A stretch of DNA of 64,000 bases from Isoetes taiwanensis (taxonomy: Eukaryota; Streptophyta; Lycopodiopsida; Isoetales; Isoetaceae), in NCBI GenBank assembly GCA_021234155.1, contig JAJEKV010000003.1:14122386-14186385 (forward strand). The letters run 5' to 3'. Position 1 is the stretch's first letter, and each line of letters opens with the position of its first letter. The notes beneath the pieces were generated by a model. That model searched no databases, was not told the origin of the DNA, and was given only the letters and a program-made list of their open reading frames with translations. The translations under genes and the position numbers were made by a program. Positions 1-64,000 of this stretch are shown piece after piece.

Positions 1-88
1 TTCAACAAGTCCTAGCAATATTTGCTATATCCACCTCTACCCCATCCAATTTAAAAGCTACCCACAAGCTCCGTGTGAAAGAAACACA

Positions 89-100
89 GCTCTGATACCA
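89..100 (-). other. Primer-binding-site-like motif (tRNA-iMet type)
   Basis: Read on the minus strand this is TGGTATCAGAGC, the form common as a primer-binding site in plant LTR retrotransposons primed by initiator tRNA-Met. On the minus strand it is preceded by a sequence ending in TGTATCA plus AG, as expected just inside a 5' LTR ending in CA. The same motif occurs at 13674-13685 in copy 2. No coding domain of the element is recognisable nearby, so a non-autonomous or decayed element is the most one can infer. Confidence 0.4.
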
Positions 101-732
101 CTTGATACAGATCATGAGTTAGCCAGCAATCAGAAAATAAACATATAAACACTAACTACTATAAAACCAGGCCTTTAGCCCAAAGCTCTCCACCCAACCG
201 GGTCCAGGATCTGCAAGAAATCGTTATCTTGCATTCCCAATCGCATCCAAGTGTTCAACTTCAAAGAACAGATTCATCCAATAAAGACCACAACAAAAAC
301 AGAAGGACTCAGCTCCGACTCTGTGCTAAGACAAGAGAAGCAGTTGCATTTATAAACACGGATCAACCTATTTCTAGAAGGAACCTTTTCTGATCACAAA
401 TATCCCTTAAAAAGGTAATCGATCCTAGATAATCATGATTCGGCCAAAAATATCCTGCTTTCGGCCTTTTACTGAGTCGAATCAACCCTTTTTCATAGAA
501 TCCGGGAGCTTCTGATATGCCTCCGTTCATTTTCGGCTGTAAGGGTTCGCGACCCGTTATCAGCCGCATAAATATTTTGAATTTTAAAAGCCAATGGTCT
601 ATTGTTTATATAATCTATCATGACCCAAATATCCTAAGATAAAATACCCTTGACAATTTACTGACTAGTTTTTAAGATAGAAGTTCTAGATGCGTTGGAC
701 CTTAACCGCTCCCCCGAGCACCACCATATTAG

Positions 733-966
733 ACGTTCTACCTGCGACGTCGTTTGGATTTTGTGCAACGTCATAGGAACGTACTCGATTTTTGCCATTG
801 CGACGTCTGACCAGACGTTCCAACTGCGACGTTCTATCTGCGACGTTCTATCTGCGACGTCGTTTAAATTTTGTGCGACGTCATGGGAACGTATGCGATT
901 TTTGCGACGTGGACATTTTATATACGTCGCAAACTGACGTCGCAAACAACCCATCCTCTAGTAGTG
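733..966. mobile_element. CACTA (En/Spm)-like transposon terminus, copy 1
   Basis: The segment ends in CCTCTAGTAGTG, whose reverse complement starts with CACTACTAGAGG, the hallmark CACTA terminal repeat. The preceding 230 bases carry many direct and inverted copies of a TGCGACGTC/GACGTCGCA motif, the dense subterminal repeat pattern typical of En/Spm elements. No matching left terminus and no transposase are visible, so this is one end of a truncated or non-autonomous element. Confidence 0.6.
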
Positions 967-1289
967 ATAAATATGTGAGTTTCAGATGCCTCAGGCAAAA
1001 CCCTTTTTGTAACGTGTCCTTGTGACAGTTTTGGTTATTGGAAATATATGTACAAACCCTTTTTCAGTAATGATATTGTTCTACTTGTTCTACTGTCAAA
1101 TGTTTTTTTTGGTACTTCTTAAACCAGCTAGTTCTACTTCTTAAACTGGTACAGGAAAACCATTTTTTGTTTTTGTTGCTGGAGAGTATTTGTGTAAGAG
1201 ACAAGTGGTTGTTTAGTGAAACAGATATTTGTGTATCAGACATGGACATTCAAGCACAACAACTTGCATTACATTCTGGTTTCATAAAC

Positions 1290-1930
1290 ATATAACCTGA
1301 ATTCATGAACTTAGAACTTCTGGAACCATGTGTTATTTCATGAACTTCATGAACTTAGAACTTCTGGACTTAGAACTTAGAGAACTTAGAACTTCTGAAC
1401 TTAGAGTTATTTCATGAACTTAGAGAACAACATGAACTTAGAACTTCTGGAACTTAGTTATTTCTGAGATAGAAACCCGATTTGGACAAACTTCAACTTA
1501 GAGGTTCAAATGCCTTGAACTTAAACTTTGATATGCAGATGCCTTCACTATCAAAAGCCTTAAACTGTGATATGCAAATGCCTTAAACTTCGATGCCTTA
1601 AACTTAGAGTATCAAATGCCTTAAACTTTGTCAAATGCCTTAAACTTAAACTATGATATGCAAATGCCTTCATTATCAAATGCCTTCACTATCAAATGCC
1701 TTAAACTGTGATATCCAAATGCCTTAACCTTAAACTTTGATTGAGTATCAAATGCCTTACACTTCGTCAAATGACTTAAACAAGTTTAATTTGCAAATGC
1801 CTTCACTATCAAATGCCTTCAACTTTGATATGCAAATGCCTGAAACTTAAACTTTGCTGCCTTACCCTAACAGTATCAAATGCCTTCAACCTTGTCAAAT
1901 GCCTTAAACTTAAACTTATGAAAAGCACTT
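1290..1930. repeat. Two adjacent arrays of degenerate short tandem repeats (copy 1)
   Basis: From about 1290 to 1480 a roughly 10-20 base motif around GAACTTAGAACTTCTG recurs. From about 1500 to 1930 a second motif around CAAATGCCTTAAACTT recurs with variable spacers such as TTTGATATG. The same arrays lie at 14885-15570 with different copy numbers, so they have expanded or contracted since the duplication. No coding content. Confidence 0.85.
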
Positions 1931-2184
1931 TACAGTATCAGGATTTGAACCTGATTTGAATCAATAATCTCAATAACTTTTTTTTCTACACATAGTGACA
2001 GAAAATTACATAACAATGATCATGGACAGCCACCTACTCTCTCATTATCCAAGGTTACAATGCTTAAAGCGCTTGGAGGCTTGCAAATCTTACATTGCAC
2101 GGAAGATTCGCGGCGGAAGCCAACCTTTTTACCATCCAAGTAGAACTGAAAATCACCATAACTTGGCGTAAAGAAACAGACACC

Positions 2185-2676
2185 TTATGCAATTTTACTA
2201 GCAGAAACAAGTCTTCTTCCGCTAGAAGCTGAAGCTCTATGTTTAACTGTGAACTTTGTAAACAGATTCAAGGGCATGGATGATAGTCGATTGCCAAAAC
2301 TAGCAATGGATATGTCATCATGATCAGGATGGTTTAAAGAAGTATAGGATTGGGCAAATCGATGGGGAATTACAGTAAACAATCTGCCAGATTTTGAGAT
2401 CAGTGTTAGAGAAATAGTTCAAGAAAACTTTGTCAAACAATTGTTGGAGAAACGCGGTTCAAGGATGACCTTTTACCAGAAGGAAGTAAATCGCCTACTC
2501 ATTTCTGCTAGCCAAGATTACTTGAATGCATCTATTTCTAAGCAGCTCAAAAGAACAATTGCAAGATATAGGTCTAGATCGCACTTGTTGAAAGTGGAAA
2601 CAAGGCGTTGGCAGAAGCTATATCAGGAAAAGATGACTTGTGACATTTGTGGATCAGGTGAAGTGGAAGATGAAGA
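2185..2676 (+). pseudogene. LINE ORF2 C-terminal fragment
   Basis: The open frame ending near 2700 encodes a basic stretch (KRTIARYRSRSHLLKVETRRW) followed by CDICGSGEVEDEEN. That is the layout of the C-terminal zinc-knuckle tail of plant LINE reverse transcriptases, and the same layout is seen in the longer fragment at 37048-37986. The frame is broken exactly where the dispersed hairpin repeat begins (2677), so the last Cys/His residues are missing. Upstream sequence from about 2200 can be read as a decayed continuation. Assignment rests on pattern, not on catalytic motifs. Confidence 0.5.
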
Positions 2677-2845
2677 GAATGCCACGGTTCTATTGCGACA
2701 GCAATAGAACCGACATTCCTTGGATGGGGACGTCCCTTTGTCACTCCTCCTATTTATTCAGCCTCTCTTCATTGTTCTATCATCGGCGTTCTCTTGAGCT
2801 AGATTTCTCTTCTTCTCTATCCTATCAGTTTCTCCTAGTTTTCTC
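2677..2845. repeat. Dispersed repeat with hairpin, copy 1
   Basis: About 130 bases from GAATGCCACGG onward are nearly identical to 11979-12108, and similarity fades by 2845/12145. Near its start, GGTTCTATTGC and GCAATAGAACC form a perfect 11 bp stem with a 4 base GACA loop, extended by imperfect pairing of GGAATG/CATTCC in the other copy. It cuts off the LINE fragment on its left, which suggests that this is the edge of an inserted element. Confidence 0.8.
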
Positions 2846-5800
2846 TAGTTCTACTTCTTGTTGTAGTCCAGACGGATTTGATCTATATATTGCGACGGAT
2901 TTGATCTGCATATTGCAATCCAGGTGTATTTGATGGGGTATTAGGCAGTTTGATTGCAAAAGAGGTTTTTTGCGACCTCTTTCTTCATCCGCTTTAGGGC
3001 GATCTCTGTCTTCATCGGCTTTAGGGCTAGGATTGGGCCATGTTGCAGATTGATTCGTGGTATTTTTCAAGATCTTCAATCTTAATCGGTTGACTTGAGC
3101 CCAAAAGAACCGATTACGGCTATGGGCTATCTGCCAAGCCTCGGACTTGTCTTCGAATCTTCCTTCTTTTACCTCCAGATGAATGATCATTCGGTTCCCC
3201 TTTTTGGTGGGCAGTTGCCAAGCTATGAGTAATGTACTGTATGTAGGAGAGTTGGATCTGCAAAGCCTGGCTTCAACTTCACAATCCGGATTCATCTCGT
3301 TCATTCAGATAAGTTCCTTTTTTTCATTTTTCTTGATGGATGCATGGTTGGGTCTCTGATTGCTTCATTCTTCACAACCGACTAGGAGCCGGCTAGTTGA
3401 ACGGCTTTGCTGCTTAGGAGTCAATCATCTTCTATTTTTTCTTCTACTTTTTCCAAATATTCTTTAGTTGGATCAGGATCGGCCTTTCAGGAGATGTAAA
3501 TAGGCAGTTTATACATGATTTTTAGGGCCTTGAATGCTGGTCGTAGGATTGCTTGCTCACTAGTTGTTACCAATTTCGTTTTTGTTGGATCGACACTGTT
3601 ATTTAGAGCCATGTTGGCTGCAACAAGGTCGGTGGACCTAGTTGCTATTCCGACAGGTGCAGCAACAGATCCGTGGCTCCCATCGCGGTAAGAACAGGCT
3701 TCTCTTTTTGGTTTCTGCACAGGCTTGTCCAGTATGCGTCATCAGTTAAAATGTCTGATTTAAATTACTTGAATTAGTTTTGAATTGTTGGTTGAGATGC
3801 ATAGTGTTTGTTGTAGAGGTTTCGAGCTCGAATCTCTCTACGAACGAGTTCTTTCTATTTATTTCGTGGTTGCATTACTTGCCTTTCTTTCTATTTATTT
3901 TTCTTTCTATTTATTTTTTAGTTGCATTACTTGCTTTTATTTCTATTTATTTCTTAGCTGCTTTACTTGCCTTTCTGAGGTCAACCTCGTTTACTTTGTA
4001 CCCTTAAAGATGTTTTTGTTTTTCTTGACGTGTATTTTAATTAATCGCTTGCATTTTTTCGAGGTTTATAACTTCCTTTATTTTATACCCTTAAACGCAT
4101 TTCCTTGAAGGCAATTTTTGATGAGTCATGTATTCCTTGTGAGGTTATAGCTAGCTTACTTTGTACCCTTAAATGTGTTTTCTTAATTGCATTTCTTGAC
4201 TTGTATTTGATTAGTCATGTATCCTTTTTAGGGTCTGTAAAGGATATCTTTGTTCCTGACATAGACGATACGTATTTTTATAGCAGTATTTTTGCAGGTA
4301 GAATTAGTCAAGGTTCCCTCCTGGATGCTTTATAGTCAAGATGATGGGATTCGTCGTCTATTCCCTCACGGTGCCATTAAGGTTCCTGGGAACAAATATG
4401 TTTGCACGTTATAAACACATTGGAGAACATTATTAGGATTCAGTGAGACCTTATTTTCTCCTTAGTTTCTCTCTAGAGTTCCCTCGATGGGGTTCCTAAA
4501 CCTAACTGTTTGCATTTTATCAACATAGTAGGGAAAATTTGTTAGAATTGGGTGACCTTGAGTTCGGTATTGGCCATTCTTCAGATGCTTGTTGGTTTGC
4601 AATCTTTTTTGTCTTGCCAGGGTACTCTTTCATGCATATCCACTTTTGCTCCACATATCTCTATTGTTGATTTTTATTCTATCAACTTTATTGCTCTCAA
4701 TATTTTTTGCAACATTTGCTTTTGAATTGACATTTTGGTTCATAGATGTCATGTTGCTGACACACATTCTCTGGAAAGATTTGTTGTAGTCTGCATTTGG
4801 TGGTTTGGAGTTTGTTGTGGTCTTCACTTAACGGTGTAGTGTCTTTCGCATGACATATATTTTTGGACGTGTCTACATTTCATAGTTCCGTGTTCTCATG
4901 CTAACACTTGGCCTTCTTCAGATATTTTGGTGCCTATCGGATTCATGCTAATGCTTGTACCACATATCCCAATTCAATTGGTTCTAGGTTGTGCAAAGTA
5001 ACCTACTTAGCGTGGCAGGTGATCTTTGGGCTGGTGCAAGGAGAGATTTGTGTTTGATCGCCTATTACACCATTATCAACCATTAGTCCTAGCATTCGAA
5101 GATCCATTTGAGTTACTTCTCCTGGGGATATATGCCTAGAGGCCCGTGGCAGCAAATCCACATGGCCAGGAGTTTCTAGGAGGTATTTTTAACATTTCAT
5201 ATTTATTGTCGCATTTTCATTTTTTAAGGCCCTAGAGTTTCCATTGACGTCTATATTTTTATTCTTTCTTTCTTTCTTAGATGTTTGTTTCCATTTTGGT
5301 AATCCTAATGCTTACATTATGCCCGTTTACACGATCTTATATTGTTCCATTTGTCTTGATTCCACCATTCTTTGCATCACCTTCGTACCTTGCCTTTTTA
5401 CTCTAGGGGTCCCCTTTTTTGGTCTTTGAATGTCTTGGTTCCAATTGCTTTGCATTCTTGTCCTTGTCTAATTTCATTGCCTTTTTCTACTTGCTCCATG
5501 TTGGTCCCCTTGACCCCCTTCATAGCATTGTTTAGTTGTCTAGTCCTTTGCATCACCTTGGTACCATTCGTCCTTTCTTTGATTGTTCTCATTTTAGATC
5601 CTTTGGATGTCTTTTCTCCAGTTGCTTCATGTTCTTATCAAGTTGTTGGCTACATCGATCCATCCTTCTCTAATGCTTCTTACCCTATGCCTTTAGTCCG
5701 ACTAGTCCCACTTGATCTATTAATTTCATTTTGGTTCGTTTCTCTTATTAGCTCCTTTCCTTTATTTGATCTCATCGGATTTCTTACTTCACTCTAGATA

Positions 5801-7620
5801 TCATATTTCTTGGCAATGCTACTAGTCTTGGGATCATTTTTGTAGGTATGATGCCTATGCATCATTTGACATCCGGATAGGCAGTTTTGTTGCCATATCT
5901 TTCATAGATCTCCCTGAGGAGGATCAGGATCCTGTAGGAGACTGGTCCTTCGTCTTCTCCTACATTTGCAAAGTTGTGCATTTAGTTGGAGCCGTGAACC
6001 AAAAACGCGCTCGGGAAGTGCTTTTGCATCATTACTTGTTGTATTAGGTTTAACTAGGGTTTGAATTTCTATGCATTCATTTTTGTTGAAGTCTTGGTAT
6101 GTAATGTTCTCATATATTGGTATGTGATATTCATGTTAGATAATTTCATATCCTCGATTCTGAGTTTCATTTGTATACTTCTTTTGGCGTTCAACGTTTG
6201 CACAGTATAGGAGGCTTATTTTGATCATATGCATTGGGTAGATAATGCTTATACTGCAAAGTTTCATTGTGCCTTGGGCATTTTTTATGGTTTCATCTGA
6301 TGCATTCTTCTTCTCTAGAAATGTATGGGCATTGATTCGTTCTTAGCATTGGTTTCTTATTTGGTTTCTTTTGAAGACTAGTGCCGCGTTTGGAATATTC
6401 GCTATATTGTTCGTGGACTTTTTTGTCCCCATCATCCTACATCTTTATGTTCTTTTCAAGATTTCTTAAGCAGGCCTTGGGGATCTTTCATGGTTTATGG
6501 TGTTGTATCCCGTGCTGCTCCTTTGTTTCTGATACCCCTTATGGTCGTTCCTTTTAGCATGCTCGTCTCTATGTCAACTGTGAATTTAGTCTAGTTGGTC
6601 ATATAGATTTCATTTCGGTTTTTTGCTTGATGAGTTCCTTTTCACCCCGGCACCTTCGATGAACCATTGTCCCATTGGATTTGCTTATACTTGCGCCAGG
6701 TTTTATAACTTCTTTTGACCCTTTCGTACATGGAGACCACAGTCATTTATTCAGTCATATGCTTTAGGTGGACTTTGCTTCACATGAGCGATGATTCCTT
6801 TTTGCCAATTGCCTTAGGTTGGTCCTCCACCTCCATTTGTACCCTTGTTCTAGTTGTTTCACTCGACATCTTTTGCATTCCATTACTATGTTTTTGTCTT
6901 GTATGACAGTTGTCTGTTGCTCTAAGTTACTCCAACGTGTTGCTTGATGTCGTTTTCCCATTACTATGTTCTCGATTGCTATGTTGTTTTTCATTACTAT
7001 GTTTCGATTACTATGTCGGTTTCTATTACTATATTTTGTTCTTGTATGGCAGTTGTGTGTTGCTCTAGGTTACTTCACTTTGTTGTTTGATGTCCTTATT
7101 CCCATTATTTCATACTCGATGAAATGGTTTCGTTATATTGGTCTATCCGCTCGCCATTGCTTCTTCTGTCTCATTTGTTATTTAGCCTCGTTTGCTCATT
7201 TATTTCCATTATTTTTGTTTTTCGAAGTACATTAACTTCGGCTTCACTTAGACAGCTGATCTCTTGGTGCTATTTGCCTGTTGTTGGTCCCTTTAGCTCC
7301 TTTTTGTGCCACTGTTCTAATTGTTCCACTTGATGTCTTTTGCGAATCTTTCGCATGCTTAGTCTGTTTTATCACAGTTATCCTTTTGCTCTATGTTACT
7401 CTGCTTCATTGCTTGATATCCTTATACCAGTTATTCCTTTAAACTTGTTTTTGCAATTTGGTCCATCCACTCACCATTGCTTCCTCTTCTCATTTTGTTC
7501 TTTAGCCTAGTTTGCTCAATTTTTTCCATGATTTCTAGTTTCTCAAGTACTTTATGCCTTTATTTTTTGTTTATTCAAGTTTGTTAGTAGGTTTATTTAT
7601 TTCTAGGCATTTTTGGGTTG
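2846..7620. repeat. Pyrimidine-rich region with degenerate tandem repeats, no gene recognised
   Basis: The plus strand is strongly T/C rich and apparent ORFs are hydrophobic low-complexity reads of it. Phrases recur: TTTGTACCCTTAAA appears near 3990, 4085 and 4160. A block containing TTGCTCTA-GTTAC, TTGATGTCCTTAT, then CCATTGCTTC and TTTAGCCT appears from 7043 and again from 7373, about 330 bases apart, with a partial copy from 6905. Read on the minus strand, pieces give K/E/Q/R-rich peptides (5398-5592, 6764-6994). It looks like an old tandem array or a decayed element body. No RT, integrase or transposase motif was found. Confidence 0.55.
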
Positions 7621-7658
7621 CCCCTAGGGGGGGCAAACCCTTGTTTATGTGAGTTTTC

Positions 7659-7689
7659 GGCATATTCTAAGTATATACTAGAATATGCC
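7659..7689. repeat. Perfect 11 bp inverted repeat
   Basis: GGCATATTCTA and TAGAATATGCC flank a 9 base spacer. The hairpin lies where the pyrimidine-rich block ends and the CLP1-derived sequence starts, so it could mark an element edge. Confidence 0.6.
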
Positions 7690-7790
7690 TAGAATATACC
7701 AAAAAACTGCTAAAAACCTGCTCTTGCCTGTAAGTTGGCGGTCGCCCATGTCGCTAGGCGGCCACTGTGCGAACCGGTTAACCGGCTCTC

Positions 7791-8807
7791 AGCAGCTTCT
7801 GTGGTGACACCAGCTTCCGGAGTATCTGATACAAGGCGTTTTACATTGCAACGAGAGAGTGAACTCAGAGTCGAAGTTGATATGGAAGCACCTTTGTTGC
7901 TGGTACAGCCGAGGTTTTTGGCACTGAGCTTCCACCTGTTTATTGGATCACATTCCCTCCGGCTCAGAAGTTTGCGGTATGTTTGAATGTAGATGTCACC
8001 ACTAGGCTCTTTAGTCCGGGTTTATTAGTCTTTGTTAGGGCTTAATAAACATAAAACCTTTGCAGTTTTGTATCATATGTTGTTGTGTGCCTGACAGGTA
8101 TTCACATGGAGCGGAGCTACATTGGAAATAGAAGGGCCTTCAGAAGTGGCTTACATTGCTGATGAGGTGCGAAACCAAATCTTTCCTCAGTCTCTTTTCT
8201 TTTTCTCTAAAGGGGTGACTTTGGCACTGTCTAAGAAGATAAAACGATCAGCAGCTAGGAAACATAAAAGATCTTTCCAGAAGAGGCGAAGCATCAAGCA
8301 TCATAAACCTTAAAGGGGTGACTTTGGCACTGTCTAAACGATCAGCAGCCATGAAACATAGAAGGTCTTTCCAGAAGAGGCCAAGCATGAAGCATCAAAG
8401 CAAACCAAGAAGGGGTATTATGAATTACTTTGCAGCAGTCACAGGAAGGAATGGGCTATCTCCATCAAACCCTATCTGAGCAGATTCTTAGATTTTCACT
8501 ATAAGTTTTTGTTAACTTAATATTTTTGTTTGCATACTTTAGATAACAGGAGGGTTTTTCCTCCTGGAGGTCTTGAATTCTGTATGTGTTATGGTCTCAT
8601 AGACCCTTCGGGTCTTGCGTAGACGTTAATAAACCTTATCCTAATTTGGCAATATGTCGTTGAAATGTTTTAACATGGTATGACAGGAATTGTTGGGAAT
8701 TTACGTCACAGACACCGATAGTAAGCTATGTCAATGTTCATGCAGTGCTGGAAAATAGGCGGAAAAAGGCCCGGGATGCATCAGAAAGCCAACAATATGC
8801 TTCACAG
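7791..8807 (+). pseudogene. CLP1 (mRNA cleavage/polyadenylation factor) N-terminal gene fragment
   Basis: Three exons of a plant CLP1 homologue are recognisable with proper splice sites. Exon 1 (to 7976) encodes TLQRESELRVEV and, in another frame, AGTAEVFGTELPP. Exon 2 (8098-8166) encodes VFTWSGATLEIEGPSEVAY. Exon 3 (8712-8807, exactly 32 codons) encodes TPIVSYVNVHAVLENRR. Splice phases agree with each other. CLP1 is the polynucleotide-kinase-fold subunit of the pre-mRNA 3' end cleavage complex in the nucleus. Here a frameshift splits exon 1, and the Walker A exon and the rest of the roughly 430-residue protein are not seen downstream. Retained introns point to DNA-level capture or duplication, not a processed copy. 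I regard it as a dead fragment. Confidence 0.82.
8167..8480 (+). pseudogene. Unrecognised exon-like sequence with internal 104 bp tandem duplication
   Basis: Inside what should be CLP1 intron 2, two copies of a unit (8211-8314 and 8315 to about 8401) encode a basic peptide (GVTLALSK...KRSAA, FQKR). The second copy continues to RRGIMNYFAAVTG and a stop at 8477-8479. The last motif resembles a PCNA-interacting C-terminal tail, but this is a weak guess. It may be the last exon of an unrelated gene inserted into or captured with the CLP1 fragment. Confidence 0.35.
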
Positions 8808-9029
8808 GTATTATCATTTGCAATTTAGTTGATATACAAAATCTAGGTTGCCTTTGCAAAAGTAATGCTAAATTGTGTAGAATTTCTGTATATGATCAGT
8901 CATGAAGGAACGTTGCTACATTTGAAGAAAGGCAATAGTTTAAGGGCTGAGACATGCTATACCTGGCGTAATTGCTTGGAGGTAGTTGAGGTTTTCCTTT
9001 TATGTGTTGACAAAAGCTGTTAACTTCAG

Positions 9030-9784
9030 GTTTCTCTCTTCATATGTTGGATGGTGTCAGTGCGGCACATGGCAATGACTTGTTACCCTGGGTTTGAGGA
9101 GGTACGTAACTTGCCTAGAATTTAATCAGCACAAAGTAAAGAAAGAAGCAGTATTATCTGAATTGAGGCTTATGCCAGCTAGGGTAGTCTAAAAATTAAT
9201 CTCTTCTAGGGCTCTTATTGCTCTTTTTGTTCTCTTAGACTTTCGAATGAAAGCTGTTATGTATCTTTGCATGTTGAAGCTGAGATATGCCATTTTTTTC
9301 TCATTCAACTGTCGCTATTAACACATGGGATGTGCTAATAATTTCTAAATTGTGAACAAATTGTTTCTTCTAGCTCTTAGTTATAGATATGTAACTCCTT
9401 GATTACTTGAGTTGAGAAGGTAGGCAATGGTAAGGACAGAAGGATTCCCATTTTTTCATGTAAATAGCAAGTAATAGTGATGCCATTTCTCACTCATTTT
9501 AGTAAGTGCTATTGATGTGAAAAATACTGTTCGTACCACCTCAATCTTGTCGCTGACATTTAAGAGCACTTGTTTATTAATAATTTATTTTGTGCCCCTA
9601 TGTTGCTTTTTATTTCAGTTCTTAGTTTAATGTTTCTTGCTCAGCCATTCTAGAAATAAGTGCTTTCTTCTTCTTACACTTAGGGAGGCGCCCTATGGTT
9701 TGTTGATCTTACTATTCCTGTCCAAGGTTACCTTGGAGCTCTTTTCCGCTGCTTGTCGCTTCTACGCATTTGGCACATGTAGAG
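9030..9784 (+). pseudogene. Oxa1/YidC/ALB3-like membrane insertase fragment
   Basis: Two exons with good splice sites are seen. Exon 9030-9101 (24 codons) encodes a hydrophobic stretch followed by a Y-P-G-F-E-E motif. Exon 9684-9784 encodes GGALWFVDLTIPVQGYLG and then, after a one-base frameshift, LLVASTHLAHVE. This order (aromatic helix, PGF, GG-LWF-DLT, G-LGP-FP-L) is the core of plant Oxa1/ALB3-like insertases, which place proteins into mitochondrial or thylakoid membranes. The exon is 101 rather than 102 bases, consistent with one lost T in the TTTT run. No other exons are recognised, so it is a broken fragment. It lies directly after the CLP1 fragment in the same orientation. Confidence 0.65.
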
Positions 9785-10869
9785 GTAAATATAACAGTCA
9801 AATTTTCTACTTAAATTAACGTGATATTGTCTGACAGTCTTAAATTTCGTGTATAATAATTGGAAACAATTTTTTTTCTTCCCCCTTTTTCCTTCTTATA
9901 ACGAAGGGTAGATGCCTTAGAGGTTCACTAAATTTCCTATCCAAGGTCTTGGATATCTATATGCAAAAACAGATCCTTACAATTCCCCTGATGCATGAAA
10001 CTCAGGAAGCATCAATTATAAATGATTGGTGCTATAAATATACAGCTTTTCTTATACAATGACTTCGTTGTATTGGTTGTTTTGCAGTAGATATCCTTTA
10101 TGGGCCCTGCAATGAAGGCAGGTGTGATGGCAGATATGATGGACGTAGGTTCTATTGGGTGTTATGCTTCTGTTTTAAATTTAATGGGTATATAATTTTT
10201 TGCTTTGGGACCTAATGTTGTGGATGGCATATAGGGTTTCAAATGGTGGTCTGCCTAGGTACAATACAATGGTTGCTGTTGGGTTCTATCTTCCATCAGG
10301 TGATTTCATGCTTACTGATTAAAGTCTTGAAAGATTAGCATAACGAGAGTTATGTTCAATCACACATGCAATTGCACCTGCTGTTAAGTTGTGGGTCAGT
10401 CATTGCATGAAGACTAGCACTCAAATATGTAAACTCTACTCTTAATGAAAGGTCACCTTGTTGAGAGATGTTCTTGTAACTCAAATCTATGAAAAAGAGT
10501 TCTAAGATGAAAGGAGATATGTAAATAACTATTTTGAGTTCTTAATCTTTTTGTTGAAGCTCGATCTTTTGCATTTTATAAGGTTATTATTTTATCTGTC
10601 TGAAATTTTTAAATCCTTAGAATCGCAGGGTGTTTTCATGTACTGGCTAACTAATAACTTCTAGAACCTATCCCAAGTAAGCAAGAATTTTTGGCTAACT
10701 AATAACTTCTGGAACCTATCCCAAGTAAGCAAGAATGTACCATATTCTCCAAGTTTGTTTCTATTATTTAGCAGCATTTTCTGTGGTATTCACATAGCTT
10801 ATTGAGATGCTAAAAAACTACACAAAGCATTCTTCACGAATGGCTAATGTGTTTTAGACAAAAAACATG
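9785..10869. other. Intergenic, no gene seen; 48 bp tandem duplication at 10645-10738
   Basis: AT-rich sequence without a coding signature. GGCTAACTAATAACTTCT and the bases following it, through CCCAAGTAAGCAAGAA, occur twice in tandem 48 bases apart (10645 and 10693). Confidence 0.6.
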
Positions 10870-11978
10870 ATTACATCAATCCCAATTGGTCTAGGCATTG
10901 AGCTTCGCAAGCCTCATTTTGGTCCATGTACAATTCATAAACAAAAGAAAAGAAAACAACACAAAACAAAACCCCCCGTTCAAAACATTAATAAGCCCCG
11001 ACACATGAAATGACCCAACAAGAACCATGAAAACGAAACGACAACAAGAAACATGAAAACACACTCTCGGGCCACCGGAGGGCAACCCTCCGTGCGCAGC
11101 ACCTTGTTTCTTTTTGTCAGGCAGTCTTTTGAACCCCTTTTTAGTCCAATTTTTTATATTTCGATGTTTTTCGCCTTGAGCCTTTATTCTCTCCATTTGT
11201 TCCGCTTGCTCCATATGTCCCATTAGCCTCATCTGTGCATTCTGTTTCATTTTGTTCCCGTGATCCTTATGGACTTGTTTCTCCCTTTCTTTGTTCCACT
11301 TTTTTGATCTATTTTTTAGATTCGACTTGCTGTATTCTATAGGTTTGTTGCGCTCCTTTTTGCGATATGCTCCTCATTATTTTTGGTCTCTAGCTCATTT
11401 TTTATGCACTCTCTGTTTGGCATTTTTGTTGACTTCTTTTTGCTCTGTTAGTATATATTCCTTTGTTCCGTGTAGGTTTTTTTTTTCATTCTTTATTCGT
11501 TAACGATGTGGATCATTGATTCCTTTTCTCCGTCCGCTTTTCCTGCTGAGTTTTGTCCTCGTCCACCTTCTCCACTTTTTCTTTTCCACTGTTTTTTATT
11601 CCGACCTTTTACTTTGCTTCACTTGCATGTTTTCTTAGTCGCCTTATTTCCCATGCCACTATCCGTTCTGGCTCCCACTTACCTGGCTCCTTTCTACCGT
11701 GTTATGTGTTCTTCACTCGTCATTCCCCCCATCGGCTCTTTCAATGTTCTGTCTGTACTTGTGCCTTTGTTGTTGCCATTTTTAGATCCATTCTGTCCCG
11801 CTGTCCCATCAGCCTTATCTGTGCATTCTTTTCCAGTGACCCTTATAGACTTGTTTCTCCCTTTCTTTTTACTATATTTCTCTTTAGCTTCTCTTCTTTT
11901 CAGTCTCCATGCTGAGTAGTTTTTGAGTTTGTTCCTCTTCTATCGGCCAGTAGATGCCTATCATAGGACCCATCCTAG
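10870..11978. repeat. Second pyrimidine-rich repeat block
   Basis: Similar in composition to 2846-7620. A roughly 70-80 base phrase containing ATCTGTGCATTCT and GACTTGTTTCTCCCTTTC is present at 11217-11295 and again at 11803-11873. On the minus strand 10891-11250 is open and encodes a K/Q/E-rich peptide (MEQAEQMERIKAQGEK) reminiscent of the one at 5398-5592. The two blocks probably belong to the same decayed element family. No enzyme domain is recognisable. Confidence 0.45.
11946..11978. repeat. 33 bp direct repeat, copy 1
   Basis: Matches 12927-12959 with one difference (GGACCC versus GGATCC). The pair brackets the 948 bases that begin with the dispersed hairpin repeat, as if it marked the two ends of an insertion or of a recombination product. 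Confidence 0.85.
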
Positions 11979-12145
11979 GAATGCCACGGTTCTATTGCGA
12001 CAGCAATAGAACCGACATTCCTTGGATGGGGACGTCCCTTTGTCACTCCTCCTATTTATTCAGCCTCTCTTCATTGTTCTATCATCGGCGTTCTCTTGAG
12101 CTAGATTTCTCCTTCTTCTCTCCCTATCCGGTTTCCCTCACCCTC
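11979..12145. repeat. Dispersed repeat with hairpin, copy 2
   Basis: Second copy of 2677-2845. It starts immediately after the 33 bp direct repeat at 11946-11978, again showing a sharp left boundary. Confidence 0.85.
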
Positions 12146-12222
12146 CCTCCCTTGATGGTTTTTTCATTTGATCGTGTTCGCTATTTCCTTTTCTATGTCC
12201 TTTAAATTTGCATTCTTTATTT

Positions 12223-12548
12223 CCTCAGCGTGGCTTTGTAGCCTCTGAGGCATACTTATTGATTTCCTCTTTCTCGGCATGGCACTAGTATTTTATTTAT
12301 TCATTCATGTTTTCTCTCGGAGTGGCATTGTAGCCTCTGAGTCAATATTTTATTATTCATGTTTTTTCTCTCGGCGTGCGCTTTGGGGCCCTCGAGATCA
12401 TATTTATTGTTTTTTCTCGGCGTGGGCGCCAGAGCCTCCTCCGAGGCAAAGACTAATCGTTGTTTTTTTCCCGCGATGGTCATTCCGCGGACGGTTCCCG
12501 ATTTGTCGGCTGTTGTTTCTTTCTCGGCGTGGCCCTGAAGCCTCCGAG
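12223..12548. repeat. Array of short CTCGG...CCGAG stem-loops
   Basis: Five units pair CTCGGCGTGGC-type left arms with GCCTCCGAG-type right arms across a few bases: about 12223-12250, 12316-12341, 12370-12395, 12416-12446 and 12523-12548. A half unit lies at 12273. Spacing is irregular and T-rich. Compensating differences (CTCAGC with CTGAGG, CTCGG with CCGAG) keep some stems paired. Confidence 0.6.
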
Positions 12549-13585
12549 TCTTCTTGCCTATGGCATCTAACTCATTGACGGGTTATTTTTCTTTCAGTCT
12601 TGATTCTGCAGGATTTTTTAAGGTCTTATGGTTGCCATAGTGCATGGGGTCGTGCTTCAACTATTTGCTTGGGTTTCCTCAAAAACCTAAGAAGGCGTGG
12701 TTCTTCTTCCCGATGAGGAGCAGTCACCGGGTCTTCTCACCTTTCCATCGACCAAGTGGCGGATAAAACCATTTTTTATGTTGTATTCTTCAGTATCATC
12801 ATGCTCTCGATGATTGTCTAGTTTCGGAGCATTTAAAGTTCATATTTCCAAGTTTATCTACCCCTAGTGAGGGATCCATTTGTACTCAATGTTTTACAAA
12901 GCTCAATGAGAACACCACTTCACTTCGCCAGTAGATGCCTATCATAGGATCCATCCTAGTATTGCTCAGCATATCAATATATGCGAGAACAATATGGTAT
13001 CCATCACTAAATTTTCATTCCTTGTTATCATTAGATCCAAGACTATTGGGTTGTTTTATGAAATCAGTCGAATCTCAAAAGGATTTATTGCTAAATATGA
13101 TACAATCATAGTGTTACTCATTGTATCTGCTGTTTCTTGACCCTTAGGGTCCAACGAGGCATGATAATCAATATTCATATTCATTTTTAACGTACCAAGC
13201 AATATCAAGTGCACTAGTAGCAGTTCTATATGCGTCACAGTTCTGCGGAAATCAGTCTGCACTTATGCGTTAGGATTCACTTATAGCTTTTACAGATGTT
13301 TTAAAGAATCAGGTCTTTAAGGACAAGCTTAGCTCAGCGGGGAAAACCGGCAAAGATACATCTAGCTACAAAGCTTGATGGCATCGATTGAAGCTAGCCA
13401 GGGAAAAACGGCAAAGTAATTTCTACATTATTTAAACCATACTCAAGACCATTCTGCTACATCTGAGACTTTTCAGATTCTACTTCAGCAAGGATCCTAG
13501 TTTGACTTATTATCCTTAATTCGACACATTGCCAGGCTTATCCGACCATAATGGATCCATTCCAGATACTTCTTGCTTGTTCCGG
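12549..13585. other. Intergenic, no gene seen
   Basis: Contains the second 33 bp direct repeat (12927-12959) and a short internal duplication of GGGAAAA-CGGCAAAG near 13338 and 13400. No coding or RNA gene signature. Confidence 0.5.
12927..12959. repeat. 33 bp direct repeat, copy 2
   Basis: Partner of 11946-11978; it closes the bracketed segment on the right. Confidence 0.85.
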
Positions 13586-15806
13586 TTCAACAAGTCCTAG
13601 CAATATTTGCTATATCCACCTCTACCCCATCCAATTTAAAAGCTATCCACAAGCTCCGTGTGAAAGAAACGCAGCTCTGATACCACTTGATACAGATCAT
13701 GAGTTAGCCAGCAATCAGAAAATAAACATATAAACACTAACTACTATAAAACCAGGCCTTTAGCCCAAAGCTCTCCACCCAACCGGGTCCAGGATCTGCA
13801 AGAAATCGTTATCTTGCATTCCCAATCGCATCCAAGTGTTCAACTTCAAAGAACAGATTCATCCAATAAAGACCACAACAAAAACAGAAGGACTCAGCTC
13901 CAACATTCAACCGAAGACTCTATGCCAAGACAAAAGAAGCAGTTGCATTTATAAACACGGATCAACCTATTTCTAGAAGGAACCTTTTCTGATCACAAAT
14001 ATCCCTTATAAAGGTAATCGATTCTAGATAATGATGATTCGGCCAGAAATATCCTGCTTTCGGCCTTTTGCTGAGTCGAATCAACCCTTTTTCATAGAAT
14101 CCGGGAGCTTCTGATATGCCTCCGTTCATTTTCGGCTGTAAGGGATCGCGACCCGTTATCAGCCTCATAAATATTTTGAATTTTAAAAGCCAATGGTCTA
14201 TTGTTTATATAATCTATCATGACCCAAATATCCTAAGATAAAATACCCTTGATAATTTACTGACTAGTTTTTAAGATAGAAGTTCCAGATGCGTTGGACC
14301 TTAACCGCTCCCCCGAGCACCACCATATCAGACGTTCTACCTGCGACGTCGTTTGAATTTTGTGCAACGTCGTAGGAACGTACTCGATTTTTGCCATTGC
14401 GACGTCTGACCAGACGTTCCAACTGCGAGGTTCTATCTGCGACGTCGTTTAAATTTTGTGCGACGTCATGGGAACGTATGCGATTTTTGCGACGTGGACA
14501 TTTTATATACGTCGCAAACTGACGTCGCAAACAACCCATCCTCTAGTAGTGATAAATATGTGAATTTCAGATGCCTCAGGCAAAACCCTTTTGTAACGTG
14601 TCCTTGTGACAGTTTTGGTTATTGGAAATATATGTACAGACCCTTTTTCAGTAATGATATTGTTCTACTTGTTCTACTGTCAAATGTTTTTTTGGTACTT
14701 CTTAAACCAGCTAGTTCTACTTCTTAAACTGGTACAGGAAAACCATTTTTTGTTTTTGTTGCTGGAGAGTATTTGTGTAAGAGACAAGTGGTTGTTTAGT
14801 GAAACAGATATTTGTGTATCAGACATGGACATTCAAGCACAACAACTTGCATTACATTCTGGTTTCATAAACATATAACCTGAATTCATGAACTTAGAAC
14901 TTCTGGAACCATGTTCTTAGAACTTAGAACTTCTGAACTTAGAGTTATTTCATGAACTTCATGAACTTAGAACTTCTGGACTTAGAACTTAGAGAACTTA
15001 GAACTTAGAGAACTTAGAACTTCTGAACTTAGAGTTATTTCATGAACTTAGAGAACAACATGAACTTAGAACTTCTGGAACTTAGTTATTTCTGAGATAG
15101 AAACCCGATTTGGACAAACTTCAACTTAGAGGTTCAAATGCCTTGAACTTAAACTTTGATATGCAGATGCCTTCACTATCAAAAGCCTTAAACTGTAATA
15201 TGCAAATGCCTTAAACTTAAACTTCGATGCCTTAAACTTAGAGTATCAAATGCCTTAAACTTTGTCAAATGCCTTAAACTTAAACTATGATATGCAAATG
15301 CCTTCATTATCAAATGCCTTCACTATCAAATGCCTTAAACTGTGATATCCAAATGCCTTAACCTTAAACTTTGATGCTTGAACTGAGTATCAAATGCCTT
15401 ACACTTTGTCAAATGACTTAAACTTAAACTTTGATATGCAAATGCCTTCACTATCAAATGCCTTCAACTTTGATATGCAAATGCCTGAAACTTAAACTTT
15501 GCTGCCTTACCCTAACAGTATCAAATGCCTTCAACCTTGTCAAATGCCTTAAACTTAAACTTATGAAAAGCACTTTACAGTATCAGGATTTGAACCTGAT
15601 TTGAATCAATAATCTCAATAGCTTTTTTTCTACACATAGTGACAGAAAATTACATAACAATGATCATGGACAGCCACCTACTCTGTCATTATCCAAGGTT
15701 ACAATGCTTAAAGCGCTTGGAGGCTTGCAAATCTTACATTGCACGAAAGATTCGCAGCAGAAGCCAACCTTTTTACCATCCAAGTAGAACTGAAAATCAC
15801 CATAAC
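13586..15806. repeat. Segmental duplication, copy 2 (full right side)
   Basis: Copy of 1-2162. It contains the same primer-binding-site-like motif (13674-13685), CACTA-like terminus (to 14551) and tandem arrays (14885-15570). Its right part is the last exon of the minus-strand gene at 15664-16910, which is intact here and truncated in copy 1. Confidence 0.93.
14331..14551. mobile_element. CACTA-like transposon terminus, copy 2
   Basis: Same TAGTAGTG end and GACGTC subterminal repeats as 733-966, but about 13 bases shorter because one subterminal unit is missing. It moved as part of the segmental duplication, not by independent insertion. Confidence 0.6.
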
Positions 15807-16910
15807 AACAAAAATTGTCTACAAGCTTCCTGCATTCAAACAATGTCCATTCTTCTTCCACATTAAAAATTCTGGCATCCCTACCCATGCAAGCAATTGA
15901 GAGCTCCATTGCATTGGACGTGGTTGAATGATCCTCCACCGCCTTCCATTCCCAATGATCTCGAACCCAAATGCGCCGACTTCTCTCCACGAAATAATTT
16001 GCATACAATATCTGCTTCGTGACTCTATACTTGCAAATGATGTATTGCCATCAGTTCAGCCCTAAACCAACAAACATAACCAAGCTTCTAGTTACCTGAA
16101 GACTAGTGTCTCGCATGCAACCGAGGTGATGGTCAGTTGACCTCCACTTTCATGCTGTCTACTTTTCTTGCTACTAGTGAGCAGCAAGTCCAATGTTTCA
16201 GGAGAGATTTTGCTGGCCGTGTATGTTACTGGTGCCACCCTAATGGACTCATGCTTAAAAAAGAAAGCAAAGCCAGCAATTGGTAGAAATACCTTTAATG
16301 CACATCTCACCCCACCTCTTTCTGTCAGTGTTCTAAGAACTTCTGCTCCAACACATTCTTGATACGTTGTTACAAGGCTCCCGTCATAAAAATCAGCACC
16401 AATTTGCTTCAAATCAGGCTCTTTCAATCTCGTCCGGCTTACTAATGCCTGCACGAGAGACCGTGTAATGATATTTGTGAAAGAAAATACCTCCGGCTCT
16501 CAAAGTAGATGCAGAATCATGAAATATCAATGCACCAAGTTTGTGATGAGACACTTCAAGCACACTAGTAATGCTGCAGGCAAAAACTCTGTCAGTGTAA
16601 TCCGAAGAACAAATTGTATTAGCTTCATGGGTCCAGCTTCCAGAAACTTTCTTATTGGCCAAATCACTGCTAGTGTAGCCATGACAATCAACACCTTCAC
16701 TCCCGTGCCAAAAACAAAACTTCTTACACGGGCCTTCCAGTGGGCATTCACGTCCATTAGCTTGGCTCTTTTCACTGCATGAGTGCCTGTGGATGTAGGA
16801 CGGAGGGTAACCCAGCAGCCAACAGAAACATAGAAGTCTAGCCATTCCCCATTAAAATCCTTGACATTGTGAAGGACCACAGTTCTTGCTTCAGATCGAT
16901 TGCCCATTTT
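15664..16910 (-). CDS. Multi-exon gene of unknown function, probably a pseudogene
   Basis: I do not recognise the family. Three minus-strand exons have consistent splice sites and phases. 16910-16491 follows an acceptor and ends GGAG before GTATTT. 16441-16096 starts after CATTAG and ends CTTCAG before GTAACT. 16024-15664 starts after TATAG and ends in TGA. The product is rich in Cys, Trp and aromatic residues (GRECPLEGPCKKFCFWHG in the first exon; WVRDHWEWKAVEDHST and NFCCYGDFQFYLDGKKVG in the last). No signal peptide or clear membrane segment is evident. The natural start ATG (16907) lies in a different frame from the downstream exons, so either a frameshift near 16800 has killed the gene or translation starts at another Met (16845). 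The end of the last exon is duplicated at 1985-2162. Confidence 0.45.
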
Positions 16911-16984
16911 CTGCATGAATGTGAAGAACAAAAAATTAGTTTCAGGAAAAAACTCGAGCAAGTAGCAACAAAATCTTACCCTGT

Positions 16985-18690
16985 GAGCGGATCACTGCCC
17001 CTGTTCTTTAGCCTCGGTTTGGTAGATCAGATGAAAACCTATTTCGAGTGTATCCTTGCTTTGAGTTCGAGCGGCTTCTGTGCTACAGAATAGGGTTTCC
17101 CACACGATTTTGAACCCCTCTGATTTTCCACCCAAGCTCGACACCCCCAAAACAAAAATCGAGAGCAGCACCTAGAATTAACTGCACGTGAGTAAATGGG
17201 GAGAAATCTCCATTGGGAAATGGCTCCATAGTCTCCTTTGGGAAAAGGGACCCAATCTCAGTATGACATGTGGCGACCAAGGGAAAATGAACCATGGCAG
17301 GGATGTATGGATCAAGAATACTATAGCTATTCTCTCATTGGCAAAGGCCAAAAGCTGATGTGGATTTTCCCTATTTTCACATAGGGTCTTTTGGAGATTC
17401 CATATTTTCTCTAATGTCACCTCAACTGCAACATGTAAAATTGCTCTATTTTAGACATGTTTTCATCTATACTTCAAGTATAATGCTCCTTAGAAAGTTA
17501 AATTTTCTCCAGTCTCCCTTAGGCTCCTTATTAGATTTTTAACTTGTGTGAGGTTGTTTTGCAAATGTGCAGATCACAACAGGATCTAGATCTGACATCT
17601 TTGTTACCAGTTGTATCTTACACAAGTTGTATCTGTTCCAATATGACAACATTTGCCCAGCCAAAGCAAGAGTTTAACAAATGCATCAGCAAAGCTTTTC
17701 TATTAGCCTTCAACACTTCATGGACGTGGCTTGGAAATGGACAAAAATCCTCAGCCTTCAAAGGTTAACAAAATTGTTACCCATAGAATTTGAATCTGTT
17801 GGCTTTCCAGTAGCTATAACTATCAGATTCAAGTTTATCTTTTGTTCAATCCAGCGTTCAACCCTCCTTTTTGAACAATCTGAGCTAGTATATATGCTTA
17901 ATGTTCGATCTATAGCACTGAAAACCTACTGCTGCTATGATCAAGAATACCTTTGCTGCAAACATGCATGCACTAGGTGATCTTTCTGGCTCAAAATGCC
18001 ATAATATTCCCTTGCTGCAAATGATAGTTCCTATACTAGTGTTAATGTTTTGCTCTCATAACACAATTCAAGGACATCTCCTTGCACTCAGCAAATCCAT
18101 CATCACAACTATAGGCTGGGTCTTCTCATTGATTTTGCCACTTTTAACAATGTTTTAGTTGGCTACTTGCGTTGGAATCCTATGGGGCTGATTGAATGTG
18201 TAGATGACATAGCTGAAGCAAGCGATCTTACTATTGCAAAAGAAGGATCACTTCCCAATAATTTCAAGCGATTGTCCTCAACTAGTGATGTGCCTCTTCA
18301 TCCCTCATTTTAGCAATTGATAGAGATGGACATAATTTTCTATGCTCATGTTCTGTTCCAGAGTCTAGGATTTGGTGACGATGCTCCACTTTAATCTACA
18401 GTCATGACATGAGCTACTATAACATTGGCTGCTTTAGTTTTAATTGCCATGGCTGATGGAATATGGAAGAAGAATTTTTTTTTTCTACTTGGATTGCATT
18501 AACAAGTAAACATTAGCATCATATTGAAATTTTGTGTTGAGAAAGAGCTATTCTATTTATGTGGTAGTTTTGCTATGTCTCTTTGTTGCTGCATATGACT
18601 GAAATTTGGTGGCAAGAAAGAGCTTTATTCTATTTCCGTGGTGGTCTTGATATGTCTCTTTCTTGTTGCATATGGTTGGTCATGAAGACC
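16985..18690. other. Intergenic with scattered exon-like stretches
   Basis: No gene can be assigned. A minus-strand stretch (about 17090-16981) ends in a good GTAAGA donor and could be an upstream exon of the preceding gene. On the plus strand about 50 codons up to a TAG at 18312-18314 read RWNPMGLIECVDDIAEASD, which looks once-coding but was not recognised. Confidence 0.35.
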
Positions 18691-18729
18691 ATCTAGAATG
18701 GTTAGGGCCTAGTGAAATATTTCCACTAG

Positions 18730-18987
18730 AGGCGTGTTCCCAGGTATCATTGTTTCAATAAACTTGCTCTGCGCAATGAAACATAGCATCTTCATAATTA
18801 TTTTCTTGGTCTGGTGGTCATCATGTCTTTGTTTATCTACTTTCTCCCGACTGAGACAAAGAATGTGTCTATTAAGGAGATGATTTTTGTAGGGAGGAAG
18901 CACTTGGTTGTAAAAGGTGATACCATGGAGAGGAACAATTCAAGCCAAATGCAGATCCTTGAAGACATGGTCAAGGATTTGCTGTAA
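18730..18987 (+). pseudogene. STP-type sugar/H+ symporter C-terminal fragment
   Basis: The frame ending at TAA 18985-18987 encodes a hydrophobic last transmembrane helix, then LPTETKNVSIKEM and an acidic or polar tail. The PETK motif followed by N-V-P-I-E-E-M is the signature after helix 12 of plant monosaccharide transporters (major facilitator superfamily). Just upstream, in another frame, LLCAMKHSIFIIIF matches the preceding helix region, so a frameshift divides the fragment. No other transporter exons are seen in the window. This is a dead 3' exon. Confidence 0.7.
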
Positions 18988-20334
18988 TATCTAGTTATAG
19001 ATTGTATGTGGGCATGAAGTTCACATAATGTTCTTTGACTTTGGTATGTGGCATGTGGACTGTAAATGCCCCCTACTTTAAATTAGATTTTAGATTTTTG
19101 TGGATTTTGCTGTTAGATTTTCTCACATTTGAATTGAATCCTCACATGGAATTGTCTGATTTTGACATGTCAAGCTAATCAGTTTTCTAATGTGAACTTG
19201 AAAATTTTTTGTTGTCAATATTGATTTTCTATTCGTCTATTGTTAGTGCTTAATAGTGGTCCAGTTTTTTGGGCACATCAGCATATTATTGTGAAAACAA
19301 AAATGAGGTGAATTCAATGGCTAAATTAACATTCAATGCAACATGCAATGCAAAGTAGTGATTTAAAAAACACGTAAACAAATGTGCAGAAGCTATAATC
19401 TACTAAATTTTTGCATCATGTGGTAGCTTCAAATGAAATTATCTTTTAGTGAAATTTGCATATGCTTTACTACCAAAGAATGTAGGAATCGTCATACATT
19501 TCATGAATGTCTTTAATGCACCATGACATGAATGTCTCTAATGCACCATGATAAGTTGAGACATTGTTAATTGATAAACTGCATAGCTTACACGTTCATA
19601 ATTAAGGAGTTTACGTAAATATGATGAAATTCCTATGCTGTTACTTTTATTGTGGCATGGCAAAAGAGTGGCATAAATTTGTGGGGTTGCCCTACGTAAC
19701 CCCCCGTGTGAATATGCACCCAAACCAAAGGGGGTTTAAGGGGGATTTTTATTTAAATGTGTCAAATGCAATGGTTTGTGTTAATAATGTTAATGGTTTG
19801 TGTTAAGTAAACAAATTTTTGGCCCCTTCGGGGCCTTAAAGATGGTGTAGGGATGTACATATAAACATTACCTAATACTGTAATGATGGATGGTATATCA
19901 TAGCCGTACAAATCTAACAAACTAAAGGTGCTCAAATTATGGAAACAAAAACATTGCATAGAATTAGACATATAATATTATACCAATACCAATATTAATA
20001 CATGAGGTAGTATGTGATAATAGAACTAATAATGAACAAGTCTTACACATGAGACATTCTATTTCTGTGATGCCAAATTGCCGATCAATGAAGCCATTGG
20101 TTAAATTCATTGCCACCTATATTGATTCATTGCCACCTATATTGATCAGTGCTAAGTTGCAGTTAGAAACTGATGAACCCTCTTTCGAGGTTCGATATGG
20201 CACTGTTAATTTGACCAGCAGGTTGCTAACGGCAAACTGCTTCCATACATGCATACATACATGCTTTTCATACTACCGCAAGAAGGAACAATTGAATATT
20301 CAAAGTCTGGATGATTTACACTGGGATGAGTGTA
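18988..20334. other. Intergenic, no gene seen
   Basis: AT-rich. A small tandem duplication (ATTGATTCATTGCCACCTAT, about 20100-20145) and a G/C-run segment around 19680-19745 are the only notable features. The ORFs here have no recognisable product. Confidence 0.5.
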
Positions 20335-20438
20335 GTTCCGGTCAATTATATCTTTAGGTACATTGGAATCTCGTGCAAGCTGCATTAATGCAGCAAGTGC
20401 GGAATTTGTACTTGGATTCGGTCCCCCTTCTCGTACCC
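20335..20438 (-). pseudogene. YebC/PmpR-like (TACO1-type) gene exon fragment
   Basis: After an acceptor (TTTCTTGTAG, minus strand) the exon encodes REGGPNPSTNSALAALMQLA and then RDSNVPKDIIDRN. The E-G-G-P-N-P-x-x-N-x-x-L motif and V-P-K-D-I-x-x-R-N are diagnostic of the YebC family, nuclear-encoded in plants for an organelle translation or regulatory factor. The reading continues into unrelated sequence without a splice donor, and no other exon was recognised, so it is an isolated fragment. Confidence 0.72.
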
Positions 20439-21875
20439 TACAAGAAACCCCAGATGTGGCCCAATAAGCAAGAAGTCTAGAGTTAACATTCAAATTCTGA
20501 TTTATCACGTGGAGCACCTATTCCATTTTCTTTAAAATGTTCCCTAGGGGGCATTACCATCTTAGCCTAAGATTTCTGAGCAAACAAGACCATTCATACT
20601 CTTAAACACAGTATAAACCACCAGATCCATTTGTTTTCCTAAGGTATTCCTAGTGCTCCTCTTTATCCACAAAATGAAAACTTAGTGGGATGTATGAAGT
20701 GTTGCTTCTAAATAATGAAACCTGGATATAAGGAGATGCAGCACTATCTTCCACTGTAATTAAGCAACTCTTTGCTTCTGGGATTCCAAATAACAAAAGT
20801 TGGATCCAATTCCTTGCTTTGATCAATGCTCATCATCCCGCTACTGTAAACAATTGTGGCTTTTCTTAACTACTACCTAACAGAGTCTCATCTGCAAGGA
20901 TGTGTCATGGTTCAGACGGACACTATTTTTGTGTATAAAAAACAATGGTTTGAATATGACAAGCTAACTTTCACGAAAGGAGAATATTTAATCTGCAGAA
21001 TCTTGTTCCAATGCAGGTTGAGCAGAAGAAGAGATGCTTGCAAGAGGAGAGGTCCAATTAAATGGGCTGTCTAGAGAGATGTTTATAGGAATTAAGGGTA
21101 TTACAGAGAAACTAACATGATACTTTATCCATTATCTCAAACCAAGAGTAAGGCACTGCCCACGAATTTAAACGAAGACTAAGTGATTGCCCACAGATTC
21201 GAAAACGATTTGGAAAAAATGGAAGATTTGTACCTTCCAGGAAGCGGCTATTGGAGCTCCACATGCCATGCATCCAAAGCACGATCCTGTATAACATACC
21301 TAAATTTACGCATTTCAGAACTCTTCAAGCTAAATTTACAGCTACACTGCATGGCTGGGTCTCTCTTCCTGGATATTGAAATCGAAGCCAGCACTGAAAT
21401 AAATACGTCCTGTTTGCAACGCATCCAGACCTTGCTACACATCCGGCCCAGCACGGAGGAGCCCACGGAAAATCATTTCATACCTGCCTTTCTCGAACCC
21501 TGCTTTGGCAAAATCATAGAACCCTAAACTATGTTTGCACGAGCCTTGCATGTGTAAACTTCGGTTAGGTTAGAAATACATGGGCCAACCATTGGAATAT
21601 GGCGCAAAAATCAAGGATGATTGTATGCGCACTCTAGATGTACGCATTAGTACATCTCATGCAATACATCTATCAAATCATATGAAAACCATAGAAAAAA
21701 ACGTACAAAAATACAAGGGAAACCCCCTGTTATTATGCTAGATATTAGTAGGTCTAACCTGACACGTTTGAAACTAACTAGAGAAATGTTCGCGACAGCC
21801 TTGGCCGCCGCGATAAATTTCTTGTTTCTTGTAAATAAATAAATAACAGAGAATGATGAAAATATGGGGTAAAGA
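20439..21875. other. Intergenic, no gene seen; contains GC-rich palindromic motif
   Basis: The motif CCTTGGCCGCCGCGATAAAT within 21791-21824 recurs at the window's right end (63893-63944). The neighbouring stretch 21660-21730 resembles 40570-40660 at low identity. No coding signature recognised. Confidence 0.45.
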
Positions 21876-22165
21876 GACCCAAAATCATCGAAAAAGACTA
21901 AACAAGTAAGATTCAAATGATATAACACGTGCGAATGATATAACACGTGATACATTTGATATAAATGAGATTTTCATACTAAGGTTGAAACCTTTGCTTT
22001 TAGGGGCAATAAACACAAGGGGTTATTCAAACACAATCAATAAACAATCGCATCTGCATCTGCTAAGCAAGCGAAGGTGGTGCCATGATTGGGTTAGGGA
22101 GGGGAAGTGACAAGGAAGGGTGTTGAGGGTCGGAGAAGAGGCAAGGAGGGGTGTTGAGGGTCGGT
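21876..22165. repeat. Direct repeat flanking the recombinase element, left copy
   Basis: Aligns with 25410-25640 with moderate divergence: shared blocks include GACTAAACAAGTA, GGTTGAAACCTTTGCTTTTA, GGGTTATTCAAACAC and GGGTCGGAGAAGAGGCAAGG. The right copy is the 3' part of the proline-rich gene near RPL23A, so the left copy is a truncated duplicate of that locus. Confidence 0.85.
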
Positions 22166-22187
22166 GAATAAGGATGACGTATACAAG

Positions 22188-22287
22188 AATGTCATTTTTG
22201 TTGACATTCCGGCGTGGAAACGCTGCCGATGCGCGTTAGCGCGGAGGCGGCGTTGACACGCCGGAATGTCAAACAAAAATGACATTC
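22188..22287. repeat. 100 bp near-perfect hairpin
   Basis: Arms 22188-22217 and 22257-22287 pair over 30 bases with one bulge (GAATGTCATTTTTG... with ...CAAAAATGACATTC). The inner 39 bases pair again imperfectly through GC-rich arms (AACGCTGCC with GGCGGCGTT). It ends exactly where the terminal inverted repeat of the recombinase element starts. Confidence 0.92.
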
Positions 22288-22323
22288 GAGTAACGTGAAG
22301 TTCACCCTAGCCTTCATTCTGTC
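22288..22323 (+). repeat. Terminal inverted repeat, left
   Basis: Begins GAGTAACGTGAAG and ends CTTCATTCTGTC; pairs with 25203-25236. Confidence 0.88.
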
Positions 22324-22941
22324 ATTTTTTTTTCCTCCTTTGTTCTTCCTGCGCCATCGCCATCGTTTCTTTAGGCGATCATCGTGTTTGCGGTGGCGCC
22401 ATCGCTGAGTTTCATTCCGGTGGCGCCATCTAGGTTTGAGGTTGAGTAGACGAGTTTTTGGAAGATTTTGACGAAGTTGTGAAGCTTCTTGGTCTGTTTT
22501 GGTGTATTTTCTCTGTCTTTTTCCTTCCGGTGGCGTCATCTTGCTCTGAGCGTTCGTTAGACGAAAGTTTTGAAGGTTTTGAAGAAGTTTCTTGGTGCCT
22601 TTGGTCTGCTTTGTCTGTGTTCTTACTTGCATGGCTGTTTCTTGCTATTTCTTGCGTGCTGGAGGATGTAGGACGACTCTAAAGAGAACTAGGATGGCCT
22701 TTTTGCAAGAAATTCTTGCATGCAGGTTCTCTTGTCGAAGTTTTGTGCTTCTTAGTTTGTTTCAAGTTCTGATTTATAGTCTATGATGAGTTTCAGACTT
22801 GGATTCTAGGTTTTCGTATGATCCGGGCGGTTTGTTCAAGCATTCTCTAAAAAAGGCAAGTATCTTTGTTGTTTTTTGTCATTTTTCTTTTATTTTTCGG
22901 TTCTTGTTACTAATTTGAATTTTCTTTTGTAGATTTCTGTG

Positions 22942-24882
22942 ATGGATGATCTTGAGGAGCCTATTCTTAGGGATATCACAAATATCATTGTTGAAAGGGA
23001 GCTGCAGACAGAGAAGCTTGCTAGTTTGAATATTTCGGATGAGGCCAATGAAACTGTTGCTGATTTTGAGAAGGCTTTACTTTCTGAATTTGGAGAAGAA
23101 GCCATTACTAAGTATTTGACAGAGGCCAGTGTTGAACCTGTGATTGTTCCTGTTGCAGATCCTAGTGGTAGTAGGCTTCCATTTGTGGAGTTAGATGAGA
23201 AATTACAGCAAGAGGTAGATGCTGGAGGTATTAGTAGATCTGCTGCTAAGATTGCTTGGGCTAGGAACAGATTTGATCTTTGGAGGCAGACTTATAACTA
23301 TTCTTTGGAGAAATCTATTGAGGAGATGGATCTTTCCTTATTTGCTTCCTTATTAGAGAAATTTATGATGCAAGTGGTGAAGAAAGACAAGAAAGGATCA
23401 TTCTATCCTCCAGAATCGTGAGTAACTTAAATTTATAATTGTTTCTTGCTTGTTTTATGTCTATTAAATTTTGTTATTAATTTACCTTTGTTTCTTGCAG
23501 GCTTCATGATATGTTTCGAAAATTTGGTGCAATAATTCGAAGAAATCAAGAGATTAGAATTGCCAATACTGGAATTGGAATTTCTGAGGTAAAATTCTCT
23601 ATCAAAGACTCTCCAATATTTGAGAGGGCAAGGCTTGCTTGTGTGGCATCCATGAGAAGGTCCAGGAACACTCCAGGGGTGTGTAAGAAGAGGAAGAAAG
23701 TGGAAGAAATACCTTATGGTAGTGAGCAGCTCCTTCTTGCTAATGTAGATCATTCAATCTGTCATCCTAAAGGTTTGCAGAAGAGATTTCTTTACTATTG
23801 TGTGGCTCGATTTGCTATTCGAGGTCAAGGTGAGGTGCATCAGTTGCTTATGACTGATTTCTCGGTTGGAGATGAAAATGGACAAGAATATCTTGAATAT
23901 AGTGAGAGACTTTCAAAGAATAATGATACTGATATGAATCATTATCAGGAGGAACAGTTTCGAAGACCTTGCCGGTGCTATGAGAATGATGTAGTTCTTA
24001 CATTTAGACAATTGCAGAAACATTTGCCTGTGCCTAAGCCTAATACTGATGGGACTGCGGGAAATGCGCATTGTTTTATGCAAGCAATCGTTAATCATAG
24101 GGGACCGATCTGGTATAATTCAAAAAATAGGGTGTCTGCTAGAAAATTGGCTGGTTGGGTCAAGTATATGTTGTTGACTGTTGGTGTTGAGGGTCAGTTC
24201 AGCAACAAATCTGGTAGATGTACCGTGGTTTCCAGAATGACGATGGCACGTGTTCCTACTAATATTGGTATGAGGGTGACTGGCCAGCGTACAACTGAAG
24301 CATATTCTAGGTGTGTTACTTTCTTCCTTGCTTTTTCTTTTACTTATTTAATTTGGTTTAATGTTATAATATATTACAGGTATGACAAGACCTTAGATTT
24401 GCAGACGAAGTGTGCTATGTCATGTGTTTCACAGCCTTTCGATGAAAAAGGAAAGAGGAATGTTTGAAGATGTATACAAGCAGGAACTTCAGAAGATTGA
24501 TGATATGGATCGAGGAATGCAAGTTGCAGGTAGTTATAGTGCATGTCCAGGTAGTTCTCTTGTGCAGAATGATGCTATGGATGTTGCGAATTGTCAAATG
24601 GATTCTGTGGAACCTACCACTGTTGGAAATGTTCAGTCTGTTGCCACTGTTCCTAGTTTTGATCTGAATCTAAAGTTTCCTGCTGAGGATTTGAGGGATG
24701 ATGATATACAGTTAAACAAAGACATAGACGTGTTGACAAAATCGTCTCCAGAATCGTCTCCAGATGTCAAGCGTGCAGGTTTTCAAAATATCAATCTTCA
24801 TATTGGCAATATTTCTGGTGGTTATTTTCAGAATTGCAGCATTGTTATGCCATTCATGTCTAGGGAAATCATGACGAGATGA
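22942..24882 (+). CDS. Crypton/DUF3504-type tyrosine recombinase, frameshifted near its 3' end
   Basis: Exons are 22942-23417, 23501-24310 and 24380-24467, with canonical GTGAGT/GCAG and GTGTGT/ACAG introns and matching phases. ATG 22942 is chosen as the first in-frame start after the leader acceptor. The N-terminal domain ends in a core-binding-like region (AWARNRFDLWRQ, then GSFYPPESLHDM), characteristic of Crypton-derived proteins such as the ZMYM2 and QRICH1 families. The catalytic domain shows R266 (FAIRGQGEVH), K298 (SERLSKN), K395-x-x-R398 (SNKSGR, where His-x-x-Arg is usual), Q421 (TGQR, usually GHR) and Tyr430 (AYSRY) on the third exon. The frame stops at 24467, but the next frame stays open to TGA 24880-24882 and encodes an acidic tail ending in a GGYFQNCSIV motif. 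A single-base frameshift in the A-rich stretch near 24450 is likely. DNA cutting and rejoining is the expected activity. The two histidine replacements may reduce it or may be a lineage variant. Confidence 0.85.
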
Positions 24883-25202
24883 TAAAGGGTTTTGGCTCAA
24901 AAACTTTTGGTTTTGGCTCTGCTAGTTCTCCTTGAAGTTCTGCTAGAAGTTCTCTTTCGCTTGAATTGATACTTTGGAAGTATCAGATTTTGAACTCTAA
25001 TGTGTTGTTTGAATTGATACTTGAAGTATCATATTTTGAATTGTAATGTGGACATCCTTCTTAAATGAATGCAAGAAATTTTCAGTCTCGAAATTTTCAA
25101 AATTGTAACTAAGTAAAAACAAGAAATGCAAGTAAAAATAGAATTGCAACCAAGTAATTACATTTTGCAAAAGAAGAACATAGCAGAATAAGGGGTAAAA
25201 AG

Positions 25203-25236
25203 GACAGAATGAAGGCTAGGTGAGCTTTACGTTATC
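25203..25236 (-). repeat. Terminal inverted repeat, right
   Basis: Reverse complement begins GATAACGTAAAGC and ends CTTCATTCTGTC; pairs with 22288-22323. Confidence 0.88.
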
Positions 25237-25409
25237 AAGAATTCCACTAACTAAGTGATCATTATTGACAATTGACATCAAACACCTACCTTATACTAAA
25301 TTCTAAGTCATTTTAAGATTTTCCATTGCAAGGGACCTCCTAGACTAAAGGCTTCATGGATGGCCATGCATCTAAATAATCACAACTTCAAATTATAAAT
25401 AAAATGTTG

Positions 25410-25640
25410 ACACCCAAAGTGATAGAAAAAGACTAAACAAGTAGGATTCCAATGATATAACAACATGGGATACATACATTAGCGTAAATGAGATATATAT
25501 TCATCCAAAGGTTGAAACCTTTGCTTTTAGCGGGTATAATAAACAGAAAGGGTTATTCAAACACCGTCTTGGAAGAGAAGGTGGTGCCACGATGGGGTCA
25601 GGGAAGGGAAGAGGAAGAGGGTCGGAGAAGAGGCAAGGGT
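25410..25640. repeat. Direct repeat flanking the recombinase element, right copy
   Basis: Partner of 21876-22165. It overlaps the 3' end and downstream sequence of the proline-rich gene at 25598-26020. Confidence 0.85.
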
Positions 25641-26020
25641 TGTTGGGGCAGGGGTGGGAGAGCGCCGGGGATGGGGAGTGGGTCAGGCTTAGCAGGGTCG
25701 GGGAGTGGTACGGGCTTACCAGGCTGGGGAAGAGGGTCGGGATTACCAGGCTTACCAGGATCGGGGATGATGGGTTGAGGTCCTGGCTGTGGAGGTGACC
25801 ATGGTGGTGGACAAGGTGCCTCTGATGGTCGAGGCCATTCTGGTGACGAAAAACGGGGCGGTGCCTCTGCTCGTGGAGATGCCTCTGGCGGCAACCGCGG
25901 AGAATCCTTGTATTGCTGGTATGGCGGAGGCCCAGAATCCTGTTGTCCTTGCACCACCTCCATCAGCTGCAGTAGCACCACCGCTGCTGCCGTCAGCTTC
26001 CGCATTACCTCCTCCTCCAT
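25598..26020 (-). CDS. Candidate secreted proline-rich protein
   Basis: A minus-strand frame of about 140 codons begins with MEEEV then MRKLTAAAVVLLQL, a plausible signal peptide (basic start, hydrophobic core, cleavage near VVQGQ). The rest is very rich in proline with repeats such as PDPGKPGNPDPLPQPGKP, like plant cell-wall proline-rich proteins. On the minus strand a TATATTTAA box lies at about 26053-26061, 30-40 bases before the likely start, which supports transcription divergent from RPL23A. An upstream in-frame Met at 26044 is possible but lies too near the TATA box. The plus strand is also open through the same low-complexity sequence, so coding status is uncertain. The 3' end is duplicated at 21876-22165. 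Confidence 0.42.
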   Translation of the reverse strand: MEEEVMRKLTAAAVVLLQLMEVVQGQQDSGPPPYQQYKDSPRLPPEASPRAEAPPRFSSPEWPRPSEAPCPPPWSPPQPGPQPIIPDPGKPGNPDPLPQPGKPVPLPDPAKPDPLPIPGALPPLPQQPLPLLRPSSSSLP

Positions 26021-26234
26021 CTGTACATCCCTCTGCCCTTCCACCCCCCCTCCTTAAATATACGCCTCCTCCTTCGCATGCAGTTTTAGCTCCTTGTTTA
26101 TCTTCTACTCAACTCAAATCCCATTCGCTTTCCAGTCCTCTTCGTCCGGAGTTAACGGTTCAGATCGTTCTCGATTTAACGGCTTCGATTAGCCCCCAAT
26201 GAACCGCTCAGATTAATTGTAGGGCTTGTGGGTT

Positions 26235-26243
26235 TTAGGGTTT
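26235..26243 (+). promoter_or_regulatory. Telo-box in RPL23A leader
   Basis: TTAGGGTTT lies about 55 bases before the start codon. Telo-boxes (AAACCCTAA or its reverse) are typical of promoters and 5' leaders of plant ribosomal-protein genes. Confidence 0.65.
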
Positions 26244-26296
26244 GCTCCAAAGGGCTTTGCTGCCTTTGTCGCCTCCCTCCGTAGCAGCTTGCAGAG

Positions 26297-26995
<699 letters not shown>

Positions 26996-27347
26996 AGGAT
27001 CTATATGATACCAGTGGTTTACCCATTGCGCATTTTTGTAATAGTAAAATGCATTTTCAGTTTATAAACGCAATTGCCTTTTTTCTGCTTTGTATTCTAC
27101 TGATGCCATGCTGTGAATGAATTCTTTCTTTGACAATAATCTTGCTAGATTCACCAGTGACAATTCTGAGATTTCAGTTTGGAGAAATTGTGCTTCCTTC
27201 CAGATAATGGAAACGTTTTAGTTCTTGGTGAATATAGGCCTGGACGATGTCATACATCTGTGGTGGAATAATGGAATGATGGTCTTGTACCTTGTGATGT
27301 AGCAGTGTTCTTTGCACTTCAATTGTATTATGGAAGGACTTCACCTT
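26996..27347. other. RPL23A 3' flank, no gene seen
   Basis: Probable 3' untranslated region followed by intergenic sequence. The ATAGTAAAATG near 27040 and T-rich stretches could serve in 3' end formation, but no single poly(A) signal stands out. Confidence 0.4.
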
Positions 27348-27473
27348 CATGTGCAATTGTACTATGCAATGTGTTCTGAGTGCTTTCTTCATGTGCAATT
27401 GTACTATGCAATGTGTTCTGAGTGCTTTCTTCATGTGCAATTGTACTATGCAATTTGTTCTAAGTGCTTTATA
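27348..27473. repeat. Three tandem copies of a 42 bp unit
   Basis: Units start at 27348, 27390 and 27432 with CATGTGCAATTGTACTATGC. The first two are identical and the third differs at its end. The minus-strand ORF across it is only a read-through of the repeat. Confidence 0.95.
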
Positions 27474-27805
27474 TCAAAAGAAGCTTGAGACTTCAGATTC
27501 TTATTTTTGTGTGTATGAGAATTTGTAGATTGGTGGCTTTAGTGTTCTGGGCAATCATTTTTCTATTGTAATGTGGAAGAGCAAGAAGGAGATGACTACC
27601 GCCAGCAGCCAGGAGCGCCGGGTAGGCGCGATTGGCCACTTGGGGACCCTTGCCAATTCAGGAATCATCGACTTCTTTTTCTTCCACGACGTCAAGAAAA
27701 AATTAAAATTGTGCAGCGATGGAAATTTCACTGAATAAAGAGCTTGTTTTCAATCTTGATTAGAATGGTCTGTCACATGGCGTGTTTTCAATCTTGATTA
27801 GAATG

Positions 27806-28078
27806 GTCGTCGTATGGCAATCGTTCATTGGATGATATTTAAGAATGAAGACTCACTCGTCACATGGCGATCGTTCACTCACTTTTCTTGACGTATAGTA
27901 GAGTAGAGTGGCAAGAGGGAGGCCAAATCTTAATGTGGCATGGCCTCGAGCAATCTGTCACATGGCGATGGTTCATTGGATGATATTTAAGAATGAAGAC
28001 TCACTTTTCTTGACGTAGAGTAGAATAGAGTAGCAAGAGGGAGGCCATTCTTAATGTGGCGTGGCCTCTAGCAATCCA
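27806..28078. repeat. Imperfect tandem duplication, about 140 bp units
   Basis: Both units contain GTTCATTGGATGATATTTAA, GAATGAAGACTCACT, TTTTCTTGACGTA and a CAAGAGGGAGGCCA block. The first is longer by an internal partial repeat. A shorter duplication of TTTTCAATCTTGATTAGAAT precedes it (27747, 27785). Confidence 0.85.
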
Positions 28079-28129
28079 TCCCTAGCAATGTGGGCATGTT
28101 ATGTACTAGGTAATTTCCATTGGGAGGAT

Positions 28130-28252
28130 CATTACGCCCTGTAAAGGCTCTAGCGGCTCCGCCCGGAATGGTGAGGCGGTGCACGAAGCCCGGAGCCGCC
28201 AGTGCTCCGCGAAATCGGGCGGCGGCCGCTTAGAGCCTTTACAGGCGTAATG
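28130..28252. mobile_element. Small foldback element, 123 bp
   Basis: Starts CATTACGCCCTGTAAAGGCT and ends with its near-exact inverse (AGCCTTTACAGGCGTAATG). Arms are about 28 bases with one indel around a GC-rich centre. MITE-like; no coding capacity. Confidence 0.75.
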
Positions 28253-28275
28253 TCCGACCAGTGGAAATTACCGGA

Positions 28276-28912
28276 CGTAATGATCGGTTGTTGCAAATTT
28301 CCACTCAAGAGGCCCCACGTGGCATTAGGCCCTGTTTTGCTGTTTTGCTGTGGTACTGCAGATCGATGCTTGCTGCAGATGCCCGATCGATGCTTTCGAA
28401 CTTCTTCTAATGCACAACCATTACTATTACTCTGTATCTTGTTTTTTTAGCAAAATCATAGCACATTAGTCTTAATAATCCGAGCCTGAGATAGCAAAAA
28501 TAGTCCTTGAAAGGATTCGGACTCTTGTTGTGCGAAGAATTTCATGTATCCAAACTCGTATGCCGGTGCAATCCGACCTCTACTTTCATAGATTTAGCCC
28601 TATCCGTGTGCAAACAGAGATTTGTTTGGAAAATACTCACGAGCCGCCATATCTCACAGAGGCATTTTGGGTGCAAAACAGAGCCATGAATATATCCGTG
28701 TTGGTGCCTTTTTTCCATATCCGTTGTTGGTGCGCATAATGGGATATGGCGCTTCAAACGCAAGGCTGGAGTTATTAAACAAGACAGGAAGCGTGGTCAT
28801 TTGGAGCAAGATAGGGAAGCGGGCCCTTAAAAATACCAAGAAAGTTATAGTTCTATTCTGCCTTATAATTTTGGTGGAATAATGGCGTAATTTGCAACAA
28901 CCGGTCATTACG
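28276..28912. mobile_element. MITE-like element with 24 bp terminal inverted repeats
   Basis: The left end CGTAATGATCGGTTGTTGCA continues with AATT; the right end is its inverse with one mismatch (GACC for GATC). The 637 bp body has no recognisable protein. It shares the outer CGTAATG with the adjacent 123 bp foldback, so the two may be related. Confidence 0.7.
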
Positions 28913-28990
28913 GTCGTGTATTTTTGTTTTTGGCCGCTCTAGCAATTGCGCATGCCAACGCCTCCAACAGACAGTCACGCCCTGCCACAC

Positions 28991-29137
28991 GCCTTGCCAC
29001 ATAGGGAATGGTCGGCTGGAGGCCTTGCCACACAGGGAATGGTCGATCTCGGCCATTTCACACACGCCTTGCCACATAGGGAATGGTCGGCTGGAGGCCT
29101 TGCCACACAGGGAATGGTCGATCTCGGCCATTTCACA
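28991..29137. repeat. Perfect 75 bp tandem duplication with internal half-repeats
   Basis: Units start at 28991 and 29066. Each contains two copies of GCCTTGCCACA(T/C)AGGGAATG, giving four in all. It is followed by another imperfect tandem pair (GATTCCATCGCAGA and TTTTCACGTAG, about 29155-29260). Confidence 0.95.
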
Positions 29138-29260
29138 ATGCCAAGTAAGCAACTTGATTCCATCGCAGATATTTTCACGTAGCTACAGCCAGCCAAGACC
29201 ATTTCACAATGTCAAGGTAAGCAAGTTCTTGATTCCATCGCAGAGATTTTCACGTAGGTA

Positions 29261-30690
29261 CAAGCTGCAGCAGGTTGTTAACAGGTCATTCAAGAATGCT
29301 AATCAAGAATTCTTTGTTGATTAAAATGGTCGCCACATGGCAAACTCGCATTTGATAAGAAACAAGAATGAATACCCACTTACCTTGACACTCTTTTTTG
29401 TGGAAGCATTTGTAGATCTGCTCTGGAGGCTTGCTCCTTCTAGCTCTATTGCCTGGGAGCAGCCCATTTACTGTGCTTCTTGGACCTGGCAATTTTTACT
29501 TCTAGAAACGTTGCACGTTCATTACCACCAGTTCAAAGCAAAGAAACAGTTCCATATGTGGGGTCTTATGTGCATATAAGGAGACTACAAATCATGCTAG
29601 ATTCAATCGTACTAAAATATATGCTAATATTTTAATCAATTACAATTGTATTCTGTCCGTCCATTCAACAAATAAAGATGATTATTTTTTCACTTCCAGG
29701 ATGAATACTATGCCAAGCTAATGGTCATCAGTTCTGGCAACTCTGAGTACTTCACTTTTAATGCCATATTTTGCTTGTCTTATACTTAAATTTTCACTTA
29801 CAATATCACTGCTATGACTTCCTTTTAGAATCACTTGTTCTTGTCGATCCAACTCCTTCTACATGTATTGTAGCAAAGCTACTAGCTTCATCAGCTGCAC
29901 AATCCCACAATCCTTCAAACTGCAAAACTTTTTTAATTGTTTCCTTCTAAATCTGGAAAAGACCAACCCCCTAAAATATTTTCCACAAACCTAAATAAAG
30001 TTTACAATCCTTCAAACTGCAAAATTTCTTTGATTCTTTCATTCTTGTGCCACTAGGCATTGGATTATTTCTGAGCACAACACAGGCCACCACACAAGAG
30101 CCCAAAGGCAAGGGTCAAGGTCAAGCAAGAGCGTCAGGTAGCAGACCCACGCCCCCATAGAAACCCACGCGCCCGTCAAAGAAGAGGTCGAGGCAAGACA
30201 AGTAACCACCTTCAGGGAGTGCGGCCTTAACTTAGTGGGATTCGCGCCACTAATCACAACACTGCAAAGATTGCCTCGAATCAAGCATATGATCCAGGAG
30301 TTGGTAATCGAGATCACAAAGGCTCTACCATATGTCTATCTTTGGGCCCAAGGCTGATGTACTATATATATCAGTAGAGTTAGACCTCAAGTTTTAGATG
30401 AAACTTAGTATCATCTTGTTTCAGCTTTTGGTCTCAGCGTCTCGCGAGACCTCATGTAATCTTTTTGATATTCAAGGGATTCTTATCTTGACATGCAGTT
30501 CCCTTTGCTTTCATGTTTTGTTCATCCTGTTCTTATCTCTTTTGCAAAATCCCACGTGACACACTATACTAAGGATTTGTCTATTTGATCCAAGGGTCCT
30601 CACAGAGGGCTGTCTTGCAGGCAATTCCGAACCCAGACCCTAGACACTGTTGCCGCCACTGGGTCTTAGTTCTTTTCTTCAGATTTCAAG
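29261..30690. other. Intergenic; possible leader of the retrotransposon
   Basis: No gene recognised. The last part (about 30350-30690) precedes the gag-like frame and could contain the 5' LTR and leader, but no matching 3' LTR was found after 36420, so LTR borders cannot be given. Confidence 0.35.
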
Positions 30691-31407
30691 ATGTATGTTC
30701 GTGCTTTCACTCAGAAAGAGCTTCTCAGCCAAACTACAGCTAGATTGGATCGCCACGATGCAAGGAAGCTGTTTGAGATATGTATGATGGAGACTACGAC
30801 ATTGAGGGAGGCCGCTTATGCTCGCGTGCTCATTCTGCACCTCCTCACTCATCGCATCACACCCCAGTGCCTCAGACTCCTCACTATTTTCAAATGCCGG
30901 AGAGTACTTATATTCATATTCCCTCCAGGCAGACGCCATTGTCGTCGCAACCGTCTTCATCTCAACATGGTATGGGCTACCCTTAGGTTTCTTTTGGTCC
31001 CACCAATGTCTAGAAATTTCAGTCCTCACCATCTTTTCAATCTCCTGTCAATATATATAATATTGGTGATCTCAAATTGAATGAGGAAGGCACACATGGT
31101 ATTTTGCCAAATGACCTCCCAAATTCTGGACCTCCTAGATTCACTGGTCCGTCACAGATGCCTTGCTGATACACCTATTCATTATGTTTCTGGCGACCCC
31201 GCCGTCACTCAAGTTCCCTCCACCGCTTACGACCTCAAACTTCTATATCCTGTTTTTGGGAATGCGAAAGGAAGCCCATCCTCGATCAGAGTGCTCAGGC
31301 GCACATGGAGGAGTTTGAAGCTCTTGCTGTTTTAAACGGACTCTCAACCCCAGATCAAGTTTCATATTTTCTCTACCACACTACATGGAGCACCACATCA
31401 ATGGCTC

Positions 31408-31990
31408 ATGGCTAATGAAAGTCATTCGAAACAAAACTGGCAAGAAATAAAGACGGCCTTTCTGTCTCACTATGGTACCACTGATGATGATCAACAACTT
31501 CTTAAGCAACTCAATGATCTCCAACAACCATCCTCGGAATATGCCAGAGATTTTGCTGATCGTCTGCATATCTTGGTCAGCAAGCTCAAGGAGTATCCTA
31601 CATAGAGTCAGATTTTGGTCTGGTTTCTGCAAGATCTACCTCCTGTTATTCGTCTTATGACTGAATACTTGGGACCCAAGCCACTGGAACACGTACGGCA
31701 TTGAACTTGTTAATCACTCAGTCAATGTATCCTCACGTGGTGTTCCCCTCATGGATCTACCCTTCATACCTTCTGTCATGGTTCCACAAAACGTGGTTCA
31801 ACCTCATCCTTCCGCTCCATAACAGAGAAGTTAAATTGGGTGCCACATTTGTAAGTTTCAAGGCCATCTGGCCAATGAATGCAACTCTACTAATGGTCCT
31901 TTTCACTGCAAGCACTGTAATATGTGCAATCATGCTACTGAAGAATGCACGTGCTCTCATCCCACGCCTTTTCGACAGAAAAAGGTCTTT
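31408..31990 (+). pseudogene. Ty3/gypsy gag remnant with zinc knuckle
   Basis: 31408-31605 encodes a retrotransposon gag core (W-Q-E-I-K-x-A-F-L-S-H-Y, then a helical Q/L-rich stretch). In another frame near 31903-31945 the sequence CKHCNMCNHATEEC gives a complete C-x2-C-x4-H-x4-C knuckle, the nucleic-acid-binding part of nucleocapsid. Stops separate the parts. Confidence 0.75.
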
Positions 31991-32844
31991 TAGGTCCAGA
32001 CCACACCTCAGCAATCAAGAGGACAAAACCCACACACTCTTTTTGATCCCGCGAAAGCTCAATGTTATCACTGCCGGAAATGGGACTGTACTACCACAGC
32101 GTACCCACAGTTTCCTCAAGTTCAAGTACAGCTCCCAGGCACTAATCAAACTGCCTTGGTGTGCCTCACATCCTATCAAATCTGGGTGGCAAATGGAAAA
32201 GAAGGCCCATGCCCCACTTTGAGAAAACCTCCTCGTACTCCTCAACAGCAGCAGAACCAACCAGCTCCTCCGCCCTGTGTTGGACCAACAAGCTCAAGAA
32301 GAGATCTATCAAGCTCTCAATCCTCATGTGCAACAATTCTGGATTGGTCGTATATCCTGCCAGCATCTTGGCACTCGACCTTTGACGCTCACGCCAAAGA
32401 CATGCAGCCTGCTTTTGCTGTGGAAACTGTTCTTCAAGAGCCACACAAAACGGTGCATTTTGCCCCGGATCTTGAAAAACTCATGCCTCATATTATGCCC
32501 AAGGTCCATCAAAGTATCCTCAAGCTTATGCAAGTAGCCGAAGGACGCATGCTTGCGAATGTTCATGCTACCACACGCGCTCAACAACATTCGAAAGCAG
32601 CATCCACATCCATGACTACTTCACCTGTTCAGCCCTATCCCAACATAGCCGCTGAAGTGGAGCTCCTCAAGGAAGTTTCGTCCTCGATGCCCAAGCAACC
32701 ATTGGAACCTGCAAATCCTTTAGCCCGTGTTCCTTTGGAACTGCAAGAAGAGCTCACTAAGATCAAATTCCCCTTAATCTCTCCACCATTCTGAAGTTGT
32801 CTTGCTCTCCGGGAACAATTGCCCCTACCTATCGTTTTTGTTGG

Positions 32845-33300
32845 TGCAATCGCCACTTCCATGCCCACGGTTCACGCAACTATTGGGAATCAGCAGATTA
32901 ATCATGTACAAATTGATGGGGCAGTGCTGTCAACCTCATCACCGACAAACTTAGGAAACAACTCGGCATCACTCAACTGTATCATGCCCCTTATAATATC
33001 AAGCTAGCCAATGATCACATCACGCACCGTCAAGGTGTCACTCCTATTCTCCAAATCAGCATTGGTGATCTCAAATTCCGTTGGAATTTGGTGTTTGAAA
33101 AACTGGAAAAGATCCTGGTGACTATGAAATTCTGATTGGCCGACCTTTTCTCCGCCAAGCTAAAAGCATCCACTATTGGGCCACTGATCAACTTGTTATT
33201 ACTGATAGATAATTGAATGCCACCATGGATCTTGAAACTGGGAAACTCATCTTTGTTGAAAATGCAGAACCTTCGCTCTTTGATAGTGACTCTGCCGACC
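32845..33300 (+). pseudogene. Ty3/gypsy aspartic protease remnant
   Basis: A frame-shifted stretch reads VHATIGNQQINHVQIDGA, where the D-[TS]-G active-site motif appears as IDGA, followed in other frames by an I-G-x-P-F-L motif near 33140. The protease would process the polyprotein; as it stands it is inactive. Confidence 0.6.
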
Positions 33301-33833
33301 TCTAAAACACTTATCATGTCCAAGCTCTGGAAGCTGGTTTGCCATTATATGCCTATCCTGAATATGTCGATCCTTGGGGAGATATGAGTCTCGACAAAGA
33401 CCAAGTCGTTGCTATTTTGTTTGATCCTTATCTTGCGCCTTGCAATCGAATTCAGTGTGTTGACATTCTTCAGGATGATGACATCCCTCTCGACACTGTT
33501 GATGTTGCAGCTGTCATGAAGCAACCCTTGCTTGAAAAACATCAATAACCCTTATTTTTTTCCATTCAGAGTGTTGAACCCTGGTTCTGCTACAACCACC
33601 TGCTGATATCATCACAGATACAGATGTTATTCCGCACATTCAAGCTCCGAAAGTCGACATCATTGACGTAGGAGACAACCAACCTATCCAGTTGGCTGCC
33701 AATTCTCCCAAACCATACAAAGCTCGTGCACTCAGTCTCTTCAAAAAATTCAAACATATCTTTGCGAGGAGCTATAAAGATTTACGAGGCATAAAAAAAG
33801 AGTTGGGGGAACTCACCATTCCTACCAAACCTT

Positions 33834-34531
33834 ATGCACGCCCCATCTAGCAACTCTCAACCCCAACTTGTCAAAGCAAAAATTGATAAACTATTGGCTG
33901 CTGGGCTTATCTATGAGTTCAAACATTCTGAGTTGGTGAGCCCCATTGTTATTGCCCTTAAGCATAATGGGAAGATTCGTGCTTGCATGGATTACAAAAA
34001 ACTTAATATGGCCACGGAACGTGATCATTTTCTGCTACGCTTCACAGATCAAGTTCTTGAAGAAGTAGCAAGCCATGAAATGTATTCCTTCATAGATAGC
34101 TTTTCTGGCTACAATCAAATTTCCATTCGTTCTGAAGATCAGTTGAAAACAACATTCACCACCGTTGTGGGGTACTTTCGCCTACAAAGTGGTGCCCTTT
34201 GGTTTGTTCAAACTCTCCTTCCACTTTCCAGCGCATTATGCTTTCTTTTTTTCAGGATTACATGAAAGATAATGATTTTCTGCAAGTTTTTCAAGAGGAC
34301 TTTTCTGCTTACAGCACCATTAATGATCATCTCACCAAACTTGAGCTTGTTTTTCAAAAACGTGATGAGGCCGACATCAGTTTGAGTCTCGAGAAGTGTA
34401 CTTTCTGCGTCACTTCAGGTGTTCTTCTCGGCTATATTGTCAGTAAAGAAGGCAACAGATCTTGCCAAGATCAGCTGTGTTCTCAAAGCTCAGGCGCCTA
34501 CCAATATTACGGAGACACGCCCCTTTCTTAG
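33834..34531 (+). pseudogene. Ty3/gypsy reverse transcriptase remnant
   Basis: 33834-34265 encodes the finger and palm start (SPIVIALKHNGKIRACMDYK, then FIDSFSGYNQI). After a frameshift, 34199-34531 carries the region where Y/F-x-D-D should be, but it reads VFQEDFSAY, so one catalytic Asp is lost. Downstream connection motifs (FLRKVNFYATFI) remain in the third frame. Confidence 0.85.
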
Positions 34532-34728
34532 GAAAGTCAATTTTTATGCTACTTTCATTTCTAGACTCGATGCCATTGCTGATCCCATCCATAAACTCAC
34601 GGGTGATGAATCCACTTGGGCTTGGAATTCCCAAGCAGATGTGGCCTTTCAAAAATTGAAGGTTTTGCTTACTCAAGCCCCTGTTCTTGTTCCACCTCAA
34701 TGTAACAAACCATCTCACGTCCATGTGA

Positions 34729-35022
34729 ATGTGTCCGCTTTTGCTATTGTGTTGTTCTTTCCCAAGAGCACGACTCTCAACTCAACAAACCGATTCTCTA
34801 TACGAGCTGGAAATTCAACCCTGCAGAGAAAAATTTTATTCTGTCATGGAATGGGAAGTGCTCGGACTCATATTTTGCATGCAATGGTTCCGCCACTATC
34901 TGCTGGATAGCAAAATCAAGTTCTTTGTGGATCATCAAGCTTTGCTTTATTTGATCAATAAAACAACACCCACGGGATGCATTGCTCGCTGGGTGCTCCT
35001 ATTCCAGGAGTTCCCCGTTTGA
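34729..35022 (+). pseudogene. Ty3/gypsy RNase H remnant
   Basis: Encodes EKFYSVMEWEVLGLIFCMQW and FFVDHQALLYLI, the usual pattern E-K-x-Y-x-x-x-x-x-E and T-D-H-x-x-L of Ty3/gypsy RNase H. The N-terminal strand lies in a preceding frame. Confidence 0.8.
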
Positions 35023-35329
35023 AATCATTCACAAGGTAGGTCATGTGGTGTCTGATTATCTTTCGTGCATCCACACCGATGATCAGTCCTCAGGAGTCTC
35101 AGACACTTTTCCGGATGCTCAACTCTTTTTAGTCACGGCCATGTCCCATTGGTTCCATGACTACCAACAATATCTCCTCTCAGGTGCATTTCCATTTGAG
35201 GATCCAACGCTCTCTCCAGACAAGTTATGTTCATGCCGTCAACAATTCTTGCAGAAGTTCGTGACTATACCATGGTTGCTGGACATCTCTACAAACGTGG
35301 CAAGGATATGATTTTGCGCAGATATGTTC

Positions 35330-36240
35330 TTCCTCCCCGAGATTGTTCGCCGAGCACATAAAGGACTTGGTAGAGGACATTTCAGTGGCGATAACACGAC
35401 ACGAAAAATCCTTTTGGCTAGTTATTTTTAGCCCACGCTGTTCATAGACGCTCACGTTCATGCGTGCCAATGCGACGTCTGTCAGCGCGTAGGAAGGCCC
35501 ATGACCCGTGACGCTCTACCATTAACTCCAGTTGCCACGCCTCTACCCTTCAACAAATGGGGGATGGATTTTATTGGGCCTATTGATCCACCTGCTCGAA
35601 ACTCCCGTGCTCGATACATTCTGGCACAGATTATGCCACTAAATGGGTTGAAGCTTGTGCGTTACCCAATAATACTGCCGTCAGCATGGCGCGCGTGCTC
35701 TACATGCAAGTCATTACACGCTTCGGCTGCCCCATGGAACTTGCGAGTGACCATAGTGTCCATTTTGTTAATCTCACGATCAAGGAACTCACGGACTATC
35801 TGCATATCCATCATCAGAAAAGCACTCCATATTATCCACAACGCAATGGTCTTGCTGAAAGTACCAACAAGACTCTGATGAACATTCTAAAGAAGTTCTG
35901 TGATGCTTCAAGGCAAGATTGGCAAAAAAAGTTACCAACTATTTCATGGGCCTACAACACCACTTACAAAATTGCTACAAGACAGATACCTTTCCGACTT
36001 CTGTATGGCCAAGAGGCCTTGATACCTTTTGAGTTTATACTGTCCACTCTCAGATTTCAACTCGCTACCGTACATGATCCACCTGCTGCCTTGTAGGAAA
36101 GGGTTTATCAGTTACAACAACTAGATGAAATTTGCAGGGATGCCTATCTCAAGGTTCTTGCTGGACAACAATTGAGGAAATCTTGGCATGACAACCAGAT
36201 TAAAAAAAAAAATTTAATGAATGCGATTTAGTTCTTCTCT
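35330..36240 (+). pseudogene. Ty3/gypsy integrase remnant
   Basis: An HHCC-like region (HKGLGRGHFSG and CDVCQRVGRP) is followed by the catalytic core: GMDFIGPIDPP (first Asp), ASDHSVHFVN (second Asp) and GLAESTNKTL (Glu). The core spans two frames. The DDE residues themselves are preserved, but stops occur in the zinc finger and between core segments. Confidence 0.88.
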
Positions 36241-36849
36241 ATGACTCCAGATACAAGAATTTTCCAGTCAAGCTTAAATTTCGTTGGCTTGGTCCTTACA
36301 AAATTATTAAGGTGGTATAACCAAGTGTCTTTCAACTCACTGAATTGGATGGCACTCCATTATCTACCTTGGTTAATGGTTTTTGCCTTAAAACATTTTA
36401 TATAGACGCATCACAAGATACAATTCATGACACAGATATGGGTGATTAAGCAAACTGCCTTATCTTATATCCAAAAGAGTAAGATGACAAAAATGGACAT
36501 AGCCCTTACTTAGTCGCATGGGCATCGCCCGTACTCTAAAGACAAAATCCTACTCTAATCCTCCCGCTACTCGGGGTTCGGTGCAGCACAAGCCTGCAGG
36601 ATCACATAGCCCTGCTCAGGATCCCGGCGCAGATGCAGAATCACGTCCACATAATTGGACTGGGGGTCAGGATTATTTGTGAATGCAGTCAGCCACCCGT
36701 CCATAGGAATTCCTTTGTTCTTCATTTTTCAGAGGTCAAGACTGTTCATAAAGCATGTGAGCCATTCCAAATAGTTCTTCAACATCGTGTTCACCATCTC
36801 CATCATCGCTGCACTTGTAGTGTTCTCGACTCAACCTTTGTTCGTCTTA

Positions 36850-38162
36850 TATAGCCCTACCGCCTCTTGAATGCCAGGGCAGCCCAATGACTTCTTGCTG
36901 ACCTGTCTATATCGGGGATACATTTCAATTCCAGATTCCCATATCTCGCTGCAAATCTAGCAGCGGTACCTTCTATTACAGAGGACAAAGTATGGAAGTT
37001 GTAAGGACCTTTAAGTATCTGGGAATCGATTTCTCTGCTAACATGCTATGGGCGCGGGATGGAAAGCCCTGTATGCAATGCAGAATAGCTGTCACAGAAT
37101 AGATCTCTGCGATTGGGCACACAAAGCACACTTGTTCCGAGCACTCGTGGAACCAGTACTGTTGTATGGGGTAGAGGTCTGGGGGCCAGCAATTAGCAAG
37201 GGTACTTGGGATAACCTAGAGAGGGTGCAGAAGGCTTTCCTGACATACAGCCTAGACGTCAAGGACACGGTGCCTTATCCAATTTTCCTGTATGAGACTG
37301 GCTTTTGGCCCCTGCAGCATTCTGCTATGCGCAGGCACCTTGTGTATTTCCATAAGGTTGACGAAATGGATACACAACATCTTCCTCCCCGGGCTTTGTT
37401 ATTGGCACAAGGGCCGCAACGTCTGAAGAGAGTATGGCAAGAGCATTGTAGGGGATGGTTCGCACGATGGTCCATAGACTATCAGCACATTGTGGATATG
37501 TCGGATATTGCCGAGCAGGAGCTGCATTTGAATGCGCGCTTTACTGCCTCTCTGTGGGATGCGCCCACTCTTGCAAAGCCCAAAACAGAGCACTACCACA
37601 CACAAGTCAATCTGTCGCTTGAACACGGCCCCCACCAGTATCTGAAGGTACACATTTCCACCAAGAAACGAAGAGCTATAGCTGCAATAAGGACAGGGTC
37701 CCACCATCTCAGAATTGAGACAGGCCGCTGGGGTACGGATGGAGGGCAAGAAATCCCCCGGCATGAGAGATTATGCCAGTGCTGTCACATGCAGATAGTA
37801 GAAGATGAACACCATGCTCTACAGGAATGCCCAGCATATGCACACATCCGAGCAGCTCATGCCGATCTCAGATGCTCTGAGATAGCAACTCATCAACTGC
37901 TGGCTTCGCCAATGGTGGCACGTCTTGCGTCCTACATTCTGCAAGTCTCCACCGTCAGGGAGTCCCTCATAGCACAGGGAATTTGAGCGCCCAAATAGGG
38001 GCTCTCAACGCCTACTACAAGGGTTTTTCCTCCCACACGGGGGGTTTTTTCATCCCAGTGGTAGAGACACATTGTACAGGGTTTCTGTGGTTTTATTTTG
38101 TGTTTGAAAACTTTCCACTATATTGTAAAACCGTCTCATAGGCCAGTTGGTCTCCGTGGACG
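36850..38162 (+). mobile_element. LINE 3' end A
   Basis: A 5'-truncated LINE. RT C-terminal sequence starts in a broken frame (VRTFKYLGIDFS near 36995), continues in the 312-codon frame at 37048-37986, and is followed by an untranslated tail ending CATAGGCCAGTTGGTCTCCG plus TGGACG (38137-38162). The same terminal sequence ends LINE B. A (TTCC)n run follows at about 38170-38196 instead of poly(A). Confidence 0.8.
37048..37986 (+). CDS. LINE reverse transcriptase C-terminal region
   Basis: This 312-codon frame has the post-RT region of plant LINE ORF2: LFRALVEPVLLYGVEVWGP (the typical L-x-x-V-L-L-Y-G-x-E-x-W motif), W-D-N-L-E-R-V-Q-K-A-F-L, and a C-terminal zinc knuckle (CQCCHMQIVEDEHHALQECP, that is C-x2-C-x8-H-x4-C). 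The catalytic RT core and endonuclease lie upstream in the intact family and are missing here. The listed ATG is only the first Met of the open stretch, not a real start. Confidence 0.82.
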   Translation: MGAGWKALYAMQNSCHRIDLCDWAHKAHLFRALVEPVLLYGVEVWGPAISKGTWDNLERVQKAFLTYSLDVKDTVPYPIFLYETGFWPLQHSAMRRHLVYFHKVDEMDTQHLPPRALLLAQGPQRLKRVWQEHCRGWFARWSIDYQHIVDMSDIAEQELHLNARFTASLWDAPTLAKPKTEHYHTQVNLSLEHGPHQYLKVHISTKKRRAIAAIRTGSHHLRIETGRWGTDGGQEIPRHERLCQCCHMQIVEDEHHALQECPAYAHIRAAHADLRCSEIATHQLLASPMVARLASYILQVSTVRESLIAQGI

Positions 38163-38569
38163 TTAAAATTTCCTTCCTTCCTTCCTTCCTTCCTTCTGGC
38201 ATGTTGCCCCTACCACCTTCTTCATTAAAACATTCGGACTCTCGAGTTGCCCTTCTTAATTACGCCAAATTAATTCACGGCTGTATCAAATCATTATTCG
38301 TATGCCTCCTGATGCTGCATCACACCGTTCATTCTCATCAATCTCCACCATTGATCTTACTACTGTTGGCTTTCTGGGACTTAGCCAAAATTTTGGCTCT
38401 TGATCAGTCTTTTCCTCGATGCTGCCATCTGAAAAAATTAACGGTTCAGATTCTACTTTTCAAACTGCCTATAAAAATCTCCACTGAACAGATGCAATGA
38501 GCAAACCCTAACCCTCAACTTTTTTTTCCGCCCTTCGCCTTCTGCACTCAATCTTCTTGCTCCAATTGC
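38163..38569. other. Spacer between LINE A tail and gag-like sequence
   Basis: Holds the (TTCC)n tail, then unrecognised sequence with AAACCCTAACCC at about 38508, which resembles a plant leader telo-box. Confidence 0.4.
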
Positions 38570-39390
38570 TATGGCTCCTGCACCAAAATTGGCAACTCTA
38601 CAAGCCACTGAGTCCATGAAACCGGATCTTTTCTTGTTTGAGCAATCTCGACACCGAGTATTCAGCTGACTCTTGATGGCGCCAGCAGAGAGGTTGCAAA
38701 AAGAGTGGGTTTACTTGATTTTTCCAATCAAGAACTCCCTGTTCCGAATCCAGCATAACTTCGGCAGTTTGTCGCTCATTTGATCAAGACGGATGCTGGG
38801 TACCAGACGATGGTCGATTATACTAGGATAACCCTCAATCAAAGTCTTTTGGTCCAGGTATTTCAATTGTCCAGATGCACTCCTTCTTTAAATTGGGCTA
38901 CCTTGCAGGATCATGATGTTACAGTATATGGTCAAGTCCCATATGCGGCCACAACACACAAACTTACGACTATTGCTAGGTTTCATGAAGCCTTTATTAA
39001 GTTTTTGTGGCAAAAATTTTATGGGTATTATATCAAGAACACCCATATCAACAAGCATTTCTTCTATACTGCCATTGTGGCTATTCACTCAACTAGCTTT
39101 GTTGATTGGCCCCAAATTTTGTTCCAACATCTTCTCCAAGAAGTAGAACGCCTTCGCCAGGCTCTAGGTTCGGGTTTTGACTCAGCTATGGGAGCACATT
39201 TCCAGACTATTATTCAGCAATGTCTTCCAGACCCTAGTCGGATCTCCAGTAAGCCCTTAGATGTCACCGCACAAGCTTCCAGTCGGACACATTCGGTTAT
39301 CCGGCCTATACGTGAATTTCAAGAAGAGATCTCTCGACCACATAGTCCTGGTATCGTCCGCACGCCAGCCAAGGGCCCCAACCCTCACGT
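38570..39390 (+). pseudogene. Unrecognised gag-like or host-derived sequence fused to a LINE
   Basis: An ATG near 38570 opens MAPAPKLATLQATES. After a stop and frameshift a long frame runs from 38780 (MIKTDAGYQTMVDYTRI) through a Trp/Phe-rich region to about 39390, where it becomes LINE sequence. I do not recognise the protein. It could be ORF1 of the LINE, a retrotransposon gag, or captured host sequence. Confidence 0.4.
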
Positions 39391-40478
39391 GTCATGGCCA
39401 AAATGTGAAGGTGGTGTCCGCTTACAAATATTTGGGGGTGGAGTTTCCGTCGGCCATGAACTGGGATAATTCCATCCGGCTGCGAGCTGCAACAGATTGG
39501 AAGGCACTCTATGCAACGCAGAACAATAGCCACAATTTGGGGTCCGGTTCCCTTGCCACTTGGAATGACTTAGAGCAGGTGCAGAAATCTTTCTTAGCAT
39601 GGGCCCTTAGGGTGAAGTCCATAGTCCCATATCAGATGTTGTTGCAGAAAACTGGTTTCTAGGGGCCCTTTACAGACACATCATCTACTTTCAGAGGGTG
39701 GTCAGCATGGACGATACTCATCTCTCTAAGCTCGCTTACACTGTGGCAATGGGACCTCAATGCCCAAAAGCCTGCTGGCAGGAAAAGAGAGCTCAATGGC
39801 TGGCCAGATGGAATGTGCAGGAGCACAGGTACATCGGAGTGCAAACGGAGGCAGATCACCACAGTCTCAGACAATACCTTGACACATACTTCCTCAGCAG
39901 GTCAAGACGGCACATTGTCAATGCCACATAAATCCCATGTTGGGGCGGGGCCCGCAATGCTACCTACCACTTATCTACCCATAAAAAAGTGCCGATCCAT
40001 TGCCTCTATCCGCACAGGTGCACACCATCTCTGGATTGAGACGTGGAGATGGATTGGGGAGCCGCATCAGGAGAGGCTTGGTCAACGCTGCCAGATTGAA
40101 GCTGTGGAAGACGAATGCCACAACCTTCAAAGTTGTTCGAAATATAATGATATTCGGATACGCTATGTTGAGCTGGTCCGCCCTGGCCAGCCCCTGCATG
40201 AGATGCTGAGCACGAGCTCGGTACGGATTTTGGGATCATACCTTAAAGAGATCATGGATCGCTGAGATCAGCTCGGTCCTCGGGCACTTACATGATACTT
40301 GTACATATTTCTTTCCCCCATGATATATATTTGTATTTGTATTTGTATTTGTACAGTTTGACATCAAACCTATTCTTGTCACGGTTTTTCCTCCAGGGCG
40401 ATTTTTTTTTACCCGGACAGTAATACGCTTGCTGCGCCTCCTGTTTGGGTCCCATAGGCCAATTGGTCTCCGTGGACG
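39391..40478 (+). mobile_element. LINE 3' end B
   Basis: Related to LINE A: YKYLGVEFPSAMNW, WNDLEQVQKSFLAWALRVKS and a C-terminal knuckle region (RCQIEAVEDECHNLQSC) are spread over three frames, so it is more decayed than A. The 3' tail ends in the same CATAGGCCAATTGGTCTCCG plus TGGACG block at 40453-40478, followed by an AT-rich TTCTATT-type simple repeat. A TTTGTA-type microsatellite lies at about 40328-40353. Confidence 0.75.
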
Positions 40479-40754
40479 ATAACAACTCTATTCTATTTTA
40501 TTCTAAATCATATTTCTTATTCAAAATCAACGGCTTGAAAAGAGTGCACCCTAGAAATGTTGTTTCGTACACCTGCACGAATACAGCAACGAAATCATAG
40601 GAAAACCATGTGAAAAAATATGTAGCACAATAACGGGGGGTTCCAGGGGGATTTGATATGGATGTAAACATAACAATTCCTGAAATCATAGACCATATCC
40701 CAAAAACAATTGAGTGGGTTGTTATAAAAAAAAAACATAAATTCAAAATAAAAA

Positions 40755-40860
40755 ATAATCACGTTAGCTTATTGGTTATGTTGGTTAAAGTAGTCTTATT
40801 AGGATGTTGAGTTATTTTGGTAGAGGTTCGAGCCCCCATACCTCATATTCTAAAACCTTA
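40755..40860 (+). mobile_element. Possible second tRNA-related SINE head
   Basis: TTAGCTTATTGGTTA resembles a polymerase III A-box (TAGCTCAGTTGGTTA), and about 70 bases later GAGGTTCGAGCCCCC is a good B-box. No tail or target duplication was identified. Confidence 0.4.
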
Positions 40861-41111
40861 GGCAAAGCCATATAGAGGCTCGATATTCTATCAAAGCCTT
40901 AGGCAAACTCGTATTTCATATTTTAAAATCATAGGTACCCCTAATCATAAATGACTATAAGCAAAACGAGAGGTGCCAATACGATCCAATATACGATTTG
41001 GGTCGTAGGATCGACGGATCCGACGACTGTGGTAGTTTAGGTTGCTAGATGTTATTAGCAGGCTCTGATACCGATGAAATAAATATTATACTAGCAAAAC
41101 AACTTCACTTG

Positions 41112-41423
41112 AGCCCTTCGGGGCATGGTCTAGTGGCAGGACCTTAAACCGCCACACCCGAGGTCACGGGTTCAAACCTGGCCAATATCGGTCTAGTAAT
41201 GGGGACCTTAAAATCCATTGCCCCGAGGTCACAAACAAACTTCAAGTTTGACCAACCGGTCCCGTGGTAGAGACCTTAAACCCATTTATGTACCGATAAT
41301 CACATGTAAAGCAGCTCCTAGCATAAGGTATCGCGGCTAGGTAGTGGATTGGCTTCCATGTGATGTAGCTACTGTACTCATGATGTGATGGTGAATAGAC
41401 TAACGTCCTTCAATAAAAAAAAA
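41112..41423 (+). mobile_element. tRNA-derived SINE with poly(A) tail and perfect target duplication
   Basis: The head contains A-box TGGTCTAGTGG (about 41126) and B-box GGTTCAAACC (about 41169), as in a tRNA-derived polymerase III promoter. The element ends in a run of A. It is flanked by exact 16 bp direct repeats AAAACAACTTCACTTG at 41096-41111 and 41424-41439, as expected of LINE-mediated insertion. Two further degenerate tRNA-like modules follow the head: GGTCTAGTAATGGGGACC, then GGTCCCGTGGTAGAGACC. Confidence 0.92.
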
Positions 41424-41559
41424 AAAACAACTTCACTTGGTAACACAAATATCCAAGAAATACACAATGTCACAGTCTAATATAATGAATGGAACGAAAC
41501 TACAAAAACACATCAAATATTTTCAATGGAACTTTATTGAACTTTCAATGATATTACTC

Positions 41560-42115
41560 ACATTAGGTAACACAAACAGCTTAGATTTGCAGATCACCAT
41601 TTTACAACAATCCTAGTATCTGGCTCATCGGTAAAACTAGCAAGCTGTTAGATAGACGTTAACAGAATCACTTGTTCTGAGCTACTGTTCATCGGCCTAT
41701 TCTTCAATATTTTTCTATAGTTGTATATTCAATGGTTAGGAACCATATTAACCTAATATTTACATCCTTGAAATATCTGAACCAAAGTTCCAGGCATTGT
41801 GCACCTTGTGTTTCAAACAGAATCCTCTCTCTTGTGGCTTGGTTTTTGCTTTATACCCTTGAAAGCCAAGGTATAATAACACAAACAACTTGGATTTGCT
41901 TATTTATATTCTTTGGATTTACTATTTTACAGCAATCCTAGTATCTGGTTCAACGGTAAAACTAGCAAGCTGCTAGATTGATGTGAACAGAACCACCTAT
42001 CCCGAGCTATTGTTCAGCAACCTACTTCAATATTTTTCTATAGTTGTATATTCAATGGTTCAGAACCGTATTAACCTAATATTTACACCCTTGAAATATC
42101 TAAACTAAAGTTACA
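41560..42115. repeat. Imperfect tandem duplication, period about 325 bp
   Basis: TAGTATCTGG, AAAACTAGCAAGCTG, TTTTTCTATAGTTGTATATT and CAATGGTT recur 325 bases apart. A related TCTCTTGTGGCTT block is also found near 55193, so this is a dispersed family. Confidence 0.8.
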
Positions 42116-45114
42116 CATTGTGTTTCAAATAGAACTAGTTATGGTGCCCGGCATTGCCGGGCTTTAGTAACAATTTGAAAGTGAAACAACCATTGTACAA
42201 AAATCTTAGCTGACTGCGAGCATCTTCTAGTGCGTTGTTTTTTCACTGTATGATACCTCTACCAGAATGATGTTAGGGTCAGGCATTGATAGGCTTTAGC
42301 AACCTATGAAGTTTTGGATTGCAATGTGAAGGCAACAACAATTATACTTGAAATCGTGTATTTCAACTATAAGTAATGTTTGCTTGAAAGTTGTAGATGT
42401 AGTTGTGTTGAGTTGTCCTAATGTAAGAATTAAGTGTGGTGTTTTTAATTTATGCATTATGGATTTGATTAGGCGATAAAACATAATGATTAGAGAATTT
42501 TATGAATGCACTATACTTCTGGGTTAAATTATATGGTGTTATCAAATGCGATCATGTATGTCTTACACATGAGAGGTATCGACATATTTAATAGTCAAGT
42601 GATTTCTTAATATAGATAGAGCAATTGATTTCGAAATTGAAGATGAACGATACCCCAATATATGGATCTAATGCCAATTCACGTTTATGCTAGTGATCCA
42701 ATATGGATGTAATGTATGTTTCAAAAATTCATCCTAATATAGGTGTAATGCCTCACGCAGTAAAATAAAATGAGAATATCTATTCAATGTCTACTCAAAT
42801 GTAGTTTTGTGTTGATTTTTTTGAATAGTGTAATTGTTAGGCTTATACATGTCTAATTCTAATTGATACAATAAATAAGAAAACCATGTTTATTCAATGT
42901 GTATCCAACCGAGTCAATGTGTATGGTGTATTTGCTATCATTACTCGCTGCTAAAGTTGCCTGTGAAATAGATGATAATGTTGCATGCTGTATCCAGTAA
43001 TCCATGCATTCTATATTCAAGTAAATTCCTCAGAAGACTGTTTGCACAATGTTATAATGTAGTCGTCTCCACTACCACATGCTTGAAATGTTCATTCAGT
43101 GCTAGATGTCAAGGTGGTTGATCTTAGATAAACAATTCAAGAAGAAAGCATGAAAAGTGAATGTGATGTATACACTTGGATTAGATTTGTTTAAATAAGT
43201 AAAATAGAGTGGACTCTAATATTTACCTGCAATGAATTTATGCGAAGAATAACTATCACGTTGTTTGATGTCTGGTTGCTATATGTGAGATGTAGATTCT
43301 GTCTTCTTAGTGTCGATGTCCACTTTAAAATAAAGAGACAATGTGAGACAATGAGCTAAGCAATAAATGCATATTTGCAGAAATTGAAGAAAAGGAAGCG
43401 AAATACGACATGAGATTCGTTTCAGAGCTCAAATGCAAGTAGTTGCTGGCAGGGGTCGTGACAGCAACACAAAGTTATCAGAAGCAGATATTCTAGTATC
43501 TAAAAATGCGCAATACATGAAAGAACTTACTGCATGTGGAGCGCTGGGTCTATTGTGGCCTTAAAGGTTGAACATCCTACCATGAAGCAAGATACAACCC
43601 TATCTGCAAAAGTCCATAGTATGACCATGTTAGATCTTGATCAAGCACTGAAGGCAACAAAGAACATAGAGGAATATGATGCTATTTTAGAAGCAAAGAA
43701 GAATATAAGATATTTCTTTGCAAAATGTTGAGGCAAAGATCTTCAAAGGATACAAAATTTGAGATAAGATCATTGATACAATAAATATTTCAGCATATAA
43801 GGTAACATCTGCCCATACAATGGCTAAGCATCTTATGGCACAACATGATTTAGTGTTCACAAAATGGAAGGGGGTTATTGTGTACTCCTTTAACATGTTG
43901 ACAATGAAGATAGAAAAACTCACTTTCTGGTCATAAGTTAAACGGCAATTAAGAAGGTTAAACTCGCTTTCAGAGAGCATGGTTTTCCAAAAAAGGATGT
44001 TTGCAGGAATTTTTCTCTTAGCCTCTGTTGTATCTGCAAAGCAAGAACATATCATATATCTTATATATACCAGGTGTTGAAGGTGTTCCTGGCAAAACCT
44101 TCAACCTCAATGGTTTAGAACCTCCAGGTTGCTTGAGACAACCACTCTGAGTGCAAAGATTCCAGAAATAATGCTTAAAAATTCACTGGTAACATGCTTC
44201 CCTGAAGGCCAAAAAGTCTGCTTCACAAAATAATCTGTAATGTGCACACTATTCAAATTTTGGACATGATTTTCGCACCTAGAGATACTCAACACTTCTT
44301 ACTGACAGGCTGCAAAAATCCAGATAGGTTTGATAGGATTAGATAGGCCAAATTTTGATTCCTGACCCAGTCAATTTTAGGTCAATGTCCCTGGCAGAGA
44401 GCTTGGATTTGCAACTCGATGCTGGCAGTGAATTTTCTAGATTTGCAAACTCTACTCTTCTTAGATTTACCTGCACAACAAGGGCCAAGACTTCTCTTTT
44501 GCAAAAGGGATCCTAATTTTCCTTTTGGTGACTTCTTGCTATAGGCTGCAAGGTGTGAACAGTTCTGAAAGAGAATACTTTTTAATGATGGAATGCGTGT
44601 TTGTCTAATGTTGCCTTGTTCAACATATGTTATTTGGCAAGACTAACACTGATGTGATTGCTTTTTTCTATGCTCAAATACCCGATGCTACCAACAACTA
44701 GATCTAAACATGTCAACTCAATGTAGCATTGATAATTAGATTTGATAACAACTCAGTATTTGCCTTCTCTAGAGATATACTAAGCTGGCACACTACAAAT
44801 GTTTGACGATCAGGGTGAAATACTACAGAGAACCTCTGATAACTATTTTCTTTTGAGAATACGACTCAATGCGAAACAAACAAATGGCAACAAAGGTCGG
44901 ATTTTCAATTGAATCAAACACTCAGGAGATAACAATACATATCCCAAGCTCAAGGTCTTGGGCGCAGAGTCAAATAGGTAAACATTCAAACAATCCTGAG
45001 AATTAAGTCAATAATCCAGATCAAAGGTAAACATTGGAGGTCGGGATCAAGCTCAGGATCATCAAGCCGGTCGTTCTTCAAAGCCAGGAATCTCTTCTTT
45101 GCCTCAAAGCCCTC
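42116..45114. other. Intergenic, no gene seen
   Basis: AT-rich. A small hairpin CCCGGCATTGCCGGG lies near 42147. A minus-strand exon-like stretch just right of 45000 reads FEAKKRFLALKNDRLDDPEL and continues into the long direct repeat, but its family is unknown. ORFs at 43534-44295 are not recognisable. Confidence 0.4.
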
Positions 45115-46547
45115 GAATTTCTTCTGTGCACGAAAGCCCCTTTTGAAACTCCCCTGTTCTGTTGCGTTCTTGGCTAATTCAATTCAATTCTCTGTCTTTT
45201 TGCTTCTCTGATGCATTCTTGGCATTATACAGGGTAATCCGGCCATTTAAGATCATGATTGCATGGTTGTTTTGAGAGAATTGGACGGATCTTGGCAGTT
45301 TCCAGATTTAGGGTTCTTGGCAACTCGGAGCAAATATCCCACAGGCTTGATTAGGTTTGGGCGACCAAGGTATATAAATCTAAAAGAAAATCCAATTATT
45401 TATAATAATTATTGCGTGCAATATCCACGTGGGATCCGGTACCTCAATCCCCCCATGCCCTGGATGTTCCACGGGCATGGGGATTATAGGCTTTGGGGGG
45501 TAGATAGGAAAATTTTTTATACCCCAAGGCCTATGGCACGATTCCCTAGAAGGCAAATATTAGGCTCAAAATAAGGCCATTTTTCAATTTTCTTTTTTTA
45601 AAGGGAATCTTTTTTTGCACTCTAGAAGATTCTGGAATCTTTTTTGCAAAAGGGCACTTTCAATTTTGGTCCAAAGAATGATCTAGGGAATGAATGATGT
45701 GGCATGTGGAGGTGATGACAAGGCTAGGTGATCATGACATGGCAAGTGGTGATGATGACGTGTCAATCAACTTGGGCTTGGAAAATTCTTTCTAGTCAAA
45801 ATTGCAAGTGATGTGGAGATGATGTGTGTGACATGTGGATGGTGGTGTGGCAGTGACAATGATGATGTGGCAAGGTGATATATCATCTTATGGGTGCAAA
45901 CTTGAGGCTTTGGAATAAATTTGGACTTTGAACATGGAAATGGAAGTATGACATGGCATGATTAGAATGATGATGTGTATGGTGATTTGGCATATGGAAT
46001 GAAGTGTATGGTGACTTGGCACATTCATGGGTCAATTTTTGTGAAATGTTGACTTCTTGACCACATGTATGACCAAGTCAAGTGAAGCTTTGAACTTTTT
46101 GATGGTGATGAAGTGGCGTGAGTGGTGTGTGGCAAATGGATGATTCTTGAAGGTGTACTTTGACTAGAAAGAATTTTCAAGGCCAAGTTTGACTTGGGAA
46201 GGTATTGTATGCATGGAATGCAAAGTCTAATGGGTGTTTTATGGTGGTGGAAGGTATGGGGAATGTGGAATAGGAGTCAAACTGCACAAAGATGCCAAGA
46301 ACACAAATGATCACATACCAAGGGATGATGCTCAAGGGTCTTCTCTCTATTCTTTTCTTCATTTCCTTTGCTTGATTGACCTCTTGTATCTCCTGAGTGA
46401 CTTGACTCAATTGTCCTTCCCTTGTTCTTCAAATTCTTGATGTATGCTAGTGAAGCATTTCCCTATTGTCTTGCAAACCAAATCAAAGTGAGAGGATTAG
46501 TGCAAACATGTGCTCAGCTCTTCCACTGCTGCCATAGCATGGCAGCA
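45115..46547. repeat. Long direct repeat (LTR-like), left copy
   Basis: About 1.43 kb, nearly identical to 50258-51808. It ends in a short palindrome (TGCTGCCAT/ATGGCAGCA) terminating in CA. It lacks about 96 bases present in the other copy, lost between two TGAAATG repeats. It sits downstream of the minus-strand integrase, where a 3' LTR would be. The opposite end does not show a clear TG/CA border. Confidence 0.75.
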
Positions 46548-47267
46548 TTATGCCAAACTGAAAGAAAAGGCTGGTCTACCAGCCCCTTTGACTTGCTGTT
46601 TGTAATTAATGACAAAACTCCAGCTAGTTGCCAATGTGAGAATATATTTGGCAACTCAATGACCTGCAGATGGATTTGAAAGTGATAGATCTGGTATTAT
46701 GAGTGTATATGTGAATGATGTTCTTTTCAGATGAACCTGCATGGAAAGTAAATTTCTTTAGTAGTGAAGAGCTGCAGGATGGTAGTGTGGCTGCAGCTTA
46801 GGAATTTATGAGGATGTGGAGGGTCTTCAGATGTAATAAGGTCAACTCTTGATCAGATGATATATGGAAGTAGACATAAGGATGCACCTGCATGTGATGA
46901 TAAAGCTTGTTAGTTTAGAGAAGTTGCTGTTGTGGAAGTGATGGCAGCAACTCTAGATGATGAAGCATGATATGATGTGATGAAAGAGATGTGTGAGCAA
47001 CATGTTCAGATGCACCTGCATGGAGCTATGGTTAGTATTAAATCACTCCTGCACTTGACCACAACTTGCACAGTCTTTTTGTCCTTGCAACACTAGAAAC
47101 CAGTTAGCACACGAGCAGTAAACTTAAAAGCAGAACTCAACTTACTGAAACCAACTTAATTTTTTGTTTTCTTCTTGTTCAAGCTTTTTTTGTATTTTGC
47201 CTTTTTTCTGTTTTTTATTTTTCCCAAATGATGCACTAACTAATCCTACCTATATCTTTCCAAAAAC

Positions 47268-48332
47268 TTAATTGAATAGAGCAAGGGCAACATGCTGTTG
47301 CCAATACCTTTTTAGGTGCACAATATTGATAAAATTCATCAATTCTCTGCCATCAGCAATATCTCTCAGCCAATATGAATCAGCTGTACCAATTACTTCA
47401 AATGGTCCTTCCCAGAGATTCTCAAATTTGGATGCCATTTCTTCCCTTGCCTTGTTCCACTTCAACACCAACTCTCCTGTTTTCAAGACTCCCTGCAATT
47501 TGTGTGCAACTTTTAAGGCTGCAATGTCTTTAGCCTTTTTTCTCATAACAGCATTTTCTGCCTCATATCTATGCTCTTCAAGCTGCATCAATCTCACAAA
47601 CCTTTCTTTTAGAGCCTCATCCATTTCCAAATTTATTTGATAAGCCAGTCTGAGAGATGGAAGTTCTAGCTCAATAGGTAATACTGATTCTATCCCATAC
47701 ACCAAACTGAAAGGAGTGTGTTTTGTAGCTGTTTTGATAGTAGTCCTGTATGCCCAAAGTGCATCATGGAGCTTCAAATGCCAATCTTTTTTTGAAACAC
47801 TGATGGTTTTCTTGAGAATAGATTTGAGAGTCTTATTGGTTGACTCTGCCTGGCCATTGCCTTGAGGGTAATAGGACGAACTCTTGGTGTGTTTGACTTT
47901 TAAGGTGGCTAGCAGAAGTGCAATTGCATGGTTGATGAACTGGCTACCTCTGTCAGAGATGATTTTAAAGGGAATGCCAAATCTGGCACAAATATTCTCA
48001 TGCAGGAATCTTGCAGTGGCTTGAGCATTAGCTTATCTCAAAGGAATTGCCTCTGCCCATTTGGTAAAATAATCAGTGGCCACTAATATAAACTGGTGTT
48101 GAGCTGAAGAAGGTGGATCTATGGGGCCTATAAAATCCAGACCCCATATTTGGAAAGGTCCAGGAGATGTTATTGCAGTAAGGGCAGCTGGTTGCAGAGT
48201 TTTTCTACCAAAGATCTGACATTTATGGCAGCATTTTATAGTGTCATAGCAATCCTTAAAAAGAGGGGGCCAAAAATATCCTGACCTTAGAATCTTTTTT
48301 GCAGTTGTGTCTGCTGCAAAGTGTCTCCACAC
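47268..48332 (-). pseudogene. Ty3/gypsy integrase (minus strand), nearly intact
   Basis: The zinc-finger part ends in CCHKCQIFGR (48033-48332). The core shows GLDFIGPIDPP (first Asp), then after a single stop after EAIPLR the frame continues with SDRGSQFINHA (second Asp) and GNGQAESTNKTL (Glu), followed by the conserved WAYRTTIKTATKHTPFSLVY. A C-terminal chromatin-contacting region ends at 47268. All DDE residues are present. Confidence 0.9.
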
Positions 48333-49432
48333 ACTCCCTCATGACATGCTTCAATTATCATCCTAGCCTCTTCCTCATCCACACATCTCAACAAGATCCC
48401 CTCCTTGTCAATTTTGCATAAAACCCCCTCAATTAGCCTGAACTTTTTGCACTTGTCTTTAAATCTCCTTTCTTGGCTGCTACTCAAATTTTTGGGCAAC
48501 TCATTGCTCTCAAGATAATTTCTAATGTCAAGCTGCCAATCAGTATTTTCTGCATCAAAAGAAACCAAGTTTGTTAGATTATCATCACTGCATAAACCAT
48601 CTTGATCTTCATGCTCAAATAACACATATGGAAGATAAGAGCTGGGATTCTCAATTAGCTTCACAACCTTTACAGTAATATCATAAGCTTGGACCTTACA
48701 AGCCCACCTGCATAGTTTAGCCTTTGGTTGCTTTTTTGCAAAAAGAAGTGACAAAGGATTTTGTCTCATAAATACTTGAACCTGATTGTTTTGAAGCAGG
48801 TGTCCTTGTCTTTCTATCAAGAACATTAAGGCTGCTGCTCTCTTTTCCAACCTAGGATATCTCAATTCAGTATCAGACCACATCTTGCTTGCAAAACCAA
48901 TTGCCCTTTTTGTGACATTGATATAAGCTTTGAAAGGTTTCTCTAGATCAGGAGGTTTAAGTAGGATAGATTTACAGATGGCATCAATGATTTTGTCAAA
49001 AGAATCTTGGCATTGCTCATTCCAATCTATCAGAATATGTTTGCTTTCACTTTGAGGGACATACATTCTCAAGAAGCTGGTCATCCCCATGAAACTTTTA
49101 ACCTGCTTGAGGGTTTTTGGAGGTGCCAATTTCTTTAAAGCTTCAATCTTACTTTCAGATATTTGAATTCCTGCTGTAGACACTACATGTCCAAGCAATT
49201 CCCCTTTTGAGGACAAGAAAACACATTTTTTTGGATTCAAACTCACTCCTCCTTTTCTACACAAAGCAAACAACATGGTCAGCATGTCAAAATGTTTTTC
49301 AAGAGAAGTTCCTAAACAGAGGTCATCCAAGAATACACGAAAAATATTAGCAGGCATTTCTCTAAAAATTGTATCCATGGCTCTTTGGAATGTTGCAGAT
49401 GCATTCATCAATCCAAATGGCATTCTCTTCAT
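48287..49432 (-). CDS. Ty3/gypsy reverse transcriptase palm/thumb and degenerate RNase H
   Basis: A 381-codon open stretch starts inside RT (MPFGLMNASATFQRAMD) and carries the catalytic FLDD motif (RVFLDDLCLG), then the thumb (SFMGMTSFLRMYVP). The RNase H-like domain that follows (KAYINVTKRAIGFASKMW, RYPRLEKRAAALMF, RQNPLSLLF) lacks the usual catalytic Asp residues: the T/Y-x-D-A strand reads YINV, and the D-H motif reads RQN. This resembles the tether (connection) state of an RNase H made redundant by a second copy. The end is the start of the integrase zinc finger. The listed Met is not a true start. Confidence 0.9.
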   Translation of the reverse strand: MKRMPFGLMNASATFQRAMDTIFREMPANIFRVFLDDLCLGTSLEKHFDMLTMLFALCRKGGVSLNPKKCVFLSSKGELLGHVVSTAGIQISESKIEALKKLAPPKTLKQVKSFMGMTSFLRMYVPQSESKHILIDWNEQCQDSFDKIIDAICKSILLKPPDLEKPFKAYINVTKRAIGFASKMWSDTELRYPRLEKRAAALMFLIERQGHLLQNNQVQVFMRQNPLSLLFAKKQPKAKLCRWACKVQAYDITVKVVKLIENPSSYLPYVLFEHEDQDGLCSDDNLTNLVSFDAENTDWQLDIRNYLESNELPKNLSSSQERRFKDKCKKFRLIEGVLCKIDKEGILLRCVDEEEARMIIEACHEGVCGDTLQQTQLQKRF

Positions 49433-49495
49433 GGAAAATGTTCCCCAAGGTGTGATAAATGAAGTTTTTGGCTGATCCCTATCCTTGATGCTTAT

Positions 49496-50101
49496 CTAAT
49501 TAAAACCTGAAAAGCCATCTAGGAATGAGTAGATCTCTTTCCCTGCTATAGCATGCAAAACTTCTTCCAGAAATGGCAATGGATAACAATCTTTGATAGT
49601 GGCTTTGTTCAGATCTCTATAATCTATGCAAATTCTAATGGTCTTGTTTTTCTTCTCAACAGGAACAATGCAAGATAGCCACTCAGGATTTACAATTTTT
49701 GCAATCACACCTGCATCTTTCATTTTGTATAACTCTTCCTTGATTAAACCTAACAGAGAAGCATTCATTCTTCTCAACTTCTGCACAACAGGTTTCATAC
49801 CTTCCTTGATTTTGATCTCAAACTCACAAATGCTCTTGTCAACACCAACCAATTCATCATAATCCCAAGCAAAAATATCTTTCCAGTCATCAAAGAATTT
49901 GGTAACAAAGGCATTATCCTCCTCTTTAAACAAATCCCCAACATACAACACCCTATCTAGACCTTTCTTGTTAACTTTAATTTCCTTTACCTGTTTATCT
50001 TCACTTGCATTGATTACCAATAAGGTATAGTTGTTGCAGATCTTTTTTCTCGAGCTCTTCTTCTTGTATTGCTCCCTCAGCCAAGTGTTCAAGTAGCACA
50101 C
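49496..50101 (-). pseudogene. Ty3/gypsy reverse transcriptase N-terminal part
   Basis: Encodes the linker FFDDWKDIFAWDYDEL and the RT fingers and palm start (GVIAKIVNPEWLSCIVPV, RICIDYRDLNKATIKDCY, FLDGFSGFN). A stop at 49496-49498 and about 60 bases separate it from the next open RT stretch at 49432. Confidence 0.88.
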
Positions 50102-50257
50102 TCATGCATAGAGAATCTGCCTCACAATTTTGCTCCCCTGGCACATGACAAAGCTCCCAGGTTTCAAAATTCTTCAGTTCCAGCATAGCTTGATCTCTGA
50201 GCTGAACCGTGTCTCCACTTTTAGCCCGGTATTCTCCTGATATTTGTCTGCAGACAA
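50086..50257 (-). pseudogene. Second RNase H domain (C-terminal half) upstream of RT
   Basis: Reading from 50257 the frame encodes CRQISGEYRAKSGD, then LRDQAMLELKNFETWEL and CHVPGEQNCEADSL. The Q-I-x-G-E-Y and H-V-P-x-E-x-N-x-x-A-D motifs are those of archaeal/plant-type RNase H, not the Ty3 RNase H. The catalytic last Asp (in EAD) is kept. The N-terminal half is missing because the domain abuts the long direct repeat. Its place, before RT, differs from the position of the element's own RNase H. Confidence 0.75.
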
Positions 50258-51808
50258 GAATTTCTTCTGTGCACGAAAGCCCCTTTTGAAATTCCCCTGT
50301 TCTGTTGCGTTCTTGGCTAATTCAATTCAATTCTCTGTCTTTTTGCTTCTCTGATGCATTCTTGGCATTATACAGGGTAATTCGGCCATTTAAGATCATG
50401 ATTGCATGGTTGTTTTGAGAGAATTGGACGGATCTTGGCAGTTTCCAGATTTAGGGTTCTTGGCAACTCGGAGCAAATCTCCCACAGGCTTGATTAGGTT
50501 TGGACGACCAAGGTATATAACGAAAAGAAAATCCAGTATTTATAATAATTGCGTGCAATATCCACGTGGGATCCGGTACCTCAACCGACACGCCCGGATG
50601 TTCCACGTGGCATGGGGGGATTGGCTGGGAAAGGAAAATAGGCTGGGGGGGGGGTAGATAGGAAAATTTTTTATACCCCAAGGCCTATGGCACGATTCCC
50701 TATAAGGCAAATATTAGGCTCAAAATAAGACCATTTTTCAATTTTCTTTTTTTCAAAGGGAATCTTTTTTTGCACTCTAGTAGATTCTGGAATCTTTTTT
50801 GCAAAAGGGCACTTTCAATTTTGGTCCAAGGAATGACCTAGGGAATGAATGATGTGGCATGTGGAGGTGATGACAAGGCTAGGTGATCATGACATGGCAA
50901 GTGGTGATGATGACGTGTCAATCAACTTGGGCTTGGAAAATTCTTTCTAGTCAAAATTGCAAGTGATGTGGAGATGATGTGTGTGACATGTGGATGGTGG
51001 TGTGGCAGTGCAATGATGATGTGGCAAGGTGATATATCATCTTATGGGTGCAAACTTGAGGCTTTGGAATAAATTTGAACTTTGAACATGGAAATGGAAG
51101 TATGACATGGCATGATTAGAATGATGAAGTGTATGGTGATTTGGCATATGGAATGAAGTGTATGGTGACTTGGCACATAGAATGCATCCTTCATGGGTCA
51201 ATTTTTGTGAAATGCAACTTTTGACATTCCCTAGGGCACACTTGAGTTTTGGACATTTCTCTTAGGGATTTTGCAACTTTTACCCTTTTTTGACCATGTT
51301 GCATGAAATGTTGACTTCTTGACCACATGTATGACCAAGTCAAGTGAAGCTTTGAACTTTTTGATGGTGATGAAGTGGCGTGAGTGGTGTGTGGCAAATG
51401 GATGATTCTTGAAGGTGTACTTTGACTAGAAAGAATTTTCAAGGCCAAGTTTGACTTGGGAAGGAATTGTATGCATGAAATTCAAAGTCTAATGGGTGTT
51501 TTATGGTGGTGGAAGGTATGGGGAATGTGGAATAGGAGTCAAACTGCACAAAGATGCCAAGAACACAAATGATCACATACCAAGGGATGATGCTCAAGGG
51601 TCTTCTCTCTATTCTTTTCTTCATTTCCTTTGCTTGATTGACCTCTTGTATCTCCTGAGTGACTTGACTCAATTGTCCTTCCCTTGTTCTTCAAATTCTT
51701 GATGTATGCTAGTGAAGCATTTCCCTATTGTCTTGCAAACCAAATCAAAGTGAGAGGATTAGTGCAAACATGTGCTCAGCTCTTCCATGCTGCCATAGCA
51801 TGGCAGCA
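50258..51808. repeat. Long direct repeat (LTR-like), right copy
   Basis: About 1.55 kb, the longer version of 45115-46547. Its right end CATGGCAGCA lies directly against the CDKG-like kinase exon (51809). Confidence 0.75.
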
Positions 51809-52272
51809 CCAGGGACCACATATCAATTGTTGTAGAATACTTCCTTGCCCCCAAGAAGTATTTCAACTGCTCGACATAGAGAAGGTAGGGATATTTCTTC
51901 GTTGAAGCCACTTCTTACCTATAACAAAGTGTAACAATAGTTGTATTGTTGTGTCTTAGTGGACTACCATATTGATGAGACAATCCAAAATCACAAATCT
52001 TTAGTTCTCTATTGCTTAAAGCAGGTTGGAATTCTTTAAATCTCTGCAAGTTGTTCAAAAAGTCAAAGGACATAGTAATAACTGAAGAAAAACAGCAAAC
52101 AGAGTTTATAAACTGCAAGAAAAGTTTGTACCAATGCAGCACTCAATTGTCATGAATATATCATATGCCGCATTTGACTTCACTTTGACTAAAAGGCTGC
52201 TTCATGCTTTCCATAAGCCCCTTCCGACCATGTTCCATGTACTCCATGACCATGAAGATGCGTTAACTCGAA
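51809..52272 (-). pseudogene. CDKG/PITSLRE-type protein kinase pseudogene
   Basis: Minus-strand exons encode [20 protein letters not shown] and [11 protein letters not shown], then a decayed YIHDN-stop-VLH (HRD region) at about 52130-52168. Exon 52043-51919 gives DLKNSNLL, a frameshift, then [17 protein letters not shown] and VTLCYR. Exon 51866-51809 gives EILLGGKE and, frameshifted, STTIDMWSL. These are the plant CDKG (cell-cycle/splicing kinase) catalytic loop, DFG and APE segments. Splice sites are retained (CTTGCAG acceptor, GTAAG donor), so it is an unprocessed copy. A stop replaces the conserved Trp, the HRD Arg is changed, and two frameshifts are seen. The direct repeat cuts it after the DMWS motif. 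Confidence 0.85.
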
Positions 52273-55200
52273 ACATCCATTTGTAAAGAGAAAAAATGAA
52301 ATGAACTACTTTGCATTTACCACAGACCAACTGGCAATGAATGGGACACATATTCTATCAGAATGTGGAACTAAAGAAGCTAAGGATATCGGAGTAAATT
52401 GTTTCTCTGATATCGTCTTGCTGGCATCATGCAGATTGCAGGCTTTGAAAAAACAAATAGTTAGGCTCTTCGCTGGAGCCATAACTACACCTTTTAGCTC
52501 TGATTGGCTTGCTGTTCAAGGCATAGATATACGATCTTGCAGTAAGTGAACCAAAGCAACCAAGCACAGAAATATATAACATCGCCATAGCGATGCACTT
52601 GGCATTTAAAAAGAGAAGTCCTCTTAGGCACTGCCATCTTGTATCAGCATGAAAGCAGCCAAGAAATTTAAAACGCCATCTCGACGTGTCAATAGTATAA
52701 TTTTCTGTGCTTTTAGTAGCTTCTAGTTTGACCTCTTTAGTAGAAGCGTCCTTGATCTCGTAGCATCTTTGCCGGGACCAAAGTGCCAGTTCCGGAAGCC
52801 TGGTAGATATACAAATGACCTGCTCAATGTGAATATCGTTTTTATCCATCCAAAAAAAGAAAAAGGGTGAACAGCCGACCTGAAAGGCCTGAACTGAGTC
52901 CTTGTTCTGCCATAAGTATTCACAGAGCAATTATAAATTATAGATTAACCATAGGAACAGTTAACATAAAGAACAGGTTGCTTTGCGTCATACCTTTGCA
53001 TGCATCGCAACATATCAGAACAAAGCTATCTAGCTACTTTATCTAGGCCATTGTTTTTACATAGCTGACAACATAGAAATTATTGCCTTAATAAAATGAA
53101 GATGGCAACTCAGCTTTAGACCAGGAACAATAAAGTTTCCAACCTGGAAGGTAACTCCTTTCGTAATGTGATCCAAATGCAGCAGAGACACCTGCAAGAA
53201 ACAAACACATGCAATAAGATAAACTGAGGGATAAGCATTTATCACTCACTGCATGCAAAGTTCATGGAATAATTGTGTAACACTTAATATATGGATAGAT
53301 CGAAGAAGAACTATGAGATAAAGCATGACAGATAAACACAATATATGTGACAGGATAAAATAGAGGTAAAAAGAATAAATAGAGACCCATTTTAAAACCA
53401 TCAGAATCTGTCAAAAGTCCTCATGGCCAGCTTGTGAAATTGTGAATACCATTCAAATCATCTAGCAGGTCTACACCAGAGCGAAGTTCAGAATGGTTGG
53501 AAGCACCCTGCTCCTGGCTCTTACTTTTTAAAACTTCATACTTGACCCAATTCTTGCACCAGGCCAAGTGATCATAGGCAAGCACCACAATCCCTTTCTG
53601 ATGCACAAATCTAAGGGATGCCATTAGGATTTAGGAAAGAAAGGAGTTGTACTTAGTTGCAAAGCAACACAAATCTCAGAACTTCCCCTCTATAGATCTG
53701 GTTCCTTGAAGGCCAACAACGAAATCTTGGAACCTGATCTAGCCTTCAAATCTTGAACTTTCTTGCCGAATCACCTCTTAGCTAGCAAACCATGATGCAA
53801 TAAAGGCCTAAGCGATCTAGACAAATGAGTAGAAACACAACTACATAGAAGAAAGAAGCAGTCTGAATAGAAGTGAAAGACAAAACTATAAAACAAACCC
53901 ATTCAATGTGCCACAGACAATAGGAAACATGATGTCAATTTCCGAAGGAATGACATGCAAATATCAATAGATGTTTTTACCTGACTTGGGCTCTTAGGCC
54001 CTATAGCATATGGCATGAAGATTGGTCTGCAAGGCTTATGAGTCCACTATTGTTCATCAGGAAGAGAGAGCTCTGCTCAATTGAAAGAAACATTTAATAG
54101 TCATTTAAAAAGTTCTTAACCATTCTGGTTCGAAAGCACAATCTAAGGAACAAATTAACATGCGGCAATAACCTTGTCATCTGACAGTTTTGAGATGATC
54201 TTATAAAAGTAAAGAATGTACCTTGATCACACTGACGCAAGTTAATAAGCCTTAGGTATTATGGTTGGTGAAGCAAGATAAGCAGACTGTCAATACTCAG
54301 CAGACGTCAATAAACTCTTGAATGTAATAGTGCATCAGTGCACCATTGATTGATTAGAATGCTTGAATGCTAGAAAAGAGCCATATGCAAGAACCAAAAA
54401 CATGGAAACTGATTAAATTCAGTAAATTCAAAATTAGCATTGCAAATACTAATCTTCAGCTTGACATCATTAACAAAGGGCTTGGATGGCTAAACTCAAG
54501 TTGATTAAGAATCTAACTCAGTATTTAACACAGTTTTATTCTAGCATAGACTAACCTTGTTTTTCCTCTATATCCAAGCATCACCTGGCAGCTCTCAACT
54601 CCACCAAGGGCAACTATAATCATCAACATTTCATATCTGCCTGAAATCAACTTCACATAGCAAACGAATTTAGACCAATATAAAACCTGCATGCTCTGGA
54701 AAAGTAGGAAGCTCTACCTGCATAATCACTGCAAATCACAACACCGGATGGGTTAAAGGAAAATAGATGTCACATCCTCACCAGGCTTGTTTGCAAGCAA
54801 ATCAAAGCTGTCGTGCTCCATCCCGACAAAAATATGCCATTTGGGTGCAGTGAACTACAAATTCCGGCTATTAGGGTTCTTGGACAAACCGTAGCCAGTC
54901 TATCCTCGCCGATGCAAAGGAAATTGTTTTGAAGAATATCTCGTTGATGCCACCGAGCTGCATGCATGCTGGTTTCGTGTGGCATCCTGCAGTACTTATG
55001 CCATTTCGATCAGATAAGGAATGAAATCCATGACCAAAATCATACCTTCAACAAACTCTACGATATTTGGCAAATCTGAAATTTTCTCCGGCAGGTAAAA
55101 CCACTAAAATCTTAGGAAATGGACTTAAAAAAATTCCAAAAACATTTTCCACCAGACCGAAAAATCCCAAATTAAAAAGGTAGATTCTCTCTCTTGTGGC

Positions 55201-55465
55201 TTAGTATTGGTCTATACCTTTGAAAGCAAAGGTTTAATTTTCTCACTGCAAAGGATTCACATGACTACAATGCAATGCACTCAGGGTTGAGCCATTTTTT
55301 CAGCGATTGTTTTACATACAAATAAGGAAATTCTATAAGCGTGGAGGAATTTGGCAAGGGGGGTTCACATTTAGTTCTACGAAAAAGGTCGTTTTAGCCA
55401 TACCAATAAGGTGAGCCCAAAAGAATTTTTTTGGTTCTTGAATCATGCATAACTTTATGTGAAAG
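52273..55465. other. Intergenic with minus-strand exon-like stretches, nothing assigned
   Basis: Minus-strand frames at 52427-52930, 53421-53624 and near 54780-54850 (KWHIFVGMEHDSFDLLANKP) look once-coding. Some may be upstream exons of the kinase pseudogene or of another decayed gene. None was recognised with confidence. Confidence 0.35.
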
Positions 55466-55493
55466 TTTTTTTTTTTTTTTTTTTTTTTTTTTT
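55466..55493. repeat. Poly(T) run of 28
   Basis: An uninterrupted T run; it could be the poly(A) tail of a minus-strand retroposed sequence. No element was recognised to its right. Confidence 0.9.
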
Positions 55494-56267
55494 CGTGATT
55501 CTAGTATAATACGTGGCTGGAATGGGGTTTATTTGAAAATTCCTAAGCTATATACAAGAGGTTTTTGCCGACCCTTTGCAGGCACACGGCATATCCCTGA
55601 TGGAAGAGGTGTACCCCTCGACGAATTTAAGCTAAAATTTAGCCTTGACCACAAGTGGACCTTCTGTTGCTGGATTGTGATGAGGCCTGGATCTATTATG
55701 ACTCAGCTGCAACTTGGGGTTGATTAAAAATAATGCCATATGTAAACGGCGGTTAGGCAAGCCTGCTAATGGCCTAATCGTGTTTGACAAATATACGAGA
55801 TGCATGTAACCAACATGCTAGCACATCTTTAAAGCTGTCATGAATTTAAAATAAATATAAAAAAAGAAGGGAGAAAAAAAGCAAAGGGGTCATGTCATGA
55901 CTCATGAGACCAAGCAAGCCAACATTTGAAAGAGGCGAGTTTATTAAATGCAAAGGGAAGCAGTTGCATGTGGCCACATGTGAAAGTGGGGCCACAGGGT
56001 GGCCACTTGACCGGCCAGACCAGCCTGGCTCATATTTCCTTTTTACATTTACCGCGGTTTAGCCGCCTAACTAAAGTTAACCCGCCAGTTGTCCACGTCT
56101 TCTCTGGGCCGCACAAACAAGAGTGCCGGAGGAGGCGAGGGCTCGCCCTCTCTGCTCCCCGCGCATCTCCTACACAAGGTTTAGCAGTCGATTTTTTGAG
56201 AATTATTCTGCTTCTTCTTCGAAGATCTTTCGTTTAATCTTCTCTTCCAACTTCCTCATCATTAAAA

Positions 56268-56469
56268 GGTATGCATCTCTGGCTTTTTCTTCACTCTTTT
56301 CACCCCAAAAAATTTCATCTTTGTCTTGTTTTCATACCTGATTTCTGTTTCCTTTGAGCTTTTCCCACCCATATCGTGTATGTTTGAGGTTTCTGAAATT
56401 GACTGTAAAACCAGAACAGTTTCTGTGTATTATGTTTTGCTTAGCTAGCCTTTTTGCAGTTTGTTGCAG
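56268..56469 (+). other. Probable leader intron of the DCD gene
   Basis: ATTAAAAG followed by GTATGC at 56268 is a good donor, and TTTGTTGCAG at 56460-56469 a good acceptor, 18 bases before the start codon. Leader introns are common in plant genes of this kind. Confidence 0.6.
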
Positions 56470-56487
56470 GGCTTTTGAATGTTTGAA

Positions 56488-57624
56488 ATGGCGAGTATCT
56501 GGGATATGTCTCAAGGTCATGCTGATGCTGCTATTGATTGGAGCTGGAAAGAGGCTTTCCAAACGTTCAACAAAGACATACCATTATACAATAATAATGG
56601 TAATAGTAAAGAGCGACGCCAGTTGATTGTTGAACGAAAGCCAAAATTTGAAATGAATAAACAAAAAATGATGGGCGACATGAAGCGAATTCCAGGAGAA
56701 ACGAAACGTGGAAACGTGAACCCTAAGCAGTCACTCATAGAGCAAAAGCAAAACTTAGACCAGAAGCAGAATCTTATGACTAGCACATACAGCTCCAATG
56801 TATCACAGCTTACAAATGGTATCTTAGATAAGCGCTTCAAGACACTTCCACCTTCGGAGATGCTTTCCAGAAATGAAACTCTTGGTGGTTACATTTTCGT
56901 GTGTAATAATGACACTATGCAGGAGGATTTGAAGCGGAAACTGTTTGGTAAGTTTAGTCATTGCTTATTCCAACATTTTGTGATGATCTTTATTGTTATT
57001 TTTGTAACTAACTATTTTGTATTTATAGGTTTACCACAAAGGTATAGAGACTCAGTGCGGGCAATACAGCCTGGTTTACCATTATTTTTGTACAATTATA
57101 CAACGCATCAGCTTCACGGAATTTTTGAGGTTAGTAGTTGATGTAGCTTATGCCATTGGTTTTGACTGTGAAATGAGTTGCTGCTGATTTCAATACTCTC
57201 ATTTTTTTTCTGCAGGCTGCAAGTTTTGGAGGATCAAACATTGATCCAACAGCATGGGAGGATAAGAAGTGTCGAGGAGAGTCTAGATTTCCTGCACAGG
57301 TTTGTATCATGGAAGACCATTAGTATATTTGAGGCTTTATGTATTGCTACATCATGTCTTATTCTCTGTTCTTCATGTGCCAATTTAGGTACGCACTCAA
57401 GTGAGGAAATCGTGCAAGCCACTTGAAGAAGATGCCTTCAGGCCAGTGCTATATCATTATGATGGCCCAAAATTTCGTTTGCAACTTTCTGTCCCAGAGG
57501 TACTTTTCTAGGTTTTGCATGCGATTTTCTGAACATGGTTACATGACTGCGGAATATTTTCTGTCAACCTGTATTGCAGACACTGAAGTTGCTAGATTTA
57601 TTTATGGAAAATGGATCTGCTTAA
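56488..57624 (+). CDS. DCD-domain (development and cell death) protein, B2/NRP-like
   Basis: Five coding exons (56488-56947, 57029-57129, 57216-57299, 57389-57499, 57580-57624) join in phase to 266 residues. ATG 56488 is preferred over 56479 because it has the ATGGCG context. Residues 1-125 are polar and low-complexity (K/Q/N-rich, with SLIEQKQNLDQKQNL). From about 131 the DCD domain follows: GGYIFVCNNDTMQEDLKRKL, LPQRYRDSVRAIQPGLPLFL, HGIFEAASFGGSNIDPTAW, then the C-terminal block FRPVLYHYDGPKFRLQLS and a short tail. These match the DCD motifs FIF, LFG, LP, and the H-G-x-F/A-A-S-G-G pattern. The family includes carrot B2 and the N-rich proteins linked to stress-induced and developmental cell death; its biochemical role is unclear. 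All splice sites are canonical and no damage is seen, so it should be functional. Confidence 0.93.
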
Positions 57625-60231
57625 TCATGTGAACTGAGGAAAGTTCGTGTTCAGAAGATATTTCTGGTCAGTGGCAAAATCAACCCTTTGCCTACTATAG
57701 TGGGGCTGTTATAGTTGTGATCTAGCTTTGTAATTACAAATATGGTATGTACTCGAAAATCGCCGCTCAAAACTAGCGTTTGGATTTGGAGTCTTTCGGC
57801 GTTTTAATATTATCTATATATATATATATTCCCAAAGGGGGATGCGTGATAAGATGGAGTAAAGCTTTAAGCATGAAGCTGTGGAGCAGATGTTATATGG
57901 CCATGGCACATGCAAAAGCATTACGGAGGTGATAACTTTGTACCATATGAATTGTCTTCTTTCTGGTTATCAGCCAAGGCATATGCTGGTTGCTAGTCTA
58001 AAAAAGTGTGAATTCGTTTTTACGAGGAGCATCTTATAAGGATAGCTTATTCCCTTATAATTTGGGGGAGATTTTTAAATAAAAATTTGTCCATTGTTTA
58101 TTATAGTTTTTGCTGAGTAGGGCAGTGACCACTTCAGTTTATTGTATATAATTGCACTGTCGTGTGTGATGTTACCGATAAATGGCATAGCTAACCGGCA
58201 TCAGTTGGGGGCAGGTTGTCCAGACTGGTATAGCAAGGAAAATAGAATATTTCTGCTAATTATATTGCTTATCTAGAAAGATTAATACTTTTTTTATTGA
58301 AATGTAGAATAAACATGGTCCATAAATGCTTCATTGTTTGAAAGTTTTGTTGTTAGCTGCGGATCTGCAGAATATTCTGTTGTTTACACCAGATTCGTGG
58401 ACACAACATTTTCAAGAAAAATGCACTGACACTTTCAATGGTGTAAAACAGATCGATGGTTGGTGCCACAAAAATAAAAAAAATGCAAACAATGGACTGC
58501 CGGAATGAATACAGGCCAGGCCTGCCATCCATGGCCGCTGCTTCAACGCAAATCGGCTTCAGGGCTCCATGGCCGTTGCTTCAGGGCAAATCAGACTTAG
58601 TGGCAAATTGGCCTTATAGGCTCCTTAAGCTTATAGGCTCTAGTGGCTTAAGGGCAAATCGGCTTCAGTGGCTTCACGACATTCTTTGGGGCATTCCTCA
58701 GCTCAAATCAAAGCATTCGAGCCAGTAACAACTCCAAATCGGCTCCATTTGTTGCGCATACCATATTCGAAATTGATATGAGAGAACTACAGGTCCGCTT
58801 CCGACCGGCATATTCGACAAAAGATTTTACTGCTTACCCGCTCGCTCCATGCCAAAATCCAGATGACAGAAACTCTCGCCTGCTTCCTCCCGCCAAATCC
58901 GACATGCCCATGCCCAGCAGCTCTCCAATCCGTTGCCAGACCGCCTTCACATGGTTTCCCATTTGGGACCTTTGAAACAGACCTAAAAATTGTCCACCCA
59001 ACCCACCCAAAATTAGAACATCCCCCCTTAAGTCAATTAAGCTCCTCAAAATGGCCCTAAATATACCCTTTTCCATATAATACTATACCAAAATCATAAT
59101 CCACACGATTGCCAAAATACCCTCCTCAAATACGAAACGAATTGGGCAAACTATATGTAGGTTGATTTCTTTGAACTAATATCTTGAGATTCTTGCTTAG
59201 CATTTTGGCACCTCATCAAATTTTGTGCGCTAAACTTTTAACACCTAGCAATGAAAGGTGTTTTCATACTACATTTTGACACCTACAAATACAACGGCTT
59301 CCAAACCACACAGCGGATAGCGCCTCTACATAGCTAGGTAGCCATGATAGTGATCTGAGGAGCGACATCAAATTTTAACAGATGTAGCCGATTTGCAGAC
59401 ACATGCATATCCATATCCATATTTAGACATATCCATATCCATCACTTATATAATTGATTCACACTAAGATTCGATTCCTTTGATGCTTAGATTCCTAAGT
59501 GGGGAAAAAATTAGGAAGGAAAAAATAATTGGGTGAAAATTTTGAGGGAGGCCACGTCGTTGATCTTATCTGCTTCTGGAGGACTCTGCTCCGTCAAACG
59601 CTCTTCCTGAGACTTGAGGCTTTGCTTTCTCCGGTTCATTTGCTCCATTCCGGCGAGCTCTGCTTTCACCGCCGCCATAACCCAGCTAGTAAAAAATTTT
59701 GTGTTTCTGTGCTGCATCTCTCTGGCTATGGTTCTGGCATGGTACAAACGTTAGCCATGTAACAGGACAGCTTTGCCGACGGATTCAAGACAACTCCGCC
59801 TGGCTATGGCTATGGCGACAGGCTCGGTCTAGCTATGGCGACAGGTTCCAGCTTCTAAGCTTCAAAAAATTGCTTTCAACCTTGAAGTTTCATAAAACAA
59901 CCAATTCTTCAGCTTATCTAGTGCCGAATCTGCGCCTCGGCATTGCATCTCTGCTGCAAGGCCACCTCAGCTGTGCGATTCAAGGATGTTGCGGAATTTC
60001 TTGCCATGACCATGTCGAAGATCGTCTTATAAGCCCTAGTTTGTCAGATTCTTCCTCCTAGTTTCATTCCTAAGCTTAATAACACTCCATTTTTTGTGAT
60101 ACAAAAAGGAATAGAGCCACTTACGTCATTTTCTGCAAAATTGCTCTCAATATTGCAATGAAGAAAGCATTTATGTGGGTTACTCGTGTTTTTCTAATGT
60201 TGCGATTGTCGGAGCTAAGAATTTTTCTGTA
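57625..60231. other. Intergenic, no confident gene
   Basis: Contains a short (TA)n run near 57815, short direct repeats of GGCTTCAG/GGCTTA-type phrases at 58545-58680, and CATATCCATATCCAT repeats at about 59405-59440. On the minus strand ATG 59678 opens a 55-codon charged frame (MAAVKAELAGMEQMNRRKQS) in a good start context; it could be an orphan first exon or a short gene, but it has no recognised relative. Confidence 0.4.
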
Positions 60232-60321
60232 TAGGGGAATGGAGGTTGGGACTCCATTCCGGATTTGTCACCGCGCCGGTCACTCCGAAAACCGAATGGA
60301 GGACCAACCTCCATTCCCCTA
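60232..60321. repeat. 90 bp foldback with 18 bp perfect arms
   Basis: TAGGGGAATGGAGGTTGG and its exact inverse face each other across a 54 base centre. It adjoins, and shares one base with, the left end of the following inverted-repeat pair. Confidence 0.85.
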
Positions 60322-60886
60322 CAAAATAGAAATAGGGGAGGCAGCTGGCAGATTCGACATATTTAAGGTGTTTTGCAGATTTCTTTGCTGTTCTTTCAAA
60401 GATCCGCTAAGAAAGCATCTCGCGAAGATAAAGATATGCGTATCCGGGCGATCGCTATCTACAAGACCTTCTTCTACTATCTCATGGAGAAATGATCCGT
60501 TATCCGCAAAGAAAACCCTCAATTCAAGAAAAACTGCAAAAAATCAAGAAGACCCTGCGAAGAACTACCTGGTTACAGAGCTTGAACTACCTGCGAAGCA
60601 CTACCTTGCCGCATTTGCTGATGACCTGCATTACAAGGCCCTTTGAGAGAGATGAAGCTCGTCGCATTACAGAGCTCGTCGCAGAGCTCGTCGCATTACA
60701 GAGCTCGTCGCAGAACTGGCGGACACAGAACTGGCGGCGACCCTAAAACAAAACCTTTAAGAGAACTTGAGCAGCCGGTCACGCGGAATGGGAAGACCCT
60801 ATTTCCATTCCGCTGTGTAGGCGACCGCCACGTGGCAGCTCGTGATTGAACCTCAGTAAAAATAGCCGACCCTATTTCTATTTTGT
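60321..60886. mobile_element. Possible MITE bounded by 17 bp inverted repeats
   Basis: ACAAAATAGAAATAGGG at 60321-60337 is exactly inverted at 60870-60886, giving a 566 bp unit. Inside are short tandem repeats of GAGCTCGTCGCATTACA (about 60655-60720) and another small inverted pair around GGAATGG/CCATTCC (60787-60817). No coding sequence. Confidence 0.55.
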
Positions 60887-61970
60887 ATTTATGCAGGTAT
60901 GGTCTTTAGTCAGAAGATTAGTTTAGCCTCAGAGGTAAATGATGAATTTGAAGATAACCCCATACCTGAATTTCTCCATGACCTTTTTCACCATCAGGAA
61001 GCTTAAGATGATCAATAGATGGATCGACGATCTGATTCCAAAGGTGCATAGTCACGACTCTCGCAAACAGTATATATAAGTCTCCAGCACCTAAGCTTAA
61101 GCTGTGTTCCTTAATCTTATCAGCATCCGCAAAAACAAGTGCATGCGTCAAAGCTGAAAAGTTCAAAAAAATATGGAATATATCTTTCTAAAACTGCATA
61201 AAAATGTGGGCTTCTGAAATATGTAGTCAGAGCCTCTATCAATTGTGTTTTATGTGTAAGGTAAGAGATCGCTATCACATCAATGGGTCTCTTAAATTTA
61301 AAGAAGCCACACACTAGTGTTTTCAACTTTTGCTTGAGGCTATCATTCAAGAGTTAGCACATTGGTTCATATTAATGTAGGCTATGCATAGCCCATTCGA
61401 TCAGCATAAAGCAGATCAATCATCTCTTGAAAAAGGATAACCAATGATGTGACCCATTAGGTTATACATTCTCTATGGCATCAGGAAAGCTTCTTCATAC
61501 AGGCAGGTGTTTCTCATCCAGCCCATCTTTCTTTTATAGGCAACAACGTGGAGATCCTTTCAAGCATTTAAGGAATCAAGATCGAAGGGCTCCGAAACAA
61601 GGGTCTTCTGGACTGCATGAAAGCTTTCAAAGCTTTCATCCAATACTTTGCCAGGGAAATAGAACCACCTTTTCAGTTATCGACCCTTTTGCATTAGGAT
61701 GACAAGGAGAGAAACACTGGTATGCAAAACTCTCCTTGGGATCACTGCATAGAATAGCCAACGCCAAAGTTTCGAATAGCTTTGAATAGTTATAGACCTT
61801 TTTACGACGACCCTTAAGTAAATGGAACTCGACTGTCTATAATATTCCACTTTCGGCATTTGAAAAGATTTAGTAGGTAAATTTGGGTGTCAAACAAAAA
61901 TATAAGAAAACATAGCATATGAACTAGTAACTTGAAAAGGCCTTGCATTTAGTAATTCTGATAGTACAAA
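60887..61970 (-). pseudogene. Decayed unknown gene, minus strand
   Basis: A minus-strand exon about 61157-60969 follows a TTTTCAG acceptor and ends ATTCAG before GTATGG; it encodes THALVFADADKIKEHSLSLG and DHLKLPDGEKGHGEIQ. Further upstream (about 61685-61450) another stretch reads WFYFPGKVLDESFESFHAVQ, with TGA and TAG stops later. They may be pieces of one dead gene. I do not recognise the family. Confidence 0.35.
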
Positions 61971-62140
61971 AACACAAAGCATAACCCCTCCTCGGAGTAA
62001 TATGGCACAGGCCTGCTTGAAAAATAACACCATGATTGCGACTAGCCTGATATAAAACACAAAGCATAACCCCTCCTGGGAGTAATATGGCACAGGCCTG
62101 CTTGAAAAATAGCACCATGATTGCGACTAGCCTGGTATTG
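61971..62140. repeat. Two tandem copies of an 85 bp unit
   Basis: Units start at 61971 and 62056 with AACACAAAGCATAACCCCTC and differ at only a few positions. Confidence 0.93.
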
Positions 62141-63619
62141 ACGTCACCTGGAAACTAAGTTCCTCGCTAAGCAATAAGGCCCCCTTAATTAGAAAAAAAA
62201 AATTCCACAAGAGCACGGAAAGTTTGGAGATCCTGGATGAAAATGAACACATTTTTAGCTACATAATCCTTGGAGGAGATCATCGGCTGAAGGTACTTTT
62301 CTTTCTTTAGCTGGGATGCTTAACTTATATACTTAAAGGAAATTGTCTGGTTTTAATTCCAAGCAAATTGCTTGGAAAAGGACTAGATTAAGCTTCATAC
62401 ATCTCAACCCTTTGCACTGCTATTCAAAGTCCTTGTGTCTATATGATGGACAACACAACATTCCTTAGTTTTTTCTGAAACACATGACTTAGTTTTTTTC
62501 TAGAAAGACATATGATGTTATTAACTGAACTACAAACAGTCTTTTCATGTGATGATGCCAAACAATCTTACCTCCACTGTGAGGTTTCTCCCTCTTTCTC
62601 ATATGATGAAACAAAGATACTCCCCTTTTTTCCTGAATGCTTTACATAATGTTGAGCCTATGAATTAAGCTCCAAAAATGTTGATACATAGAGAACGAAA
62701 ATGTTTGTACAGATTTTCTTTTGTTTATAGTCTACGTGATTCATCTGCTTCTGATATTGTGTTGATGGAGAATTATTGATCCATAATTACGCTGCATCCA
62801 GAACTATTAGATGGAAGTTCAGGAACACTGGCCATAGAGTCTTATGTTGTAGATATTCCAGTAAACACAAAGGAAGATACATATTTTTTTGTGGAAACGT
62901 TGATCAAGTGCAACCTCAAGTCCTTGGCAGATATTTTAGAAAAGCTTGCTTCTCAATTAACTTCAGATAATGCAGCCCATTTTGTACAGAGATAGACGAA
63001 TAATAGACTTTTTGCGAACAAAATGATTTTGTTACTAACTAAAGTTAACGTTGCTGTGTAGCTATCTTCTATCTATACCGCTACTTTCTTTATGTATATT
63101 GACATATGCTCATATATCTTTTCAACTTTGGCAGTATGCACTGTAACTAAGCAATGCATGAAAATGCATATAACATGGTCTAGACATATCATGGGACTCT
63201 GAAAGTTCAGATTCTCTTTCTGTTTACATAGTGCGCGCCCTAAACCATTGATTTTGAAATCTCACCTTCCTCTCTGGATTCTGTAGTCACTTCTTACACG
63301 TTAGCCTTCTCAAGTGACATAAATGGACTTGGCACCCTATAGTCAAGTTCTCTCCAAGATATAATATATCTATTACTTTGGTAGTATGCGTTGTTATCGT
63401 AAGGATGACATGACCGTCGTGTCTAGTCTATTCTTCGTTCTTTGGGCTCCATGGCCATCTAATGGTAGCAAAATAAAAGGAAAACTCGTCACCTTGCTAG
63501 TTATAAGAAATTTATATGCACATATCCAAGCTCCAACTTTGGCGGCAATTGTTTTCATTGAGATTATGGCTTGCCCATTCTCCATATGGTGTGAACAAAT
63601 GAGTATCGGTTAAGAAATT
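62141..63619. other. Intergenic, no gene seen
   Basis: AT-rich sequence without a recognisable coding, RNA or mobile-element signature. Confidence 0.5.
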
Positions 63620-63731
63620 ACATTTAAAAAGCAAATTGTTTACACTCTGTAATGGGTCAAGCCTAGTGCAATCACATTTAAAAAGCAAATTGTTTACACT
63701 CTGGTTTGGTAATGGGTCAAGCCTACTGCAA
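63620..63731. repeat. Two tandem copies of a roughly 54-60 bp unit
   Basis: ACATTTAAAAAGCAAATTGT, TTACACTCTG and AATGGGTCAAGCCTA recur. The second copy has a seven-base insertion (GTTTGGT). Confidence 0.92.
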
Positions 63732-63892
63732 TTGACGGACACTTTTACATTGTTACCCTAACAGAAGATGTAAAGATTGGTTTTTTCAACTACATCCTTT
63801 TTTGCTACAGCTTGAATTGAGAAACTTCACCGTAAAATGCTCTCCATAATAGTGGGTTTAGAACTAATACCAAGTTGGTAAAGAGAAATATT

Positions 63893-63944
63893 CGCGGCGG
63901 CCTTGGCCGCTGCGATAAATCAAGGCCGCCGCGATAAATTTCTT
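63893..63944. repeat. GC-rich palindromic dispersed motif
   Basis: CGCGGCGGCC-TT-GGCCGCTGCG is nearly palindromic and followed by a second GGCCGCCGCGATAAATTTCT. The same block, single, is at 21791-21824. Possibly the end of a small inverted-repeat element. Confidence 0.6.
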
Positions 63945-64000
63945 GTAACATATAATTGTATTACAGGGATAAGGAGGCAGCTTAAATTTTAGTTGCTTAT

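Follow-up and report, generated by a model that had tools for sequence, protein, structure and literature searches.

A family of DNA transposons that encode a tyrosine recombinase (YR) and move by site-specific recombination very probably exists in the land plant Isoetes taiwanensis. One copy of 3,052 bp lies in the 64,000-nucleotide stretch of DNA analyzed here (the window), and comparison with its relatives assigns it to a multi-family transposon group that, to judge by these sequences, is abundant and diverse in a plant genome. The plant origin of the window is supported by the neighboring uL23 gene, whose best matches in the PDB include ribosomes that we take to be those of plants (the match table itself gives molecule names).

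Layout of the element and its copies

The features of the window copy are collected in Table 1. A recombinase gene enclosed by terminal inverted repeats (TIRs) between 22288 and 25236 had been proposed in the original prediction. The repeat pair is real and its right member terminal, with a 24-nt core (22306–22329 versus 25197–25220) that is 96% complementary, with 2,867 nt between its arms; the left member is subterminal, 22288 is not the left end, and the right end is the TTTAC at 25230. Sequence shared by the copies runs outward past 22288, through a hairpin of ~107 nt, to GTATAC at 22179. Copy comparison thus places the true left end 114 bp outward of the left repeat, which rules out an element with symmetric TIRs. 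The possibility that the hairpin is a separate, unrelated MITE inserted next to the element was also considered and rejected, since the hairpin lies outside the left repeat in all seven divergent loci listed and falls within the empty-site boundaries. No empty site for the window insertion itself was found among the genome candidates scored, and the window is without a match in Rfam at gathering thresholds.

Table 1. Features of the window copy (positions in the window)
Feature	Position	Strand	Basis
Whole element, GTATAC...TTTAC	22179–25230	+ (gene orientation)	Copy comparison, consistent with the empty sites at other copies
Left terminal hairpin (GTATAC at the base, a long stem, two internal GA/GA loops, a tip with a GCGCG stem, ACGTGAA on the inner side)	22179–22299	+	Folding, covariation
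Left inverted repeat, subterminal, ACGTGAAGTTCACCCTAGCCTTCATTCTGTC	22293–22323	+	Pairing within the window, copy comparison
YR exon 1, N-terminal part to YPPES	22942–23417	+	ORF, exon-wise matches in other copies
YR intron 1 (predicted)	23418–23500	+	GT...AG, coding continuity
YR exon 2, with R266, K298, KSGR398	23501–24310	+	Coding continuity, residue conservation, dN/dS
YR intron 2 (predicted), 69 nt, open in frame	24311–24379	+	GT...AG, coding continuity
YR exon 3, carrying Y430; the window copy has its stop at 24467	24380–24467	+	ORF, coding continuity
C-terminal coding region; in the window copy its frame differs from that of the catalytic exons	24468–24882	+	ORF 24397–24882; related copy in frame
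Right inverted repeat, terminal, ends TTTAC at the crossover	25203–25230	−	Pairing, copy comparison
GT flanking the right end, taken to be target DNA	25231–25232	+	Analogy with seven other insertions that have empty sites

With its predicted introns removed, the gene encodes a YR-like protein of 457 aa with a YPPESL motif, in which the histidine of HxxR is replaced by K (KSGR). It corresponds to a recombinase gene predicted at 22942–24882, of which the YPP, R, K, xxxR and Y elements were recovered, while the frame ending at 24882 does not run on from the catalytic exons. Because the frame of Y430 stops at 24467, where that of a related copy (L035) stays open, the window copy looks frameshifted at its C-terminus. 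R266 is conserved in 28 of 32 plant copies, K298 in all, K395 and R398 in 30 each and Y430 in 31 (the remaining copy has a gap). At position 421, 18 copies have Q and 11 the customary H. The dN/dS ratio of exon 2 is about 0.07–0.17 between lineages (for pairs with estimable dS) and higher within lineages (0.08–0.80), as expected of decaying copies.

With at most one mismatch allowed, the 1.66-Gb genome contains 37 matches to an 18-nt core of the inverted repeat, mostly in convergent pairs, and 0 to the backwards control, so that the repeats are not due to chance. The ends of the element also bound further YR-bearing copies and at least about a dozen copies of 0.8–1.3 kb, a length that leaves no room for the gene. 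Lineages of the YR at 65–70% protein identity each have their own repeat pair in an unchanged layout: a clear pair with this layout was seen in 7 of 14 loci examined, six of them from such lineages, which argues against the single capture event considered in the original prediction. The prediction that gene and repeats belong to a single mobile element of a land plant is supported by dispersed copies sharing both ends and by the existence of empty sites; the genome search it had proposed for both yielded the 37 matches above and empty sites for at least 7 of 21 insertions. The numbers of copies and of empty sites are minimum values, 93 of 2,660, 40 of 655 and 40 of 366 candidates having been scored in the genome searches.

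The left terminal hairpin

By comparison of left ends, the left terminus is a predicted hairpin that keeps its structure although its sequence varies. The hairpin of the window folds at −51.4 kcal/mol (z −11.66). Covariation is strong over 20 left ends of 118–121 nt, hand-picked with exclusion of shortened, rearranged, reverse-strand and near-duplicate ends: double-sided changes are found in 33 of 44 pairs, and the inner GA/GA loop is present in 19 of the 20. Of the cells, 95.4% are paired, and 207 double-sided cells compare with 56.4 after shuffling and 28–40 after sliding, although the structure was predicted from the same alignment and is therefore favored over the slid controls. In two loci, L019 and L054, the inverted repeats are identical at 39 of 40 positions and the exon-2 dN is 0.026, but the stem arms agree at 12 of 25 and 13 of 25 positions only. 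The hairpin is much shortened in five loci (L021, L023, L029, L030 and L035); these copies may indicate that the full hairpin is not needed, or that it was lost after insertion. When the right end is joined to the left in modeled circle junctions, those of the window and of six other loci would each form one long hairpin, with the crossover predicted at or beside a small loop.

The hairpin might alternatively work as RNA, in regulation of the YR transcript or as a source of small RNAs, recombination using double-stranded ends only. This reading is unlikely: it agrees with the position of the hairpin on the sense strand 5′ of the gene and with the slightly greater stability predicted for that strand (16 of 20 cases, whether DNA or RNA parameters are used), but the hairpin is retained in copies too short for the gene, starts at the crossover and lies between both repeats in the modeled circle.

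The encoded recombinase and the Cryptons

Catalytic residues and profile comparison place the protein in the tyrosine recombinase superfamily. A profile of seven plant copies matched a profile of eight phage tyrosine integrases with a score of 48.2 (E 4.9e-6), KSGR falling on HTGR, TGQ on TGH and RY on RY; the reversed control scored 12.6 and the best of 30 column shuffles 22.4. The phage family had been entered through a chance-level match of a plant copy to an integrase (tblastn E 5), and one of its nine stretches was dropped on account of a stop codon. After removal of the founding phage protein and a 69% relative, and with 32 plant copies, the score was 49.6 (E 2.6e-6; best of 20 shuffles 21.2). 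Two family profiles were picked without regard to similarity to the plant protein. That of HP1 scored 21.3 against seven copies (shuffles up to 23.4) and 24.0 against 32 (shuffles up to 19.5), the latter in the correct region; that of lambda scored 14.4 and 18.5, respectively, within the range of the shuffles and in the wrong region, and the two combined gave 18.2 and 21.6. The profile evidence is thus weakened by HP1 and lambda and strengthened by the removal of the founder and by the H at position 421 in 11 of 32 copies. Phage YR families match one another far better than they match the plant YR.

Database searches gave chance-level phage matches (tblastn, best E 0.4) and weak integrase matches in Pfam and PHROG (best 0.0037 and 0.014, with unrelated models reaching a similar 0.0025). 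AlphaFold on a single YR sequence, run without an alignment, returned a pLDDT of 34, and the YR matched no chain in a PDB sequence search. Neither relatives of the YR nor the hairpin tip motif were found in the viral contigs searched, and a scan of prokaryote genomes gave no close YR relative.

As to the Crypton/DUF3504 signature read in the original prediction, its motif residues are present, and the match of the window protein to Pfam DUF3504 is sub-threshold (E 0.043; 14.3 bits for a cut-off of 29.7). PF12012 was matched by three of seven members (best E 0.013), the first member lying below the cut-off, and its search of the genome returned two other loci and none of these YR loci. ‘Crypton’ is fair as a description of the kind of element, membership of the family not being established. 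In those parts of Kojima and Jurka (2011; PMC3212892) that were available, Cryptons have neither TIRs (as the original prediction had it) nor long direct repeats and carry direct repeats of 4–6 bp; like the plant element, they are multi-copy, with a YR as sole recognized enzyme and a proposed movement as circles. A YR is likewise the only transposition enzyme recognized in the window gene and in a partial ORF survey of L034 and L035. The plant element differs in its cognate inverted repeats of about 30 bp, in its covarying terminal hairpin, in having no 4–6 bp direct repeats (only GT is common to both junctions, and not always) and in a YR that is only distantly similar.

It is improbable that the element is an ordinary Crypton already catalogued for plants, in Repbase, preprints or subscription journals. 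The literature searched was open-access and excluded preprints, which favors such a reading, but the described Cryptons differ in TIRs and direct repeats as above, and the accessible parts of that literature contained no YR DNA transposon of land plants, Chlamydomonas being the only plant named. One review, in the part available, also leaves YR retroelements (DIRS) out of land plants (PMC9033089).

Insertion, proposed mechanism and related systems

In all seven cases with empty sites, the junctions agree with GTATAC...TTTAC having entered between TTTHY and, usually, GT, with no duplication of the target. For six of them a 2-bp duplication of GT would fit as well; L053, with TG in its empty sites (3 of 3 read), GT at the left junction and TG at the right, is not compatible with one and rules out such a duplication as a general rule, so that the element lacks the consistent target-site duplication of DDE transposons. 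Parsable right junctions have GT in 24 of 28, the exceptions being L015 (GG), L021 (TA), L024 (TT) and L053 (TG), the left ends of which start with GT (a dinucleotide favored by the left-end search). Empty-site candidates came from 22 loci (14 and 8), of which 11 and 7 were read by script; L041 and L044 were fitted by eye, L049 and L133 gave no clear reading, and one search covered the flanks of six of seven loci, with one left flank shortened.

Over 48 left flanks, T occurs at −4 in 39 and at −3 in 35, and Y at −1 in 46, a pattern that resembles the element's own TTTAC. This target logo left out junction-selected loci (L060–L070, L079 and L100–L119), overlapping loci and ends not starting with GT, and therefore cannot show how often the left dinucleotide differs; one junction (L031) remains among its rows, as do some weak ends (L053+3692 and L033+1518, for example). 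The left ends of L072, L093 and L094 seem not to start with GT. Head-to-tail junctions are a minority, none of 28 tip-sampled loci passing a right-end test devised after the sequences had been seen.

These junctions bear on the view that the YR is only carried along by a conventional DDE-type TIR transposon, which would duplicate 2 bp (GT) and whose ends are moved by an unseen DDE transposase. The inverted repeats of the ends and the GT on both sides in six of seven insertions speak for it, but it is very improbable in the face of L053, of the four non-GT right junctions, of the repeat pairs kept by divergent YR lineages, and of the ORFs: the longest ones of the two longest YR copies are mostly YR pieces or antisense to YR, and four others in L034 and L035 have no Pfam match above the cut-off. 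Plant MITEs of DDE superfamilies are likewise short, gene-less copies with inverted repeats; the short copies of the present element differ from them by the left-terminal hairpin outside the repeat, by the insertion of L053 without duplication and by a partner with the same ends that encodes a YR.

Helitrons insert without duplication and have asymmetric ends with a hairpin near one of them, the ends being 5′TC...CTRR3′ and the target A|T. A Helitron-like rolling-circle transfer of a single strand by an HUH protein, with the YR merely accessory, is very improbable even though L053 lacks a duplication and the element has asymmetric ends, a hairpin at one end and head-to-tail pairs, because a scan of the YR protein and of four other ORFs recognized no HUH or helicase domain, the ends read directly lack these motifs and this target, long inverted repeats are common to both ends, and the conserved gene is a YR.

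Site-specific movement driven by the YR is, on the sequence evidence, highly probable. The YR would excise the element as a circle, a likely intermediate, in which TTTAC is joined to GTATAC. A single long palindromic att site would then arise from both inverted repeats, the TTTAC|GTATAC core and the hairpin. The YR would recombine this site with a chromosomal TTTHY|GT; in the proposed scheme the site is probably folded as a single strand and would be cut at, or next to, a small internal loop. That the site acts as a folded, attC-like single strand is nearly an even question, leaning slightly to the negative. The junction of a resident element could also serve as target, which would produce head-to-tail pairs. 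The element's features suggest movement through cutting and joining at structured DNA, unlike the usual chemistry of plant transposases.

Cassettes of integrons insert at a short core and form head-to-tail arrays, as the plant element does. Integron attC sites, in the part of the source available (PMC8191803), are one-sided hairpins conserved in structure rather than sequence; the plant element shares with the cassettes a tyrosine recombinase and a hairpin of this kind, its covariation and the stems of L019 and L054 pointing to structure more conserved than sequence. A eukaryotic counterpart of the integron cassette is a reading of somewhat less than even probability: a plant superfamily whose YR would read a folded single-stranded hairpin att by structure, insert at TTTHY|GT without duplication, mobilize gene-less copies and build head-to-tail arrays. 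The structural cues in such a reading are the stem, the GA/GA internal loops and the small loop beside the crossover. The plant element differs from integrons in being eukaryotic, in encoding its own YR (one without a close prokaryotic relative in the genomes scanned), in an att palindrome split over both ends and in having no known attI-like platform.

If this interpretation is true, plants hold an abundant and diverse transposon group with a chemistry unlike that of DDE and Helitron elements, one that annotation based on TIRs and target-site duplications would probably overlook or misclassify. Whether a eukaryotic YR recombines folded single strands as integron integrases do becomes testable with the covarying terminal hairpin, and the element may provide a site-specific recombinase that is native to plants and needs only a short core as target.

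Ends, copies and lineages of the element

According to the original prediction, an inverted-repeat pair bounds a single recombinase gene at 22942-24882. A spliced recombinase-like gene is indeed present, its catalytic exons confined to three segments (see table), and the repeat pair is real, but only its right copy is terminal. Compared copies break at the right after ...CTTTAC (CTTTAT in loci L029 and L035), while on the left their similarity continues outward beyond the repeat, through a hairpin, to GTATAC; these two breaks define the window element, GTATAC...TTTAC. Diverged direct copies of host sequence flank it (pieces of 35-54 nt, 83-93% identical, spaced by about 3.5 kb), as though it had been inserted between tandem duplicates. 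That the genome belongs to a plant is supported by the neighbouring uL23 gene, whose best PDB matches, listed there by molecule name, include chains recognisable as those of plants. A second, diverged hairpin in the window is probably another member of the element group.

Features of the window (YR, tyrosine recombinase)
Feature	Position	Strand	Remarks
YR gene exons	22942-23417, 23501-24310, 24380-24467	+	spliced product 457 aa; splice sites inferred from sequence
Whole element	22179-25230	+	ends set by copy comparison
Direct copies of host sequence	21874-22146 and 25409-25638		flank the element
uL23 gene	ORF 26466-26870		just downstream of YR gene; uL23y and further uL23 chains of plant type are among the best PDB matches
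42-nt unit	27345-27470		three tandem copies
Second hairpin, diverged	60229-60324		same start and target: TTTCT followed by GTATAGGGGAATGG...CCTCCATTCCCCTAC

The dispersed copies with the same ends that a mobile unit calls for are found in this genome. The 18-nt repeat core, with at most one mismatch, has 37 matches in the searched genome (backwards control, 0), mostly convergent pairs, about a dozen being units of 0.8-1.3 kb. It also bounds YR-bearing units on contigs C1034 (that of the window), C1081, C1094 and C1102, and a lone end adjoins a YR copy on C1031. The window protein has at least 166 matches (93 of 2,660 candidates scored). Of 14 loci examined, 7 show a clear repeat pair, six of these belonging to lineages 65-70% identical to the window protein; the rest show a single end, only weak pairs or nothing of the kind. 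Repeat sequences differ in divergent lineages, each having its own matched pair (left ACGTGAA..., right ...TTTAC), with a hairpin outside the left repeat in every such locus with a clear pair. Compared with one another, the lineages give a dN/dS of about 0.07-0.17 wherever dS is estimable, many pairs being saturated; the range within lineages is 0.08-0.80.

Relationship of the protein to tyrosine recombinases

Single-sequence family matches are weak, and chance models score equally. A first profile comparison of plant copies with a phage integrase family gave 48.2 (E 4.9e-6; controls at most 22.4), a value biased because that family was reached via a chance-level match of a plant copy. Repeated with 32 plant copies, minus the founding phage protein and its 69% relative, it gave 49.6 (E 2.6e-6; best of 20 shuffles 21.2). 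The HP1 family, chosen independently of plant similarity, scored 24.0 against the 32 copies (shuffles at most 19.5) with the same motifs aligned, and 21.3 against only seven (shuffles up to 23.4). The lambda family scored 18.5, within the shuffle range and in a different protein region.

Among the 32 copies, R266 is kept in 28, K298 in all, K395 in 30, R398 in 30 and Y430 in 31; K replacing H in HxxR occurs in some YRs. Position 421 is Q in the window protein and the usual H in 11 copies. Since the most diverged copies (L149, L150, L152, L154, L155, L160-L165) have the H of the TGH motif, the window lineage appears to have acquired its Q secondarily. On sequence grounds, remote YR identity is well supported. 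PF12012 (DUF3504) exceeds its cut-off in this genome at two places (G000:C31:90502-90981 and C606:42685-43182), both with stops and on contigs other than those of the YR loci; these may be other Crypton-like relics or contamination.

Insertion junctions and target preference

Empty sites, the other expectation for a mobile unit, were searched with the joined flanks of 21 insertions (14, the window and six more) and found for seven; for the window insertion, none was found in the assembly. Those read for L027, L028, L029, L030 and L054 are flank-GT-flank. The target of L051 is a diverged repeat; of the three empty sites read for it, two have GT (one with an extra G) and one AT. Taken alone, these six insertions are compatible with a 2-bp duplication and could also be so explained; L053, with TG in all three empty sites read, GT at its left junction and TG at its right, shows no duplication. 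The simplest reading of all seven insertions is that GTATAC...TTTAC was inserted without duplication beside a preferred GT. GT follows the element in 24 of 28 parsable right junctions; in the other four, the left end starts with GT.

The consensus before the crossover is TTTHY (48 left flanks, taken irrespective of junction motif), T occupying -4 in 39 and -3 in 35 of them and Y occupying -1 in 46, G being absent from -2 and -1 in all 48; the target p-values treat the sites as independent and take their background from the flanks. The right end of the element itself, TTTAC, is similar to this target, which recombination between two sites with a shared half-core would lead one to expect. Conservative, site-specific insertion driven by the YR would explain why L053 lacks a duplication, why target and right end are alike, why the repeats are cognate and why some copies are too short to contain the gene.

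The left terminal hairpin and a putative folded site

The tip motif of the left hairpin, with at most two mismatches, has 220 matches (control, 0). Of the 44 pairs in the hairpin predicted from 20 chosen left ends, 33 show double-sided changes; paired cells reach 95.4%, against 70.4% in shuffles, which lose relatedness, and 33-42% in slid controls, which keep it but over which a structure predicted from the same alignment is favoured. Of these 20 left ends, 19 have the inner GA/GA loop and 17 the outer one, though neighbouring pairs vary. L019 and L054 nearly share exon 2 (dN 0.026) and their repeat (39/40 identical), while half of the stem-arm positions differ (12/25 and 13/25 identical), so that shape is kept while letters change; the L054 arms are nearer those of L082 (20/25 and 21/25). 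The window hairpin has a predicted fold of -51.4 kcal/mol (z -11.66). L113 and L114 have left ends with hairpin arms repeated several times, which suggests hairpin duplication or replication slippage.

When right and left ends are joined in a model (window and six other loci), one long hairpin results, in which the two repeats pair with each other and TTTACGT pairs with ACGTGAA before the left hairpin follows. Six of the seven modelled junctions have, beside the crossover, a loop with 3 nt on one strand and 2 nt on the other, the window copy having a single-nucleotide bulge instead. Such a junction is geometry, not proof of circles. In L064 and L065, the right end of one element directly joins the left end of another; sequence resembling a right end adjoins a left end in L068 and L070. 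A simple right-end test was passed by 12 of 20 loci chosen by junction pattern (two of the 12, L113 and L114, being near-identical) and by none of 28 tip-motif-sampled loci, although L090, missed by the test filter, looks head-to-tail. The junction pattern has 654 matches against 93 in the control, T-rich targets adding to the total. L017 is an apparent insertion at the mirror site within the hairpin base of another element. At least seven junction-motif matches lie within 22 kb at G000:C985:2250371-2272417, where a spacing of about 9.8 kb recurs; they seem to form an amplified group of these elements (2.3 kb read, as L060).

Because the hairpin of about 100 nt lies within the modelled att (recombination site) palindrome and persists in copies without the gene, a role as DNA in recombination appears more likely than one in a transcript. 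The YR would then read a folded single strand of the site. The best working analogy is integron attC, whose folded bottom strand, rather than its sequence, is read by a YR (PMC8191803, in part); the folded strand here would be the sense strand, since this is predicted to be more stable in 16 of 20 left ends, by a small difference. Shortened hairpins in some copies call for caution.

In the texts as consulted in part, the nearest described kind are Cryptons, without terminal inverted repeats and with 4-6 bp direct repeats, Chlamydomonas being the sole plant named (PMC3212892); a plant-genome review lists Crypton as a class and names no plant example (PMC11630846), and the portions on nematode YR elements (PMC4157794) and ALOG domains (PMC3537659) hold no land-plant case. 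No land-plant YR DNA transposon was among the matches listed in the literature searched, which comprised neither preprints nor Repbase. Given these differences from Cryptons and the lack of a land-plant example there, the element would be a new variant among YR DNA transposons; the folded site is the bolder case beyond this.
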